Source: Hephaestia sp. MAHUQ-44 (GTDB lineage Bacteria; Pseudomonadota; Alphaproteobacteria; Sphingomonadales; Sphingomonadaceae). Taken from it: 64,000 nucleotides of DNA. The notes under the pieces were generated by a model that ran no database searches, was not told where the DNA came from, and was given only the letters and a program-made list of their open reading frames with translations. The DNA is taken from contig NZ_JAMSLX010000003.1 of NCBI RefSeq assembly GCF_023806085.1, positions 1 through 64,000 on the forward strand, read 5' to 3'. The stretch's first letter is position 1, and each line of letters opens with the position of its first letter. Both the position numbers and the translations under genes were made by a program. Below are positions 1-64,000 of the stretch, piece by piece.

Positions 1-33
1 CTCACGCAGGTCCATCGAATAAGGTCGCGCCAT
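1..33 (-). CDS. IS630-family transposase, N-terminal fragment running off the window edge
   Basis: Read on the minus strand from position 33, the first 11 codons give MARPYSMDLRE. This is the characteristic start of IS630-type transposases, whose N-terminal helix-turn-helix begins just after such a sequence. The rest of the gene lies outside the window, so intactness cannot be judged. The upstream stretch to about position 95 is probably the terminal part of the element, but I could not pair its inverted repeat because the other end is not visible. Family recognition rests on a short peptide only. Confidence 0.7.
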   Translation of the reverse strand, partial: MARPYSMDLRE

Positions 34-133
34 GCTCGCTGGCCTCCATGCCCAGCCAGCATCTTGAATCACATCTATACGCCCTCGTGAATCCCCTATC
101 GATTCAATCCCACGTCATCCCGCTCTAAAGGAA

Positions 134-221
134 CCGTTCGTGCCGAGCTTGTCGAAGCACCGTTCTTCTTCGGCTCCGATAGGAAGAAAGAACGGCCATT
201 CGACAAGTTCAGGGCGAACGG
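134..221. repeat. REP-like intergenic palindrome
   Basis: Two arms face each other. The left arm (134-167) contains CCGTTCGTGCCGAGCTTGTC, and the right arm (188-221) contains its near reverse complement, ending GGGCGAACGG. The spacer is about 20 bases. The structure sits just downstream of the rcdA stop codon and before the IS630 fragment. Such palindromes are common between genes in sphingomonads. It may act as a transcription end or RNA-stabilising hairpin for rcdA, which is inference. Confidence 0.65.
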
Positions 222-231
222 AGGAGCGTTA

Positions 232-729
232 TCAAAACGCCGCGTGCAGCCGATCGAGCATCCGCCGCGCGGGGCTGGCGTGGCTTTCGGGCGCAGATTG
301 CGCGGCGTCGAGCCGCGCGACACGACGATAGAGTTCCGCGCTCGCGGTGACGAGTTGCCGCGCCGCCGCCGGCATCGTCGCCAGGGCCTCGTCATCGGAG
401 ACCGGCGCGGTGCCGAGCCGCCGCGAGGGATGGAGCGCATCGCACGGCGGCAGTTCGCCCGCTGCAACTGCGCGCTGGGTCAGCAGCCAGGCAATGATAT
501 GCATCAGCCGCGTCGTCACCTTGAGCGATTCGCACGAAAAGGCGACGCGCGCGAGCGGATCGAGCGCCTCGCGATCGCTGCGGCCGCCCTCGTCGAAATA
601 GGCCCGCGCCTCATCGGCGAGCAGCATCGCCTCGACATAAAGCGAGTCGATCAGCTTGCGGTGAATCCGCGAATCATCCGGGCGCCCGTGCATCGCGAGA
701 AGGTGCCACATCCGCGCGCGCCGCGACAC
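232..729 (-). CDS. rcdA: RcdA-like adaptor (DUF1465 family), regulator of CtrA degradation
   Basis: A 165-residue protein matching the DUF1465/RcdA family. The N-terminal block SLYVEAMLLADEARAYFD and the following FSCESLKVTTRLMHIIAWLL block are typical of the helical-bundle adaptor. In Caulobacter, RcdA works with CpdR and PopA to bring the cell-cycle regulator CtrA to ClpXP for degradation. The start is uncertain: position 729 is a GTG, an in-frame ATG is at 711, and neither has a strong Shine-Dalgarno sequence. Family conservation begins near residue 25. The presence of cckA in the same window fits a CtrA-type control circuit. Confidence 0.82.
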   Translation of the reverse strand: MSRRARMWHLLAMHGRPDDSRIHRKLIDSLYVEAMLLADEARAYFDEGGRSDREALDPLARVAFSCESLKVTTRLMHIIAWLLTQRAVAAGELPPCDALHPSRRLGTAPVSDDEALATMPAAARQLVTASAELYRRVARLDAAQSAPESHASPARRMLDRLHAAF

Positions 730-768
730 TCATTGTATCGCGGCCAATGTCTCGTTCCGGTCCAGCCA

Positions 769-981
769 TCAGGCGATGATGTCGGGGATCAGCCCATTCT
801 CGATGCGCGCGATCTCGTCACGCAGCCGCAGCTTGCGCTTCTTGAACCGTGCGAGCCGCAACTGGTCCGGCGCGCTCGCGGCACCCAGGGCGGCAATCGC
901 GGTATCGAGATCGCGATGCTCGATCCGCAGCGCCTCGAGCCGCTGCCGTATCTCCGCCTCGGTGCCCGCCTGATCCGCCAC
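769..981 (-). CDS. YdcH/DUF465 family small protein
   Basis: A 70-residue, highly charged helical protein of the DUF465 (YdcH) family, with a central IEHRDLDTAIAAL segment and the signature FKKRKLRLRDEIARIE near the C-terminus. Members are small two-helix hairpins of unknown function. Translation appears to begin at a GTG at 981, preceded by an AGGGG-like element. It lies upstream of and co-directional with rcdA, with a 39-base gap. A second family member is on the opposite strand at 1150. Confidence 0.8.
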   Translation of the reverse strand: MADQAGTEAEIRQRLEALRIEHRDLDTAIAALGAASAPDQLRLARFKKRKLRLRDEIARIENGLIPDIIA

Positions 982-1149
982 TTCGTACCCCTGCTTCCCG
1001 CTGCCTCGTCGTCCATCACGATTCGTGCGTAGCGCCGATCATGCGGCAAATGCCACATGCCGTCGAAATCAACCATCTTCGGTGGCGACATTTGCACGCA
1101 TTGGTGATCTACTTGGCTGCCCCGTTGGCAAACCAGGAGGATTGCTTCC

Positions 1150-1305
1150 ATGCAAAACGCGCATCTTTCGGCACTTGCGGCCAAGCACGAGGGACTCGAG
1201 CGGCAAATCTCCGCCGAGTCGCAGCGCCCCCTTCCGGATACGCGCATGCTGGCCGATCTGAAGAAGCAGAAGCTCAGGCTGAAAGAGGAAATGGCCGCGA
1301 TCTAG
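1150..1305 (+). CDS. YdcH/DUF465 family small protein (second copy)
   Basis: A 51-residue ORF starting MQNAHLSALAAKHEGLE and ending LKKQKLRLKEEMAAI. It shares the K-x-x-K-L-R-L-x-E-E/D signature with the copy at 769-981. A strong ribosome binding site (CAGGAGG, 1133-1139) lies at good spacing before the ATG. DUF465 proteins are predicted helical hairpins without an assigned role. The two copies are divergently oriented around a 168-base gap that must hold both promoters. No other protein-coding reading of this stretch looks better. Confidence 0.8.
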   Translation: MQNAHLSALAAKHEGLERQISAESQRPLPDTRMLADLKKQKLRLKEEMAAI

Positions 1306-1306
1306 A

Positions 1307-1447
1307 GTGATTTCGAGCCAGAGGGAATCATCTGGCGACTCGGAAATCACGGCAAGCAAAAGATCATCCAGGGACGGTCCGGTTCAACTAGAACCGGATC
1401 GACTCTAGGCGGCATACGGACGGCGGCAGCCCGCGCTGTCGCGGGCT
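1307..1447. repeat. Cluster of three inverted repeats between ydcH-like and PilZ genes
   Basis: Three consecutive hairpins fill this gap. At 1307-1350 GTGATTTCGAG pairs imperfectly with CTCGGAAATCAC. At 1379-1397 CCGGTTC/GAACCGG encloses AACTA. At 1428-1447 AGCCCGCG/CGCGGGCT encloses CTGT. The first two resemble dispersed intergenic palindromes. The last is placed to act as a terminator for the minus-strand PilZ gene ending at 1468, although it lacks a T-tract. Confidence 0.55.
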
Positions 1448-1467
1448 CCCGCCGCACCGCCATCATC

Positions 1468-1836
1468 TCAAATCTTGATCGGTCGATTGCTGCCAGGTGA
1501 CGGCGACGCCCCCACCGGCTTGCGTGCCAGCATCGGATCGATCGGCGCGTCGAAGGCGATGCCCGCCCGCCCCGCCGTATTCCAGGCGATGCGCCCGCTC
1601 ACCCAGCCAATCCCGCGCACGTCGATTTCGACCGCGGTATCGACGGCCACGTCGCGCGGCAATTCGATCATCAACCCACCGGCGGAAAGGTTGCGTACCC
1701 GCACCCGATCTTCGCGACGTTTGCCAAGCTCGCGGAACCGCGCCGACAACAGCAAGCTGTCGCGGCTCTCATTGCGCCCGGTGCCGACATCGGTGTCGAC
1801 CGCGGCGGAAAGGCGATCGTCGGAATAGCGATCCAT
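1468..1836 (-). CDS. PilZ domain protein (c-di-GMP receptor candidate)
   Basis: A 122-residue soluble protein. The central part has both c-di-GMP-binding PilZ motifs: an RxxxR (RREDR, about residues 40-44) followed by NLSAGG, the D/NxSxxG motif. A GWVSGRIAWN strand is typical of the PilZ barrel. The domain fills most of the protein, so it is a stand-alone receiver of c-di-GMP that probably acts by protein-protein contact. The ATG at 1836 follows a weak GGA element. A GGDEF protein elsewhere in the window (49447) is a possible ligand source, which is inference. Confidence 0.85.
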   Translation of the reverse strand: MDRYSDDRLSAAVDTDVGTGRNESRDSLLLSARFRELGKRREDRVRVRNLSAGGLMIELPRDVAVDTAVEIDVRGIGWVSGRIAWNTAGRAGIAFDAPIDPMLARKPVGASPSPGSNRPIKI

Positions 1837-1924
1837 CTCAAATCCGCTGGTTTACGGTTGCCGTTCTGTGATCCGCTCTATCGTCCATTCGCTATCCAAG
1901 CGTTAAAAGGGCGTTCGCGATGTC

Positions 1925-2389
1925 TCAATCCTCGCGCGACACCTTTTCCTGACGTTCGTGGCGCTCCTGCGCCTCGACCGTCATGGTCGCGATCGGACGT
2001 GCCTCGAGCCGCGCGATCGAGATCGGCTCGCCAGTCACCTCACAATACCCATATTCGCCATCGTCGATACGGCGAATCGCGGCATCGATCTTGGCGATCA
2101 ATTTGCGCTGGCGATCGCGCGTGCGCAGTTCGATCGACCAGTCGGTTTCGCTCGACGCGCGATCGGTAAGATCGGCCTCGCGCAGCGAATCGGACTGAAG
2201 CTGGGAGATCGTCCCCTGCGCCTCGCGCAGGATCGCCTCCTTCCATGCCTGGAGCAGCGCGCGGAAATAATCCTGCTGCTGCGGGCTCATGAACGGCTCG
2301 TCCTGGCTGGGCCGATACCCGCCGCCGTCATTCACCGGGGGCGGGACAAGTTTCGTAATATCGTCGATGCTTTTCAAAGCGCTGGCCAT
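1925..2389 (-). CDS. dksA: DksA/TraR-family RNA polymerase-binding transcription factor
   Basis: A 154-residue DksA homolog: an N-terminal segment, a coiled-coil with the tip acidic/neutral residues (DLTDRASSETDW), and a C-terminal zinc-finger-like domain ending QERHERQEKVSRED. Of the four cysteines that bind zinc in E. coli DksA, only one is seen (YGYCEVTGEPI). The second CxxC position reads TMTVEA. DksA acts with ppGpp on rRNA and amino-acid promoters. The start at 2389 (MASALKS) is chosen over an upstream in-frame start at 2482 because GGGGGAGAG lies at correct spacing. Loss of the cysteines occurs in other alphaproteobacterial homologs as I recall them. Confidence 0.9.
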   Translation of the reverse strand: MASALKSIDDITKLVPPPVNDGGGYRPSQDEPFMSPQQQDYFRALLQAWKEAILREAQGTISQLQSDSLREADLTDRASSETDWSIELRTRDRQRKLIAKIDAAIRRIDDGEYGYCEVTGEPISIARLEARPIATMTVEAQERHERQEKVSRED

Positions 2390-2861
2390 TCTCAACTCTC
2401 CCCCACGGGGCTCCGCGCGCACTTTGGCGTCTCGGTGCCGATCCGCAATGGCGCGCCCTATACCACGCCCGGGACGCACCACAAGCGACTGTTAACATTG
2501 CCCGTCACGAACCGGGACGACGCGTTCGTCCGTGCGGTCCGATGCCTCCGTATTTGTCCTGCGACAAACGATGCCACGAGTCGGCACCAGGCGGTATCAT
2601 CGCGGCCAGAGGGAGGCTCAAATGCCGGTGCGCAGGTTCGGCAGGCCGCGAATCGGCAGCCGTTTCTGTCCCATTGCAGGACATTAACCGCAGCAGCCTT
2701 CACGCATCGCACAAAAATCCCGTCGCGGGACGGTGATCCATGGTTAACGCGCTTGCGATTAAGCCTTTATTCCGCACTTTCAGCCATCAAGCGGCGGAGA
2801 AATCGTTGCTGCAACACGCGCCGGCGGCATTCCTCGCCGGCAAACGTAGAGAGACACGCTC
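2390..2861. other. 472-base intergenic region between dksA and the Ser-rich protein gene
   Basis: No convincing gene was found on either strand; the short ORFs here lack ribosome binding sites and recognisable products. It should hold the dksA promoter (leftward) and that of the gene at 2862 (rightward). AT-richer patches occur at 2491-2497 (GTTAAC) and 2741-2770 (GGTTAAC followed by GATTAAGCC). These could be regulator sites but do not match a consensus I can name. The 11-base spacing of the two TTAA boxes does not fit the usual CtrA spacing of 7. Confidence 0.5.
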
Positions 2862-3773
2862 ATGTCCGTGCGGATAGCTTTGGCGAAATTGTGTGCATGC
2901 GCCGCTGGCGGTGCCCTCCTCGGCGGTGGCGCGGTCCATCTCGTCGAGCAACAGCACCCAACCGTGCGCCCGACCGACAAGGTCGTGCGGCAGCATGTCG
3001 GCAGCGACGCGCTCGACGCTTCGATCGCCGACGCCTCCCCCAGCAAGACCAAGGTTCGCCACCGGGCGGCCGCCGTGCCGACCAAGGACAAGGTGGTCCA
3101 CCGCTCCAAGACGGTGCCACGGCCGGCCGAGGTCGCCGAATGCCCGCCCGCCACGGTGACGGTGATGAACCAGCCGGCGCCAGTGCCGCTGCCCCCGCTT
3201 CCCGAAATGTCGGGCGGCGGCGGCAGTGCGCCGATCATCGTCGGCGGCAGCGGCGGCTTTGGCGGTGGTTTCGGTGGCGGCTTCTTCGGCGGCGGCGGCG
3301 GATCGAGCGGCAGCATCGTGATCTCGTCGACCTCGAGCGGCGGATCGACCTCGACGAGCGGTGGTTCTACCTCCACCAGTGGTGGCTCTACCTCGACCTC
3401 GTCGTCGACCGGCGGCGTCTCGAGCACCTCGTCGTCATCGGGCAACGTCTCGTCCTCGTCGTCGGGCAACGTCTCGTCGTCGACCTCGTCGTCCACGTCG
3501 TCGTCGACCTCGTCCTCCACGTCCTCGTCGTCTTCGACCTCGTCGAGCACCAGCAGTTCGTCGAACGGCTATGGCTCGTCGAGCAAGGGCTGGAGCAGCG
3601 GCGGCCACCACGGCAGCAGCGGGCATCACGGATCGAGCGGCTCGACCGGATCGAGCGGCGGCCCGCCCGCCCCCGTTCCCGCACCGCCGATGCTGCTGCT
3701 GTTCGGCGCCGCGGCCACGGCGCTGGTCGCGCGCAAGCGGTTGGCGCGCAAGAAGGACGACACCGCGAACTGA
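2862..3773 (+). CDS. Secreted Ser/Thr/Gly-rich low-complexity protein with PEP-CTERM-like tail
   Basis: A 303-residue protein with an N-terminal hydrophobic signal (KLCACAAGGALLGGGAV). A basic Lys/Thr-rich stretch follows (residues about 40-90), then a glycine-rich run (about 120-148) and a long Ser/Thr block of GGSTSTS and SSSTSSSTSS repeats (about 150-230). The C-terminal signature is PAPPMLLLFG, a hydrophobic helix, and a basic end (RKRLARKK). This resembles a PEP-CTERM/exosortase sorting signal, normally associated with envelope export of glycosylatable proteins. No enzyme motif is visible. An exosortase is not present in the window. The RBS GAGAGACA (2850-2857) supports the ATG at 2862. 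Confidence 0.7.
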   Translation: MSVRIALAKLCACAAGGALLGGGAVHLVEQQHPTVRPTDKVVRQHVGSDALDASIADASPSKTKVRHRAAAVPTKDKVVHRSKTVPRPAEVAECPPATVTVMNQPAPVPLPPLPEMSGGGGSAPIIVGGSGGFGGGFGGGFFGGGGGSSGSIVISSTSSGGSTSTSGGSTSTSGGSTSTSSSTGGVSSTSSSSGNVSSSSSGNVSSSTSSSTSSSTSSSTSSSSSTSSSTSSSSNGYGSSSKGWSSGGHHGSSGHHGSSGSTGSSGGPPAPVPAPPMLLLFGAAATALVARKRLARKKDDTAN

Positions 3774-3806
3774 GCGACCGTTTGATGCGCCTTTCGGCGC
3801 ATTGCG

Positions 3807-3924
3807 GCACCGGCCCGCTCCCCCACCCGGCCACCCATAGGATAATCGCATTGGGTGGCCGGGTGGGGGCGTCACCCCACAAAGTATTACTTTGTGGGGA
3901 CCCCGTGGGGGAGCGGGCCGGTGC
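3807..3924. repeat. Composite REP-type palindrome with an inserted smaller palindrome
   Basis: The outer arms GCACCGGCCCGCTCCCCCAC (3807-3826) and its exact reverse complement (3905-3924) enclose an inner CCGGCCACCCA/TGGGTGGCCGG pair. The right arm is interrupted by a separate perfect hairpin, CCCCACAAAGTA-T-TACTTTGTGGGG (3875-3899), flanked on both sides by GTGGGGG-type sequence. It lies between convergent genes, so it could terminate both. The arms belong to the same family as the palindrome at 50703-50788. Confidence 0.75.
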
Positions 3925-4001
3925 CGCCTCGGAAATCGCTCTTCCGCGATTTCCCAAACACGCTCCGAGACCCGCACGCCTCGGCCACGCAGCGCAAAGT
4001 C

Positions 4002-4442
4002 CTAAACTGCGATCAGCGCCTTTTCGATCTGATCGACCGGATGGCCGGTCAGGTTCTTGCCGACCTCGGCGATCACACGATCGGCGACGTGCTTGTGATA
4101 ATGTTTGCGCAGCGCGCCCAATGTGCGCGGCGGCGCGATCACGATCAGTTTCTCATAATCGTTGGCGAAGGCGCGCTGTTTGAGCATCGCCGCCGTGTCC
4201 ACCGCGAAACGCTCCTCCTCGAGCTGGTGGAAATCGGTCTCCTGGTACGCGCTTCGGCCCGGCCCGTTGCTTGAGAAGGCGGTTCCCGGCGCGTCGGTCG
4301 ATTGGTCGCGATTGGGGGGATTGATCTGCTCGCGCGCGTGCTCGACGACCAGATTGGGCTCGACGGTATCGCCTTCATTGCGGAAGAACAGCGCCTTGCG
4401 GCCATCGGCGACCAGGACGAACACGTCGTGCGGCAGCAGCAT
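4002..4442 (-). CDS. Host attachment family protein (baeRF/Host_attach type)
   Basis: A 146-residue protein resembling the PF10116 'required for attachment to host cells' family. It has the early VFVLVADGRKALFFRNEGD strand pattern and a later YEKLIVIAPPRTLGALR segment with an HKHVADRVIAEVGKNLTG C-terminal block. Family members have an archaeal release-factor-like (eRF1 domain) fold. Their role in free-living bacteria is unclear despite the name. A strong GAGGAGA RBS precedes the ATG at 4442. It is divergent from serS, leaving a 92-base shared promoter region. Confidence 0.78.
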   Translation of the reverse strand: MLLPHDVFVLVADGRKALFFRNEGDTVEPNLVVEHAREQINPPNRDQSTDAPGTAFSSNGPGRSAYQETDFHQLEEERFAVDTAAMLKQRAFANDYEKLIVIAPPRTLGALRKHYHKHVADRVIAEVGKNLTGHPVDQIEKALIAV

Positions 4443-4534
4443 CTCTCGTCTCCTCTACGAGGTTGGGGTAACGATAGAACGCGGCCACGGCGGCGGGGTT
4501 GCGCGGCTCGTCGCGCGCAGCCATAGCGCGGTAT

Positions 4535-5815
4535 ATGCACGACATCCGCTTCATCCGAGACCATCCGCACGCCTTTGACGCCGCGCTCGCCCGCCGCGGG
4601 CTCGAACCCCGTGCCGCCGATCTGATCGCGCTCGACGAGCGCCACCGCGCGGTCATCACCGAGGTTCAGGCCGGGCAGGCGCGGCGCAACGAGGCGTCGA
4701 AGGCGATCGGCGCGGCCAAGGCGCAAAAGGACGAGGCGACCGCGCAGGCGCTGATGGCCGAGGTCGGGGTACTCAAGGAGCGCCTGCCCGCGCTGGACGC
4801 CGAAGGCGCGCGGCTCGGTGACGAGCTGCACGGCATCCTCGCGACGATCCCCAATCTCCCGCTCGACGACGTGCCCCAGGGCGCCGACGAGAACGACAAT
4901 ATCGAGGTCGCGCGCCACGGCACGCTGCCCGAATTCGGCTTCACCCCGCGCGCCCATGACGCGATCGCCCCCGCGCTCGGCATGGATTTCGAGACCGGGG
5001 TCAAGCTCGCCGGCGCGCGCTTCACCTTGCTGCGCGGCCCCGTGGCGCGGCTTTATCGCGCGCTCGGCCAGTTCATGCTCACCAGCCTTGCACACGATCA
5101 CGGCTATGAGCAGGTCGTGCCGCCGCTGCTGGTCCGCGACGAAGTGGCGTTCGGCACCGGCCAGCTTCCCAAATTCGCCGATGATCTGTTTCGCACCACC
5201 GACGGCCGCTGGCTGATCCCCACCGCCGAAGTCAGCCTGACCAACATCGTCCGCGAGGAAATTCTGGCCGAGGAGGAATTGCCGTTGCGTTTCGCCGCGC
5301 TGACACCGTGCTTCCGCTCGGAAGCCGGTGCCGCGGGCCGCGATACGCGCGGTTTCATCCGCCAGCACCAGTTCGACAAGGTCGAGATGGTCTCGATCAC
5401 CACCCCCGACCAGTCCGAAGCCGAACACGAGCGGATGACGGCGTGCGCCGAAAGCCTGCTTACCCAGCTCGGGCTCGCGTTCCGCCGCGTGAAATTGTGC
5501 ACCGGCGACATGGGCTTCTCGGCGGCGCGCACCTACGATCTCGAAGTCTGGCTGCCCGGGCAGCAGCGCTATCGCGAGATTTCGAGCTGCTCGACCTGCA
5601 CCGATTTCCAGGCGCGGCGGATGAACGCGCGCTATCGACCCACCGGCGAGAAGGGCACGCGCTTCGTCCACACGCTCAACGGCTCGGGGCTCGCGGTGGG
5701 GCGGACGCTGGTCGCGGTGATCGAGAATTACCAGCAGGAGGACGGGTCGGTGGCGATCCCCGAGCTGCTCAAGCCGCTGCTGCCGGACCTCGACCGGATC
5801 GAGCCGGTGCGCTGA
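4535..5815 (+). CDS. serS: Serine--tRNA ligase
   Basis: A 426-residue class II aminoacyl-tRNA synthetase that charges tRNA-Ser (and tRNA-Sec where present). The N-terminal coiled-coil arm that grips the long variable arm of tRNA-Ser runs from [11 protein letters not shown] to about residue 105. The catalytic domain shows motif 2 ([21 protein letters not shown]) and motif 3 ([18 protein letters not shown]). The ATG at 4535 matches the conserved family start; an upstream in-frame ATG at 4499 would add 12 unconserved residues. The stop overlaps the surE start by one base (TGATG), indicating translational coupling. Confidence 0.97.
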
Positions 5816-6579
5816 TGCGCATCCTGATCACCAACGACGACGGCTATCATGCCCCCGGCCTCAAGGTGCTCGAGGACATCGCGGCGCGCTTTTCCGACGA
5901 TCTCTGGGTGGTCGCCCCTGCCGAGGAGCAATCGGGCGCGGGCCATTCGCTGACGCTGAGCCGGCCGTTGCGCATCCGCAAATTCGCCGAGCGTCGCTAT
6001 GCCGTCAACGGCACCCCCACCGACGCGGTGATGATGGCGCTCGCCAGGATCATGGCCGACAGCCCGCCCGATCTGATCCTCTCGGGCGTCAATCGCGGCG
6101 CCAATCTGGCCGAGGACGTAACCTATTCGGGCACCGTCTCGGCGGCGATGGAAGGCGCGCTCGCGGGCGTCCGCTCGATCGCGCTGAGCCAGGTCTATGC
6201 CCGCGAGGGCATGGGCGACACCGTCCCGTTCGCCGCGGCCGCCGCCTGGGGCGAGCGCGTGCTGCGCCCGTTGATCGCGGCCGAGCTCGCCCCGCGCTCG
6301 CTGGTCAACGTCAATTTCCCCGCGCTGGCGCCCGATGCGGTCAAGGGCGTCCGTGTCGCCAGCCAGGGGCTGCGCGATTACGGGCGGCTGCAGATCGTCA
6401 GCAACACCGATCCGCGCGGCTACGAATATCACTGGTTCGCGCTCGGCCCCACGATCGAGACCCCCGCACATTCGACCGACCTCGAAGCGATCGCCGATGG
6501 CTATGTCGCGGTAACCCCCCTCCATCTGGACCTGACGCATCGCGAATCGCTCGCTATGCTGGGTCAGGCGTATCGGTAA
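5815..6579 (+). CDS. surE: 5'/3'-nucleotidase SurE
   Basis: A 254-residue SurE protein, a metal-dependent nucleotidase active on nucleoside monophosphates and linked to stationary-phase survival. The N-terminal [10 protein letters not shown] contains the metal-binding DD pair. NGTPTDAV, SGVNRGANL and the YSGTVSAAMEGAL segment are the other conserved active-site blocks. Length is normal. It is coupled to serS by a one-base overlap and followed 10 bases later by an NlpD-like gene, preserving the classical surE-nlpD association (pcm is absent here). Confidence 0.97.
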   Translation: MRILITNDDGYHAPGLKVLEDIAARFSDDLWVVAPAEEQSGAGHSLTLSRPLRIRKFAERRYAVNGTPTDAVMMALARIMADSPPDLILSGVNRGANLAEDVTYSGTVSAAMEGALAGVRSIALSQVYAREGMGDTVPFAAAAAWGERVLRPLIAAELAPRSLVNVNFPALAPDAVKGVRVASQGLRDYGRLQIVSNTDPRGYEYHWFALGPTIETPAHSTDLEAIADGYVAVTPLHLDLTHRESLAMLGQAYR

Positions 6580-6589
6580 GCGGGGCGCA

Positions 6590-7672
6590 ATGAGGATCGC
6601 GGGACATCGGCGCACGACCGGCGGGCTGGCCGCGCTCGGGGCGATGGCGGCATTGGCGGGCTGCATCCCCGCCGCCGCGCCACCGGTAGCGCCCGCGCCG
6701 CCGCCGCAGCAGGATCGCGGCTATCCCGATTATCGGCCCGATTACCGACAGGACGTAACGACGTCGCCGGCACGTCCCCCGGCCTGGGAAACCAACCCGG
6801 TCGCCCCCAATGCGCGCACGATCGCAACGCGCAGCTACACCGTCGAACCCGGCGACACGCTGCGCGGGATCGCGATCAAGACCGGCGGCGGCGAATTGGC
6901 GATCGCGCAGGCGAACGGCCTCGCCGAACCCTATGTCATCCGCGCGGGGCAGCGGCTGACGATCCCCGGCGGGCGCTACCACGAGATTACGCGCGGCCAG
7001 ACCGGCATTGCGATCGCGCGCGCTTACGGCGTCGAATGGTCGCGCATCGTTGCCGCCAATGGCCTCACCGAACCCTATCTGCTGCGCACCGGCTGGCGGC
7101 TGCTGATCCCTGGCGGCGATATGCCCGGCCAGAGCAGCGCGGCCGAACGCGCCGCCGCCTTCACGCTCGATATCGACGATCTCGTCACCGGCAGCGAGCC
7201 CGCGATCGCCGAGAACCGCGCGCCCGCCGCGGCCGCGACCTCACCCGCGCACGTGCCCGCGCCGACGACGGCGGTCGCGGCACCGACGCGCCTCGTCGGT
7301 GGATTCTCCTGGCCCGTGCAGGGGCGCGTCGTCTCCAAATTCGGCTCGATGGGCAGCGGCAAACGCAACGACGGGATCCAGATCGCAACACCGGTGGGCA
7401 CGCCGATCGCCGCCGCCGCCGATGGCGTCGTTGCTTATGCTGGCACCGGAATTCCATCGCTCGGCGGGCTCGTCATCCTCAAACATGGCGACGGCTGGGT
7501 GACGGTATATGGCAACGCCAGTTCGCTGCTCGTCACGCGCGGCCAGTCGATCAAGCGCGGGCAGCGCATCGCACTATCAGGCCAGTCGGGCTCGGCGCCC
7601 GAACCGGGGGTGCATTTCGAGGTCCGCAAGGGCCGCGACGCGGTCGATCCGCTGGGGAAATTGCCAGGCTGA
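6590..7672 (+). CDS. nlpD: LysM/M23 domain lipoprotein, NlpD/EnvC-like, with degenerate peptidase site
   Basis: A 360-residue envelope protein. A signal peptide with the lipobox-like ALAGC ends at Cys 25. Two LysM peptidoglycan-binding repeats follow (about residues 81-125 and 128-173), then a linker and a C-terminal LytM/M23 domain (about 255-355). In active M23 enzymes the zinc ligands lie in HxGxD and HxH. Here the first reads NDGIQ and the second GVHFEV, so most ligands are missing. NlpD and EnvC share such loss and act as activators of cell-wall amidases during division, so a similar role is inferred. It is in an operon with serS and surE. Confidence 0.85.
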   Translation: MRIAGHRRTTGGLAALGAMAALAGCIPAAAPPVAPAPPPQQDRGYPDYRPDYRQDVTTSPARPPAWETNPVAPNARTIATRSYTVEPGDTLRGIAIKTGGGELAIAQANGLAEPYVIRAGQRLTIPGGRYHEITRGQTGIAIARAYGVEWSRIVAANGLTEPYLLRTGWRLLIPGGDMPGQSSAAERAAAFTLDIDDLVTGSEPAIAENRAPAAAATSPAHVPAPTTAVAAPTRLVGGFSWPVQGRVVSKFGSMGSGKRNDGIQIATPVGTPIAAAADGVVAYAGTGIPSLGGLVILKHGDGWVTVYGNASSLLVTRGQSIKRGQRIALSGQSGSAPEPGVHFEVRKGRDAVDPLGKLPG

Positions 7673-7684
7673 ACGCCCCCTCCT

Positions 7685-7812
7685 TCGTCATGCCGGACTC
7701 GTTCCGGCATCCAACCCTCCACGAGCGCCAGCGTATGAGGCGCGTTGGCCCCGGAACACGTCCGAGGTGACGATGAAGGTTCGGGGCACGCTATTTACAT
7801 CGCCGGGATGAC
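7685..7812. repeat. REP-like element bounded by CGTCATGCCGG / CCGGGATGACGG
   Basis: The gap between the nlpD-like gene and tyrS is filled by a dispersed-type element. A short hairpin, ATGCCGGA-CTCGT-TCCGGCAT (7690-7710), is at the left and the inverse terminus CCGGGATGACGG at the right. Similar termini recur at 33033-33119 and 39690-39767. The gap has no coding potential. Confidence 0.6.
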
Positions 7813-7845
7813 GGCCATTCGAGCGCGTGCTAAGCGCCGCGCGCC

Positions 7846-9072
7846 ATGACCGATTATCAATCCGATCTCCTCCGCCTGCTCGCGACGCGCGGCTATATCC
7901 ACCAGATCACCGACGCCGCCGCGCTCGATGCGCTCGCGGCCAAATCGGTCGTGCCCGGCTATATCGGTTTCGATCCCACCGCGCCCTCGCTCCATGTCGG
8001 CAGCCTCGTCCAGATCATGCTGCTGCGGCGGCTCCAGCAGACCGGCCACAAGCCGATCGTGCTGATGGGCGGCGGCACCGGCAAGATCGGCGACCCCAGC
8101 TTCAAGGACGAGGCCCGCAAGCTGCTCGCCGAAGACGGCATCAAGGCGAATGTCGCCTCGATCAAGCGCATTTTCGAACGCTTCCTGACCTTTGGCGACG
8201 GGCCGTCGGACGCGGTGATGCTCGACAATGCCGAATGGCTCGACGCGCTCGAATACATCCCCTTCCTGCGCGAGGTCGGCCAGCATTTCTCGGTCAACCG
8301 GATGCTCAGCTTCGATTCGGTCAAGCTGCGGCTCGATCGCGAGCAATCGCTGTCGTTCCTCGAATTCAACTACATGATCCTCCAGGCCTACGATTTCCGC
8401 GAGCTTGCGCAGCGCGCCGGGTGCCGCCTCCAGATGGGCGGATCGGATCAATGGGGAAATATCGTCAACGGCGTCGAGCTGGCGCGGCGGATGGACGGCA
8501 CCGAGGTGTTCGGCGTCACCACCCCGCTCATCACCACCGCCGACGGCGGCAAGATGGGCAAGACGATGGCCGGCGCGGTGTGGCTCCATGAAGACCAATT
8601 GCCGAGCTATGACTATTGGCAGTTCTGGCGGAATACCGACGATCGTGACGTCGGCCGCTTCCTGCGACTGTTCACCGATCTGCCGCTCGACGAGATCGCG
8701 CGGCTCGAGGTACTCGAAGGCGCCGAGATCAACGAGGCCAAGAAAGTGCTCGCCGACGCCGCGACGGCGATGTGCCGAGGCGCTGCGGCCGCTGCCGAGG
8801 CCGCCGCGACCGCACGCAAGACCTTCGAGGAAGGCGCCGCGGGCGACGCCTTGCCGCGCCATGCCGTGCCGGCCGGCGCGATCGGCGTGGTCGACGCGCT
8901 CGTCGCGCTCGGCTTCGCGGCATCGAAGGGCGAGGCGCGCCGCCTGATCAAGGGCGGCGGCGCGCGGATCGAGGGCGAGAAGGTGGCCGACGAAGCCGCG
9001 ACGATCACCATCGGCGACCAGCCGGTGCGGCTGTCGGCGGGCAAGAAGCACCACGGCTTGCTCACCCGTTGA
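7846..9072 (+). CDS. tyrS: Tyrosine--tRNA ligase
   Basis: A 408-residue class I synthetase charging tRNA-Tyr. The HIGH-type motif is LHVGS (His 50) within [17 protein letters not shown]. The KMSKS-type loop reads KMGKT (about residue 233). The tyrosine-binding QAYDF and GGSDQWGN motifs are present. The C-terminal S4-like RNA-binding domain covers about residues 345-408 ([13 protein letters not shown]). Length and order are those of bacterial TyrRS. Start at the ATG of MTDYQSDLL. Downstream lies a 9-bp hairpin at 9110-9132. Confidence 0.97.
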
Positions 9073-9109
9073 GCGCTGGGTGAGAAAGCACGGCCGTGCG
9101 ATCGCCGAA

Positions 9110-9132
9110 GCCGCACCATGGTCTGGTGCGGC
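9110..9132 (+). terminator. Hairpin downstream of tyrS
   Basis: A perfect 9-bp stem GCCGCACCA/TGGTGCGGC closes a 5-base loop, beginning 37 bases after the tyrS stop codon. No T-tract follows, so intrinsic termination is only plausible. Confidence 0.45.
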
Positions 9133-9250
9133 AATCTCCAAACGCCAGCCGAGCGATCGCAAGCTTTTGTAAACCAGCTTCGTTGCGAGACCGTTCATTT
9201 CCCGCGCTTAGCCTCGATAGCGTTCACACGAACGGGGGAAGCGTAACACC

Positions 9251-9562
9251 ATGACGGCGGGCGCCCTTGCCTGGAAAGATGGCCGCGCGGTTGGCCGCGA
9301 CGAAGTCCATTACCGCGCGCGCGCCTTCGGCCCCGACGCGAAGCCGCTCAACCTGTTGATCGTCAACATTTCAGCGATGGGCCTGATGGCGCGCTGCGAT
9401 ACCGATTATGCCGTCGGCGAGCGGTTGCGGATCACGCTGCCGATCGTCGGCGTGGTCGTTGCCGAGATCCGCTGGGCGCTCGGCGGGCGGCTCGGCTGCC
9501 AGCTCGATTACCCGATCGCGCTCTCCGATTATTATGATCTGCTGGCGGTGATGGCGCGATAG
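9251..9562 (+). CDS. PilZ-like domain protein lacking the RxxxR motif
   Basis: A 103-residue stand-alone PilZ-type protein. The VNISAMGLMA strand provides the N/DxSxxG motif, and the flow VVVAEIRWALGGRLGCQL matches the PilZ barrel end. The N-terminal motif that should be RxxxR reads RDEVH, so the second arginine is missing. This makes high-affinity c-di-GMP binding doubtful. An excellent RBS (GGGGGAAG, 9233-9240) precedes the ATG. It is a single gene followed by cckA after 112 bases. Confidence 0.78.
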   Translation: MTAGALAWKDGRAVGRDEVHYRARAFGPDAKPLNLLIVNISAMGLMARCDTDYAVGERLRITLPIVGVVVAEIRWALGGRLGCQLDYPIALSDYYDLLAVMAR

Positions 9563-9674
9563 CGCTTGCGCCGCTTACGGGGGAGCGGCACCGGCCCGCT
9601 TCGTTTCGAGTCACCCGCAACGGACTATAGCTCCCAAATCATCGACGCCGCTTGACGGCTCCCGGCGCAATGCC

Positions 9675-12071
9675 ATGAAGGAGGCGATGGCCGCGCCTTC
9701 CCTCTCCCCGAGCAATCGCCTGTCGCCGGCGCGTGGTGCCGCGCTGATCGCCGGTGCGGTGGGCATCGCCGCGGCGGCGCTCATTCTGTGGATTCTCGGC
9801 GATATCATCGTCGCGACGGCCTTTCTTGCCACCGCGATCGTCGTGGGTGGCTTGCTGATCGTCGCGCGCCGGCTGCTCCCCAGCGCCGAGGCCGAGGTCG
9901 CGGTCGATTGGTCGCTGGCGCGCGCTTTGGCACAGGCCAGTTCCGACGCGATCGCGATCACCGATCGCGCCGGCCGGCTGGTGTGCGCCAACGATCGTTA
10001 CGAGACCTTGTTCGGCGGATTGCCCACGCCCCCCGGCCTGCCGATCAGCGACAATGAAGTCTCGCTCCTGGCCGCGGCGGGCCGGGTCGCGTGGCGTGAC
10101 GGATCGGGCACGGTAACGCGGCTCGTTTCCAACGGCACACCGCTCACCGCCGATATCGCCCGCGCAGGCGCGCTTGAAGATATGCTGATCTGGCGGTTCC
10201 ACGGCGCCGAGGGGCTCGATCTCGCCGGCAGCGTCGCGGGGCTGATCGCCGGCCCGACCGGCGATCGTCTGGCCGCGGCGGGTATTATGGTTGCTTTGGT
10301 TTCGGCCGAGGGGCGTATCCGCGCCGCCAACCGGGTGTTCCGCGCCCGTGCGCTGGGGCATGAGGAAGGTGCGGTTGCCGGGCGCGATTTCGCGCGCTTC
10401 CTGATTACCGACGCACAGGGCGCGGTCCGGTTCGAGCGCGAAGGCCTGGACGGCACGCCGGTGCGCGTGCTCCAGATCCCGTTCCTCCAGGGCGAGGGCG
10501 TGCCGATGCTGGTCGCGCTGATCGACGAAGAGGAAAGCGCCACCTCGGCGCTGGGCGTGGACGCCGCCGCAACGCTCGGCAGCCTGGTGGCGATGATGCC
10601 GTTCGGTACGGCACTGGTCGATCGCGACGGGCGTTTTCTCCAGATGAACGACGCCTTCGCGCGCGCTGCACACGTCGATAAGACTGCGCTGCCGGTCTAT
10701 CCCGGCGATCTCGTGGTGCGCGAGGACAAGGCGGTGCTCGCCGATGCGATCCGGCGTTTTGCCGGTGGCGCGGCGCGCGCGAGCGACCTGGCGGTACGGC
10801 TCAAGGACGATCCCGACGAACCCGTGGTGCTCTCGATCGCGGGCGCGCGCGGGCTCGGCGAGGCGGCGGTGCTGCTCAGCCTCAAGGACAATAGCGAGGA
10901 GGATCGCCTCAAGCGCGAAGTCGCACAGGCAACCAAGATGCAGGCGGTGGGGCAACTCGCGGGCGGCGTCGCGCACGATTTCAACAACATCCTGACCGCG
11001 ATCATCGGCCATTGCGATCTGATGCTGATGCGTCACGCCCCCGGCGACAGCGATTATGACGATATTCAGCAGGTCAAGGCGAACTCCAATCGCGCGGCCA
11101 GCCTGACGCGCCAATTGCTCGCCTTTTCGCGCCAGCAGACCTTGCGGCCGCAGGTGCTCCAGCTTCCCGACGTGATCTCCGAAGTTTCGAACCTGTTGAA
11201 GCGGCTGCTCGGCGAAACGGTGACGCTGACGGTGACGCATGGCCGCAATCTCGGCGCGGTGCGGGCCGATCCGGGCCAGCTCGAACAGGTCATCGTCAAC
11301 CTTGCGGTCAACGCGCGCGATGCGATGCTGGCCAAGAACCCGCTCGGGGGCGGTGCGCTCACCATCCAGACGCTCGCGGTGCGCGCGGCCGAAGTCCGCC
11401 GGATGGCCAACGACGTGCTACCGATCGCCGATTATACCGCGCTCAAGGTAAGCGACACTGGCGCTGGCATTCCTCCCGAACATCTCGGCAAGATTTTCGA
11501 GCCCTTCTTCACCACCAAGGAGACCGGCAAAGGCACCGGGCTGGGACTCTCGACCGTCTACGGCATCGTCAAGCAATCGGGCGGCTACATCTTCGCCGAT
11601 TCCACGCCCGGCAAGGGCGCGACCTTCTCGATCTATTTTCCCGTTCACGCCGCCGGCACCGCCGCTGCCGCGGTCGCCAAGCCCGAAAAGAAGGGCGATC
11701 TGTGGGGATCGGGCACCGTCCTGCTCGTCGAGGACGAAGACATGGTCCGCGCGGTCGCCGAGCGCGCACTGACGCGGCAGGGCTATACCGTCGTCACCGC
11801 CGAGAATGGCGAAGCCGCGCTCGATCGGCTGCACGAGGGCGAGCGCCCCGATCTGCTGGTATCCGATGTCGTGATGCCGCTGATGGACGGCCCGACGATG
11901 GTCCGCGCGGCACGCAAATTGTACCCCGATCTGCCGATCCTGTTCATGTCGGGCTATGCCGAGGAACAGCTCCGCCGCTCGATCGACATCGACAATGTCG
12001 CCTTCCTCGCCAAACCCTTTTCAGTCCAGCAACTTGCCGAAGCGGCACGCGATGCATTGGCCGAGAGATAG
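9675..12071 (+). CDS. cckA: Hybrid sensor histidine kinase CckA
   Basis: A 798-residue membrane hybrid kinase. Two N-terminal transmembrane helices (about residues 20-65) precede PAS-like regions (about 90-410), and the dimerisation/H-box is AGGVAHDFNNILTAIIGHC (His 434). The HATPase domain has N-box NLAVNARDAM, G1 DTGAGI and G2 GKGTGLGLSTVYG. A C-terminal receiver has phospho-acceptor Asp 731 in SDVVMP. This matches CckA, which through ChpT phosphorylates CtrA and CpdR and controls the alphaproteobacterial cell cycle. The HDFNN box and the receiver FMSGYAEEQLR segment are typical. ChpT and CtrA are not in the window. Confidence 0.93.
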   Translation: MKEAMAAPSLSPSNRLSPARGAALIAGAVGIAAAALILWILGDIIVATAFLATAIVVGGLLIVARRLLPSAEAEVAVDWSLARALAQASSDAIAITDRAGRLVCANDRYETLFGGLPTPPGLPISDNEVSLLAAAGRVAWRDGSGTVTRLVSNGTPLTADIARAGALEDMLIWRFHGAEGLDLAGSVAGLIAGPTGDRLAAAGIMVALVSAEGRIRAANRVFRARALGHEEGAVAGRDFARFLITDAQGAVRFEREGLDGTPVRVLQIPFLQGEGVPMLVALIDEEESATSALGVDAAATLGSLVAMMPFGTALVDRDGRFLQMNDAFARAAHVDKTALPVYPGDLVVREDKAVLADAIRRFAGGAARASDLAVRLKDDPDEPVVLSIAGARGLGEAAVLLSLKDNSEEDRLKREVAQATKMQAVGQLAGGVAHDFNNILTAIIGHCDLMLMRHAPGDSDYDDIQQVKANSNRAASLTRQLLAFSRQQTLRPQVLQLPDVISEVSNLLKRLLGETVTLTVTHGRNLGAVRADPGQLEQVIVNLAVNARDAMLAKNPLGGGALTIQTLAVRAAEVRRMANDVLPIADYTALKVSDTGAGIPPEHLGKIFEPFFTTKETGKGTGLGLSTVYGIVKQSGGYIFADSTPGKGATFSIYFPVHAAGTAAAAVAKPEKKGDLWGSGTVLLVEDEDMVRAVAERALTRQGYTVVTAENGEAALDRLHEGERPDLLVSDVVMPLMDGPTMVRAARKLYPDLPILFMSGYAEEQLRRSIDIDNVAFLAKPFSVQQLAEAARDALAER

Positions 12072-12110
12072 GTCTGGCGACCCGCTCGGCCCACCGCTAA
12101 GGCAACACGG

Positions 12111-12461
12111 ATGAGCGACCGCCGTCACATCCTGATCGTCGAGGACGAACCGCTGATCGCGATGATGCTCGAGGATTTCCTCGACGCGCTCGATCATGAG
12201 GCGACAGCGACGGTCGATACGGTCGCCGAGGCGCTGGAGAAGATCACCGCGGGCGGGATCGACGGCGCGATCCTCGACATCAATCTGCGCGGTGGCGAGC
12301 AATGCTGGCCGATCGCCGACGCGCTGGCCGCCGCCGGGATCGGCTTCGTCCTCGCCAGCGGCGGCAGCGCCGACTCGATCGTCGAGGCCCATCGCAACCG
12401 CCCGCTGTTGAGCAAGCCCTTCACGATGGCCGCGGTCTCCAAGGCGCTCGCTGCGCTCTGA
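12111..12461 (+). CDS. Single-domain response regulator receiver protein
   Basis: A 116-residue stand-alone receiver domain. The acidic pocket is EDE at residues 11-13, the phosphoacceptor is Asp 56 (AILDINL) and the conserved Lys is in LLSKPF. The Thr/Ser switch is in VLASGG. No output domain exists, so it works by protein contact or as a phosphate shuttle. It starts 39 bases after cckA on the same strand and may be co-transcribed, but an interaction with CckA is only inferred. Confidence 0.88.
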   Translation: MSDRRHILIVEDEPLIAMMLEDFLDALDHEATATVDTVAEALEKITAGGIDGAILDINLRGGEQCWPIADALAAAGIGFVLASGGSADSIVEAHRNRPLLSKPFTMAAVSKALAAL

Positions 12462-12473
12462 CGCGCGGCAGAC

Positions 12474-12553
<80 letters not shown>

Positions 12554-12643
12554 ACGGGCTGCGCTTTGCCCGCTCTCGGGCGGCCGCGCAACCATTGGTA
12601 AGCTGAAATGAGCCGGCCCCGGAAACCGGCAGGTCCGGGAGCC

Positions 12644-12778
12644 TCAGTTTTTGACGTCGTTCGCCGTCTTGGCGACCGTGCTGCCCACCGAGGACACGTC
12701 CTTGCCGACGCCCTCGATCGTGTTGCAACCCGCCGCCAGCAAGGCGCCCGTCAGGGCCAGAACGGTCAAGGCGCGCAT
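12644..12778 (-). CDS. Entericidin A/B family small lipoprotein
   Basis: A 44-residue protein: a signal helix starting MRALTVLALTGALLAAGC with the lipobox LAAGC, then NTIEGVGKDVSSVG and a short polar tail. This is the entericidin signature (CNTxxGxGxD). Entericidins are small envelope lipoproteins, in enterics linked to stationary-phase toxin-antidote behaviour. Only a single copy is present here. The ATG at 12778 is preferred over one at 12784 because GAGGG lies 7 bases before it. It lies between two tRNA genes on the same strand. Confidence 0.88.
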   Translation of the reverse strand: MRALTVLALTGALLAAGCNTIEGVGKDVSSVGSTVAKTANDVKN

Positions 12779-12865
12779 CGTCATCCCTCACTCAACATAT
12801 CGATCGCCCCCATCTAGCGCCGCCATCCGCAAGCGCAAGGCCGGCAGGGCCGCTGGATCGACGCG

Positions 12866-12942
12866 TGGTGGGCCCGGCAGGACTCGAACCCGCAACCTAG
12901 CCGTTATGAGCGGCCAGCTCTAACCAATTGAGCTACGGGCCC
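12866..12942 (-). tRNA. tRNA with CAT anticodon (Met or Ile2), CCA encoded
   Basis: A cloverleaf on the minus strand: acceptor GGGCCCG/CGGGCCC, D-arm GCTCAATTGGTTAGAGC, anticodon loop CTCATAA, T-loop GTTCGAGTC, and an encoded CCA (12866-12868). It is not an initiator, because position 1 pairs with 72. A CAT anticodon can be elongator Met or, if the wobble C is lysidine-modified, Ile2. The sequence alone does not decide; I lean to Ile2 or elongator Met equally. Confidence 0.9.
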
Positions 12943-12957
12943 CACCGAGCGCCGGCG

Positions 12958-14010
12958 TTAAGCAACCGGTGGCGCGCTTGCAAGCACGGACGCAGGCGTG
13001 GGCGCACCCGTCGCATCGGCCGCCGCGATGAGCGCTTCGGCAGCGATCGGCGTGGCCCCCAGCCGGTCGAGCAGATCGAGCACCCGATCCCACCAGCCAT
13101 GGAAGGCGGCAAGATCCGCCGCATCGCGCACATAAGGCGTGTGGCCCGGCACCAGCGAGGGCGAGTGGAAGGCGAAATTGAGCACGCGTACCCCCTCCCC
13201 CAATGCCACGCGGATCGCCTCGAGCGCGTCGGCGACAGGCATGTCCTCGGGCGTCAGCGCCACGCGCGCGAGCACGCCGAGCCGCGCGGCGACACCCCGG
13301 CCGCGCGGGATCGTCCCCAATCGGCGATAAAGCCCCTCCCCACCGCGCCTGCCGATCCCGGTAAAGACCGTGGTCAGTGGCAGTTCGATCACGCCACGCG
13401 CCGCATCGAGCCAGAATGCCTCGTTGCCGACCGCGCCGAAATCGGGCCCGCCGTCACCGCGATAATCGTAGCGCGAGCGCATCGAGCTATCGAGCCGGTA
13501 CCCGCGCTCGGCAAGCAGCGCCGCCGTCGCCGGGCCGATGCCATAGCGCCCCGCGCGATACACCAGCGGCCGCGTGCCGAACGCGGTGGTGATCGCGGCC
13601 GTGAGGATGTCGAGCTTGGCCGCCTCGATCGCGACCGGCAGATTGCCGGGATAGCTGTTGGCAGGGGTCAGTGCCTCGTCGAACGGCGGGTTGACCCAGG
13701 GGTGAAGCTGCGTCCCGATCGTGGCGCCGCCTTCGGCCACGATGCCGCGCAATATCTCGATCGCGCGCGCGCTGGTCGCAACCGGGTGATCGATCAGATA
13801 GGCCACCGGGATGGCGCGGTCGGCGAAGCGGCGGTGGCGATCGGGAAGTGCGGTGATCGCCGTCGTCGCGCGCGCGTCACGCGATAGTGGCGCGCGCCAG
13901 TCGAATTCTTCCTCGGTATCGACGAACAGCGTGAAGCGCGTGCCGAAATCATCGGGCCACGCGATCCGCGCGGCGTGCTCCGCCTGCCCCGCGGCCGCGT
14001 CGCCGCTCAA
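12958..14010 (-). CDS. Polysaccharide deacetylase (NodB-like) family protein
   Basis: A 350-residue protein with a NodB-type carbohydrate esterase layout. An early DTEEEFDW provides the catalytic/metal Asp region. TQLHPWVNPPF carries the His of the metal site and YRAGRYGIGP the downstream arginine motif. No signal peptide is seen, so the substrate (a capsular or exopolysaccharide intermediate) is unknown. The start is a TTG at 14010 whose TGA overlaps the stop of the upstream kinase gene (TTGA), implying translational coupling and a shared operon. A link between the kinase and glycan modification is inferred from context only. Confidence 0.75.
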   Translation of the reverse strand: MSGDAAAGQAEHAARIAWPDDFGTRFTLFVDTEEEFDWRAPLSRDARATTAITALPDRHRRFADRAIPVAYLIDHPVATSARAIEILRGIVAEGGATIGTQLHPWVNPPFDEALTPANSYPGNLPVAIEAAKLDILTAAITTAFGTRPLVYRAGRYGIGPATAALLAERGYRLDSSMRSRYDYRGDGGPDFGAVGNEAFWLDAARGVIELPLTTVFTGIGRRGGEGLYRRLGTIPRGRGVAARLGVLARVALTPEDMPVADALEAIRVALGEGVRVLNFAFHSPSLVPGHTPYVRDAADLAAFHGWWDRVLDLLDRLGATPIAAEALIAAADATGAPTPASVLASAPPVA

Positions 14011-15818
14011 TGGTTAGATACCCGCCCCACATCGTCGGTTCGAGCCGCGGGCAGGCGCAAAGTCAAGCGCTCGGCGCCGATCGTCAGCCTGCCCCCCAGT
14101 TCTGCCGCGAGGTTGCGCGCAAGCCGCAGCGCGAAGCCGGTGCCGAGCAGCGGCGCCCCTTCGAGCGTGGCTTCCTGTTCGGCGTCGATCGCGAGCAGCG
14201 CCTCGCCCGAATAACCGGTAAGGCCATGCGGCCGATCGATCACGACCACGATCTGCCCATCATCCTGATGCGCATCGATGCAGATCCGCTCGTCGCGCGC
14301 GCCCGCGGCAACCAGCGCGGCGAGCAACCGGCCGACCAGCCGTTCGAGCGCAAGCGCATCGCCGAGGACCGAGAGGTCGGGCATGTCGGCGGCGAGATCG
14401 AGTGTGGTCCCGCGCAATTCGGCGAGTGGCGCCAGATCGGCCGCGACGGTTTTCAGCAACTGCGGCAGCGCCACCGTCGCGGGGCGGAGATCGAGCGCCT
14501 GCCCTTCGATCCGCGCCGCGGTGTCGAGATCCTCGATCGCGAGCAACAGATCGCGCGCCTGCCGCCGTATCGCCCCCGCGCGCGCGCGATACGGATCGGC
14601 GATCGGGCCAAGCATCTCGGTCTCGATCATCTCGGCGAAACCGGCGATCGCATTGGTCGGGGTGCGCAGTTCATGCACAAGCTGACGCAGCGAATCGGGC
14701 ACGGCCCCCGTGGTGCGCGGCCCGGCGCTTTCGTCGGCGCGCGGCCGCCGGGCGGTTCCCCGATAGCCCGCGAACCGCCCTGTCAGCGGCTCGAAGATCG
14801 GAATCGCCGAAATCCGCCATGCGCCGCCGGCACGGCTATTGCCCTCGATCACCAGTCGCGCATCGCTGAACGAGGCGCGGCGGCGGAAGGCGCCCGCCGC
14901 GATGCCATCGACCTGAGAACCCGCCGTCGCCCCGTGGAGCAACGACAGGCCGATGATCGGCGCGCGCTCGACTCCCGATACCCAGCGCACCATGCCGCTT
15001 TCGTCGGCTTCGAAATCGAACGCGGCGAGCGGCGTCGACACCGTTTCGTCGGCCACCCCAGTTTCGGCATCGCGCGCCTGTTCGCGGCGCCGCTGAAAGG
15101 CATCGATCCGGGCCACCAGTTCGGCGATCTGGAACGCGCCCTCAGGCTCGGCGGCGGGCGTCTCGCTCGTCTGGCGCTGGCGCAACGCTTCGGCCACCAC
15201 GGGCAACGCCATCGCCGCGGTGCCAAGCGATACGAACGACGACGATGACGGCGGCATGTGCGGCGGTTTCGCCGCGGGCGTGTCGACGTCTTCACTGGCC
15301 TGCGGCGCGGCATCGGGTTGCGGCACCTGCTCGGCTGCTGCCACGGCCTCCTCGTCGGCCGACAGCACGAAATCGACGCTGCCGAAACTTTCGAGCGCGC
15401 GCACGACCCCGCCGCCGAGATCGCGCCGGTGCCGCAGCAGCGCCCGTCCCGTCGGCGACAGCGCCGGCAGCACCGCGATCCATTCGGCTTCGGAAAGTTG
15501 CGCAGACCGGAGCAACGGCGCCACCACCGCGGCATCGTCAGCAGCGAAAAACCGGACGAGCGCCGCCGGCGGCGCCCCATGCGCGATCGCGCGGGCGCTC
15601 GCCGTTCGCACCGCGATCGGCACCGCGTCGCGCATCCCCGCGAGTCGCGCCAGGGCCTGTTCGTTCGCAAGCGCGCGGCGACGTCCGATCAGGTCGACGA
15701 GCTGGCGCCAGGCCGATTCGATCCCGAACGGGGTCGACATGTCGGCGGAAAGCACTGTGTCGAGGCTGTCATCGAAGCGCAAAACGAAATCCCCGGGCGA
15801 CGCGCACCGGCACGTCAT
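14007..15818 (-). CDS. Sensor histidine kinase with HEAT/DUF2336-like head and eroded ATP site
   Basis: A 603-residue soluble protein. The N-terminal 150 residues are an Ala/Leu-rich helical-repeat region similar in style to DUF2336. A Ser/Pro-rich linker, a PAS-like part (about 265-365) and an intact H-box follow (VHELRTPTNAI, His 382). The C-terminal HATPase domain is degenerate. The N-box position reads GRLLAALVAAG without Asn, and the G1 motif reads DRPHG instead of DxGxG, while GTGFALRLARNL resembles G2. Start at ATG 15818 because AGGAAGGG precedes it; ATG 15740 is an alternative. Coupled to the deacetylase gene. Divergent from an Lrp regulator. Confidence 0.78.
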   Translation of the reverse strand: MTCRCASPGDFVLRFDDSLDTVLSADMSTPFGIESAWRQLVDLIGRRRALANEQALARLAGMRDAVPIAVRTASARAIAHGAPPAALVRFFAADDAAVVAPLLRSAQLSEAEWIAVLPALSPTGRALLRHRRDLGGGVVRALESFGSVDFVLSADEEAVAAAEQVPQPDAAPQASEDVDTPAAKPPHMPPSSSSFVSLGTAAMALPVVAEALRQRQTSETPAAEPEGAFQIAELVARIDAFQRRREQARDAETGVADETVSTPLAAFDFEADESGMVRWVSGVERAPIIGLSLLHGATAGSQVDGIAAGAFRRRASFSDARLVIEGNSRAGGAWRISAIPIFEPLTGRFAGYRGTARRPRADESAGPRTTGAVPDSLRQLVHELRTPTNAIAGFAEMIETEMLGPIADPYRARAGAIRRQARDLLLAIEDLDTAARIEGQALDLRPATVALPQLLKTVAADLAPLAELRGTTLDLAADMPDLSVLGDALALERLVGRLLAALVAAGARDERICIDAHQDDGQIVVVIDRPHGLTGYSGEALLAIDAEQEATLEGAPLLGTGFALRLARNLAAELGGRLTIGAERLTLRLPAARTDDVGRVSNH

Positions 15819-15962
15819 CGCCCTTCCTACCGTGTTGGCGTCGGTATCGAAACCTCTCAAATCGTGTCGTCGCATTGTGGGACAATTGCGTTCGCTCGCA
15901 ATTATCTTATGCTGACGGCTAGATTGCCGATCGGAAAGGTCGGTGCAAAGGGGAGCGTGCGA

Positions 15963-16430
15963 ATGGCTTTCGACCGGATCGACCGGCAAATACTCGGGCT
16001 GCTCCAGGACGACGGTCGGATGACCAATGTCGATCTCGCCGAACGCGTCGGCCTGACCGCGCCGCCGTGCCTGCGCCGGGTACGCGCGCTTGAGGAAGCG
16101 GGTGCGATCAAGGGCTATCACGCCGAACTCGATCCGCCCGCCTTGGGCTATCCGATCACCGTGTTTGCGATGGTCAGCCTGAGAAGCCAGGCTGAACACG
16201 ATCTCGCCGAGTTCGAGGAGCATATGGCGGGCATTCCCGAGGTCCGCGAATGCCATATGCTCAACGGCGAGATCGACTTCATTCTCAAGATCGTCGCCAC
16301 CGACCTCAAGGCGTTTCAGGAAATCCTGACCACGCACCTGACGCCGGCGCCCAACGTCGCCAGCGTCAAGACCTCGCTGACGATCCGGACGTCGAAGCTG
16401 AAACCGGGCATCCCCGTGTCGTCGGGCTGA
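15963..16430 (+). CDS. Lrp/AsnC family transcriptional regulator
   Basis: A 155-residue regulator. An N-terminal winged HTH (DRQILGLLQDDGR-MTNVDLAERVGLT-CLRRVRALEEAG) is followed by the RAM/ligand-binding domain with typical FAMVSLRSQAEHDLAEFE and EVRECHMLNGEIDFILK blocks. Members are feast/famine regulators that sense amino acids and often repress their own promoter. GGGGAG (15950-15955) gives a good RBS for ATG 15963. It is divergent from the kinase at 14007-15818 across a 144-base gap, so control of that promoter is possible. Confidence 0.93.
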   Translation: MAFDRIDRQILGLLQDDGRMTNVDLAERVGLTAPPCLRRVRALEEAGAIKGYHAELDPPALGYPITVFAMVSLRSQAEHDLAEFEEHMAGIPEVRECHMLNGEIDFILKIVATDLKAFQEILTTHLTPAPNVASVKTSLTIRTSKLKPGIPVSSG

Positions 16431-16440
16431 CGACACGGGG
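16412..16440. terminator. Perfect 12-bp hairpin overlapping the Lrp stop codon
   Basis: CCCCGTGTCGTC (16412-16423) pairs exactly with GACGACACGGGG (16429-16440) around the loop GGGCT. The TGA stop of the Lrp gene (16428-16430) spans the loop/stem edge. It lies between convergent genes and could end transcription from both sides. No T-tract is present. Confidence 0.55.
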
Positions 16441-16452
16441 AGAGACGTCCGC

Positions 16453-17781
16453 TTATTGTGCGGCGGTCGCGGCCGCGGCAGGCGCCGCTTGCGCCCCTAC
16501 GTTGAGCCACGTCTTCCACAGCGCCGCAATATCGGTGCGCGGTGCGGCCTGCACCGCATCGAACGCGGTCGTCGCGCCAGCCTTGTCGCCGGTCAACGCG
16601 AGCGCAATCCCGAGATGCGTATTCACCGCATCGGTATCGACGCTGCCCTTTTCGAGCGCGAGCCGATAGAGTTCGATCGCATGCGTATAATCGCCCCCGC
16701 CCAGATAGGCGTCGGCGGTCTGCGCCGCGAGCTTGCCATCGGGTCGCGCCTTCGACTTCGTGGTCAGCGACGCCAGCGATTCGTCACGCGAGATCACGTC
16801 CTGCGCGGTCCGGGCAAGCGCCGATGCGTCGGCGCTGCTGCTCGCGATGCGCCCGGTCGCGGTGCCCTCGGCCAGCACGGTCTTGGTTTCGCTCGGCAGG
16901 CCGAGATCGAACGTCAGCCCGGCATATTCGAGATAATCGCTCTGATCGGCGAGCGACTTGCTCGCGCGCATCAGGCGAAACAGGTCGACACGCTCGGGCT
17001 TGCCCATCCGCGCGGCGGTCGGGCCCTGGAAACCGAACACGATGATCGCGTCGCGCCAGTTCTTCGAGGTCGGATAGGCGCCCAGCCAGCGCTGCACCCA
17101 CTGGAGCGTGGTCGCGCTGTCATTGGTCTTGTAGAGCTTGCCGATCGCGTAGCGATACCAGGCCTCGGGCACGACCCGTCCGGCGGCCTTCTCCTGCTCG
17201 ACGAGTTGGCCAAGCTGCACCATCCCGCCCGCGACATCGCCGCTTTCGACCTTGGCCTTGACCATCTGGAGCGGCAGATCCTGGTTGGTGAAGCCTACCG
17301 CCTGCGCCTTTTGATAGAAGGTCAGCGCTTCGGCATATTTCTGCTGATTGAAGGCGATCGAGCCACGCATATAGCTGTAATTGCCGACTTCGGTCGCCGG
17401 CGTGCTGGGGTTCGAAATCAGCGCTTCGAGCGGCGCGATCAGCGCCTGATCGTGGCGTGCATTGGCGGCGGCATCGGCGGCGCCTTCGATCTGGCCCTGC
17501 GTGGCGGTGAGGCTGAGCTTGAGCGCCTGGGCGATATAGCGCTCGTCGTCGTTGGTGGCGGCAGCGATCGCGGCATCGACATTGGTCTGCGCGGTCGCAA
17601 TATCCTTGGCGGCGATCGCATCGCGCGCGGCAACCGCAGCCTTGCGCACGGCATCGCTGAGCTTGAGTTGCGGCGCCTGCTGTTCCTGCTTCTTCTTGGC
17701 GGCAACGGGGGAAGCCACGATCAGACCACCCGCCGTCATCATCATCACCGCGGCCAGGGCGGCCCTTGAAATCTTAACCAT
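16453..17781 (-). CDS. Secreted TPR-repeat-like protein of unknown function
   Basis: A 442-residue protein with a signal peptide (MVKISRAALAAVMMM...ASPVAA) followed by a charged KKKQEQQ stretch. The long Ala-rich helical body has tetratricopeptide-like units, for example YMRGSIAFNQQKYAEALTFYQKAQAVG and the C-terminal AYLGGGDYTHAIELYRLALEKG with LGIALALTGDKAGA. TPRs scaffold protein assemblies; the partner is unknown. ATG 17781 is preferred because GAGGAGAG lies 8 bases upstream; a longer in-frame reading from 17871 would disrupt the signal peptide. Single gene, convergent with the Lrp gene. Confidence 0.75.
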   Translation of the reverse strand: MVKISRAALAAVMMMTAGGLIVASPVAAKKKQEQQAPQLKLSDAVRKAAVAARDAIAAKDIATAQTNVDAAIAAATNDDERYIAQALKLSLTATQGQIEGAADAAANARHDQALIAPLEALISNPSTPATEVGNYSYMRGSIAFNQQKYAEALTFYQKAQAVGFTNQDLPLQMVKAKVESGDVAGGMVQLGQLVEQEKAAGRVVPEAWYRYAIGKLYKTNDSATTLQWVQRWLGAYPTSKNWRDAIIVFGFQGPTAARMGKPERVDLFRLMRASKSLADQSDYLEYAGLTFDLGLPSETKTVLAEGTATGRIASSSADASALARTAQDVISRDESLASLTTKSKARPDGKLAAQTADAYLGGGDYTHAIELYRLALEKGSVDTDAVNTHLGIALALTGDKAGATTAFDAVQAAPRTDIAALWKTWLNVGAQAAPAAAATAAQ

Positions 17782-17919
17782 CTTGGAATCTCTCCTCATC
17801 GGGGCGCCGCACGCTCTAGTGGGCGACCGGCCGTGGTTCAAGCCAACCCTGCCCCGCGCCGGGCTAGCCATCGCGCCGTGAACGACGATTGAACGACACC
17901 GCCGGTTCCCGCACCGGGC

Positions 17920-18279
17920 TCAACCGATTGCCGTCCGCACGATCTCGCAGCCGATCGCGGCATCGGGGTAGATATCGGGCTTCATCGATCGCACGCGCAC
18001 CGATCGCACCCGCGGGTCGCGCAGACATAGGGCGGCGATCGCTTCGCACAGGGTTTCCTGCAGCGCGAAATGATGTCCGGAAAAATCGTGGATGCCGCGC
18101 CGAACGAAATCGTAATCAACCGCTTCATCGATTCTATCGCCCGGCGGGTTCGCGCCGTAATCGACCTCCATCCACACGCTCAGCCGCACGCGTTGCGGCG
18201 TCGTCACCTCGTCGGCATGGATGCCGAGCCGCATCGTCACCTCGAGGCCATCTAGGATCGTCGTGAAAACCGCGCTCAT
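17920..18279 (-). CDS. folB: Dihydroneopterin aldolase-like protein
   Basis: A 119-residue T-fold protein like FolB, which converts 7,8-dihydroneopterin to 6-hydroxymethyl-dihydropterin in folate synthesis. Visible family marks are RLGIHADEVTTPQRVRLSV at the start, AVDYDFVRRGI in the middle, the catalytic-region HFALQETLCEAIA and the terminal VRSMKPDIYPDA. Length is normal. The ATG overlaps the stop of the preceding reductase gene (ATGA), and that gene overlaps folE, forming a pterin operon. Confidence 0.85.
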   Translation of the reverse strand: MSAVFTTILDGLEVTMRLGIHADEVTTPQRVRLSVWMEVDYGANPPGDRIDEAVDYDFVRRGIHDFSGHHFALQETLCEAIAALCLRDPRVRSVRVRSMKPDIYPDAAIGCEIVRTAIG

Positions 18280-19058
18280 CGCCCTTCCCCGTCGCCACGC
18301 GTCGAGAACATGACGTCGCCCGCCCGCGGCAGAAAGCGCTGGCCGTTATCGACGAACAGCGTCTGCCCGGTCACGCTCGCTGCATCTAGCAGATAGGCGA
18401 CGCCATCACCGATCGCCTCGGCCTGGATCGGCCGCCGCAGCAAATTCTCACCCGCGACCGCCGCGAACTCGTCGGCGCTCTGGTCGAGACTCGGCAGCGT
18501 GAGGCCGGGCGCCACCGCGTTGACCCGCACGCGCGGCGCCAGCGACTGGGCGAGCATCGTCGTTGCCGCTTCGAGCGCGGCCTTGGTCAGCGTGTAGGAA
18601 AAGAAGTCGGGATTGAGGTTGGCGAGCTTCTGATCGAGGATATTGACGACCGCGCCGTCGGCCAGATCATCCTGCCGTGCAAGAAGCGAGGCGAGCAGCA
18701 CCGGCGCGGTGACATTGACGCGCGCGAGCGTCTCGAACAACGCCCCCGAGGCGATCGGCGGCGCGTCGAACCGGAACAGCGACGCCGAATTGACCAGACC
18801 GGAGATCGGCCCGCCCAAAGCGGCGCGCGCGGCGGCGAAAAAGGCGCCAAGGCCGTCATGGTCGGCGAGATCGGCGGCAATCGGCACCGCTGCATCGCCA
18901 AGCGCCGCGGCAAGCGCCCGCGCCTCAGCCTCCGAGCGATGATGGTGGATGATCACGCGATGCCCGCCCGCGACCAGCCGGCGCACGATCGCCGCGCCGA
19001 GCCGCCTGGCGCCGCCGGTCACGATGACGTTGCGAGATCCCGGCATCGTCGCGGTCAA
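18276..19058 (-). CDS. folM: SDR-family pteridine reductase-like protein (FolM type)
   Basis: A 260-residue short-chain dehydrogenase/reductase. The cofactor loop TGGARRLG has the Arg-bearing form seen in pteridine reductases and FolM. The catalytic Tyr-Lys pair is in YTLTKAALE, with NSASLFRF as the NxAS motif. FolM/PTR1 enzymes reduce dihydromonapterin or dihydrofolate with NADPH. Placement between folE and folB with 4-base overlaps strongly supports a pterin role. The start at TTG 19058 overlaps folE's stop (TTGA); ATG 19046 is an alternative. The exact substrate cannot be told from sequence. Confidence 0.75.
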   Translation of the reverse strand: MTATMPGSRNVIVTGGARRLGAAIVRRLVAGGHRVIIHHHRSEAEARALAAALGDAAVPIAADLADHDGLGAFFAAARAALGGPISGLVNSASLFRFDAPPIASGALFETLARVNVTAPVLLASLLARQDDLADGAVVNILDQKLANLNPDFFSYTLTKAALEAATTMLAQSLAPRVRVNAVAPGLTLPSLDQSADEFAAVAGENLLRRPIQAEAIGDGVAYLLDAASVTGQTLFVDNGQRFLPRAGDVMFSTRGDGEGR

Positions 19059-19675
19059 AAGCCCATCAACGCCAGCACTTCGCGGCGGCTACGTTCATCG
19101 TCTCGGAATGCCCCCATCATCCGACTAGTCACCATCGCGACGCCGGGGGTGCGAACGCCGCGCGCGGCCATGCAGGCGTGCGTCGCCTGGATCACCACCG
19201 CGACGCCGACCGGATGGAGAGCGTTCCAGATGCAATCCGCGACCTCGGCGGTGAGGCGCTCCTGCACCTGCAACCGACGCGCATAGGCATGGAGCACGCG
19301 CGCGAGCTTGGAGATCCCGACGACATGATTGCGGGGTAGATAGGCAATATGCGCGGTGCCGTGGATCGGCGCCATATGATGTTCGCAATGCGACTGGAAC
19401 GGAATGTCTTTCAACAGCACGATCTCATCATAGCCGCCGACTTCCTCGAACACGCGTGACAGGTGATGCGCCGGATCGTCGTCATAGCCCGCGCAATATT
19501 CTTTCCACGCCCGCGCGACGCGGCGCGGCGTATCGAGCAACCCTTCGCGATCGGGGTCGTCGCCAGCCCAGCGGATCAGCGTTTTTACGGCGTCCGCGAC
19601 ATCGTCGGGCACAGGGATTGCTGACGGATCAGCGACGGCCGCGCCGTCATCGAGACTATCGTGTTGTGAGGACAT
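19055..19675 (-). CDS. folE: GTP cyclohydrolase I
   Basis: A 206-residue FolE, which opens GTP to 7,8-dihydroneopterin triphosphate, the first step of folate/pterin synthesis. The zinc ligands are visible in SHCEHHMAPIHG and in ATHACMAARG. GISKLARVLHAYARRLQVQERL is the conserved substrate-site block. Length is normal for bacterial type IA enzymes. It is first in the folE-folM-folB operon, and the 235-base upstream gap shared with the TonB-dependent receptor gene should hold its promoter. Confidence 0.96.
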   Translation of the reverse strand: MSSQHDSLDDGAAVADPSAIPVPDDVADAVKTLIRWAGDDPDREGLLDTPRRVARAWKEYCAGYDDDPAHHLSRVFEEVGGYDEIVLLKDIPFQSHCEHHMAPIHGTAHIAYLPRNHVVGISKLARVLHAYARRLQVQERLTAEVADCIWNALHPVGVAVVIQATHACMAARGVRTPGVAMVTSRMMGAFRDDERSRREVLALMGF

Positions 19676-19910
19676 GGCGTCTTCCTTAGGGCCGATTCGT
19701 GATTGACGCTACGTCATGCGTCCGATTGCACAACGTAGGTTCGATTTTGAAACTGTCTCATTTCGGCAACACTCGTTCAACCCCCCGGTTTTCCTAGCCG
19801 AATGCGATTGACGATCGCTTTTCCAGGCCGCTAGATTTGCATACCTGAATCACGAACACCGTCTAGCCGGCGTTCAAGAGCGGCGGTCGGTGCAGGAGGG
19901 GATGTCTGCT

Positions 19911-22900
19911 ATGACGAAGTTCGACCTGCTCGCGGCCTCGGCGATTGTGCTCCTGTCGGCGAGCCCTGCTTTCGCACAGAGCGCCGCCGCCACGCCAGAG
20001 ACGGCACCTCAGGAAGACGCCAGCGGTATCCAGGATATCGTCGTCACCGCGCAGCGCACCTCGCAGCGGCTTCAGGACGTGCCGATCGCGGTCTCCGCCT
20101 TCAGCGCCGAAAATCTGCAACAACAGCAGATTGTCAATCCGTCGGCGCTCCAGTTGACGCTGCCCAATATCACCTTCACCAAAACCAACTTCACGTCGTC
20201 GAGCTTCACCATCCGCGGCATCGGCGATCTGTGCGTCGGCGTGACCTGCGACAGTGCGACCGCGATCCATGTGAACGACATGCCGCTGCTCTCCACACGC
20301 CTGTTCGAAAGCGAATTTTTCGATCTGGAACGGGTCGAAGTGCTGCGCGGCCCGCAAGGCACGCTGTTCGGGCGCAACGCGACGTCGGGCGTGGTCAATT
20401 TCATCACCGCCAAACCCGACATGTCAGGAATCCATGCCGCCGGCGAGTTCGAATACGGCAATTACGATTCGAAGCAGGCCAAGGCGATGTTCAACCTGCC
20501 CGTGACCGACACGCTGGGCGTGCGCGTCGCGGGGCTGTGGCTGGACCGCGACGGCTATACGACCAACATCCGCACCGGCAACGATATCGACGGCCGTAAA
20601 TTGTGGTCGGTTCGCGGCACCGTATCGTGGGAGCCCACCGCCGATACCCGGCTCGACCTGATCGGCTATTATTTCCGCGAGAACGACGATCGTTCGCGCA
20701 TCCAGAAGCAGCTCTGCCACCGCGATCCGACCGGCGTGCTGGGCTGCTTGCCCGATCGGCTCGCGAACGAGACCACCAACGGCAATTCGCTCCTCAACAC
20801 TATCTTTACGTCGCAAGAGGTGTTCAGCCTGAACTTCGGGCCGCTGGCGCCGATGTTCCTGCCGCTGGCGACCGGCAGCGTCTATTCGCCCAACGACGCC
20901 TATGCGGGGATCATCAATCCCAAGGGCGTGCGCACCGTCGACATCGATTTCGAACCCACCTATTTCGCCAAGGAGCAGCAATATACGGCAAAGCTGTTCC
21001 ACGATTTCGGTTCGATCGCGCTGAACATGACCGGCGGCTACGCCGAGAACGAAGTGCGTTCGCGCACCGATTATAATCTTGCGGTCAGCGCCTTCTCGCC
21101 GGCCGCGCTCGGCGCGCTCAATGCCTATGCGACCACCCCGCCGCCGGGAGTCGCGCCCTTCCAGCCGATCTTCCAGGCGATTCGTAACACCCTCATTCCG
21201 AACGGCCCCGCCGGCGGCCTGTGCCAGTCGGCACCCGACCCGAACAACCTCGGCGTGTTCGGCGGCGCCTCGATCGGATGCTTCCCGACCAGCCTCGATT
21301 TCGACGAATCGAGCCAGAAGGTGAAGCAATATTCGGCTGAAGCGCATATCGACAGCCATTTCGATGGGAAATTCAACTTCCTGCTCGGGGGCATCTATTT
21401 CGATAGCAAGACCTATAACAACAGCTATTACGTCAACAGCTTCGGCCTTGATTATGCGGCTGCGATATTGGGCGCCGGCCAAACGATCGGCGCGATCGCA
21501 CAGGGCGCGACCAACTATCCGGCAGTCTATCGTGCCAGCCCGTTTTACCGCAACAACACCGATTTCTTCCATCTGAAATCGTGGGGCGCTTTCGGCGAAA
21601 CCTATTACGATTTCAGCGACAAGATGAAATTGACGCTGGGCCTGCGCTACAACCACGACGAAAAGTACGTTCGGGCCCGCAACACGCTGTTGGTCGATGC
21701 GTTGGGCGCCGGTGTTTTCGTGCCATATGGCAGCGACTCATTCACCGATGCGCTCGGCTACGGCACGACGCTCGATTTCGATGCCAACACGCCGGGCGCA
21801 CAGGATTTCGCGATCAACACGGTCAAGTTCAACCGCCTGACCGGCCGCGCGGTGCTCGATTATCGGATCACCAGCGACAATCTGATCTACGCCTCTTATT
21901 CGCGCGGCTATAAATCGGGCGGCTTCAACCCGCCATTGTCGCCGTCGTTCGCGGTGCCGACGGTGTTCAAGCCCGAGAAGGTCGATTCGTTCGAAATCGG
22001 CTCGAAGAACACGTTCGACAACGGCCGGCTGCGGCTGAACATCACCGGTTTCTATTATAAGTACAACAGCCTCCAGCTCAGCCGGATCGTGTCGCGCACC
22101 GCCGTCAACGACAACGTCAATGCCGACATCTACGGCATCGAGGCGGAAGCGGTGATGAGCCCGATCCGCAATTTCGTCGTCAACGCCAACTTCAGCTACC
22201 TGAAAACCAAGGTGTCGCAGGATAAATATCTCGCCGATACGCGCGATCCTTCGGGGGGCCGGTCGGATGCGGTCATCGTCAAGGACATCTCGAACGCCGC
22301 CAATTGCGCGATCGTTCCGACGACGCCGGGCAACGCCGGCGGCGTCAATGCCTTCGTCGGCGCGATCAACGGCGCGCTGGGCCTCCAGGCACCGGTCCCC
22401 GTCCCCGGCACCAACGCCACCGGCGTGTTTTCGACCTGCTCGACGATCGCGCAGATCGCGGCGGGAACCGTCCCGACGACCAGCCCGCTCTATGCATTGC
22501 AGCAAGGGCTGCGTGCCGCCTTCGGCGTGCCAACCGGCGCGTTCCCCTTCGTCATGCTGGGCAGCGGCGTCGAAGTGAACATTCGCGACAACCAGCTTCC
22601 GCAGGCGCCTACCTTCAAGGCATCGGTGGGCGCGCAATATACGATCGAGTTCGGCAACGGCATGTCATTGGTACCACGCGCCGATCTCGCCTTTACAGGC
22701 AACAGCTACGCGACCGTGTTCAACCGGAACATGGATCGCATCCCCGCATATGAAGTGATCAATGCCCAGATCACGCTCAACGGCGCAAACGATCGGTGGC
22801 ATCTGCGGGCGTTTGTGCAGAATTTGACCAACAACAATGCCATCACCGGTGAATATACCGGCGACCAGGCCTCAGGCCTCTATACCAACATCTTCACCCT

Positions 22901-22943
22901 CGAACCGCGCCGTTACGGCATCGCCGTCGGCTTCAATTTCTAA
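19911..22943 (+). CDS. TonB-dependent outer-membrane receptor
   Basis: A 1010-residue receptor. The signal peptide ends near SPAFAQ. The plug domain begins at QDIVVTAQR (TonB-box-like) and includes the typical FFDLERVEVLRGPQGTLFGR and GVVNFIT motifs. A long beta-barrel follows with YSRGYKSGGFNPP and YEVINAQITL strands, ending in Phe (GFNF), the barrel-assembly signal. Substrate is unknown; sphingomonads carry many such receptors for glycans, aromatics and siderophores. AGGAGGGG (19893-19900) supports ATG 19911 rather than upstream starts. A strong terminator follows. Confidence 0.93.
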   Translation: MTKFDLLAASAIVLLSASPAFAQSAAATPETAPQEDASGIQDIVVTAQRTSQRLQDVPIAVSAFSAENLQQQQIVNPSALQLTLPNITFTKTNFTSSSFTIRGIGDLCVGVTCDSATAIHVNDMPLLSTRLFESEFFDLERVEVLRGPQGTLFGRNATSGVVNFITAKPDMSGIHAAGEFEYGNYDSKQAKAMFNLPVTDTLGVRVAGLWLDRDGYTTNIRTGNDIDGRKLWSVRGTVSWEPTADTRLDLIGYYFRENDDRSRIQKQLCHRDPTGVLGCLPDRLANETTNGNSLLNTIFTSQEVFSLNFGPLAPMFLPLATGSVYSPNDAYAGIINPKGVRTVDIDFEPTYFAKEQQYTAKLFHDFGSIALNMTGGYAENEVRSRTDYNLAVSAFSPAALGALNAYATTPPPGVAPFQPIFQAIRNTLIPNGPAGGLCQSAPDPNNLGVFGGASIGCFPTSLDFDESSQKVKQYSAEAHIDSHFDGKFNFLLGGIYFDSKTYNNSYYVNSFGLDYAAAILGAGQTIGAIAQGATNYPAVYRASPFYRNNTDFFHLKSWGAFGETYYDFSDKMKLTLGLRYNHDEKYVRARNTLLVDALGAGVFVPYGSDSFTDALGYGTTLDFDANTPGAQDFAINTVKFNRLTGRAVLDYRITSDNLIYASYSRGYKSGGFNPPLSPSFAVPTVFKPEKVDSFEIGSKNTFDNGRLRLNITGFYYKYNSLQLSRIVSRTAVNDNVNADIYGIEAEAVMSPIRNFVVNANFSYLKTKVSQDKYLADTRDPSGGRSDAVIVKDISNAANCAIVPTTPGNAGGVNAFVGAINGALGLQAPVPVPGTNATGVFSTCSTIAQIAAGTVPTTSPLYALQQGLRAAFGVPTGAFPFVMLGSGVEVNIRDNQLPQAPTFKASVGAQYTIEFGNGMSLVPRADLAFTGNSYATVFNRNMDRIPAYEVINAQITLNGANDRWHLRAFVQNLTNNNAITGEYTGDQASGLYTNIFTLEPRRYGIAVGFNF

Positions 22944-22958
22944 CAGGGACAAGGGGGC

Positions 22959-22995
22959 GGGCTCCCGGCCGCGTGTCGGGAGCCCTTTTTATTTT
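22959..22995 (+). terminator. Rho-independent terminator after the TonB-dependent receptor
   Basis: GGGCTCCCG (22959-22967) pairs with CGGGAGCCC (22977-22985) around a 9-base loop. TTTTTATTTT follows directly. It begins 15 bases after the stop codon. A textbook intrinsic terminator. Confidence 0.9.
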
Positions 22996-23147
22996 CGGCG
23001 CAACACCACGTGCCGCTCATTTCGGCGTGATTGGCGTCGCCACGCGCAACCCACCGCCATCGCCCGTTCCGCTGACGACGATTCGCGGGTAGCACTCGTG
23101 CGCAGCGCCGCTATGGTGCGCCGCCGATAGCCGAGGGAGTGTGGTGG

Positions 23148-24020
23148 ATGACGGTCGATTGCGTGTGGAGCCTCGGTGCGACGCTCGGCGAGGGCCCGCT
23201 CTGGGTGCCCGGCGAGGCCGCCTTGTGGTTCGTCGACATCAAGCAGCGCCATATCCACCGGTTCGATCCCGCCAGCGGTAGCCGTGGCCGATGGCAGGCC
23301 CCCGATCAGGTCGGCTGGGTGCAGCCGACCGCCGACGGGCGCTGGCTGACAGGGCTCAAGAGCGGGCTGCACTGGTTCGATCCCGAGGCATCGACCTTCA
23401 CGCCCTATCTCGATCCCGAGCCCGGCACGCCCGACAACCGCCTCAACGATTCCGCCGTCGATCCACACGGGCGACTGTGGTTCGGGACGATGGACGACCT
23501 TGAGACCGCACCCTCGGGCCGGCTCTACAGCCTAGGTGACGGCCCCCGTGCAGTGCCGACCGACTCGACCTGCTGCATCACCAACGGCCCTGCGGTCAGC
23601 CCCGATGGACGCTTGCTCTATCCGGTCGACACGCTCGGCAAGACGATCTGGCGCCACGAGATCGGCACCGACGGCGCGCTGGGGCGCGGCGACATCCTGA
23701 TCGAGATCGAGGACGGCGCGGGCCATCCCGATGGCGCGATCTGTGATGCCGAAGGCAATATCTGGATCGGCCTGTTCGGCGGCTGGGGCGCGCGCTGCTA
23801 CGCGCCCGATGGCACGTTGCTGCGCCATGTCGAATTTCCGGTGAGCAACGTCACCAAGATTGCGCTCGGCGGACCCGATCTCAAGACGGCTTATGCGACC
23901 ACCGCCGCCAAGGGACTGAGCGAGGACGAACTTGCCAGGCAACCGCTCGCGGGCGGGCTGTTCGCGTTCGAGGTCGCGATACCCGGCGTGCCGGCCAGCC
24001 AGATCCGGATCGGGATTTGA
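23148..24020 (+). CDS. SMP-30/gluconolactonase/LRE-type sugar lactonase
   Basis: A 290-residue six-bladed propeller protein of the SMP-30 family. The metal-binding residues are visible: Glu in LGEGPLW, Asn in DNRLNDSAVD, Asn in CITNGPAVSPDG and Asp in HPDGAICD. Family members hydrolyse gluconolactone or related sugar lactones. No signal peptide is seen, so it acts in the cytoplasm. ATG 23148 is chosen over a GTG at 23139 because GAGGGAG sits 8-9 bases before it. It lies downstream of the receptor terminator and so is separately transcribed. The sugar is unknown. Confidence 0.85.
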   Translation: MTVDCVWSLGATLGEGPLWVPGEAALWFVDIKQRHIHRFDPASGSRGRWQAPDQVGWVQPTADGRWLTGLKSGLHWFDPEASTFTPYLDPEPGTPDNRLNDSAVDPHGRLWFGTMDDLETAPSGRLYSLGDGPRAVPTDSTCCITNGPAVSPDGRLLYPVDTLGKTIWRHEIGTDGALGRGDILIEIEDGAGHPDGAICDAEGNIWIGLFGGWGARCYAPDGTLLRHVEFPVSNVTKIALGGPDLKTAYATTAAKGLSEDELARQPLAGGLFAFEVAIPGVPASQIRIGI

Positions 24021-24611
24021 TCAGGCGGGCCGCAGCATCGACCAGAAACGTGGCCCGCCGCCCGGCACCCGCCACTCGCCGGTGATCGCAAAACCAAGCC
24101 CCTGGTAAAATCCGATATTCTTCTCCAGCGGGGTTTCGAGATAGACTGGAAGCCTCGCCCCTGCCGCGCGCGCGATACCCGCACGCACCGCCGCGCCGCC
24201 GAAGCCCTGTCCCTGCGCCGCAGGGTCGCATCCGGCAATGTGGAGATACCAGAAGCAGCCATCGGGCTGGTGCGCCTCAATAGCATTCGCGACCCGCAGC
24301 GCACGGCCGACCGCACCACCCAGCGCATGGAGCATCGGGATCGCTTCACGAACGAACGTCAGTGAGCCGGTGCGGGCTTGGCCCGGCGCACGCCAGAGCG
24401 TGGCGGCTTCACCACCGGCGGTCATCAGCCGCATCCCCACGGGACCATCGCCTTTGTAAAGCAACCCGAACAGGCGCGGCATCCGCCTGGCACGCACCGC
24501 GGGATCGGGGAAGATAAAGCGCATCCCCGGATCATCGGCAAAGGCGCGGGCCAGCATCGCCGCGACCTGCTTGCGATCCGCGTCGCGCGCATCCCTCACG
24601 CCATGTATCAT
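24021..24611 (-). CDS. GNAT-family N-acetyltransferase
   Basis: A 196-residue GNAT protein. The acetyl-CoA-binding motif A is CDPAAQGQGFGGAAVRAG (Q/R-x-x-G-x-G/A type), with strand WYLHIAG before it and motif B NIGFYQGLGFAITGEW at the C-terminus. The N-terminus ARAFADDPGMRFIFPDP is typical of the subgroup acting on small molecules. Substrate unknown. Convergent with the lactonase gene, with stop codons adjacent. Confidence 0.85.
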   Translation of the reverse strand: MIHGVRDARDADRKQVAAMLARAFADDPGMRFIFPDPAVRARRMPRLFGLLYKGDGPVGMRLMTAGGEAATLWRAPGQARTGSLTFVREAIPMLHALGGAVGRALRVANAIEAHQPDGCFWYLHIAGCDPAAQGQGFGGAAVRAGIARAAGARLPVYLETPLEKNIGFYQGLGFAITGEWRVPGGGPRFWSMLRPA

Positions 24612-24662
24612 GATCTACCCCCAAACGCCCCTTATCATGCGGCGATTCGGGGCGCCTGAAAC

Positions 24663-26012
24663 CTAATCGGGCGAAGGTAGACTCAGCATGAAGCGCGCAC
24701 CCTTGCCCGCTGCGCTGTCGAGCGTGATGTCGCCGCCCATGGCACGCGCAAGGCGGCGGGCGATGTAGAGACCGAGCCCGTTGCCGCCGGGCTCGGACGG
24801 ATCGACCCGCTCGAATTTCTCGAACACGCGTGCCTGATCTTCCGGGGCGATGCCCTTGCCGCGATCGGCCACGATCACTTCCGCTAGGCCCTTGCGGTGC
24901 TGCGCGCGCACCGTCACGGTCGAGCCCGGCGGCGCATAGCGCACGGCGTTGCCGATCAGATTGACGAGGATCTGGAGCACCCGCCGGAATTCGCCAATGG
25001 CGGCGATCGCGCCTCCCTCCCCCGGCCGATCGATCGTCACCTCAGCCGCGCTGGCCCGGACCGTGAGCAACCCGGCCGCGCGGCGCGCGAGATCGGCGAG
25101 ATCGATCGCTTCGCTCGCCACCGCGAAATCGGCGCGCTCGACCGCCTCGAGATCGACGAGATCATCGACCAGCCCGAGCAGATGGCGCCCGGCGGTCGCG
25201 ATGTCGGCTGCATAGCCCGCATAGGTTGCATTGACCGACCCATCCGGCGCGGCGCCGATACTGTCGGCATTGGCGATGATCCGCCCGAGCGGTGCCCGCA
25301 AGACGCCCCCAAGCCGAGCAGTGAAGACATCGACCGTCGCCGGTGATGCCGCCGGTTCGAGCGCGACATCGGTCGCGATCCCGGCAAAGCCGCCGAACGC
25401 ACCGAGCCGATCGCGGCGCGGTGATCCGGCGAGGATGACCCGCCGCCCCGATGGCCGCACGGTCGCCTGCTGACCCTCGAAACACTGGTTGACGGCCAAC
25501 GCGGCAAGCAGCGGCAGCGCACCGTCGGGCTGCTCGACCAGACCGAACAAGGCGGTGAGCGGCTGGCCGAGCATGGCAGCGGGATGAAAGCCGTCTCGCG
25601 GCCCGGCATCGGGCGCGAGCGCGATCAGCCGCAACGCGGCATCGGTCTCCCAGCGCCAACCACGCCCGGCGCCAGGCGTGCCAACCCCGCCCGAAACCGT
25701 GTGTGGCAATGCCATGGGGCGTTCGCGCCAGCCCGTCAGCGTCAGCCGAACGCCGCCGTCATCGGGCTCGGCACGGACCCATAGATCGAGATCATGCTCG
25801 CCATCGGCCACCACCGCCCGGCGCGATACGAGCACGCCGAGCCGGCGGACAAGACGCACCGCCGTCGCCAGCGCGGGAATCGCAAGCGGCAGACCGATCG
25901 CGCCGCCCGCCGCCTGGTTGAGTGCCGCCAACCGGCGATCAGCCTCGATCAGCCGGTCGTCGCCATCGATCCGGCCGTACACGGGTGGCAGATCACGATC
26001 TCTCGCATTCAC
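24663..26012 (-). CDS. Histidine-kinase-like protein without phosphoacceptor histidine
   Basis: A 449-residue soluble protein with a helical N-terminus, a central PAS-like region (about 110-225), a DHp-like segment and a complete HATPase domain. In the H-box the expected SHELRTPL reads GGVLRAPL (about residue 237), so the catalytic His is replaced by Gly. The ATP site looks intact: N-box LVNLIGNAVRY, G1 DRGKGI, F-box VFEKFERV and G2 GNGLGLYIARRL. It may phosphorylate another protein's histidine, act as an ATP-gated scaffold, or be inactive. The start is taken as GTG 26012, overlapping the upstream stop (GTGA); TTG 26018 is possible. Last gene of a four-gene operon. Confidence 0.8.
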   Translation of the reverse strand: MNARDRDLPPVYGRIDGDDRLIEADRRLAALNQAAGGAIGLPLAIPALATAVRLVRRLGVLVSRRAVVADGEHDLDLWVRAEPDDGGVRLTLTGWRERPMALPHTVSGGVGTPGAGRGWRWETDAALRLIALAPDAGPRDGFHPAAMLGQPLTALFGLVEQPDGALPLLAALAVNQCFEGQQATVRPSGRRVILAGSPRRDRLGAFGGFAGIATDVALEPAASPATVDVFTARLGGVLRAPLGRIIANADSIGAAPDGSVNATYAGYAADIATAGRHLLGLVDDLVDLEAVERADFAVASEAIDLADLARRAAGLLTVRASAAEVTIDRPGEGGAIAAIGEFRRVLQILVNLIGNAVRYAPPGSTVTVRAQHRKGLAEVIVADRGKGIAPEDQARVFEKFERVDPSEPGGNGLGLYIARRLARAMGGDITLDSAAGKGARFMLSLPSPD

Positions 26013-27109
26013 CGGCAATCGCCCAACGCCGCGCGGGCCTCTCGATAGGCGGCGGGCAATGTCTGATCGGCGAAGGTCGCTCGCGCTGCTACCGGATCGA
26101 GATCGGCGATGGCATCGAGATCGTCGGCCAGGACATCGATCGAGCGGCGCTGGTCAGCCGCGACGAGCGCAAGCCCGACGCGCCCCAGTGCGGCGCGCTC
26201 CATCCCCATCGCGCGCAGCATCAGCCACAGCCGTGCGCTGTCGCGATCAAGCACGGCATCGCGAACCTGATGATAATCGAGCCCGGTTTCTTCGGCGACG
26301 AGCGCGATAAACAACGCGAGCAAGCGATCGCCGATGGCTTCGACCGCGACCTGAGCGCCACCGCGCCGGGCCGATGCCAGCGCCGCGGCAAGCCTGATCG
26401 CGCTCGGCTCCAGGCCCGTGCCTTCATCGTGCGCGGCAAGGCTGCGCTCAGCGGCGGCAATCAGCGCCCGATCGAGCGCCGTCCCCTGCGCATCGGTAAT
26501 CGTGCCCGCCGCATCGCGCAGATCCGCGGCGACGTGCCAGACGAAGCGATGATGCGCCTCTGCCGACAGATCGGTGCTGGCAAGCGCGCCACCGGTCCGC
26601 GGAACGGTGCGGCGGCTGAGCGCCAGCAGCATCGTCATCGCCGGCCCCGCGATCATCGGATCGCGCTCGCTTGCCAGCCGCGGCAGCAGGCTGGGCCGCT
26701 CGGAATCGTCGCGCTCGTGCGACACCAGCGCCTCGGTGAGCAGATCCTGACGCACGCGACCGTCCAACTCGCGCAGCACCACCGGATCGGCGAGCACGAT
26801 CGTGGAAAGACGATGATCATGCCCTCGTTCGGTGCGCAGTATATCGGCCAGCGCCGCCTCTCCGCCAGCGCGCAACATCGGCACCGTCTGGGCAACCAGC
26901 TCCCCCCGGATCGTCCCGATTAGAGACACGAGCAACAGCCCGAATGCCGCCCGCGTGCGATCGTCGAGGCGATCGTCGTCGTGCGCGCGCAACTCCGCCG
27001 CGACGGTCGCGAGGCGACGATGGGTGCGTACACCCCCGTTTTGCGCGCGTCGCAGCAGCGAACGGGCAAAAGGAGGTGATTCCCGGCCAAGATCAGGAAC
27101 GACCGACAT
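26009..27109 (-). CDS. DUF2336-like helical protein
   Basis: A 366-residue Ala/Leu/Arg-rich, all-helical protein (HEAT-like repeats) resembling the DUF2336 family of alphaproteobacteria, whose function is not established. A recurring layout of paired helices is seen, for example SRRTVPRTGGAL and ALFIALVAEETGLDYHQVRDAV. No catalytic motif or membrane segment is visible. ATG 27109 is preferred to a TTG two codons upstream; neither has a clear RBS. Its stop overlaps the kinase-like gene by 4 bases, so the two products are probably made in fixed ratio and may interact. Confidence 0.65.
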   Translation of the reverse strand: MSVVPDLGRESPPFARSLLRRAQNGGVRTHRRLATVAAELRAHDDDRLDDRTRAAFGLLLVSLIGTIRGELVAQTVPMLRAGGEAALADILRTERGHDHRLSTIVLADPVVLRELDGRVRQDLLTEALVSHERDDSERPSLLPRLASERDPMIAGPAMTMLLALSRRTVPRTGGALASTDLSAEAHHRFVWHVAADLRDAAGTITDAQGTALDRALIAAAERSLAAHDEGTGLEPSAIRLAAALASARRGGAQVAVEAIGDRLLALFIALVAEETGLDYHQVRDAVLDRDSARLWLMLRAMGMERAALGRVGLALVAADQRRSIDVLADDLDAIADLDPVAARATFADQTLPAAYREARAALGDCR

Positions 27110-27147
27110 AACCAAAATTTAACGGAATTATGCCGGCAGCGGCACTA

Positions 27148-28320
27148 TCAATCCGCTGTCAGCCGCTCCACGGCGGCGGCCAGCGATGCCAGCGCATAGA
27201 CGCCCGCGACCGTGAGCCCGATCAGCGCATGACCGGCGGCGGTGAAGCCGAGCAGGATCAGCGGATAGACCGCCGGACTCGCCCACCAGATACTGCGCCG
27301 TACCCGCGCGGCGCGTTCGAGCAGTGCCGCCACCGCGACCAGCCCGATCGCCAGCGTCCACCCCGTCGCGGTCATCGCTTCAAGGCTCGCCATCCGCCCG
27401 AGCAGCAGCGCCGACAGCGCGACGACGCCGCCGATGATCCTGCCTTGTGCGGCGGCAAGCCGATCCTCGCCACGCAACGACCCGAGCACAGCGGCGAGCG
27501 CCATCGCGATGATCCCGCCCTCGGCCAGCGCGAGCCCCGTCATCGGCAGGTCGAAAACCAGCGCCGCGAGCCCGGCGAGCGCGACCACCGCCCCCGCGCC
27601 CGCCAGCGCGATGCTGGGTACGGTTTTCGCGACCAGCCGCGGCAGCGTCCAGCGCGCGAGCGGCGCCAGCACGACCCGGTCGAACCAAGCCGGCCGCGCG
27701 GTAACGATCGAGGAGAGCACCGCGCGGCTGCGATCGGCAAGCGCGCGTGAATCCCGCTGGATGCCATGGCCTTCGCGCGCCGCCGACCCCGGCAGCGCGA
27801 TCCGAAGCGTGCGGCCCTGCGCCAGCACACGCAGCAAGGTCGACTGGAAATCGTAATCGCTGGGGAAGCGCGCAACATCGGCGAGTCGCCGTGCCTCGAT
27901 CCGCGCGAGCCCGGCCCAGGCGGTATCGGCATCGACGCGCTCGAATTGGGGGAGTGCATCGCTCTGGCTGACGACGAGCAACGCATCGTCGCCCTCACCC
28001 ACCAGCATGTCGACGATCGCGCCGGTGCTCACCAGCCCGTCGGCAACGACGATGATCCGCGCGAGCGGATGGACCTTCTCGGTCGCCTCGCTCGCCGAGC
28101 GGATGATATCGACCGGAACGCGTCCACCGATCCGGTTGACCGCACCGATCAATTCAGGGGTCAGCCGCGCGACCGCAACGAGGAGTTGCGCGGCCCCGGC
28201 CGCGACCAGCAGCCGCGCCTGATATTCGAGCAGCGTCCCGCCGCCGAACGGCAGCGTCGCGGCAAGCCTATCGGGCCGATCATCGGCATCATCGGTCGCA
28301 AAGATAAGCCCAGCTAGCAT
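27148..28320 (-). CDS. Membrane protein with N-terminal nucleotidyltransferase-like domain
   Basis: A 390-residue protein not recognised with certainty. The first about 190 residues look like a degenerate nucleotidyltransferase (GT-A) fold: LPFGGGTLLEYQARLLVAAG replaces the usual GxGTR loop, and later segments read RIIVVADGLVS and DALLVVSQSDALP. The second half contains about six hydrophobic helices from VAKTVPSIALAGAGAVVALAG onward. I saw no CDP-alcohol phosphatidyltransferase signature, which would explain such a fusion. Start at ATG 28320 (MLAGLIFATDD); a longer reading from 28383 begins in unlikely sequence. It lies between the Hpt-like and DUF2336-like genes on the same strand. Confidence 0.6.
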   Translation of the reverse strand: MLAGLIFATDDADDRPDRLAATLPFGGGTLLEYQARLLVAAGAAQLLVAVARLTPELIGAVNRIGGRVPVDIIRSASEATEKVHPLARIIVVADGLVSTGAIVDMLVGEGDDALLVVSQSDALPQFERVDADTAWAGLARIEARRLADVARFPSDYDFQSTLLRVLAQGRTLRIALPGSAAREGHGIQRDSRALADRSRAVLSSIVTARPAWFDRVVLAPLARWTLPRLVAKTVPSIALAGAGAVVALAGLAALVFDLPMTGLALAEGGIIAMALAAVLGSLRGEDRLAAAQGRIIGGVVALSALLLGRMASLEAMTATGWTLAIGLVAVAALLERAARVRRSIWWASPAVYPLILLGFTAAGHALIGLTVAGVYALASLAAAVERLTAD

Positions 28321-28385
28321 GGTCGATGCTGTTACGGGCTCGGCGCGCGATTGGCAAAGGAAGCGTGGCTTCCCCCACCGCACAA

Positions 28386-28682
28386 TTACAGCCGCGCCAC
28401 CGCTTGCCGAACGCGACGCAGATACGCCGGATCGCGCAGCGCCGTCGTCACGCCTTCATCGGCGAGCGCCATGAGACGTACCGCCCCGAAACTCGCCGCA
28501 AGACCCTTCAGCCGCCACGCCGCGATGCGCCAGCTTTCGGGATCGGCCGCCGATTCGAGCGCGGCAAGCTCGCGCTTGACGCTATCGAGAAAGGCTTCGC
28601 GCAATTCGGCGATCAGCGCGGGCTCGTCCCCCACCGCCGCCGCAAGCGCCGCATCGATTGCTCCGGGATCATAGGCCATCAT
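28386..28682 (-). CDS. Hpt-like protein with Trp replacing the phosphoacceptor His
   Basis: A 98-residue four-helix-type protein with the Hpt pattern FLDSVKRELAALE followed by WRIAAWRLKGLAASFGA. In true histidine phosphotransfer domains this motif is AHxLKGxxxxxG. Here the His position is Trp, so phosphotransfer through this site is impossible. Surrounding residues (LKG, SFGA) are kept, suggesting the fold and a binding surface are conserved. It starts at 28682 (MMAYDPGAID) and heads the operon leading to the DUF2336-like and kinase-like genes. Confidence 0.7.
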   Translation of the reverse strand: MMAYDPGAIDAALAAAVGDEPALIAELREAFLDSVKRELAALESAADPESWRIAAWRLKGLAASFGAVRLMALADEGVTTALRDPAYLRRVRQAVARL

Positions 28683-28762
28683 CTGCGCTCTACCGTGACT
28701 TGTTTAAGGCAAGGTTTCCCGATTGGCTTTGACGCGGCTCGTTTCGTGGTAAACAACAGGCC

Positions 28763-31078
28763 ATGACCGGGGGCACGCAGATCGTTGGCCTGCATCGAGA
28801 TGATGCGGAGGCAGAATTGACCACCATCGACACCATTGAAGGTGACGAGGCGAGCGTTATCGAGCCCGTGCTCGACGGCGATCCCGCCTATCTGAGCGAG
28901 GACGACGACACGCCCCTATCGGGGCCCGCGCCGTTATGGGCAGGCGTGGCGATCATCGCCGTGCTTGCGTGGCTTGGCGGGATGCTGTGGCTCGCGCGCG
29001 GCATCTTTGCAGCGCCGCCAGCGCCGATCGAACTGGTCCAGTTTCTCGCCGCCTTGTGCGTTCCGCCCGCGCTGATCGGCATCCTGTGGTTGCTGGGGAT
29101 GCGCACCAGCCGGGCCGAGGCCCGACGGTTCGGCCACACCGCGCAAGCCATGCGTGCCGAGGCTGCGAGTCTTGAGCGCACGATCGCGATCATGGCGCGT
29201 CAGATCGAGGACAATCGCGAACGGCTTGCCGAACAGATCGATACGCTGATGGCGATGGGCGACCGCGTCGCGACCCGGCTCGGCACCTTGCGCGGCGATA
29301 TCGAGCAGGAAGTGGCCAGCGTCAGCCTGCACAGCCGTCAACTCGAAGCCTCGACCGGCGCGGCACAACAGAGCCTCGAAGTGCTGTTCGCGTCGCTGCC
29401 GCGCGCGCATGACGAAACGCGCGAGATGAAGGCTACGATCGAAGGGCTCGGGCTCGCCGCGAGCGAACAGGCCGCCGCGCTCGATGCGCAGCTTGCCGCG
29501 CTCGCCGATCGTGGGCGCGAGGCGGATAATGTCGCGGGCGGCGCGGCACAGAAGCTCGCCGCGCACATCGCGCGCATGGAAGCGACCAGCGAGACCGCAG
29601 GCGCGCGGCTCGAAAGCGTCACCGGCGAAATGTCGAACGCAGTCGACGGGCTGCTCGTCCGCACCGCCGGCGCGGTCGACGAAGCGCGCAAGGGAATCGC
29701 GACGCAGGGCGAAGCGATGCTCGCGATGCTCGAAACCAACCAGGCGGCGCTCGATCGCGCGACCCGTGACAGCGTCGAGGCGCTGTCGTCGCGCATCGCA
29801 GGGATCGAGACGATGATCGACCGGCTCGCCACCCGGCTGGGCGAACAGCAGGCGACGAGCGAGGCCTTGCTCGGCGGTCTCGACGAGGGGATCGGCCATG
29901 TCGAGACCCGGCTTGCCACGCTCCATACCGAAGGGCTGGCGCGCAATCAGGAGCTCGCCGGATCGATCAGCGCACTCAGCAGTTCGGCCGACGCCATGAC
30001 GGTCTCGCTGCAAGCCGGAGAAGACACCGCACGGCGCGTGATCGGCACCGCCGAAGATCTGCTCACCGCGCTCGACGCCTCGGCACGCGAAATCGACGAG
30101 ACGCTGCCCGAAGCACTCGCGCGGCTCGACGCACGGATCGGCGAAAGCCGGGGCGTGGTCTCGGGCGCCAAGCCCGAACTGCTCGCGCTCGTCACCGCCG
30201 CCGAAAGCACGCACGACGCGATCGAGGCGATCGCGCAGGTCGTCCAGGGCCAGCGCACCACGCTCGACCAGCTCTCGACCAAATTGCTCGAAACGCTCGA
30301 TGCGGGCCGGACCAAGGCCGATACGCTCGGCAAGATGTTCGACGAGACGATCGGGCGGACCAACAGCTTTGCCGAGGAATCAGCCCCCAAGCTGGTCGAG
30401 GCGCTGATCCGCGTGCGCGACACCGCGAGCGCGGCGGCCGAGCGTGCACGCGAAACGCTGGCGACGGTGATCCCCGAAGCGGCGCAATCGCTCGAAACCG
30501 CGAGCGCCGAAGCGATGAAGCGCGCCACCGACGCCTCGGTCACGCGTCAGGTCAAGGCGCTCTCCAGTGCCGCTGACGATGCGGTCGCCGCGGCGGGCCG
30601 CGCCTCCGACCGGCTCGCCGAGCAGATGGAGGCGCTCGCCGCCGCCACCGTAACGATCAACGCACAGGTCGAGAATGCCCGCGCCGAACGCGAGGATGCC
30701 GAACAGAACAGTTTCGCACGCCGCGCCGCGCTGCTGATCGAGGCGATGAACTCGAATTCGATCGACATCGCCAAGACCTTCTCGAACGAAGTGTCCGACA
30801 GCGCCTGGGCGGCGTATCTGAAGGGCGATCGCGGCGTGTTCACCCGGCGGGCGGTGCGCCTGCTCGACACTACCGAGGCACGCGAGATCATGTCGGTCTA
30901 CGATGCCGATCCCGACTTCCGCGAGCAGGTCAACCGCTACATCCACGATTTCGAATCGATGCTGCGCGCGATCCTGAACGAACGCGAGGGATCGCCGCTG
31001 GGCGTAACCCTGCTGTCGTCGGATATGGGCAAGCTTTACGTCGCGCTGGCGCAGGCGATCGAGCGGTTGCGGACATGA
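28763..31078 (+). CDS. Large membrane-anchored coiled-coil protein, TipN-like architecture
   Basis: A 771-residue protein. An acidic cytoplasmic head (about 1-55) precedes two transmembrane helices (about 57-79 and 88-110). Roughly 540 residues of heptad-rich coiled-coil follow, rich in Ala, Glu, Thr and Arg. The compact C-terminus is conserved-looking (FARRAALLIEAMNSNSIDIAK ... GVFTRRAVRLLD ... GKLYVALAQAIERLRT). This order matches the Caulobacter polarity factor TipN; identity is inferred from architecture, not alignment. ATG 28763 has a weak RBS. A TTG at 28817 follows GGAGG and could be the true start. Divergent from the Hpt-like operon. Confidence 0.6.
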   Translation: MTGGTQIVGLHRDDAEAELTTIDTIEGDEASVIEPVLDGDPAYLSEDDDTPLSGPAPLWAGVAIIAVLAWLGGMLWLARGIFAAPPAPIELVQFLAALCVPPALIGILWLLGMRTSRAEARRFGHTAQAMRAEAASLERTIAIMARQIEDNRERLAEQIDTLMAMGDRVATRLGTLRGDIEQEVASVSLHSRQLEASTGAAQQSLEVLFASLPRAHDETREMKATIEGLGLAASEQAAALDAQLAALADRGREADNVAGGAAQKLAAHIARMEATSETAGARLESVTGEMSNAVDGLLVRTAGAVDEARKGIATQGEAMLAMLETNQAALDRATRDSVEALSSRIAGIETMIDRLATRLGEQQATSEALLGGLDEGIGHVETRLATLHTEGLARNQELAGSISALSSSADAMTVSLQAGEDTARRVIGTAEDLLTALDASAREIDETLPEALARLDARIGESRGVVSGAKPELLALVTAAESTHDAIEAIAQVVQGQRTTLDQLSTKLLETLDAGRTKADTLGKMFDETIGRTNSFAEESAPKLVEALIRVRDTASAAAERARETLATVIPEAAQSLETASAEAMKRATDASVTRQVKALSSAADDAVAAAGRASDRLAEQMEALAAATVTINAQVENARAEREDAEQNSFARRAALLIEAMNSNSIDIAKTFSNEVSDSAWAAYLKGDRGVFTRRAVRLLDTTEAREIMSVYDADPDFREQVNRYIHDFESMLRAILNEREGSPLGVTLLSSDMGKLYVALAQAIERLRT

Positions 31079-31082
31079 ACCT

Positions 31083-31376
31083 TCAGCGCGGCGCCGAGGG
31101 CTGGACCGGGTCCATCCCCCCGAAAAAGTCGAGCGACCGGGCGGTCACCCAATCATATTCGTAATTGAGCACGAACAGAGCAAACAGGATCGTCGCGACG
31201 ATCGTGACGCGCAATGCCACCCGCCCCGCGCGGAACCGCACCGGCGCGCTATCCGCCTGCCCCGGCACCCGATCCTCCGCGCGGGCGGTGCCCTGGCGTT
31301 CCTCGAACGGCAGCACCAGAAAGGCGCTCAAGGTCCAGATCAGGAAATAGATCGCGAGAAACGACGTCCAGCGCAT
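31083..31376 (-). CDS. DUF1467 family small membrane protein
   Basis: A 97-residue protein with two transmembrane helices: MRWTSFLAIYFLIWTLSAFLVLPF at the N-terminus and TIVATILFALFVLNYEYDW near residues 58-76. This is the DUF1467 pattern, found across alphaproteobacteria next to rnj and coaX. Function unknown. It follows RNase J by 4 bases on the same strand and is the last gene of the long nuo-rnj run; converges with the TipN-like gene. Confidence 0.85.
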   Translation of the reverse strand: MRWTSFLAIYFLIWTLSAFLVLPFEERQGTARAEDRVPGQADSAPVRFRAGRVALRVTIVATILFALFVLNYEYDWVTARSLDFFGGMDPVQPSAPR

Positions 31377-31380
31377 CGCA

Positions 31381-33018
31381 TCACCCCTCGATAATCATGA
31401 CATCGACAATCGGCTTCTTGCCCGTCCAGCGCGTCGCGGCACGGCGAACCGCGAGGCGAACCTTTTCGCGAAGATGCTCGCGATCGCGGCCGCCCTCGGC
31501 AACCGCCTCGCGGGCTGCACCGACGGCTTCGACGAGGAACCGGTCGCGCTCCTCCTCCACGGGCACGCCCTGGAGGCGAATGTCGGGCACTCCGATCATT
31601 CGCCCATCGCGCGCGATCGCGACCGCAACCGAGACATGGCCGTTGATCGCCAGCTTGCGGCGTTCGTTGATCGCGCCGCCATCGGCAGGCAGGATCACAT
31701 CACCGTCGAGCACAAGGCGACCTATGGCCGCATGGCCGACCTTTTGGGGCTCGCCCGGCGCAAGACGTATAATGTCACCATTGGTCTGAACCAACGCGCG
31801 CGGAATGCCTTGCGACAGGCCGAAGCGCGCCTGTTCCATCAGATGACGCATTTCGCCATGGACGGGCATCAGCAGATCGGGCCTGATCCAGCCGTACATC
31901 GCGGCCAGTTCAGGCCGGCCGGGATGACCCGAAACGTGAATGTGCGCCTGACGTTCGGTGATCATCTCGATCCCGCGCGCGGCGAGCCGGTTCATGATCC
32001 GCCCGATCGCCACCTCGTTGCCCGGAATCTGCTTGGACGAGAAGACCACGCGATCGCCGGCCTCGAGCTGGATCTGGTGCGAGCCATCGGCCACGCGTGC
32101 CAGCGCGGCGCGCGGCTCGCCCTGTCCGCCGGTCGCGACGATCATCACCTGCTTGCGCGGCAGCCGCATCGCGGTGTCGAAATCAACGGTTTCGGGGAAA
32201 TCGCGCAGATAGCCGGTCTGGCGCGCGACCTTGAGGATACGATCGAGCGAGCGGCCGGCGACGCACAGCGTCCGATTGCTCGCCCGCGCGACCTCGCCCA
32301 GCGTCTGGAGCCGCGCGGCGTTCGATGCGAAGGTCGTCACCAGCACGCGCCCCGGCGCGCTTGCCACGCATTCGCGCAGCCCGTCGCGAAGCGCGCTTTC
32401 CGATCCCGATGCCTCGGGATTGAACACGTTGGTCGAATCGCACACCAACGCGAGCACGCCCTTGTCGCCGATCGCGCTCAGTTCCTCGGCGGTCGAGGGC
32501 TTGCCCAGCACGGGCGCATCATCGAGCTTCCAGTCGCCGGTGTGGAACACGCGGCCATAAGGCGTCTCGATCAACACCGCATTGCCTTCGGGGATCGAAT
32601 GCGAAACGGGCACGAAGGTGCATTTAAACACACCGAGCGTGAATTGCTCACCGGGTTCGATGACGCGCAAGGTAACGTCGCGGTCGATCCCCTCTTCCTC
32701 GAGCTTGCCGCGGATCAGCCCGGCGGCGAACGGCGACGCATAGATCGGCACGCCGAGATCGAGCGCGAGATAGGGCAGCGCCCCGATATGGTCTTCATGC
32801 CCGTGCGTGACGACGATGCCCTGCAACCCATCGATCTGGTTCTCGATAAAACCGAGATCGGGGAGGATCACGTCGATGCCGGGATAATCGGGATCGGCGA
32901 AGGTGATGCCGCAATCGACCATCAGCCACTGGCCGCGGCTGCCGTAGCAATTGACGTTCATACCGATCTCGCCCGAGCCACCGAGGGCAAGAAACAGAAG
33001 CTCTTTACCTGGAATCAA
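31381..33018 (-). CDS. rnj: Ribonuclease J
   Basis: A 545-residue metallo-beta-lactamase/beta-CASP ribonuclease, acting as 5'-3' exonuclease and endonuclease in mRNA decay and rRNA maturation. Metal site motifs: HGHEDHIG, HTGDWKLD, and the beta-CASP motifs HVSGHPGR and MPVHGE. The start is taken as TTG 33018 (IPGKELLFLALGG follows) with TTAGGAAAT before it. A longer in-frame reading from 33084 (EIPAHAGMTK) translates a dispersed REP element and is unlikely to be protein. Downstream of coaX with a 102-base gap. Confidence 0.93.
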   Translation of the reverse strand: MIPGKELLFLALGGSGEIGMNVNCYGSRGQWLMVDCGITFADPDYPGIDVILPDLGFIENQIDGLQGIVVTHGHEDHIGALPYLALDLGVPIYASPFAAGLIRGKLEEEGIDRDVTLRVIEPGEQFTLGVFKCTFVPVSHSIPEGNAVLIETPYGRVFHTGDWKLDDAPVLGKPSTAEELSAIGDKGVLALVCDSTNVFNPEASGSESALRDGLRECVASAPGRVLVTTFASNAARLQTLGEVARASNRTLCVAGRSLDRILKVARQTGYLRDFPETVDFDTAMRLPRKQVMIVATGGQGEPRAALARVADGSHQIQLEAGDRVVFSSKQIPGNEVAIGRIMNRLAARGIEMITERQAHIHVSGHPGRPELAAMYGWIRPDLLMPVHGEMRHLMEQARFGLSQGIPRALVQTNGDIIRLAPGEPQKVGHAAIGRLVLDGDVILPADGGAINERRKLAINGHVSVAVAIARDGRMIGVPDIRLQGVPVEEERDRFLVEAVGAAREAVAEGGRDREHLREKVRLAVRRAATRWTGKKPIVDVMIIEG

Positions 33019-33032
33019 GATATTTCCTAACT

Positions 33033-33119
33033 TCGTCATCCCGGCGTGGGCCGGAATCTCGTGCCACGATCGGCACTGCAACAATCACAGGAGACCCCGG
33101 TGCAGAACCGGGGTGACGG
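33033..33119. repeat. REP-like element between coaX and rnj
   Basis: Opposed termini CGTCATCCCGGCGTGGGCCG at the left and ACCCCGGTGCAGAACCGGGGTGACGG at the right (the latter itself a hairpin CCCCGGT/ACCGGGG). Same general type as 7685-7812 and 39690-39767. It abuts the rnj start region. Confidence 0.65.
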
Positions 33120-33120
33120 A

Positions 33121-33921
33121 TCACGCCATATGGGCGCGTTCCCACAAGATCGCCAGTCCCTGGATCGTCAGATCGGGTTCGATCGCATCGAATACGCGCG
33201 TGTGTTGCTCGAACAACACCGCCAGCCCCCCGGTCGAGACGACCTTCACCGGGCGCCCTACCTCGGCCTTGAGCCGTGCAACGAGCCCCTCGATCATCGC
33301 GATATAGCCCCAATAGATGCCGATGTTCATCTGCGTCACCGTATCGCGCCCGATCACGCTATCGGTCGGCGGGGCCTCGATCGCGATCCGCGGCAATCTG
33401 GCCGCTGCCGTCACCAGCGCGTCGAGTGACAGGTTGATCCCCGGCGCGATGATCCCGCCCTTGTACGCGCCCGAATAATCGATCACGTCGAAGGTGGTCG
33501 CGGTACCGAAATCGATCACGATCAGATCGCCGGGATGGCGCGCATGCGCCGCGATCGCATCGAGCACGCGATCCGCCCCCACCGATTGCGGCTCCTCGAC
33601 ATCGAGCGCGATTCCCCAATCGGCGGGCGCTTCCCCGGCGATCAGCGGCTCGCAACCAAAATATTTCTGCGCGAGAACGGTCAGATTGTGCTGCGCCTTA
33701 GGCACCACGGTGGCGATGATCGCCGCGGTCACGTCGCTGCGCTGAAAACCTTCGAGCTGGAGCAACTGGCTGAGCCACACCGCATATTCATCAGCGGTGC
33801 GACGCGGATCGGTCGCGATCCGCCAGCGCGCAACCACCGCACCTTCCTCTCCCGACCTCGATCCGGGGCGGATCAGCGCGAAGACGACATTGGTATTACC
33901 GGCATCGACCGCGAGCAGCAT
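33121..33921 (-). CDS. coaX: Type III pantothenate kinase
   Basis: A 266-residue CoaX of the ASKHA fold, phosphorylating pantothenate in the first committed step of CoA synthesis. The N-terminal phosphate loop is [24 protein letters not shown] and the [12 protein letters not shown] motif with [13 protein letters not shown] are present, as is the C-terminal VVSTGGLA. Full length. It starts 11 bases after birA and belongs to the same run. Confidence 0.95.
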
Positions 33922-33931
33922 CAGCGATCCC

Positions 33932-34651
33932 TCAGATCAGGAAAACGTCGCCAGCGTGAATGACACGCGCGGTGCCATCCGCCAAGCGCAGGATGAGTGC
34001 GCCATCGGCATCGAGCCGGTCGAACAGCCCGTCCACCGACGACCCATCGGGCAACCGCGCGGTGAGCGCCGTTCCCGGCGGATGCGCGCGGATCATCCAG
34101 CGGTCGCGCACCGGCGCGATGCCTTCACCGCGCCACCGGGCCAGCCAGCGTGCAAAGATGTCGGCAAGCGCTTCGAGGACCAGCGCCGCGTCGGGCGCCG
34201 GGGCGTGCGCAGCAAGGCTGGTCGCGGGCCGCACAAGATCGTGCGGATGATCGGCCAGATTGATACCCACCCCGATCACCACCGCATCCCCGGCGCGTTC
34301 GAGCAGGATGCCGGCCAGCTTGGCCCCGTCGAACAGCAGATCGTTGGGCCATTTGAGTGCCAGCCCCGCGGGTTCCTGCGCCGGGAGGAAAAGCGATACC
34401 GCCTCTTCCACGGCTACCGCCACGACCAGCGCCAGCGTCGCCGCTGCGGGATCGGCCGGGCGCAAGCGAACGATCGTGCTGGCGTACAGATTGCCGACCG
34501 GTGAGGCCCAGGCCCTGCCCTGTCGCCCGCGCCCGGCGGTCTGCCGCTCGGCCCGCAACCACAACCCTTCGGGCACGCCATCGCGGGCGAGCGCGATCAG
34601 ATCGGCATTGGTCGATCCGGTCTCGGCAACCGTGCGGATTGTCGCCGTCAG
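33932..34651 (-). CDS. birA: Biotin--[acetyl-CoA-carboxylase] ligase
   Basis: A biotin protein ligase without a DNA-binding domain, about 239 residues. Motifs: ETGSTNAD at the N-terminus (biotin site), [10 protein letters not shown] (biotinyl-AMP loop), [19 protein letters not shown] and GVGINL. The first in-frame ATG/GTG/TTG is a GTG at 34576, which lies after the conserved GSTN motif. The real start must be upstream: a CTG at 34651 overlaps nuoN's TGA as CTGA, mimicking the ATGA couplings elsewhere. CTG is therefore proposed as start. Follows nuoN, as in many alphaproteobacteria. Confidence 0.85.
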
Positions 34652-36096
34652 AACAACGCCTGCGCGGCGGCCATCGACCAGCCCGTGAGCGCGGGGATCG
34701 CGAGATACGCCACCGGCGAGATCGCAAGCGCGGTCGCCGCAATCAGCCCGTTCTCGACCGTGCTGCCGGCAACCGCAAACGCCGGCGCGGGCTCGTCGAA
34801 ATACATCGTCTTGACGATCCTGATATAATAATAAGCGCCGATCACCGAACCGATCACCGCGAGCACCGCGAGCGGGAACAGCCCCGCCGCCACCGCCGCG
34901 TTGAACACCGCCAGCTTGGGATAGAAACCGAACAGCGGCGGGATTCCAGCTAGCGAGAACATGAACGCCATGAACGCGAGCGCCAGGCCCGGCCGCGTCT
35001 TGGACATGCCCGACAGGCTCGCGATCGTCTCGATTTGACGGCCGTCGGCATCGCGCATGCGGATGACGACCATGAAGCTGCCCAGTGTCATCACGATATA
35101 GACGGTCATATAGACCAGCACCGACGATACGCCTTCGGTCGTACCCGCGGCGAGGCCTACTAGGGCGAAGCCGATATTATTAATCGATGAATAGGCGAGC
35201 AGCCGCTTGATACTGGTCTGCCCGATCGCGGCGACCGAGCCCAGGAAGATCGACGCAAGGCTCGCGAAGATCACGATCTGGCGCCATTCGAGCGTCACCG
35301 GCCCCATCGCCTCGACCGCGACGCGCATGATCAGCGCCATCGCCGCGACCTTGGGGGCACTCGCGAAATACGCGGTCACCGGGGTCGGCGCGCCTTCATA
35401 GACGTCGGGCGTCCACATATGGAACGGCACCGCGGCGATCTTGAACGCCAGCCCGACGAGCACGAACACCAGCCCGAAGGTGAGTCCGAGCGAATTGGCG
35501 GTGGCAAAGGCATCCGCCACGCCATCGAACCCGGTCGTCCCGGCAAAGCCGTAGATCAGCGAGATGCCGTAGAGCAGGATGCCGCTCGCAAGCGAACTCA
35601 GCACGAAATATTTGAGCCCCGCTTCGGCCGAACGCGTGTCGCGGCGCATGAAGCTCGCGAGGATATAATGCGCGAGATTCTGCAATTCGAGCCCGACATA
35701 GAGGCTCAGCAGATCGCCCGCCGACACCATCATCCCCATGCCGACCGCGGCCAGCAGGATCAGCACCGGATATTCGGGGCGCAGATCGTCGCCGCCGGTG
35801 CGCTCGAAGAAACGCGGCGCCATCGCGATCGCGATCCCCGCCGCGACGTAGATCAGCACCTTGGCATAAGCGGCGAACGCGTCACCGCGATAAAGGCCGT
35901 CAAACGCCTCGACACCGCTCGAGGACGGGCCGGTCAGCGCGATCCCGGCGCCGATCAGCACCAGCAGCGCCGCCGCTGAGACGGGTCGTGCGGCGGACTG
36001 CCCGCCCCACGCGGCGACGAGCAGCAGCGCGAGCGCGCCAAGCGACAACACGATCTCGGGCAGCACGATCGTGAGCTGGACTGCGTAGCTCATCAA
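34648..36096 (-). CDS. nuoN: NADH-quinone oxidoreductase subunit N
   Basis: A 482-residue antiporter-like membrane subunit of complex I, carrying one proton channel. It has about 14 helices, with characteristic SLYVGLELQNLAHYILASF (Glu in the conserved helix), KIAAVPFHMWTPDVYEGAPTP and LLAYSSINNIGFAL. The ATG overlaps the nuoM stop (ATGA). Last nuo gene of the operon; birA follows with an overlap. Confidence 0.96.
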   Translation of the reverse strand: MMSYAVQLTIVLPEIVLSLGALALLLVAAWGGQSAARPVSAAALLVLIGAGIALTGPSSSGVEAFDGLYRGDAFAAYAKVLIYVAAGIAIAMAPRFFERTGGDDLRPEYPVLILLAAVGMGMMVSAGDLLSLYVGLELQNLAHYILASFMRRDTRSAEAGLKYFVLSSLASGILLYGISLIYGFAGTTGFDGVADAFATANSLGLTFGLVFVLVGLAFKIAAVPFHMWTPDVYEGAPTPVTAYFASAPKVAAMALIMRVAVEAMGPVTLEWRQIVIFASLASIFLGSVAAIGQTSIKRLLAYSSINNIGFALVGLAAGTTEGVSSVLVYMTVYIVMTLGSFMVVIRMRDADGRQIETIASLSGMSKTRPGLALAFMAFMFSLAGIPPLFGFYPKLAVFNAAVAAGLFPLAVLAVIGSVIGAYYYIRIVKTMYFDEPAPAFAVAGSTVENGLIAATALAISPVAYLAIPALTGWSMAAAQALF

Positions 36097-37616
36097 TGTG
36101 CCTCCGCATGGCTGGCAGGTGCGGCAGGGGCGCCCGGCGTTGGTTGTGAATCGCTCGGCGGGGCCGCCGGCGTGACGCGCGCGACAAGCAGCGCGGCATC
36201 GTTACGGATCGGGGCGAGGAAGCTCTCGGGATAGACCCCCATCCACAGCACCACCGCCGCCATCGGCGCCAGCAGCCACAATTCGCGCGCCGACAGATCG
36301 GGCATCGTGCGGACGTCGTCATGGACGATCTCGCCGAACACGACCCGGCGATAGAGATAGAGCATATAACACGCGCCAAGGATGATCCCGGTGGTGCACA
36401 GCACCGCCGCCCAGGTCGACAATTGATAGGTGCCCGCGAGACTCAGGAATTCGCCGACGAAACCGCTCGTCCCCGGCAGCCCGATCGAAGCCATCGTGAA
36501 CAGCAGGAACAAGGTCGCATAACGCGGCATATTGTTCGCCAGCCCGCCATAGCGGCTGATTTCACGCGTATGCAGCCGATCGTAGATCACGCCCACGCAC
36601 AGGAACAATGCCGCCGACACCAGCCCGTGGCTGAGCATCACGATCATCGCGCCTTCGATGCCCTGCTGGTTGAAGGCGAATAGCCCGATCGTGACGATCG
36701 CCATATGCGCTACGCTCGAATAAGCGATCAGCTTCTTCATGTCCTGCTGCACCAGCGCGACCAGCGAGGTGTAGATCACCGCCACCGCCGACAGGCTGAA
36801 GATCAACCAGGTCAGGTCGGCCGACGCCTGTGGGAACATCGGCACCGAGAAACGCAAGAAACCATAGCCACCGAGCTTGAGCAGCACGCCCGCCAGGATC
36901 ACCGACCCCGCGGTCGGCGCCTGAACGTGCGCGTCGGGCAGCCAGGTGTGGATCGGCCACATCGGCATCTTGACCGCGAACGACGCGAAGAACGCGAGCC
37001 ATAGCCAGGTCTGCGCCGGCATCGGGAAATCATAGGCCATCAGCGCGGGGATGTAGGTGGTGCCCGCCTCGTTGCTCATCCACAGCATCGCGATCAGCAT
37101 CAGCACCGATCCGAGCAGCGTGTAGAGGAAGAATTTATACGCCGCATAGACGCGGTTCGCGCCGCCCCACACGCCGATGATGAGATACATCGGGATGAGG
37201 CCGCCTTCGAAGAAGATGTAGAACAGGAACAGATCCTGCGCGGCGAAGGTGCCGATCATCAGTACTTCGGTGGCGAGGAAGGCCGCCATATATTCGGGCA
37301 CGCGCTCGGTGATCGCCCGCCAGCTCGCCCCGATGCAGATCGGCATCAGGAACACCGACAGCATGATGAGCATCAATGCAAAGCCGTCGATCCCGAGCAT
37401 CCAGCCGAAACCGCCGAACAGCGCGTGATTTTCCTGGAATTGCCACTGCGCGCCGCCAACATCGAAATTGGCCCACAGCACCGCGCCGATCGCGAGATCG
37501 AGCAGCGTCGCCCCAAGCGCAAGCCAGCGCGCGCCCCTGGCATCAAGGAACAGACAGACCAACGCCGCGATCGCGGGGATCGCCAGCATGACCGAAAGAA
37601 TGGGAAAACCTTGCAT
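36093..37616 (-). CDS. nuoM: NADH-quinone oxidoreductase subunit M
   Basis: A 507-residue proton-pumping antiporter-like subunit of complex I. Recognised by FFEGGLIPMYLIIGVWGG, MWPIHTWLPDAHVQAPTAG and LIAYSSVAHMAI. A Pro/Ala/His-rich tail (SQPTPGAPAAPASHAEAH) extends beyond the last helix and is variable in the family. Starts 11 bases after nuoL and overlaps nuoN by 4 bases. Confidence 0.96.
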   Translation of the reverse strand: MQGFPILSVMLAIPAIAALVCLFLDARGARWLALGATLLDLAIGAVLWANFDVGGAQWQFQENHALFGGFGWMLGIDGFALMLIMLSVFLMPICIGASWRAITERVPEYMAAFLATEVLMIGTFAAQDLFLFYIFFEGGLIPMYLIIGVWGGANRVYAAYKFFLYTLLGSVLMLIAMLWMSNEAGTTYIPALMAYDFPMPAQTWLWLAFFASFAVKMPMWPIHTWLPDAHVQAPTAGSVILAGVLLKLGGYGFLRFSVPMFPQASADLTWLIFSLSAVAVIYTSLVALVQQDMKKLIAYSSVAHMAIVTIGLFAFNQQGIEGAMIVMLSHGLVSAALFLCVGVIYDRLHTREISRYGGLANNMPRYATLFLLFTMASIGLPGTSGFVGEFLSLAGTYQLSTWAAVLCTTGIILGACYMLYLYRRVVFGEIVHDDVRTMPDLSARELWLLAPMAAVVLWMGVYPESFLAPIRNDAALLVARVTPAAPPSDSQPTPGAPAAPASHAEAH

Positions 37617-37626
37617 AGCCCCGCGC

Positions 37627-39666
37627 TCAGCCCGCGATCGCCCAGGTGACCGCAGCAGTGAGCCCGATCAACATGACGAACGCATAGGTGTAAACATAAC
37701 CGCTTTGCAGCCGGCCCGTGATGCGACTGCCCCCGGCGATCACCGCCGCCAGCCCGTTGGGGCCGAAGCGATCGATCGTCCCCTCGTCGCCGCGCTTCCA
37801 GAACAACCGCCCGATCGCAAAGCCGGGACGGACGAACAGCAGGTCGTAGAGTTCGTCGACATACCATTTGTTGAGCAGGAAGCGGTAGACCGGCTCGAAC
37901 GCCTTGGCCGTATGCGCCGGAATATCGGTCTTACGGATATAGGCGTACCAGGCGACATACAGCCCGATCAACATCACGATCGTCGGCCCCAGTTTCACCC
38001 AGACCGGCACCTCGTGCATCGCGTGCATCAGATGCTCCGAATGGAACAGCGCGCCCTTCCAGAAGGTCTCGCCCGCATCAGCGGCGATGAAATATTGCTG
38101 GAAGAAGAACCCGGCCCCTACCGCACCGACCGACAACAGGATGAGTGGAATCAGGATCGACAGCGGGCTTTCGTGCGGCTGGTAGCCGCCGGTGCCCGTC
38201 GCCGTGCCATGCGCATCCGCTTCATGATGGGCATCGCCGTGATGCGTGTCGTGGATCGCGTGCTGGATATGCTCCGAACCAACCCAGCGTGGCGTGCCGA
38301 AGAAGGTCAGGAAGATCAACCGCCACGAATAGAAGCTCGTGAGCAGGGCGGCGAGCGTGCCGACCCACCAGGCGATCTGGCCGCCATAGCCCGATGCGAA
38401 GCTCGCCTCGAGCACCGCATCCTTCGAATGGAAGCCCGCGAAGCCGATCGCCTCGAGCCCGCCCACGCCGGGGATGCCGACACCGGTGATCGCGAGCGTC
38501 CCCGCCACCATCGCCCAGAACGTTACCGGGATGCGTTTCCTGAGGCCGCCGTAGAAGCGCATGTCCTGCTCGTGGTGCATCGCCACGATCACCGAGCCGG
38601 CGCACAGGAACAACAGTGCCTTGAAGAAAGCGTGCGTGAACAGGTGGAACATCGCCCCACCGAACGCGCCCACGCCCGCGGCAAAAAACATGTAACCGAG
38701 CTGGCTACAGGTCGAATAAGCGATCACGCGCTTGATGTCGTTCTGGACGCAGCCGATCGTCGCCGCGAACAGGCAGGTCGCGGCACCGACGAAGGTGACG
38801 ACGCCCAGCGCAACCGGGCTCGCCTCGAACATCGGCGACAGGCGGCAGACCATGAACACGCCCGCGGTCACCATCGTCGCGGCATGGATCAGCGCCGACA
38901 CCGGGGTCGGCCCTTCCATCGCGTCGGGCAACCAGGTGTGGAGGCCAAGCTGCGCAGACTTACCCATCGCGCCGACAAACAGCAGCAGGCACAGCACCGT
39001 CATCGTATCGGCACGGAACCACAGGAAGCCGATCGTCGAGCCCGCCATGCCGGGGGCGGCAGCGAGAATCTCGGGGATCGAGATCGTGCCGAACACCAGG
39101 AAGGTGCCAAAGATGCCGAGCATGAAACCCATGTCACCGACGCGGTTGACGACGAACGCCTTGATCGCGGCGGCATTGGCGCTCGGCTTCTTGAACCAGA
39201 AGCCGATCAGCAGATAGCTCGCCAGCCCCACACCTTCCCAGCCGAAGAACATCTGGACCAGATTGTTCGACGTCACCAGCATCAGCATCGCGAAGGTGAA
39301 CAGCGAGAGATAGGCGAAGAACCGCGGCTGATCCGGGTCTTCGGCCATATAGCCCCAGCTATAGAGGTGGACGAGCGCCGACACGCTGGTGACCACAACG
39401 AGCATCACCGCCGTCAGCGCATCGACGCGCAGCGCCCAGCTGATCTGCATCGCGCCCGAATTGATCCACTCGGACACCGGCACGACGGTCGCGCTCGCGG
39501 TGCCCGCCATGTACGAAAACAGGATCGGCCACGAGAGCACGCAGGCGATGAACAGCGCGCCCGTGGTCACGGCCTTGGCGGCGACATCGCCGATCAGGCG
39601 ATTGCCGAGCCCGGCGACGACCGCTGCCAGCAGCGGCAGGAAAACAATGAGATGGATCGAGCTCAC
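37627..39666 (-). CDS. nuoL: NADH-quinone oxidoreductase subunit L
   Basis: A 679-residue subunit, the most distal antiporter-like part of the complex I membrane arm, with the long lateral helix at the C-terminal end. Motifs: [39 protein letters not shown] and [21 protein letters not shown] His-rich loop ([15 protein letters not shown], about residue 470) lies between helices. Separated from nuoK by 112 bases carrying a REP-like element, the largest gap in the nuo operon. Confidence 0.96.
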
Positions 39667-39689
39667 GCGGCCACACCCCCACGCGACAC

Positions 39690-39767
39690 CCCGGTCAGCA
39701 CCGGGGCTTCAAGCGGCTGAAGCGCGAACACAGCATGAGCGATCCCAGCTTGCGCTGGGATGACGGA
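39690..39767. repeat. REP-like element inside the nuo operon, between nuoK and nuoL
   Basis: Two hairpins: CCCCGGT-CAGC-ACCGGGG (39690-39707) and GATCCCAGC-TTGC-GCTGGGATGACGG toward 39767. The element type matches those at 7685 and 33033. In the transcript it could stabilise the upstream mRNA or lower expression of nuoL onward; this is inference. Confidence 0.6.
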
Positions 39768-39778
39768 CTTGATCACCA

Positions 39779-40084
39779 TCATCCCTTCATCCGATTGACG
39801 TCGTCGACCGCAATCGTGCCGCGGCCACGGAAATAGATCACCAGGATCGCGAGCCCGACCGCCGCCTCACCGGCAGCGACCGTCAGCACGAACATCGCGA
39901 ACACCTGCCCCACCATATCGCCGAGATACGAGCTGAAGGCGACGAGGTTGATGTTCACCGCGAGCAGGATCAGTTCGATCGCCATCAGGATGACGATGAT
40001 ATTCTTCCGGTTGAGGAAGATGCCGAGCACGCCCATCGTGAATAGGATGGCGGCAACGACGAGATAGTGCGTGAGGCCGATCAC
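39779..40084 (-). CDS. nuoK: NADH-quinone oxidoreductase subunit K
   Basis: A 101-residue, three-helix membrane subunit of complex [27 protein letters not shown] contains the buried Glu of helix 2, and [22 protein letters not shown] the second conserved Glu. Length typical. The ATG overlaps the nuoJ stop (ATGA). Confidence 0.97.
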
Positions 40085-40695
40085 AGCTCCACCCCCTGCC
40101 CGACGGGCGGTTGGACGTTACGGGTCGCTTCGTGCGGACGGCGGGCGTTCTGGCGCGCGATATTCTGCGGCCGCGTGCCCGCGCGCTGGCGCTGGGTGAG
40201 CACGATCGCCCCGATCATCGCGACCAGCAGGACCAGCCCCGCGCCCTCGAACACGAACAGATAGCGCGTGTAGAGCAGCTCGCCGACCGCCTGAACGTTG
40301 GGCAGGTGATCGGGCGTGGGCGCAATCCGCCGCGCGAGTTGCAGACTGTCGGTTTTCCATACCGCGACGCCGTAGAACACGAGTTCGACCACGAGCAGCG
40401 CCGCTACCGCCAGCCCAACGGGCAGATAGCGGACGAAGCCGGCGCGGAATTCGGCGAAATCGATGTCGAGCATCATCACCACGAACAGGAACAGCACCGC
40501 GACCGCGCCCACGTAAACGATGACGAGCAGCATCGCGATAAATTCTGCACCCAACAGCACCATCAGCCCCGCCGCGTTGAAAAACGCGAGGATCAGCCAC
40601 AGCACCGAATGCACCGGATTGCGTGCCGAAATGGTCATCGCGGCCGCCGCAATCACGACGAACGCGAACAGATAGAAGGCGATTGCTTGAATCAC
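40081..40695 (-). CDS. nuoJ: NADH-quinone oxidoreductase subunit J
   Basis: A 204-residue membrane subunit of complex I with five helices. Conserved [23 protein letters not shown] and [20 protein letters not shown], where the pi-bulge helix 3 lies. The C-terminal [13 protein letters not shown] tail is polar and variable. Starts 33 bases after nuoI and overlaps nuoK. Confidence 0.96.
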
Positions 40696-40728
40696 TGAAT
40701 CACAAGGCCCTTGAAAGTCGGTTGGCGC

Positions 40729-41214
40729 TTAACGGTAGGGCGCATCGGCGGCAAGGTTCGCGGCGATCGCGCGTTCCCACCGATCGCCATTATCGAGCAG
40801 CTTTGCCTTATCGTAGATCAGCTCCTCGCGGGTTTCGGTGGCGAATTCAAAGTTCGGCCCCTCGACGATCGCGTCGACCGGGCACGCTTCCTGACACAAG
40901 CCGCAATAGATGCACTTGGTCATGTCGATATCGTAGCGCGTCGTGCGCCTGCTGCCGTCGTCGCGCGGTTCGGCCTCGATCGTGATCGCCTGCGCGGGGC
41001 AGACCGCCTCGCACAATTTGCACGCGATGCAGCGCTCCTCGCCATTGGGATAGCGGCGCAGCGCGTGCTCGCCGCGAAAGCGCGGGCTGATCGGGTTCTT
41101 CTCGAACGGATAGTTGATCGTCGCCTTGGGCTTGAAGAAATATTTCAGCGTCAGCCAATGCGCGCCGATAAATTCCCACAAGGTGAAAGCTTTGACGATC
41201 TGCGCGACGCTCAT
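40729..41214 (-). CDS. nuoI: NADH-quinone oxidoreductase subunit I (2x[4Fe-4S])
   Basis: A 161-residue peripheral-arm subunit. Two ferredoxin motifs, [12 protein letters not shown] and [12 protein letters not shown], bind the N6a and N6b [4Fe-4S] clusters passing electrons from NuoG toward NuoB. ATG 41214 overlaps the nuoH stop (ATGA) and gives the standard family N-terminus; the open frame that continues upstream is the shadow of nuoH. Confidence 0.97.
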
Positions 41215-42260
41215 GACGCAACTCCAACGCGGGTCAACATCAGGAACCCGGAAACCAGGAAGATCCAGAACAGTGACACGGGCAGGAAAACCTTCCAGCC
41301 CAGCCGCATGAGCTGGTCGTACCGATAGCGCGGCACCGTGGCCTTCACCCACGAAAAGACGAAGAAGAAGAAGAAGATCTTGGCGAACAGCCAGAGGATG
41401 CCGGGCACCCAATAAAGCGGGGCCCAATCGAACGGCGGCAGATAGCCGCCCCAGAACAGCACCGCGTTGAGCGTGCACATCAGCAGCACGTTGGCATATT
41501 CGCCGAGCCAGTAGAGCGCGAAACTCATCGACGAATATTCGGTCTGATAGCCCGCAACGAGCTCCGATTCGGCCTCGGTGAGGTCGAACGGGGTGCGTGA
41601 CGTTTCGGCCATCGACGAGATGAAGAAGATCACCGCCATCGGGAACAGCAGCGGGTTGAACGCGAAGCCGTTGATGAAGCCGTACAGCCCCTTCTGCGCC
41701 TCGACGATGCCCGAAAGGTTGAACGTCCCCGCCCACAGCACCACCGCGATCAGGATGAACCCGATCGAGACTTCGTAGCTCACCATCTGCGCGGCCGCGC
41801 GCAGCGCCGAGAAGAACGGATATTTGGAGTTCGACGCCCAGCCCGCGATGATCACGCCGTAGACGCCGAGCGACGACGCCGCGAGGATATAGAGCAGCCC
41901 GACGTTGATATCGGACAGCACCATGCCCGCCTGGAACGGGATCACCGCCCAGACGATCAGCGCGACCGTGAAGGTGATGATCGGCGCGAGCAGGAACAGC
42001 CCGCGGTTCGCCGCCGACGGGATGATCGTTTCCTGCAGGAACACCTTGAGCCCGTCGGCGAAGCTTTGCAGCAGCCCGAGCGGCCCGACGACATTGGGGC
42101 CCCGGCGCAGCGCCATCGCCGCCCAGATCTTGCGATCGGCATAGATGATCATCGCCACCGCCAGCATCAGCGGCAGCGCGATCGCGAGGATGCCGATGAT
42201 CGTGGCGACGAACCACGCCCAATCGTAGGGCATGCCCCAGGTCTGGAACCACGCGGTCAT
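41211..42260 (-). CDS. nuoH: NADH-quinone oxidoreductase subunit H
   Basis: A 349-residue membrane subunit forming the quinone tunnel entrance with NuoB and NuoD. Visible: [39 protein letters not shown] and the C-terminal [17 protein letters not shown]. Eight or more helices. Both ends overlap neighbours by 4 bases. Confidence 0.97.
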
Positions 42261-44260
42261 TCCGCGGCCTCCGCAAAGTCCTGATCGTGCAGCAGTTCAG
42301 CCGAGCAGCGTTGCATCGTCGGGCTGGCACGGCAGATCGCGTTGGTCAGATAGAAATCCTTGATCGGATAGCCCTCCATCCGGCCCTCGCCCTTGTCGTC
42401 GAGCTTGGGCGGGTTCCACGCGAAGGTCTTGAGGCCCTCGCTCGCCAGCGCGGGCACGGCTTCGGCCATATTGGCGCGGAGTTGCTCGAACGTGTCAAAC
42501 GGCAGGGTATGGCCCAGCACTTCCGACAGCGCGCGCAGGATCGTCCAGTCGTCGCGGGCATCGCCCGGCGGGAACACCGCGCGCTCGCCGCGCTGGACGC
42601 GGCCTTCGAGATTGACCCAGGTGCCCGCCTTCTCGGCATAGCTCGCGCCCGGCAGCACGACATCGGCATGATGCGCGCCCTTGTCGCCGTGATGGCCGAT
42701 GAAGACCTTGAAGCTCTTGGCAAATTTGCCGAAATCCACATCGTCGGCACCGAGGAAGAACACCAGCCTGGGCTCGGCCGCGACCACATCGGCAATCCCG
42801 CCGGGCTGCGCATAGCCGAGCATCAGCCCGCCCATCCGCGCCGCCGCCATATGGACGACGTTGAAGCCGTTCCAGCCATCGCGAACGAGGTCGAGCGTCT
42901 TGGCGAGCTTGAGCGCGGCGCCGTGGCCGCCCTTGAGCGCACCGCCGCCGACGATCACCATCGGCCGCTCGGCGTCCTTGAATGCGTCCTTCGCCGCCTT
43001 GGGCAGCTTGCCGAGCAGGGCCAGATCGTCGCCCAGCCACTCGACCTTGTAGGTGAGATCGGTTTCGGGGCCGATCGCGAACACCTTGGCGCCGCGCTTG
43101 ATCGCCTTGCGCACACGCGTGTTCACCAGCGGCGCTTCCCAGCGCAGATTGGTACCCACCAGCAGGATCACGTCGGCCTCTTCGGTGCCCGCGATCGTGG
43201 TGTTGAAATTGACCGCCGCCATGCTCGACGTGTCGTACGCCATGCCGGTCTGCCGCCCTTCGAGCAGATGCCCGCCCAACGCGTTGACCAGCGCCTTGGC
43301 GGCGAACATGGTTTCGCAATCGACCAGATCGCCCGCGATCGCCGCCACGCTCGCGCCGGGCTTTACGGCCGCGATGGCGGCGAAGGCCTCGTCCCAACTC
43401 GCAGCGACCAGCGTGCCGTTCTTGCGGATATAGGGCTTGTCGAGCCGGCGGCGAACGAGCCCGTCGACCGCGTGGCGCGTCTTGTCGCTCGCCCATTCCT
43501 CGTTGACGTCATCGTTGACCCGCGGCAGCGCGCGCAGCACCTGCCGCCCGCGGCTGTCGAGCCGGATGTTGGTGCCGACCGCATCCATCACGTCGATGGC
43601 GAGCGTCTTCTTCAATTCCCACGGCCGCGCTTCGAACGCATAGGGCCGCGAGGTCAGCGCGCCGACCGGGCACAGATCGATCACATTGCCCGAAAGCTCG
43701 CTCTTGTAGGCGCGCTCGAGATAGGTCGTGATCTGCATGTCCTCGCCGCGACCGATCGCGCCGATATCCTCGATTCCGGCGACCTCTTCGGCAAAACGGA
43801 TGCAGCGCGTGCACTGGATGCAGCGCGTCATCACCGTCTTGATGATCGGCCCCATATATTTTTCGGTGACCGCGCGCTTGTTCTCCTCGAAGCGCGACTG
43901 GCCACGACCATAGGCCATCGCCTGATCCTGAAGATCGCACTCGCCGCCCTGATCGCAGATCGGGCAATCGAGCGGATGGTTGATCAGCAGGAATTCCATC
44001 ACGCCTTCGCGCGCGGCCTTGACCATCGGCGTCGAGGTGAAGATTTCCTGATTGTCCGCTGCCGGCAGCGCGCAACTCGCCTGCGGCTTGGGCGGCCCCG
44101 GCTTCACCTCGACGAGGCACATCCGGCAATTGCCCGCGATCGACAGCCGCTCATGATAGCAGAAACGCGGGATTTCCTTGCCGGCAAGCTCACACGCCTG
44201 CAGCACGGTCGCCCCCTGCGGCACCTCGATCTCGATGCCATCAACTTTAACCTTGGGCAT
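42257..44260 (-). CDS. nuoG: NADH-quinone oxidoreductase subunit G
   Basis: A 667-residue peripheral subunit. N-terminal ferredoxin domain: [16 protein letters not shown] and CRMC bind [2Fe-2S] N1b. [13 protein letters not shown] plus upstream His form N5, and [11 protein letters not shown] with a later Cys ([10 protein letters not shown]) binds N4. The rest is a molybdopterin-oxidoreductase-like domain without a cofactor. Length is that of the alphaproteobacterial form. One base overlaps nuoF's stop. Confidence 0.97.
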
Positions 44261-45564
44261 TACTCTGCCGCCTCCTGCAACGGCGTTGCCTCATCGCGGC
44301 CGTGCTCGGCGATGCGGCGTTCGAGTTCGGGGCGGAAGTGGCGGATCAGGCCCTGGATCGGCCATGCCGCCGCGTCGCCCAGCGCGCAGATGGTATGGCC
44401 TTCGACCTGCTTGGTGACCTGATAGAGCGTGTCGATTTCACCCACCTCGGCATCGCCCGAACGCAGCCGCTCCATCACGCGCCACATCCAGCCGGTGCCC
44501 TCGCGGCACGGGGTGCACTGGCCGCAGCTTTCGTGACGGTAGAAATAGCTGATGCGGCTGATCGCGCGGACGATGTCGGTCGACTTGTCCATGACGATGA
44601 CGGCTGCCGTGCCGAGCCCCGAGCCCAGCGCCTTCAGCCCGTCGAAATCCATCGGCGCGTCGATGATCTCTGCGGCGGGCACCAGCGGCACCGACGACCC
44701 GCCGGGGATGACCGCGAGCAGATTGTCCCAGCCGCCGCGAATCCCACCGCCGTGCTTGTCGATCAGTTCGCGGAACGAGATGCCCATCGCTTCTTCGACC
44801 ACGCACGGCGTGTTCACATGGCCCGAAAGCTGGAACAGCTTGGTGCCCTTGTTGTTCTCACGCCCGATCGAGGCAAACCAATCCGCGCCGCGCCTGAGAA
44901 TCGTCGGCACGACTGCGATCGATTCGACGTTGTTGACCGTCGTCGGGCAACCATAAAGCCCTGCACCTGCCGGGAACGGCGGCTTGAGGCGCGGCTGGCC
45001 CTTCTTGCCTTCGAGGCTTTCGAGCATCGCGGTTTCTTCGCCGCAGATATAGGCGCCCGCGCCACGATGGACGAAGACGTCGAAATCATAGCCCGACCCG
45101 CAAGCGTTCTTGCCGAGAAAGCCCTTGGCATAAGCCTCGGCCACGGCGGCGAACAGGTTCTCGGCCTCGCGGATGAACTCGCCGCGAATGTAGATATAGG
45201 CGGCGCGCGCGCGCATCGCGTAGCCCGCGATCAGCGCGCCTTCGATCAGCTTGTGCGGATCGTGGCGGATGATCTCGCGATCCTTGCAGGAACCGGGCTC
45301 GGATTCGTCGGCGTTGACGACGAGAAAATTGGGCCGGTCCGGGCGCGGCTCCTTGGGCATGAAGCTCCACTTCATGCCGGTCGGGAAGCCCGCACCGCCG
45401 CGGCCGCGCAGCCCCGACGCCTTGATCGCGTCGATGATCGCGTCCTGCCCGATGGCCATCAGGGCCTTGGTACCATCCCAATCGCCACGCTTGATCGCGG
45501 CATCGACGTGCCACGACTGGAAGCCGTAGAGGTTGGTGAAGATCCGATCCTTGTCGGCGAGCAT
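44260..45564 (-). CDS. nuoF: NADH-quinone oxidoreductase subunit F
   Basis: A 434-residue NADH-dehydrogenase subunit. [16 protein letters not shown] is the FMN/NADH-binding glycine loop. [17 protein letters not shown] lines the NADH site, and [15 protein letters not shown] gives the three cysteines of [4Fe-4S] N3 (fourth Cys in HTICALGD). Preceded by a 52-residue ORF instead of directly by nuoE. RBS GGGAAGGGG overlaps the end of that ORF. Confidence 0.98.
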
Positions 45565-45565
45565 C

Positions 45566-45724
45566 TTAGCGCCCCTTCCCGATCAACTTTTCCGCGCCGA
45601 AATAGGCGACCACCGCGACCCCGATGCCGAGCGCAAGTACGATCAGCCCGAACGTGATCTTGAGCACCGCGATCAGCACGAGCACGGCGATCACCGCCGC
45701 GGCGAGGGCAATGAGCAGGTTCAT
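45566..45724 (-). CDS. Small single-helix membrane protein between nuoE and nuoF
   Basis: A 52-residue ORF beginning [20 protein letters not shown], continuing with a second hydrophobic run ([20 protein letters not shown]) and ending EKLIGKGR. Its ATG overlaps the nuoE stop (ATGA) and its TAA lies 1 base before the nuoF ATG, so it is translated within the operon. One long or two short transmembrane helices are predicted by eye. It matches no standard Nuo subunit I know. Possible roles are a complex I assembly factor, an accessory subunit or a coupling spacer. Confidence 0.75.
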
Positions 45725-46389
45725 GCCCATTCGCTCCTGTAATCGTGATTGTCGCCGACCATCTCCTTGAGCGTGGTCGGGCCGCCCTCGGGGCAGCTCG
45801 TCTGGCGGCCGTTCTGCGGGCCGGGCCTGGGCGCCTCGCCCTGCGCCAGCGCATCGAGCACGGCGGTCATGCTGTCGTAATCGAGATCCTCGAAATTATC
45901 GTCGTTGATCTGGACCATCGGGCCGTTGGTGCACGCGCCGAGGCATTCGACCTCGCTCAGCGTGAACAGCCCGTCGGGCGTGGTCTTGCCCTTGGACAAT
46001 CCGTGGTTGCGGCACGCCGCGAGCACATCGTCCGAGCCGCGCAACATGCACGGCGTCGTCCCGCACACCTGAACGTGATATCGGCCGACCGGGACGAGAT
46101 TGAACATCGTGTAGAAGGTCACGACCTCGAACACGCGCATATAGGCGACGCCGATTTCGCGCGCGACGAACTCGATCACCGGCACGGGCAGCCAGCCTTG
46201 GGTCTTGGTCTCGGCGCCGACCTGGCGCTGCGCGAGATCGAGCAGCGGCAGCGACGCCGATTGCGCACGCCCCGGTGGATAGCGGGCGATGATTTCCTTC
46301 GCTTTGGCCGCGTTTTCTGGCGTCCAGGCGAACGCGCCCCAGCGTGCGCGGACCTCGTCTTCGGGTGGGAGTTGCGGGGTTTCAGCCAT
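45721..46389 (-). CDS. nuoE: NADH-quinone oxidoreductase subunit E
   Basis: A 222-residue thioredoxin-like [2Fe-2S] (N1a) subunit. Cluster ligands are in CGTTPCMLRG and ECLGACTNGP. ATFYTMFNLVP-like VTFYTMFNLVPVGRY is the family core. The C-terminal about 40 residues (RPGPQNGRQTSCPEGG) form an extension common in alphaproteobacteria. ATG 46389 (MAETPQL) is chosen over a TTG at 46401, which has no RBS. Confidence 0.96.
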   Translation of the reverse strand: MAETPQLPPEDEVRARWGAFAWTPENAAKAKEIIARYPPGRAQSASLPLLDLAQRQVGAETKTQGWLPVPVIEFVAREIGVAYMRVFEVVTFYTMFNLVPVGRYHVQVCGTTPCMLRGSDDVLAACRNHGLSKGKTTPDGLFTLSEVECLGACTNGPMVQINDDNFEDLDYDSMTAVLDALAQGEAPRPGPQNGRQTSCPEGGPTTLKEMVGDNHDYRSEWA

Positions 46390-46426
46390 TACGAATTCCA
46401 AACCACCAGGAAGCGCTCAGACACCA

Positions 46427-47662
46427 TCACCGGTCACACTCCCCGAACACGACGTCGATTGCGGAGAGAATCGCGGTCATGTCGGCGAGCATGTGGCCCT
46501 TCGACATGAAATCCATCGCCTGCAAATGGCTGAACGCCGTCGGGCGCAGCTTGCAACGATAGGGCTTGTTGGTGCCGTCGGCGACCAGATAGACGCCGAA
46601 TTCGCCCTTGGGGCTCTCGGTCGCGACATAGACCTCGCCCGCGGGGACGTGATAGCCCTCGGTGAACAGCTTGAAGTGATGGATCAGCGCTTCCATCGAA
46701 CGCTTCATCTCGGCGCGCTTCGGCGGCCCGACCTTGCGATCGAGCGTCATCACCGGCCCTTCGGGCATCTCGCGCAGGCATTGCTTGATGATCCGCGCCG
46801 ACTGGCGGACCTCCTCGACGCGGACCATGAAGCGATCGTAGCAATCGCCGCGCGTGCCCACCGGCACATCGAATTCCATCCGGTCGTAGACATCGTAAGG
46901 CTGCGATTTGCGCAGATCCCACGGAATGCCCGCCGCGCGGATCATCGGCCCCGAAAAGCCCCAGGCGATCGCGTCGTCACGGCTCACGATCGCGATATCG
47001 ACGTTGCGCTGCTTGAAGATGCGGTTGTCGGCAACGAGGCTGATCGCATCCTCGAACAGGCGCGGCAGGCGTGTGTCGAGCCAGTCGCCGATGTCCGCGA
47101 GCAGCTTCAAGGGCGCATCCTGATGCACCCCGCCAACGCGGAAATAGTTGGAGTGCATCCGCGCGCCCGACACGCGCTCGAAGAAGTTCATGCAGTCTTC
47201 GCGAATCTCGAACAGCCACAGGTTCGGCGTCATCGCGCCGACGTCCATCACATGCGCGCCCAGATTGAGCAGATGGTTCGAGATGCGCGTCAATTCGGCG
47301 AACAGCACACGCAGATATTGCGCGCGCAGCGGCACTTCGAGATCGAGCAGTTTCTCGACCGCGAGCACGAAGCTGTGCTCCATGGCCAAGGGCGAGCAAT
47401 AATCGAGCCGGTCGAGATACGGCAGCGCCTGCGTATAGGTCTTGTACTCGATCAGCTTTTCGGTGCCGCGATGGAGCAGCCCGACGTGCGGATCGACCCG
47501 ATCGATGATCTCGCCGTCCAATTCCATCACCAGCCGCAACACGCCGTGCGCGGCCGGGTGCTGCGGACCGAAGTTGATCGTGTAATTCTGGATCGCGACG
47601 TCCCCGGTGGTAGGGTCGATCGCATCGGTCTCGCCAAGCAGTTCCTGGACGTAATCGCTCAT
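46427..47662 (-). CDS. nuoD: NADH-quinone oxidoreductase subunit D
   Basis: A 411-residue 49-kDa-type subunit forming the quinone site with NuoB. Blocks: [49 protein letters not shown] and the C-terminal VFGECDR. The His and Tyr of the quinone head site (Tyr in LDRLDY) are present. The ATG overlaps the nuoC stop; separate from nuoC, not fused. Confidence 0.98.
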
Positions 47663-48408
47663 TGGTTCTGCCCCTTGCCGGGCGCCTTCTTCACGCCCGC
47701 CTTTTTGGGCGCACGCTTCGCCGCGGGCTTGGTCTCAGCCTTTTCAGGCTTGTCGGCCGCCACCGGCGCGGGCGCGGGCTTCGCTTCGGGAACCGCCGCC
47801 TTTTCATCGCCGGGAAGAATATAATCGGCCCCCTCCCACGGACTCATGAAGTCGAAGGTGCGGAAATCCTGCGCAAGCTTGACCGGCTCATAGACGACGC
47901 GCTTGGCATCCTCCGAATAGCGCAGCTCGACATAACCCGAGAGCGGGAAATCCTTGCGCTGCGGATGGCCGCGAAAGCCGTAATCGGTGAGGATGCGCCG
48001 CAGGTCGGTATTGCCCTCGAACAGCACGCCGTACATGTCGTACACCTCGCGCTCGAGCCAGCCGGCCACCGGCCATACCCCCGTGACCGACGGTACCGGC
48101 CTCACGTCGTCCGTGTTGACCCGGACCCGCAAACGCCGGTTCTGCGTCAGCGACAACAGGTGATAGCAGACCTCGAAACGCTCCTCGCGGTCGGGATAAT
48201 CGACCCCCGCCACTTCCATGAGCTGCTGATATTCGAGGCCCGGCGTGTCGCGCAGCGCGATCATCGCCTCGACCAGCCGCGGGCGGGCGACCGTCAGCGA
48301 GATCTCGCCGACCGCATCCAGCGTCTCGACGATCATATCGCCAAGCACGGCCGTGGCCGCGTCGATCACGCCCTCGTTAGAAAGCGTTCGGGGAGCAGGT
48401 GCCAACAT
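47659..48408 (-). CDS. nuoC: NADH-quinone oxidoreductase subunit C
   Basis: A 249-residue 30-kDa-type subunit. Core motif [38 protein letters not shown] is intact in this gene's middle. After about residue 205 comes a Pro/Ala/Lys-rich tail ([24 protein letters not shown]) not needed for the fold and longer than in many species. It overlaps nuoD by 4 bases; nuoB ends 6 bases upstream. Confidence 0.96.
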
Positions 48409-48414
48409 CGTGGA

Positions 48415-48972
48415 TTATCGCTCGATCGTGCCCGAGCGGCGAATTTTCCGCTGGAGCTGCATGATGCCGTAAAGCAACGCCTCGGCGGTCGGCGGACAGC
48501 CGGGAACGTAGATGTCGACCGGCACGATCCGGTCGCAGCCGCGCACCACCGAATAGCTGTAATGATAATAGCCGCCGCCATTGGCACAGCTACCCATCGA
48601 GATGACGTATTTGGGCTCCGACATCTGATCGTAGACGCGGCGCAGCGCGGGAGCCATCTTGTTGCAGAGCGTGCCCGCGACGATCATCACGTCGGACTGG
48701 CGCGGGCTCGCGCGCGGCGCGGCGCCGAAACGCTCGAGATCGTAGCGCGGCATGTTGACGTGGATCATCTCGACCGCGCAGCACGCGAGCCCGAACGTCA
48801 TCCACCACAGCGAGCCCGTGCGGGCCCACTGGAACAGATCCTCAGTCGACGTGACGAGAAAGCCCTTGTCGGTCAACTCGCCGTTCAGATCGTTGAAAAA
48901 CGCCTGATCGGGCGGCACAACCGCGGACGAGCCGGAATTGCGATCCAGCTCGACGGGGCCAGAATGCGGCAT
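48415..48972 (-). CDS. nuoB: NADH-quinone oxidoreductase subunit B ([4Fe-4S] N2)
   Basis: A 185-residue PSST-type subunit carrying cluster N2, the last donor to quinone. Ligand motifs: GLACCAVEM with adjacent cysteines, GSCANGGG and [17 protein letters not shown] 48972 (MPHSGPV) overlaps the nuoA stop by one base (TGATG). An open frame upstream is the shadow of nuoA. Confidence 0.98.
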
Positions 48973-49346
48973 CACTCCCAATCGAGTGCTCCCTTCTTCC
49001 ATGCGTAAACGAGGCCGAGCGCCAGCTCGCCGATGAACACCATCATCGAGATCCACGCCACCCAGCCGAGATCGAACACCGAGACTGCCCAAGGGTAGAG
49101 AAACGCCGCCTCGAGATCGAAGATGATGAACAGGATCGCGACCAGATAGAAGCGCACGTCGAACTGGCTGCGCGAATCCTCGAACGCGGGAAAGCCGCAC
49201 TCATATTCGGTGAGCTTCTCGGGATAGGGCTTATGCGCCCCCGTCAGGCGGCCGACCGCCATCGGCAGGAAGACGAACGCGCTCGACAGCACGATCGCAA
49301 CGCCGAGAAACAGCAGGATCGGCAGATATAGAGACAGGTCGACCAA
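48972..49346 (-). CDS. nuoA: NADH-quinone oxidoreductase subunit A
   Basis: A 124-residue three-helix membrane subunit. The conserved loop [39 protein letters not shown] contains the quinone-site cysteine. First gene of the complex I operon; the promoter should lie in 49347-49446. Confidence 0.97.
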
Positions 49347-49446
49347 GGGGCATTCTCATAGGGGCGGAGGGTGTTGCGGGGCTTTAGGCCGATGGCCCCG
49401 AAGGGGCAAGGCCGTAGCCGCTGAGAATCGCTCGCAACTATCCAAA

Positions 49447-50649
49447 TCAGGCCGCCGCGGCGGCGTTCACTCCCCTTGCCGGCGCGCATTCGTAGCGGTT
49501 TCGTCCGCCCATCTTGGCACGGTACAGGGCCGCATCGGCGGCACGTACCAGATCGTCGGCCGACAGCCCCGCGGCAGGCTCGAACGAGGCAAGGCCGAGA
49601 CTGATCGTCACGCCAGCACGCAACATCAGCCCCGACGCCGCGGTTTCACGCGCGACCCGCCGACGCAGGCGTTCGGCGAGCGGCCGCAGATCATCGAGCG
49701 TCGCGCCGGGGAGAATCAGCAGGAACTCCTCCCCACCCGGCCGTACCGCGAGATCGGTCGGGCCGCGCGCGCCCTTGGCGATGATCGCTGCCACCGCCTG
49801 AAGGCACCGGTCCCCCTCGGCATGACCGTGGGTATCGTTATAGCGTTTGAAGCGATCGACATCGATCGCCACGACACCAAGCGGCCCACCGTAACGCTGC
49901 GCACGCGCCCATTCGCGCGCGAGACAGGCATCGCCCGACCGGCGGTTGGCGAGCCCGGTGAGCGGATCGGTGCGGCTGACCGTTTCGAGGATACGGCACG
50001 CTTCTTCGAGTTCGTGGCTGCGGCGCGCGAGCGAATCGACGAGTTGCTGGTTATCCACCGCCAGCCGCTGCGCCCGCAGCACGCTACGCGCCAGCCGGTG
50101 GCTGACCATCAGCAGGGCGGCGGTCATCGCGAGCGCACCGATCGACAGCAGGACGCTGCCATAGCGATCCGACATCGCGAAACCGACCGCCGCCGAAAGC
50201 GATACGGGCGCGGCAAACGCCGCATAAACCGGCCAGTAAGCGATATTGGCGATGCTCAGTGTCAGCGCACTCAGCGCGACGCACATCACGACCATCACCT
50301 GATTGTCGCTGCCGGTCGCGACCACCCAGACGATCGCCAGCCCCCACATGATCCCGTCGAAGGCGGCGCCGACGACCAACACCGCGGCCCAGCCCCAAGT
50401 GCTGACCGCGGGCAGGCGCCCGGTACGATAGGCGATCGCCGCGCCAGCGCGCAGCAGCATCGCCACCGCGTTGATCGCCAGCCACAGGCCGAGCGCAGGG
50501 GCCGCCGCCGGGCTCCAGCAGAAGCTCGCGATCAGCACGCAGCCGAGCGTGTCCATCACGATCAGCGGCAGGTTGAGCCCGTAAACGGCGTCGATCTGCG
50601 TTCGCAGGAACGCGTTCCGTTCGGCTCTGACGATCGGCTCGGTGCGCAT
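49447..50649 (-). CDS. GGDEF-domain diguanylate cyclase with membrane sensor region
   Basis: A 400-residue inner-membrane protein: about six N-terminal helices (residues 30-190), a short coiled-coil (RAQRLAVDNQQLVDSLARRSHELEEA in part), and a GGDEF domain. The active site is intact (RPGGEEF), with DPLTGLANRR and DVDRFKRYNDTHGH before it. It should make c-di-GMP from two GTP. The inhibitory RxxD position reads GPTD with Arg one residue early, so product inhibition may be weak. ATG 50649 is preferred to the GTG just before. A candidate CtrA box lies at 50674-50688. Confidence 0.92.
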   Translation of the reverse strand: MRTEPIVRAERNAFLRTQIDAVYGLNLPLIVMDTLGCVLIASFCWSPAAAPALGLWLAINAVAMLLRAGAAIAYRTGRLPAVSTWGWAAVLVVGAAFDGIMWGLAIVWVVATGSDNQVMVVMCVALSALTLSIANIAYWPVYAAFAAPVSLSAAVGFAMSDRYGSVLLSIGALAMTAALLMVSHRLARSVLRAQRLAVDNQQLVDSLARRSHELEEACRILETVSRTDPLTGLANRRSGDACLAREWARAQRYGGPLGVVAIDVDRFKRYNDTHGHAEGDRCLQAVAAIIAKGARGPTDLAVRPGGEEFLLILPGATLDDLRPLAERLRRRVARETAASGLMLRAGVTISLGLASFEPAAGLSADDLVRAADAALYRAKMGGRNRYECAPARGVNAAAAA

Positions 50650-50673
50650 CACCCGCCCCTAACCCCGGACGGG

Positions 50674-50688
50674 TTAAGCACGGGTTAG
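50674..50688. promoter_or_regulatory. Candidate CtrA-binding site upstream of the GGDEF gene
   Basis: TTAA-GCACGGG-TTAG on the plus strand (CTAA-N7-TTAAC on the minus strand) differs by one base from the alphaproteobacterial CtrA consensus TTAA-N7-TTAA. It lies 25-39 bases upstream of the GGDEF start. A match of this length can occur by chance. Confidence 0.35.
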
Positions 50689-50702
50689 TGGCGGTTTAGT
50701 CA

Positions 50703-50788
50703 GGCCGCCCCGGCCCGCTTCCCCACCCCACCTCCCAACGGCAGTATACTGAATGGGAGGTGGGGTGGGGAAGCGGGCCGGGGCGGCC
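50703..50788. repeat. Perfect 35-bp inverted repeat (REP family shared with 3807-3924)
   Basis: The left arm 50703-50737 and right arm 50754-50788 are exact reverse complements over 35 bases, with a 16-base loop holding CAGTATACTG, itself a palindrome. It begins GGCCGCCCCGGCCCGCTTCC. It lies between the suhB stop (50806) and the GGDEF gene, where it could insulate the two transcripts. Confidence 0.85.
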
Positions 50789-50805
50789 GGAAAAACGTAC
50801 CGCGA

Positions 50806-51618
50806 TCAGCGGAGCGCGGCGCCGATCAGCTTGTGCAGCTTCGAATGCAGGACGTCGTTGGCAGCGAGGAATTCGTTGCGCGCAATCGCACGATCGCCGC
50901 CGCGGAAATCGGTCACGAAACCGCCGGCTTCCTTGACCAGCAACAGCCCCGCGGCAACATCCCACCGGCTGAGATGCGTTTCCCAATAGCCGTCGAACCG
51001 CCCCGCCGCGACCCAGGCGAGGTCGAGCGCCGCCGAGCCAAGCCGGCGAATCCCCGCCACTTCGGGCGCGACTGCACCGAAGATGCGGCTCCATTCGGCG
51101 AAATTGCCGTGGCCGAGGAACGGAATCCCCGTCGCGATCAGCGCATCGGAAAGATCGCGCCGCGCCGACACGCGCAGCCGCTGGTCCTGCACCCACGCGC
51201 CCCTGCCCTTTTCGGCCCAGAAGCTTTCGTCGGTGAGCGGCTGATAGACCATCGCCGCCATCGCTTCCCATCCGCCGCCCGGACGCGGCTCCTCGACCGC
51301 GATCGAGATCGCGAAATGGGGGATGCCGTGGAGAAAATTGGTGGTGCCGTCGAGCGGATCGACGACGAAGCGCGGCTTGGTGGGGTCGCCCTCGATCTCG
51401 CCGCGCTCCTCCATGATGAAACCCCAATCGGGGCGCGCGCGCGACAATTCCTCGAACAAGGTCTGCTCGGCGCGCTTATCCGCCATCGAGACGAAATCGG
51501 CCGGCCCCTTGCGGCTCACCTGGAGATGCTGGACTTCGTTGAAGTCACGCCGCAGCCGCGGCCCCGCCTTACGCGCGGCACGGTCCATGACGGTGATAAG
51601 CCCCGAATGCGATACCAT
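50806..51618 (-). CDS. suhB: Inositol monophosphatase family protein
   Basis: A 270-residue IMPase/SuhB-like phosphatase. Metal-binding motifs: MEERGEIEG (Glu), VDPLDGTTNFLHG and SRWDVAAGLLLVKEAGG. The substrates are inositol-1-phosphate or related; in E. coli the homolog also aids rRNA antitermination. ATG 51618 (MVSHSGLITVM) gives the usual N-terminus, and an in-frame extension upstream is Arg-rich and not conserved-looking. The secreted protein gene ends 5 bases before the start. Confidence 0.9.
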   Translation of the reverse strand: MVSHSGLITVMDRAARKAGPRLRRDFNEVQHLQVSRKGPADFVSMADKRAEQTLFEELSRARPDWGFIMEERGEIEGDPTKPRFVVDPLDGTTNFLHGIPHFAISIAVEEPRPGGGWEAMAAMVYQPLTDESFWAEKGRGAWVQDQRLRVSARRDLSDALIATGIPFLGHGNFAEWSRIFGAVAPEVAGIRRLGSAALDLAWVAAGRFDGYWETHLSRWDVAAGLLLVKEAGGFVTDFRGGDRAIARNEFLAANDVLHSKLHKLIGAALR

Positions 51619-51622
51619 CGCG

Positions 51623-52009
51623 TCAGCGCCCCGATGGCGCAGCGGGCGCCGCAGGCTTGGCGGGAGCGTCCGACGCCGCCGGCAACGGCGCACCGCAGAT
51701 CTTGGCGAGCACCATCAACCGGATCGTCGGATTGCTGCCGTCGATGTCCTTATTCTCGTCGAGCGTCTTGGCGAGCCCGTCGCCGAGCTTGCCGAGCGGA
51801 TTCTGGTAGAGACAGCCGAACAGACCGTTCTTGGTCTCCTGCGGCACCTCCTTGGAATTGAGCGCGCTGACGATCAGGCTCAACGTGTCGCTGGCTTCCT
51901 TGATCTGTTCCTGCGTCGGCGGCGCGGGTTCGGCAGCGGGCTTCTTCTGCGCGATCGCCGGCGTCGCCGCGACGAACGCGGCTGCCATCAGGAGGAGGAC
52001 GGTGCGCAT
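51623..52009 (-). CDS. Small secreted protein of unknown function
   Basis: A 128-residue protein with a clear signal peptide (MRTVLLLMAAAFVAATPAIAQ), then a Pro/Ala linker, a helical body with two cysteines (GLFGCLYQNPLGKL and LAKICGAP) that could form a disulfide, and a Pro/Ala tail. No family recognised. ATG 52009 is chosen over a TTG at 52015 that overlaps the efp stop. GGAGGAGG, visible reversed inside the signal peptide region, is not its RBS. Between efp and suhB on the same strand. Confidence 0.7.
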   Translation of the reverse strand: MRTVLLLMAAAFVAATPAIAQKKPAAEPAPPTQEQIKEASDTLSLIVSALNSKEVPQETKNGLFGCLYQNPLGKLGDGLAKTLDENKDIDGSNPTIRLMVLAKICGAPLPAASDAPAKPAAPAAPSGR

Positions 52010-52011
52010 GA

Positions 52012-52575
52012 TCAATCGGCCCGCTTCACATAGGTCTGTTCGTAGACGTCGACGATGATCCGGGTGCCCGCGCTGATATGCGGCGGCACCATCACGCGGA
52101 CGCCGTTATCGAGCACCGCCGGCTTGTAGCTCGACGAGGCGGTCTGCCCCTTCACCACCGCGTCGGCCTCGACCACTTCGGCCTCGATCTGGTCGGGCAG
52201 CTGGACGCTGATCGGCTTTTCGTCGTGGAGTTCCATCACCACGTCCATCCCGTCCTGCAGGAACGCGGCGGCATTCCCCAGCAGGTCGGTGGGCAGCGTG
52301 ATCTGCTCATAGGTGTCCTTGTCCATGAACGTCAGCATCTCGCCATCAGCGAACAGGAACTGGAAATCCTTGGTATCGAGCCGGACGCGTTCGACGGTTT
52401 CGGCCGAGCGGAAGCGGACGTTGGTCTTGCGGCCGTCGATGAGGTTCTTCATCTCGACCTGCATATAGGCCCCGCCCTTGCCGGGCTGGGTGTGCTGGAT
52501 CTTGACCGCGCGCCAGATGCCGCCTTCATATTCGAGAATATTGCCGGGACGAATGTCCACGCCGCTGATCTTCAT
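52012..52575 (-). CDS. efp: Elongation factor P
   Basis: A 187-residue three-domain tRNA-mimic that relieves ribosome stalling at polyproline. The modification loop [12 protein letters not shown] carries Lys 33/34, the usual beta-lysylation site. [12 protein letters not shown] ends domain I. The C-terminus [13 protein letters not shown] is standard. Epm modification genes are not in the window. Confidence 0.97.
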
Positions 52576-52874
52576 GGGCCTACCTGCTGGAAAGAGCGAA
52601 AGAGCGCCCCGTCGGACGCCCGAGAGCCGCGGCCTTTACCGGTCCGCGCCGTCGCGGGCAAGCGGCGGTTGGCGTGCGGCGCACACGGCCGGCCGCCACC
52701 GGCGCCGGATCGCATCGGTAACGCGCCGAACCGACGCCCCCGGCCCCTGCCCAAGTTGACAAAGTTGACGCGCCGCAGGGGGTAAGGTTGGAGCAAGCCT
52801 GTGGCATCCCCGGATCGGGCCTTGATCGGACACGCCGGCACCTTAATCGATCGACGCGTTGTAGGACAGCCCCG
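52576..52874. other. 299-base intergenic region between thiE and efp
   Basis: No convincing gene on either strand; minus-strand frames here are Arg-rich shadows. A tandem repeat of AGTTGAC occurs at about 52754-52770 (TTGACAAAGTTGACG). The efp promoter is expected here. I see no recognisable riboswitch for thiE, which is upstream-coupled and not preceded by this region. Confidence 0.5.
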
Positions 52875-53546
52875 TCAGCCCGCCAGCAATGCGGCAAAGG
52901 CGCGCACCGCGGCCGCTTCGTCACCGTTCCAGACCGCGCCCGAGACCGCGAGGAAATCGGCGCCCGCCGCGACCAGCGGCGGGGCGTTATCGGGCGTGAT
53001 CCCGCCGATCGCGACGCTGGGCAGCTCGAACATCGTCGCCCACCATGACAGGATCGCGGGATCGGCATGGTGCCGGACTTGCTTGGTCGTGGTCGGGTAG
53101 AAGCTGCCGAAGGCGACATAATCGGCCCCCGCCTCACCCGCTTCCATCGCGAGATGGCGACTGTCATGACAGGTGACACCGATCTGGATCGAAGGCCCCA
53201 GGATCGTGCGCGCCTCACGCGGATCGCCATCCTCCTGCCCCAGATGCACGCCGTCGGCACCCAGCCGCCTGGCCAGACTGATGCTGTCGTTGACGATGAA
53301 CGCGACATCGCGCGCCGCACAGATCGCCTGCAGCGGCTCGGCAAGCTGCGCGGCCTGATGCTGATCCACCGCCTTGACGCGAAACTGGAACGCCGCGACC
53401 GGCCCGGCATCGAGCGCGCGCGCGAGACGATCGGCGAACCCGCCCGACACATCGGGCGGCGAGATCAGATAGAGCTGGCACGGTTCGCGCGTGTCATCGC
53501 GCTCGAAACGCTGCGCGAAATCCGCATCGAGAGGATCGTCGTTCAC
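52875..53546 (-). CDS. thiE: Thiamine phosphate synthase
   Basis: A 223-residue TIM-barrel enzyme joining HMP-PP and thiazole phosphate. Motifs: FQFRVKAV, FIVNDSISLARRLGADGVHLGQEDG, GVTCHDSRHLAMEAGEAGADYVAFGSFYPTTTK and VAIGGITPDN. The start is GTG 53546, overlapping the methyltransferase stop (GTGA). No other thi genes are nearby. The YPTTTK segment (usually FPTxTK) closes the active site. Confidence 0.92.
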   Translation of the reverse strand: MNDDPLDADFAQRFERDDTREPCQLYLISPPDVSGGFADRLARALDAGPVAAFQFRVKAVDQHQAAQLAEPLQAICAARDVAFIVNDSISLARRLGADGVHLGQEDGDPREARTILGPSIQIGVTCHDSRHLAMEAGEAGADYVAFGSFYPTTTKQVRHHADPAILSWWATMFELPSVAIGGITPDNAPPLVAAGADFLAVSGAVWNGDEAAAVRAFAALLAG

Positions 53547-54208
53547 TTGACCACCGCCATGACAAAACCATCCCATTGCTTGTTGCCGACCGTCTGCACC
53601 GCGGTCGCCACCACGCGATCGTCGCGTTCGAGCGCATCGAACAGCGCCCGCGTGCCGCGCACCGTCGGGTCGTCGCTCGCCGCGTCGATCACCCTGCCAT
53701 CGCGGATGACGTTATCGACAATGACGATCGTGCCGGGCCGCGACAGCCCGACCGCGCGATCGACATAGGCGGCATTGCGCTGCTTGTCGGCGTCGATGAA
53801 CACGAGATCGAACGGCCCCTCGCCCCCTGCCACCATCGCGTCGAGCGTGTCGAGCGCCGGGGCGACGCGGATGTCGACGCGATCCGACAGCCCGGCGCGA
53901 TCGATATTGGCGCGCGCCACCGCTGCATGATGCGGATCGATTTCGAGCGTGACGACGCGGCCGCCCTCGGCAAGCCCGCGCGCGAGTTCGATCGTCGAAT
54001 AGCCGCCCAGCGTACCGACTTCGAGGATGCGCGTGGCGCGGCCTGCAAGCGCGAGCAGGTGCAGGAACCGGCCTTGCGCGGCCGACACGTCGATCGCGGG
54101 CAGCCCGCCCGCGTGATTAGCCGCGAGCGCCGCATCGAGCGCGGCATCTTCGCCGAGCAGCTTGCGCTCGATATAGTGATCGACGTCGCTCCAGCGTGGA
54201 TCACTCAT
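53543..54208 (-). CDS. O-methyltransferase (SAM-dependent, class I)
   Basis: A 221-residue Rossmann-fold methyltransferase of the PF01596 (catechol/caffeoyl-CoA O-methyltransferase-like) family. Motif I is ILEVGTLGGYSTIELA. VVTLEIDPHHAAVA holds the acidic SAM residue, FDLVFIDADKQRN the metal-binding Asp, and VIVDNVIRDG the second metal site. Substrate unknown. AAGGAGA at good spacing supports ATG 54208 over an upstream start at 54226. Coupled to thiE. Confidence 0.88.
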   Translation of the reverse strand: MSDPRWSDVDHYIERKLLGEDAALDAALAANHAGGLPAIDVSAAQGRFLHLLALAGRATRILEVGTLGGYSTIELARGLAEGGRVVTLEIDPHHAAVARANIDRAGLSDRVDIRVAPALDTLDAMVAGGEGPFDLVFIDADKQRNAAYVDRAVGLSRPGTIVIVDNVIRDGRVIDAASDDPTVRGTRALFDALERDDRVVATAVQTVGNKQWDGFVMAVVK

Positions 54209-54289
54209 CGTGTCGTCTCCTTCCATATCACGCCAGCGGACGCCAGAACCTCTCGCCGGGGCGAGAGCCAGCGTCCGCCAGCATGACGA

Positions 54290-55201
54290 TCATTCCTCGT
54301 TCTTGTAAATGCGCACCAGCTTGTCGAGCATCGCCAGCGCGTCGGCACGCGGGCGCTGGAAGGTGTTGCGGCCGATGATCGAGCCGTTGCCGCCGCCGTC
54401 GCGAATGTCGCGCGCGTCCTGATAGACCGCATCGGCACCCTTGGCCGCGCCGCCCGAGAAGACGACGATGCGACGGCCGTTGAAGCAGCTTTGCACCACG
54501 TGGCGCACGCGGGTCGCCTGGCTCGACCAGTCGGTGCCCTCATATACCTTTTGCGCATCCTTCTGCTCGATATGCGCGCTCGGCAGCTTGACCTTGATGA
54601 TGTGCGCGCCAAGCAGCGCCGCCATGTGCGCGGCATAAGCACCGACATCGAGCGCCAGCTCGCCGTCCTTGCTCAGTTCGCCGCCGCGCGGATACGACCA
54701 GATCACGGTGGCGATGCCGACCGACTTGGCCTGGGCGGAAAGCTCGCGGATTTCCTCGGCGAGCTCGAAGAAATGCTCCGACCCCGGATAGACGGTGAAG
54801 CCGATCGCCGCGCAGCCGAGCCGCAGCGCATCGTCGACGCCGCCCGTTACGGCCTGGTCGCGCGCGGTTGCCCAGCTATTCGCCGAATTGACCTTCAGGA
54901 TCGTCGGGATCTGTCCGGCAAAGGTGTCCGCGCCCGCCTCGATCATGCCCAGCGGCGCGGCGAAAGCCGACATCCCCGCGTCGATCGCGAGCTGGAAATG
55001 ATAATGCGGGTCATAGGCGTCGGGATTGACCGAGAAGCTGCGCGCCGGGCCGTGCTCGAACCCCTGATCGACCGGCAGGATGATCAGCTTGCCGGTGCCG
55101 CCGAGCCTGCCTTGCATGAGGATGCGCGCGAGGTTCGCCTTCACGCCGGGATTGTCGCTTTCGTAGCGGTCCAGAATCGCCTTTACGGCAGAGGTCATCA
55201 T
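54290..55201 (-). CDS. fbaB: Class I fructose-bisphosphate aldolase (DhnA/FbaB type)
   Basis: A 303-residue aldolase of the DhnA family, cleaving fructose-1,6-bisphosphate through a Schiff base. LIILPVDQGFEHGPARSF holds the conserved start of the barrel. VIWSYPRGGE carries the Tyr, HIIKVKLPSA the Schiff-base Lys, and VVFSGGAAKGAD with GSIIGRNTFQRP the phosphate-binding loops. GGGAAGG precedes ATG 55201. Follows pgk in the tkt-gap-pgk-fbaB order. Confidence 0.92.
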   Translation of the reverse strand: MMTSAVKAILDRYESDNPGVKANLARILMQGRLGGTGKLIILPVDQGFEHGPARSFSVNPDAYDPHYHFQLAIDAGMSAFAAPLGMIEAGADTFAGQIPTILKVNSANSWATARDQAVTGGVDDALRLGCAAIGFTVYPGSEHFFELAEEIRELSAQAKSVGIATVIWSYPRGGELSKDGELALDVGAYAAHMAALLGAHIIKVKLPSAHIEQKDAQKVYEGTDWSSQATRVRHVVQSCFNGRRIVVFSGGAAKGADAVYQDARDIRDGGGNGSIIGRNTFQRPRADALAMLDKLVRIYKNEE

Positions 55202-55383
55202 GATCGGGCCTTCCCTTCCCCTAGTGATCGTTCCGGGCCTGATACGCAGGCCAGCCGGGGCACGGAAGCCCCTTGTCGTTATTCGGTGCGCACGGATGAG
55301 CGGCGCGGCGTGGTCACGCGCATCATTACCGGCTGGAACGATGGTACCTTACCGCGAAACGCGTTGGTACGAATGGGGGTGGG

Positions 55384-56577
55384 TCAGCGCGCGAGCGCGG
55401 CGACGCCGGGCAATTGCTTGCCTTCCATCCATTCGAGGAACGCGCCGCCTGCCGTCGAGACGAAGCTGAAATCGCCCGCCACGCCCGCCTGATTGAGCGC
55501 GGCGACGGTATCGCCGCCGCCGGCGACCGAAATGAGCTGGCCTTCGCGGGTCAGCGCCGCCGCGGTGCGCGCGAGCGCGACCGTCGCGGCATCGAACGGT
55601 GGGGTCTCGAACGCGCCGAGCGGGCCGTTCCACACCAGGGTGCGGCAATTCTTGAGCACGTCGCCCAGCGCCTCGATCGCGGCCGGGCCGATATCGAGGA
55701 TCATCTCGTCGACGGCGACCTCGTGCACGTTGACCGTGCGCGTCGGCGGGTTGGCGCGGAATTCCTTCGCCACCACGACGTCATACGGCAGATGCACGAT
55801 GCAGCCCGCGGCGTCGGCGGCGTCGAAGATCGCCTCGGCGGTGGCGGTGAGATCGTGCTCGCACAGGCTCTTGCCCACATTCACCCCGCGCGCGGCGAGG
55901 AAGGTGTTGGCCATGCCGCCACCGATGATGAGATGATCCACCTTGCCGACGAGGTGCGTGAGCACGTCGAGCTTGGTCGAAACCTTGGCGCCGCCGACCA
56001 CCGCCGCGACCGGATGGTCGGGATTGCCGAGCGCCTTTTCGAGCGCGTCGAGTTCGGCCTCCATCGCGCGGCCGGCGAACGCGGGAAGCCGGTGCGCCAG
56101 TCCCTCGGTCGAAGCGTGCGCACGGTGCGCGGCCGAGAAGGCATCGTTGACGTAAAAATCGCCGAGGATCGCAAAGCGATCAATGACTTTGGGGCTGTTC
56201 TTTTCTTCGCCTTCAAAGAAGCGCGTATTTTCGAGCATGGCGATGTCGCCGGGCGCGAGCGCCGCGACCGCTTGCCCGGCGCCGTCCCAATCGATGAAAT
56301 GCACCGGGCGGCCAAGCACCTGTGCATAAGGCTCGGCAATACGTGCCAGCGACAGTTCGGGATCGCGCACGCCCTTGGGACGACCGAAATGCGCCAGCAC
56401 GAGGACGATCGCGCCCTTGTCGGCCAGCTCGGTGACGGTGGCGAGCGTCGCGCGCAGGCGGGTATCGTCGGTGACCACGCCCCCCGCCATCGGCACGTTC
56501 AGATCCTCGCGCACCAGCACGCGCTTGCCGCGCACATCGCCGATATCGTCCAGCGTCTTGAAGCTCTTGGCCGCCAT
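55384..56577 (-). CDS. pgk: Phosphoglycerate kinase
   Basis: A 397-residue two-domain kinase converting 1,3-bisphosphoglycerate and ADP to 3-phosphoglycerate and ATP. Motifs: [11 protein letters not shown] (usually VRxDxNVP), [32 protein letters not shown] and the nucleotide loop [12 protein letters not shown]. Full length. 61 bases after gap, with a hairpin between them. Confidence 0.97.
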
Positions 56578-56610
56578 TGTTTACCTTCGTTCTCGCGCCT
56601 CGGATGGCAA

Positions 56611-56633
56611 GGGCGCCCCGTTACGGGGCGCCC
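56611..56633. terminator. Hairpin between gap and pgk
   Basis: GGGCGCCCCG (56611-56620) pairs exactly with CGGGGCGCCC (56624-56633) around TTA. It lies 6 bases after the gap stop and about 34 bases before the pgk start. No T-tract follows, so it is more likely an mRNA-stability or partial-termination element within the operon. Confidence 0.5.
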
Positions 56634-56638
56634 TGCGA

Positions 56639-57649
56639 TCAGATCAGCTTCGCCATCGCGCCGGCGGTGTCGACCATCCGGTTCGAAAAGCCCCATTCGT
56701 TGTCGTACCACGACACGACGCGAACCAGCTTGCCGCCGATCACCGCGGTTTCGAGGCTGTCGACGGTCGACGAGGCGGGCGTGTGGACGATATCCACCGA
56801 GACCAGCGGCTCATCGGTATAATCGAGCACCCCGGCGAGCGGCCCGCTTTCCGACGCGGCCTTGAGCACGGCGTTGACCTCGTCGCGCGTCACCGCGCGG
56901 CTGGGCGTGAAGGTGAGGTCGATGATGCTGCCATCGGGCACGGGCACGCGGATCGCGGCGCCATCGAGCTTGCCCTCGAGTTCGGGCAGGACCAGCGAGA
57001 CGGCGCGCGCGGCGCCGGTGGTGGTCGGGATCATCGACACCGCCGCGGCACGCGCGCGCCGCAGATCGGGATGGACCTGATCGAGGATCTTCTGATCGTT
57101 GGTGTAGGCGTGAACGGTGAGCATCAGCCCGTGCTCGATCCCGAACGCGTCGTTGAGCACCTTGGCGACCGGCGCGAGGCAGTTGGTCGTGCACGAGGCG
57201 TTCGAGACGATCGTCTGATCGGCGGTCAGCTTATCGTGGTTGACGCCGTAGACGACGGTCAGATCGACGCCCTTGGCCGGTGCCGAGATCAGCACCTTCT
57301 TGGCGCCCGCATCGATATGCTTCTGTGCGCTGGCGCGATCGGTGAAGAAGCCGGTGCATTCGAGCACCAGATCGACGCCGAGTTCCTTGTGCGGCAGATT
57401 GGCGGGATCACGCTCGGCGGTGACGCGGATGCGCTTGCCGTCGATCACCAGATCGTTGCCGTCGGCCGAGACCGACCCCGGATATTTGCCGTGGACCGAA
57501 TCGCGCGAGAACAGCCAGGCGTTGGACTTGGCATCGGCGAGATCGTTGATCGCGACCAGTTCCATCCCCGTATCGCCGCGCTCGAGCATCGCGCGCGCCA
57601 CCAGCCGCCCGATCCGTCCGAAGCCGTTGATCGCTACCTTCACGCTCAT
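56639..57649 (-). CDS. gap: Glyceraldehyde-3-phosphate dehydrogenase (type I)
   Basis: A 336-residue enzyme. NAD-binding [20 protein letters not shown] with Asp after the second strand suggests NAD+ preference. Catalytic Cys in [13 protein letters not shown] and His in HAYTNDQ. C-terminal [22 protein letters not shown] before ATG 57649. Between tkt and pgk in the same direction. Confidence 0.97.
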
Positions 57650-57734
57650 CTGTCATTCTCCAACTTGCAGTCAGCCGCCTCTCGCGAGGCGAAAATGAGA
57701 TCGGGCCGTTTTGGGGGTCCGTCTGCTAGGTAGG

Positions 57735-59699
57735 TCAGTGCTGCACGCGCGCAATGACCTTGGGGGCGATCTTCTCCGCCGTGAGGCCGAAATAATCGTA
57801 GAGTTGATCCGCCGGGGCCGAGGCGCCGAAGCGATCGATGCCGAAACGCAGGCCGTCGAGCCCGGTATAGCGTTCCCAGCCGAAGGTCGTGCCCGCCTCG
57901 ATCGAGACGCGCAGCACGCCATCAGGCAACAGATCCGCGCGGTAATCGGCGGGCTGCGCATCGAAGCGCGAGGTGCAGGGCATCGACACCACGTCGGCAC
58001 CGATCCCCTCGGCCTCAAGCCGTTCGGCGACGCCGCACGCAATCTCGACCTCGGAGCCGGTGGCGATCAGGACCACGCGCCGCGCGGCCTTGGCGCTGCG
58101 TAGGCGATAGGCGCCGCGCGCGCTGAGCATCTCGCCGCCGTCGCGCAATTGCGGCAGGTTCTGCCGGGTGAGCGCGAGCAGCGACGGGCCGTCGGCGCGT
58201 TCGAGCGCGAGCTGCCAGCATTCGGCGGTCTCGATGATGTCGCACGGGCGATAGACATGGAGGCCGGGCATCGCGCGCAGGCTTTGCAGATGCTCGATCG
58301 GCTGGTGGGTCGGCCCATCCTCGCCGAGCCCGATCGAATCGTGCGTCATCACATAGACGACGCGCGCGCGTTGCAGCGCCGACAGCCGGATCGCGGGGCG
58401 CGCATAATCCGAAAACACCATGAAGGTGCCGCCGAACGGGATCACGCCGCCGTGCAGTGCCATGCCGTTCATCGCCGCCGCCATGCCGAATTCGCGAATG
58501 CCGTAATAAAGGTAACGGCCCGCATAATCGGCCGCCGTCAGCGGCGTGGTCGCGGGGGTCTTGGTGTTGTTCGAGCCGGTGAGATCGGCCGAGCCGCCGA
58601 TCATCTCGGGGATCGCCGCGGTCAGCGCGTCGAGCGCGAGTTCGGAGGCGCGGCGCGTCGCGACCTTTTGCGGGTTGGCGAGCCAGCCGGCGATCGATGT
58701 CGCGGTCGCATCGTTGGCGGGCAGATGCCCGGCGATGCGGCGCTCGAATTCGACGCGATCGTCGTGCGTGACGAGGCGCCCCTGCCACGCCGAGCGCAGC
58801 GCGCCGCCGCGGGCACCAGCCGTGCGCCATGCCGAGAGGATCGGCGCGGGCACGTCAAACGGCGGCGCCGTCCAGCCGAGCGTCTCGCGCGCCGCGGCGA
58901 TCTCGTCCGGCCCAAGCGGCGAGCCGTGGGTCTTCGCCGTCCCCTGCTTGTTGGGCGCGCCCTTGCCGATGATCGTGTGGCACTGGACGAGCGACGGCCG
59001 ATCGTCGGCGAGCGCCGCATCGAGCGCGCGTGCGATATCCGCCGGATCGTGGCCGTCGCACGCGACGACATGCCAGCCCGACGCCCGGTAACGCGCGGGG
59101 ATATCCTCGCTGGTCGACAGCGAGGTGGCGCCGTCGATCGTGATCTTGTTGTCATCCCACAGCACGTTGAGCCGGCCGAGCTTGAGATGCCCGGCGAGCC
59201 CGATCGCCTCGTGGTTGATGCCTTCCATCAGGCAACCGTCGCCCGCGATCACCCAGGTGCGATGATCGACGAGGCTGTCATCGAACACGGCGTTCAGGTG
59301 GCGCTCGGCCAGCGCCATGCCCACCGCCATCGCCAGCCCCTGCCCCAGCGGACCGGTGGTGCATTCGACACCCGGCATCTCGAAATTTTCAGGATGCCCC
59401 GCGCACGGGCTTCCGAGCTTCCGAAAATTGCGGATGTCGTCGATCGTCGGCTTCGCATAGCCGGTGAGATAGAGCAGCGAATAGATCAGCATCGAGCCAT
59501 GGCCGGCCGACAGCACGAAGCGATCGCGATCGGGCCAGGCCGGATCAGCGGGATCGAATTTCAGATAATCGGTGAACAGCACGGTCGCGACATCGGCCAT
59601 GCCCATCGGCATTCCCGGATGGCCCGAATTCGCGGCCTCCACCGCGTCCATCGACAGGGCGCGGATCGCGTTTGCGAGATCGGGCGAAGAAACGGCCAT
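57735..59699 (-). CDS. tkt: Transketolase
   Basis: A 654-residue ThDP enzyme of the pentose phosphate pathway. ThDP/Mg site: GDGCLMEGINHEAIGLAGHLKLGRLNVLWDDN. N-terminal SGHPGMPMG and GPLGQGLA are substrate-channel motifs; the C-terminal half has the pyrimidine-binding HDSIGLGEDGPTHQP. ATG 59699 (MAVSSPDLANAIR) fits the family start; a GTG-type upstream extension to 59753 is not conserved-looking. First gene of the tkt-gap-pgk-fbaB series. Confidence 0.96.
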   Translation of the reverse strand: MAVSSPDLANAIRALSMDAVEAANSGHPGMPMGMADVATVLFTDYLKFDPADPAWPDRDRFVLSAGHGSMLIYSLLYLTGYAKPTIDDIRNFRKLGSPCAGHPENFEMPGVECTTGPLGQGLAMAVGMALAERHLNAVFDDSLVDHRTWVIAGDGCLMEGINHEAIGLAGHLKLGRLNVLWDDNKITIDGATSLSTSEDIPARYRASGWHVVACDGHDPADIARALDAALADDRPSLVQCHTIIGKGAPNKQGTAKTHGSPLGPDEIAAARETLGWTAPPFDVPAPILSAWRTAGARGGALRSAWQGRLVTHDDRVEFERRIAGHLPANDATATSIAGWLANPQKVATRRASELALDALTAAIPEMIGGSADLTGSNNTKTPATTPLTAADYAGRYLYYGIREFGMAAAMNGMALHGGVIPFGGTFMVFSDYARPAIRLSALQRARVVYVMTHDSIGLGEDGPTHQPIEHLQSLRAMPGLHVYRPCDIIETAECWQLALERADGPSLLALTRQNLPQLRDGGEMLSARGAYRLRSAKAARRVVLIATGSEVEIACGVAERLEAEGIGADVVSMPCTSRFDAQPADYRADLLPDGVLRVSIEAGTTFGWERYTGLDGLRFGIDRFGASAPADQLYDYFGLTAEKIAPKVIARVQH

Positions 59700-59863
59700 T
59701 CGGGAAGTCCTTTTGGGGCTTGGCCGCGCGCGCCCCAGCCGGGAATCGCGCACAACCGACGAGTCGACGAATGACCGGGTCTTTGCGGTGACGTGATGCC
59801 GCCGTCAACCGGTGGGCCGGGAATCCTTCTTGTCGTGGCGCCTAGCCGTGCTATCCCCGACGC

Positions 59864-60046
59864 ATGGCCGACCCGATTGCCGCCACCGCCCGCATCGACC
59901 GCGCGATCGCGCGGATCGAGCGCGCCGTGGCGACCCACCAGCAGCGACATGATGCGATCGCCAAACGTCACGCAACGCTGCGCGCGCAGATCGCCGACGC
60001 GGTCGAGGCGCTCGACGACGTCATCGCCCGCGAGGAGCGAGACTGA
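59864..60046 (+). CDS. Small helical protein upstream of zapA
   Basis: A 60-residue, entirely helical, charged protein (ARIERAVATHQQRHDAIAKRHATLRAQI) that reads as one coiled-coil. Its stop overlaps the zapA ATG (TGATG), so it is translationally coupled to zapA. No family recognised. A partner for ZapA or another division component is suggested only by position. Divergent from tkt. Confidence 0.7.
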   Translation: MADPIAATARIDRAIARIERAVATHQQRHDAIAKRHATLRAQIADAVEALDDVIAREERD

Positions 60047-60354
60047 TGGCCGACGTTACCCTCACGATCGGCGATCGCGCGCACATCGTCGGCTGTCGCG
60101 ATGGCGAAGAGGCACAGGTGCGCCATCTCGGCACGTTGATCGAGGAACGCTGGGACGCCGCGCTGCGCGCCTCGGGCAATATGGGCAACGAACGCGCGAT
60201 GCTGTTCGTCGCGCTGATGCTCGCCGACGCACTCACCGAAGCGCGCCGCCAGCCCCCGGCCGCGACAGGCGTCGACAGCGCGCAGCTCGACCGGATCGCG
60301 GACAAGCTCGAAGCGCTTGCCACAGCCCTTGAGGATGCGGCCCCGAACGCCTAG
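60046..60354 (+). CDS. zapA: Cell division protein ZapA
   Basis: A 102-residue ZapA, which binds and bundles FtsZ at the Z-ring. MADVTLTIGDRAHIVGCRDGEEAQVRHLG is the globular N-terminal part. MLFVALMLADALTEARR starts the coiled-coil. Length typical. The zapA-6S RNA-fau order that follows is widely conserved in proteobacteria and supports the call. Confidence 0.9.
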   Translation: MADVTLTIGDRAHIVGCRDGEEAQVRHLGTLIEERWDAALRASGNMGNERAMLFVALMLADALTEARRQPPAATGVDSAQLDRIADKLEALATALEDAAPNA

Positions 60355-60355
60355 A

Positions 60356-60530
60356 TTGCAAGGCGGTGGGAACTGCCCGATACGAGCTGTTCGATTATCC
60401 CTGAGGCTATTCATCATCCATGGGAGCTGTCCCTGCCCGGGCCCTGGCCCGACGTACATGGCGCCCACCTGACGTTTTGGGCGTCAGTGGATTCTCAAGC
60501 AAACGGTCCCGGCGGTCCCACCACCTTGCC
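60356..60530 (+). ncRNA. ssrS: 6S RNA
   Basis: About 175 nucleotides between zapA and fau. The ends GCAAGGCGGTGGGA (60358-60371) and TCCCACCACCTTGC (60516-60529) form the closing stem. The middle contains the open-promoter-like bubble and a CCCGGGCCCTGGCCCGA apical region. 6S RNA mimics an open promoter and sequesters sigma70 RNA polymerase in stationary phase. Position and structure agree with the known proteobacterial locus. A T-rich stretch (CTCCTTTTTCGC, 60541-60552) lies downstream as a possible end. Confidence 0.9.
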
Positions 60531-60603
60531 GCAGCGAAACACCGCTCCTTTTTCGCGCCGTGCCGGATGGGTTCACGGCAATTGACCGCGCCAGGAGCCG
60601 GCC

Positions 60604-61155
60604 TTGACTGACAAACGCCTCCTCCGGGCAGAGTTGCGCGCCGCGCGCGACGCGTTCGTCGCCGAACACAGCGGCGCGATCGCGCCGCCCGCCCCCTATC
60701 TCGCCTTGCTGCGGCCGGGGCTGACGATCGCTTCCTATGTGCCGATCGGCAGCGAGGCCGACCCCGCTTTGCTGGTGGCGGCCGCGATCGATTCGGGGTG
60801 CGCGCTCGCGCTCCCGCATGTCGTCAGCCGTGAACAACCGCTGCGCTTCCTCGAATGGCACCCCACCCACCCGCTCGACGACGGGCCGTTCGGCCTGCGC
60901 CAGCCGCAAGCGATGCGGCGCGAGACCGTTCCCGACATCATCCTGACGCCGTTGGTGGGATTCGATGCGATTCTCAATCGGCTCGGCCAGGGCGCGGGGC
61001 ATTACGATCGGGCGTTCGCCGCGCACCCCGAGGCGCAGCGCATCGGCGTGGCATGGTCGGTCCAGCACGTCGCGGCGCTAACGCCCGACCCCTGGGATGT
61101 GCCACTGCACGCCATCATCACCGAATCCGGCTGGATCGAAAGGGACAATGAATGA
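60604..61155 (+). CDS. fau: 5-formyltetrahydrofolate cyclo-ligase
   Basis: A 183-residue enzyme (MTHFS/YgfA) converting 5-formyl-THF with ATP to 5,10-methenyl-THF. Motifs: RLLRAELRAAR at the N-terminus, IASYVPIGSEADP, and the nucleotide/folate loop LTPLVGFDAILNRLGQGAGHYDRAF. Start at TTG 60604. A 4-base overlap (ATGA) couples it to the DUF2842 gene. Located after 6S RNA as in many proteobacteria. Confidence 0.92.
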   Translation: MTDKRLLRAELRAARDAFVAEHSGAIAPPAPYLALLRPGLTIASYVPIGSEADPALLVAAAIDSGCALALPHVVSREQPLRFLEWHPTHPLDDGPFGLRQPQAMRRETVPDIILTPLVGFDAILNRLGQGAGHYDRAFAAHPEAQRIGVAWSVQHVAALTPDPWDVPLHAIITESGWIERDNE

Positions 61156-61349
61156 CACCAAGCTGGCGCAAGCCCACAGGAATGCTCGCGATTATCGCAT
61201 TGATCGTGGTGTGGGCGGGGCTTGTCGCCAGCCTGTCGGGCGTGGTCGGGCGCTGGCACTGGCTGGGCCAGCTCGGCTTTTACGCGGTGACGGGGATCAT
61301 CTGGATCATGCCGCTGAAGCCACTCCTCCGGTGGATGGAAACCGGGAAA

Positions 61350-61361
<12 letters not shown>
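61152..61361 (+). CDS. DUF2842 family small membrane protein
   Basis: A 69-residue protein with two transmembrane helices (GMLAIIALIVVWAGLVASL and GFYAVTGIIWIMPLKPLL) and the family ending PLLRWMETGKW. Function unknown. Coupled to fau (ATGA). The last 12 bases of the gene overlap the 3' end of the tRNA-Asp gene on the other strand. Confidence 0.87.
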
Positions 61362-61426
<65 letters not shown>

Positions 61427-61479
61427 GTACTAAGCGTGAGGCGGGCCAACTAGGGGAGCTACCCACCCCTGTCAACAGG

Positions 61480-62664
61480 TCACACCTCCTCTTCGGTGGT
61501 GGTTTCATCATTTCGTTGCCGATACGTCGTCAGCGTGCCGTGTTCGAACAGGAATCCGGCGATGTCGGGCTTGCCCGCCGCGCCGATCACGGTCTGCATG
61601 ATGATGAGCAGCGGGACCGCGAGCAGCGCGCCCGGCGTGCCCCAGATCCACCCCCAGAAGCTGAGCGAGACGAGAATCATCAGCGGGCTGATCGTGAGCC
61701 GGTGCCCGACGACCAGCGGCGTCACCACATTCGCTTCGACAAGGTGACACCCGATCATGATCGCGGCCGGCACCATCGCCATCCAGATATCGGTAAAGGT
61801 CATCAGCCCGCCCAGCGCCATCAGCAGCGCGGCGACGATCGGGCCGAAATAGGGGATGTAGTTGAGCAGCGCGACGACCCCGCCCCACATCAGCGGATAG
61901 GGCATCCCGATCATCCACAGCCAGAAGGCGACGAACAGCCCGAGCGACATGTTGATGACGGTGATCGTGCCGAGATAGGCCGACACATCGTCGACCACCG
62001 CCTGGATGACGCGGGCGGTGGCCATCGCGCCGCCGAAGCTCGAGCGGTTGGTGATCGCGCGCGCGCGCGTTCTGGTCCAGCCGGCGAGGAAGAAATAGAC
62101 CACGAGGATGCCGAAGAAGAGCTGGATGATGACCACCGGCGCCGAGGTCGCGGCGAGTTCGATCAGCGAATTGGGCGGCGCGACCGCGGCTTGCTCGGCG
62201 CGGCCGATCGGCCCCGAGGCGAATTTCTCGATCGTCGCATCGACGTAATGCGTGAGGCTCGCGTAGAAATCGAGCAGCGGCGCGACATTGCTCTGGATGC
62301 GATCGATTCGTTCGGGCAGCAGCCGGAAGAATTCGGTCGCGGGCACCACGATCGCCGCCAGCGCGATATTCGCGGCGATCAGGAACAGCAGCACGCACAC
62401 AAGCGCCGCGATCGGCGCGGGAATGCGGTGGCGTTCCTGCCATTCGAGCACCGGCACCAGCGCGACCGCGATCACCAGCGCGGCGGTGACAGGCAGGAAG
62501 AATTCAGCGCCGGCCTTGAGCGCGAACGGAGTCGCGATCGCCACCCCCGTCCCGACCAGCAACGTCAGCGCGGCAAGCAGCCGATCGCGCCGCATCGGTT
62601 CCCGCAGCCAGCCGTCGTCGCCGGTGCGCGTCGCCTCGTCCCTGGTCGCCAAACGCTTGTCCAC
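61480..62664 (-). CDS. AI-2E family transporter (PF01594-type membrane protein)
   Basis: A 394-residue inner-membrane protein with about eight helices in the AI-2E/PerM layout: paired N-terminal helices (LLAALTLLVGTGVAIATPFAL), a central soluble segment, then FFGILVVYFFLAGW and the family core NYIPYFGPIVAALLMALGGL with a C-terminal GTPGALLAVPLLIIMQTV. Members export autoinducer-2, Na+ or other solutes; the substrate is not readable. GTG 62664 with GGAAAGG before it is preferred to a longer Arg-rich reading from 62799. Confidence 0.85.
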   Translation of the reverse strand: MDKRLATRDEATRTGDDGWLREPMRRDRLLAALTLLVGTGVAIATPFALKAGAEFFLPVTAALVIAVALVPVLEWQERHRIPAPIAALVCVLLFLIAANIALAAIVVPATEFFRLLPERIDRIQSNVAPLLDFYASLTHYVDATIEKFASGPIGRAEQAAVAPPNSLIELAATSAPVVIIQLFFGILVVYFFLAGWTRTRARAITNRSSFGGAMATARVIQAVVDDVSAYLGTITVINMSLGLFVAFWLWMIGMPYPLMWGGVVALLNYIPYFGPIVAALLMALGGLMTFTDIWMAMVPAAIMIGCHLVEANVVTPLVVGHRLTISPLMILVSLSFWGWIWGTPGALLAVPLLIIMQTVIGAAGKPDIAGFLFEHGTLTTYRQRNDETTTEEEV

Positions 62665-62814
62665 ACTTTGCCTTTCCCAGACCTTTGCCCGCACCAGCGC
62701 CCGTGCCCGGACACCGAGCTTGCGAGTCGATCCTAGCGGGATTTGGCGCACCGCGTCATCCCGCGCAACGCGGACGATCGCGACGGGCCGCGCCGGCAAT
62801 GCGGCGCCCGGAAA

Positions 62815-64000
62815 TCAGGAGGCCGCTTCGACGGCGAACAAGGTTTTGAGATCGCGCTTGAGGATTTTGCCGTTGGCGTTGCGCGGCAGCGTTTCAGCGA
62901 CGAAGCGGATCGCCACCGGCACCTTGAACGCGGCAAGGTGGCGCCCGACCCATTGTTGCAATTCGGCCTCGCTCGCGCTGCTGCCCGGCGCAAGATGGAC
63001 GACCGCCACGGGCTCCTCGCCCAGCGTGCGATGGGGGATACCGATCAGCGCGCAATCGGTGACCGCGGGGTGCGCGTAGAGGACATTCTCGACCTCGCTC
63101 GAATAGATATTCTCGCCGCCGCGGATGACGATGTCCTTGGCGCGATCGACGATGAAGCAGAACCCCTCGTCATCGAGCCGCGCGATATCGCCGGTGCGGA
63201 CCCAGCCGTCGACGAAGGTCGCGGCGGTGGCGGCGGGGTTGTTCCAATAGCCGTTCACGATCATCGGGCCCCTCGCCCATAATTCGCCGACCTCGCCCAG
63301 CGGGAGCTCGTGCGTACCATCTTCCGACATGATCTTGAGATCGGCGGTGGCGACGGCGGGGCCGCAGCTTTCGGGCCGGTTGAGATAATCCTCGCCCGAA
63401 TGCGTGGTGACGGTCGCCATCGTCTCGGTCATCCCCCAGCCGCTACCGGGCAGCGCGCCGAATTCGGCATGGATGCGCCGCACCAGTTCGGGCGCGGCGG
63501 GCGCGCCGCCGTAAGCGATCGATTCGAGGCTCGACAGATCGAAACGGTCGCGCTCGGGATGTTCGAGCAATTGCCACGCGATCGTCGGCACCCCGCCGGT
63601 CATCGCCACCTTCTCGCGCTCGATGATCGCCATCGCCGCGACCGGTTCCCATTTGCGCATGAACACCAAAGTGCTGCCGGTGGCGATCACGCCCATCATC
63701 ACCGCGCTCGACGCGGTGACGTGGAACAGCGGGATGACGAGCAGGATCGAGCGCGGGGTCGGCTCGGGCGGGGTTTCGCCGCGCCTGAGGCACGCGCGCG
63801 CCGCCGCGAAACCGCCCGACAGGATGTTGGTCGCCATGTTGCGGTGCGTGCCGAGCGCGCCCTTGGGGGCGCCCGTGGTGCCGCTGGTATAGAAAATCCC
63901 CGCCGCATCGTCGGGCGCGATCTCGGCTGGGGGCAGAGGCGAATCGGGGAGCGTCGTATAATCCCTAGGCGTACCGATCACGGCCTCAAGCGCGGTCGCT
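62815..64000 (-). CDS. AMP-binding acyl-CoA synthetase, N-terminus beyond the window
   Basis: The C-terminal about 395 residues of an ANL-superfamily ligase. The P-loop-like motif is YTSGTTGAPKGAL. GWGMTETMATVTTHS is motif A5, VRTGDIARLDDEGF holds the nucleotide-ribose Asp, and DIVIRGGENIYSSEVE the hinge region. The catalytic Lys is in RNANGKILKRDL near the C-terminus. It activates a carboxylic acid as its acyl-AMP and forms the CoA thioester; probably a fatty or aromatic acid. The frame is open to the window edge; the start is not visible. Confidence 0.92.
   Translation of the reverse strand, partial: ATALEAVIGTPRDYTTLPDSPLPPAEIAPDDAAGIFYTSGTTGAPKGALGTHRNMATNILSGGFAAARACLRRGETPPEPTPRSILLVIPLFHVTASSAVMMGVIATGSTLVFMRKWEPVAAMAIIEREKVAMTGGVPTIAWQLLEHPERDRFDLSSLESIAYGGAPAAPELVRRIHAEFGALPGSGWGMTETMATVTTHSGEDYLNRPESCGPAVATADLKIMSEDGTHELPLGEVGELWARGPMIVNGYWNNPAATAATFVDGWVRTGDIARLDDEGFCFIVDRAKDIVIRGGENIYSSEVENVLYAHPAVTDCALIGIPHRTLGEEPVAVVHLAPGSSASEAELQQWVGRHLAAFKVPVAIRFVAETLPRNANGKILKRDLKTLFAVEAAS

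Follow-up and report, generated by a model that had tools for sequence, protein, structure and literature searches.

Single pseudo-forms of two-component proteins are known, among them the pseudo-histidine kinase DivL and the pseudo-Hpt AHP6. The Caulobacter pseudo-histidine kinase DivL is described as a PAS, DHp and CA protein with N, G1, F and G2 boxes and without the phosphoacceptor His, with mostly Tyr at that position (Ala in Magnetospirillum), a conserved patch beside it and DivK as its working partner (PMC4211667). In the Arabidopsis pseudo-HPt AHP6 the His is replaced by Asn (PMC7402358). A third point of comparison is given by Archaeoglobus IPCT-DIPPS (4mnd) and AF2299 (4o6m), two CDP-alcohol phosphotransferases that carry a cytidylyltransferase-like domain; the signature of CDP-alcohol phosphotransferases is reported as D1xxD2G1xxAR...G2xxxD3xxxD4 (PMC4634129). 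The window analysed here, the first 64,000 nucleotides of a contig of Hephaestia sp. MAHUQ-44 (NZ_JAMSLX010000003.1), holds four adjacent minus-strand genes exactly where a first-pass annotation had placed them (24663-28682; Table 1). New in this locus is that pseudo-forms of a kinase, an Hpt and a CDP-alcohol phosphotransferase share one operon, conserved across many genera.

Table 1. Features of the operon and its divergent neighbour (positions in the window)
Feature	Position	Strand	Basis
Hpt-like protein, 98 aa	28386..28682	-	Pfam Hpt match below cut-off
Membrane protein, 390 aa, ATG start	27148..28320	-	AlphaFold2, Foldseek and VIA-align
DUF2336 protein, 366 aa, ATG start	26009..27109	-	Pfam match just below cut-off
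Histidine-kinase-like protein, 449 aa, GTG start	24663..26012	-	Pfam HATPase_c
Stop/start overlap GTGA, 4 bases, DUF2336 and kinase-like genes	26009..26012	-	Sequence
Long coiled-coil protein of the divergent neighbour gene, 771 aa	28763..31078	+	Divergent beside operon in relatives

The kinase-like protein resembles DivL in its architecture (PAS-like part, DHp and intact HATPase), in the conserved patch beside the lost His, and in having the N, G1, F and G2 boxes of a class I sensor histidine kinase without the H-box His, a position filled by Gly236 (25305-25307); both the Gly and the intact ATP site had been noted in the first-pass annotation. The protein scores 96.4 bits against Pfam HATPase_c (E 1.8e-27, cut-off 26.4) and only 14.7 bits against HisKA (cut-off 26.9). 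Across 147 kinase-like rows, with some genomes present twice, the H-box His column contains another residue in 141, His in five and a gap in one; the substitutes comprise R, K, P, A, Q, T, E, G, D and N (column entropy 2.81 bits) and, unlike in DivL, never Tyr in 168 rows, such that the substitution is a variable column and not a fixed new residue. The Glu that follows the H-box His in active kinases takes part in autophosphorylation, and is found in 0/146 rows. The five His rows, which derive from three genomes (L007/L140 and L008/L139, each pair one genome counted twice, plus L032), were considered as surviving active kinases and rejected, as they sit inside the His-less clade and none has Glu after the His; they are read as chance returns of His. 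Wherever rows cover the ATP site (139-146 of 147), its columns N, N, D, G, G, F, G, G, G show no variation, and the second F-box Phe is kept in 143/146. Such near-complete conservation would suit a kinase-like protein that is still an enzyme, either a GHKL ATPase that phosphorylates some residue other than His in a partner protein, as do SpoIIAB and the branched-chain dehydrogenase kinase, or one in which ATP hydrolysis drives a conformational cycle; however, the invariance would also follow from ATP binding alone, and the Glu after the His is lost, leaving this an improbable alternative.

In the Hpt-like protein, Trp56 (28515-28517) replaces the phosphotransfer His within A-A-W-R-L-K-G, again as first annotated. 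The match to Pfam Hpt (PF01627; 22.6 bits, E 1.3e-4) falls under the curated cut-off of 24.6, 31 of 37 relatives match the same family at E<=0.01, and the best PDB sequence match is a weak one to LuxU (E 0.21). The His of the HxLKG motif is missing from 82/83 rows (some genomes twice), L167 being the single row to carry it, with W, L, S, A, M, F, Q and others at the position, only one of them the N of AHP6; the conserved part is the flanking stretch RLKGLAASFGA. Also unlike AHP6, the protein is bacterial and shares its operon with a pseudo-kinase. Close relatives therefore do not keep both histidines, an outcome that the first-pass annotation had named as one that would speak against it.

Two independent losses of phosphoacceptor histidine had originally been counted in the operon; both stand, and the count rises to three, as the membrane protein has also lost its CDP-alcohol phosphotransferase signature. 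The AlphaFold2 model of this protein (pLDDT 91.9) comprises a cytidylyltransferase-like head (about 1-205) and a helical, CDP-alcohol-phosphotransferase-like membrane part, giving over its whole length the fold of those CDP-alcohol phosphotransferases (PF01066) that bear such a head: Foldseek places 4mnd first (E 1.5e-9) and AF2299 next, and VIA-align gives Z 27.6 for the former (361 aligned, rmsd 5.9) and Z 23.3 for the latter. Unlike the Archaeoglobus enzymes, it is without the full signature (PMC4634129), and the catalytic signatures of head and membrane part are both absent; DxxDGxxAR occurs in 0/43 rows of alignment A1 and 1/62 broader rows (L169 alone). The protein is thus a degenerate cytidylyltransferase-like/CDP-alcohol phosphotransferase. 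Reading frames in relatives were taken from the middle of each tblastn hit, and apparent internal stops in 19 rows were rejected as an artefact of extending hits that start upstream of a stop.

The fourth protein scores 33.8 bits against Pfam DUF2336 (PF10098), just under the cut-off of 34.6, and 42/42 aligned relatives match the family at E<=0.01 (best 2.2e-28). Its AlphaFold2 model (pLDDT 89.9) is predicted to be all helical, has no Foldseek match at E<=0.001, and reaches at best a VIA-align Z of 6.9, a likeness that may arise by chance among helical proteins; because no clear structural match emerged, a role as adaptor is a guess. The 4-base overlap with the kinase-like gene, correctly noted at first pass, recurs as an in-frame overlap (ATGA, GTGA or TTGA) at 76/78 junctions in relatives, and suggests that the two genes may be translationally coupled. 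DivL works with DivK (PMC4211667), whereas the gene coupling seen here joins the kinase-like protein to DUF2336, to a pseudo-Hpt and to a pseudo-enzyme of the membrane. Elsewhere in the order, loci of other families have a DUF2336 gene next to a kinase gene of the same strand in 14/18 cases; among 40 regions from other genera, eight gave no match to DUF2336, four of which (L131, L132, L134 and L136) have no room for the gene.

The order membrane protein, DUF2336, kinase is kept in 77/80 loci, beyond what chance would give, and all four genes stand in order in 54/80, some misses falling at contig ends, such that the operon is syntenic elsewhere, the second point on which the original reading could have foundered. 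The coiled-coil gene is divergent beside the operon in 69/80 loci, 15 of which are missing the Hpt-like gene; judged by this position it is a conserved companion, and a putative member only. A tblastn match to it was obtained in 26/40 of the regions from other genera, although coiled-coil matches can be unspecific, and these 40 regions were drawn from genomes with hits, so that their counts are no prevalences. Kinase matches at E<=1e-60 occur in 51/79 genera and membrane-protein matches in 49/79, a few of these belonging to other families. Over nine pairs, the four operon genes have a dN/dS of 0.03-0.30; the coiled-coil gene has one of 0.01-0.21. Matched stretches are free of internal stops in 109 loci for the kinase-like gene and 108 for the DUF2336 gene, and single matches with an internal stop were found for the membrane gene (G357) and the kinase-like gene (G137). 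From the sequences compared, the histidine losses are no local decay.

Some relatives keep the histidines. A tree of 84 kinase rows (401 columns including the His column, midpoint root, L186 excluded as too short) separates 64 rows of the His-less clade from 20 others with split support 100/100, and with this rooting g86, g8 and g57 would have branched off before the His was lost. One of 21 His-keeping rows (L024) shows Ser in the alignment, the same gene read from L193 giving His; L171 and L179 read SHELRTPLN. In two genomes of another genus (g86; L194 and L195), the cluster adjoins the same RNase J/coiled-coil genes with both histidines kept, and also carries inositol-phosphate synthase, nucleotidyltransferase and Wzi genes, which were not seen beside the His-less operon. 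The g86 membrane protein retains DGVDGKLAR, the next Gly and most of the signature, and matches PF01066 at 36 and 34 bits (cut-off 22); its status as a fully intact enzyme was rejected, the strict full pattern finding no match, and by eye D3 reads as Glu at a spacing shorter by one residue, with D4 retained. L193 has a kinase that retains SHELRTPLN, and its short Hpt-like frame, with no Pfam match, has AHRLK, but the membrane protein is split over two frames without DxxDGxxAR, for which reason the losses of catalytic residues look stepwise. A REC protein adjoins this His-keeping locus, with strong matches (E<=1e-50) in 14/16 genomes of other families and none better than 3.7e-9 among 25 genomes of the window's genus. 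A relative beside the same neighbour genes that still has its histidines, set against the His-less operon, provides a before/after pair for studying roles of two-component proteins other than phosphate transfer.

The loss of three catalytic residue sets, the g86 companion genes and REC protein not seen beside the operon, the lineages without Hpt-like or DUF2336 genes and the stops inside two matches are what a slowly decaying, functionless remnant of a lost phosphorelay would leave; against the low dN/dS, the stop-free stretches, the spread over genera and the invariant ATP site, this is very improbable. Pseudogene formation or annotation error was likewise rejected on dN/dS, intact frames, the ATP site and gene order. 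The first-pass annotation had proposed selection for a non-canonical signalling or scaffold role in place of simple decay: its case against decay is upheld by purifying selection and the invariant ATP site, and we infer the signalling or scaffold role itself.

With moderate confidence, the operon is read as a pseudo-phosphorelay, a dismantled relay kept as a membrane-anchored, ATP- or ligand-gated scaffold or sensor. An ancestral cluster would have encoded two proteins with their His in place, an Hpt and a kinase, together with DUF2336 and a membrane enzyme of the cytidylyltransferase-like/CDP-alcohol-phosphotransferase type. The three residue sets were probably lost in the lineage to most sampled Sphingomonadaceae (GTDB sense), the proteins themselves staying under purifying selection, as the comparison supports. 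In the most likely mechanism, the degenerate membrane enzyme may be the inner-membrane anchor of a complex, coupled translation would deliver DUF2336 and kinase-like protein as a fixed-ratio pair, and the latter would bind ATP and change shape via its PAS-like part with no phosphate transfer, the DHp and pseudo-Hpt faces presumably staying docking surfaces conserved around a free phosphoacceptor position. Since the Hpt-like gene is missing in 15 loci and eight of the 40 regions give no DUF2336 match, such a complex would not need every part everywhere. It is tentatively suggested, as one possible course, that in one family a phosphorelay and a phospho-alcohol enzyme turned into a phosphate-free membrane machine, with the kinase's ATP-bound state as the signal, kept through the family's radiation while histidines and aspartates drifted.

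A decoy or sensor akin to DivL and AHP6, in which pseudo-kinase and pseudo-Hpt bind receiver domains, or else active kinases, that belong to another relay, competing with it or reading its state, is somewhat unlikely. The conserved columns are those around the lost His, and precedent exists in DivL, which binds DivK~P with Tyr for His and, as reported for the Y550H variant, equally well with His restored, such that the residue itself need not matter (PMC4211667), and in AHP6, described as possibly impairing phosphotransfer by competing (PMC7402358). As the DivL substitution leaves DivK~P binding unchanged, the variable His column is weakened as an argument for the pseudo-phosphorelay. However, no strong match to the REC protein beside the His-keeping relative turned up in the window's genus, some lineages have lost the pseudo-Hpt, and the CA domain is described as dispensable in DivL (PMC4211667), whereas the ATP site here is invariant.

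In the literature searched, no paper naming DUF2336 was found, nor any joining a pseudo-histidine kinase with Sphingomonas, and the operon offers a handle on this domain. In a Zymomonas CRISPRi study, ZMO1961-ZMO1962, which encode a putative kinase and a protein described as uncharacterized, are reported to have an oxygen-specific phenotype (PMC10746277); they may be a candidate for the DUF2336 and kinase-like pair.

The analysis supports a four-gene operon that is conserved and selected without its catalytic residues, with the ATP site kept and the DUF2336–kinase junction overlapped. The first-pass annotation had proposed four adjacent minus-strand genes with the last two overlapping, and both points were confirmed in the sequence, where the DUF2336 and kinase-like genes share GTGA. 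The kinase-like protein, whose next best match within its own genome has 32% identity, retrieved 142 relatives in a scan of genome contigs, headed by Hephaestia caeni (79% identity), with the others of the best 80 mostly named Sphingomonas. Of these best 80 of 142 loci, 78 yielded the membrane gene, 78 DUF2336, 69 the divergent coiled-coil gene and 54 the Hpt-like gene, part of the absences being contig ends; the suggested synteny holds, with membrane protein, DUF2336 and kinase in that order at 77/80 and all four genes ordered at 54/80. The junction overlaps by four bases in 76/78 (ATGA 62, GTGA 12, TTGA 2). At 15 loci the Hpt-like gene is missing even though its divergent neighbour is there, and the Hpt-like protein is therefore accessory to the system. 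Divergent and membrane genes were seen, with the Hpt-like gene not found, at loci L050–L053, L055–L057, L059, L063–L065, L067, L079, L081 and L102.

Features of the operon, its divergent neighbour and the REC protein of region L193
Feature	Position	Strand	Remarks
Hpt-like gene	28386-28682	-	Pfam Hpt 22.6 bits, cut-off 24.6
Membrane protein gene	27148-28320	-	
DUF2336 gene	26009-27109	-	Pfam DUF2336 33.8 bits, cut-off 34.6
Kinase-like gene	24663-26012	-	HATPase_c 96.4 bits; HisKA 14.7, cut-off 26.9
Divergent coiled-coil gene	28763-31078	+	Recurrent operon neighbour; small protein and RNase J behind
REC protein of L193	1045-2094		Weak C-terminal Hpt match

Nei-Gojobori dN/dS ranged from 0.03 to 0.30 for the four operon genes (nine pairs; eight for Hpt-like) and from 0.01 to 0.21 for the coiled-coil gene; matched stretches of the kinase-like (n=109) and DUF2336 (n=108) genes contained no internal stops, with two matches outside those sets carrying one. 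The membrane-protein profile matched 197/296 genomes of the order, 17 of them in other families, where the matches that were placed are weak and partial, and the kinase profile at E<=1e-60 matched 208/296, 12 in other families. Across the class, the membrane profile had matches at E<=1e-6 in 8/240 genomes; three of these, all in the window's family, cover most of the length and five are partial. Of 40 regions chosen from genomes that had matches, 39 contain both the membrane and the kinase-like gene, with DUF2336 recognised in 32 and Hpt-like in 26. At L131, L132, L134 and L136 the membrane and kinase-like genes nearly abut, leaving DUF2336 no room, and in family f8 (L191, L192) two DUF2336 genes share one neighbourhood.

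The loss of both phosphoacceptor histidines, first noticed in the window, extends to its relatives, in row counts that include some genomes twice and are thus non-independent: the kinase H-box column retains His in only 5 of 147 rows (R 38, K 33, P 25, A 16, Q 14, T 5, E 5, G 3, D 1, N 1, gap 1), and the Hpt-like column is non-His in 82/83 (W 22, L 19, S 10, A 9, M 7, F 6, Q 5; N, R, Y and G 1 each). The following Glu of the H-box is missing in 146/146 kinase rows and Thr at H+4 is kept in 23/147; the N, G1, F and G2 columns show little or no variation, and the Hpt-like flank R-L-x-G-L-A-A-S-F is conserved. A maximum-likelihood phylogeny built on 84 kinase rows separates 64 of a His-less clade from 20 others (support 100/100), 17 from other families and three from the window's family (G085, G007, G056). 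In other families the kinase bears SHELRTPL and adjoins DUF2336 on the same strand at 14/18 loci (L171–L188). This split, with His-keeping kinases outside the clade, places the loss of the kinase His in an ancestor rather than in the window's own genome.

An AlphaFold2 model of the membrane protein (pLDDT 91.9) predicts a head resembling nucleotidyltransferases together with a helical membrane portion; with this model as query, the closest solved structures are bifunctional IPCT-DIPPS 4mnd (Foldseek E 1.5e-9, Z 27.6) and AF2299 (E 2.4e-7, Z 23.3), the latter also weakly recovered by a PDB-sequence profile search (E 0.38). The eight-residue signature given for this enzyme family (PMC4634129) is absent here: DxxDGxxAR occurs in 0/43 rows of membrane-protein alignment A1 and in 1/62 broader rows (L169 only; a few genomes twice), and PLDGIGER-LA at locus L087, against PLDGVDGK-LA, looks like a vestige of the signature. 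The nucleotidyltransferase motif GxGxR is missing in 43/43 and 61/62 rows, respectively.

A His-keeping relative of the operon shares neighbour genes with the window. This cluster, seen in two genus g86 genomes (L194, L195) with proteins 82–97% identical to each other, encodes a His-bearing Hpt (KAAAHRLKG), a membrane-protein relative belonging to PF01066 and matched by the profile over positions 2–388, myo-inositol-1-phosphate synthase, a MobA-like nucleotidyltransferase, a Wzi protein, DUF2336 and a SHELRTPLN kinase; the opposite strand has a second gene for a CDP-alcohol phosphotransferase. The cluster's Hpt side carries, as in the window, the coiled-coil gene (29–30% identity to the window's), small protein (45–47%) and RNase J (63%); its kinase side carries citrate synthase and glutamyl-tRNA-synthetase-type genes. 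Genome G112 (L197) has the reduced four-gene operon flanked by both neighbour sets, and an acetyltransferase gene on the window's kinase side differs from these. In G007 (L193), DUF2336 and a SHELRTPLN kinase come after a short Hpt-like frame that has the His, a REC protein, a membrane-protein relative split in two, and FlgK; at L189 and L190 the DUF2336–kinase pair follows flagellin-family genes (FlgK in L189), which in the window's genome sit on another contig. Relatives of the L193 REC protein at E<=1e-50 turned up in 14/16 other-family genomes; across 25 genomes of the genus to which the window belongs, the one genus of its family searched, no match was stronger than 3.7e-9. The protein's other-family relatives occupy two frames with stops between. 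A likely history starts with a DUF2336–kinase pair near flagellum genes that was joined by an Hpt and a phospho-alcohol enzyme, after which the enzyme signature, the REC partner and the two histidines disappeared step by step.

Each operon piece has a known precedent, DivL for the kinase-like protein, AHP6 for the Hpt-like protein and 4mnd for the membrane protein; the literature searched held no paper naming DUF2336 or describing such an operon. The membrane protein would act as membrane anchor, with DUF2336 and the kinase-like protein as a putative fixed-ratio pair in which the latter may change shape under the control of ATP or a ligand; the surfaces that surround the missing histidines would serve for docking. 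Receiver-domain binding, as in DivL, remains a strong rival because DivL Y550H still binds DivK~P (PMC4211667), although the phosphoacceptor column varies freely here, unlike that of DivL.

Genus g25 (L005, L139, L140; 2.1 Mb genomes) has a fast-evolving operon copy, and a Zymomonas screen reports a phenotype for the ZMO1961–ZMO1962 pair (PMC10746277). Locus L088, titled Arthrobacter sp. TPD3018, carries the sphingomonad operon, its proteins sharing 97–99% identity with their Sphingomonas aquatilis counterparts (L072), and the record is probably mislabelled.
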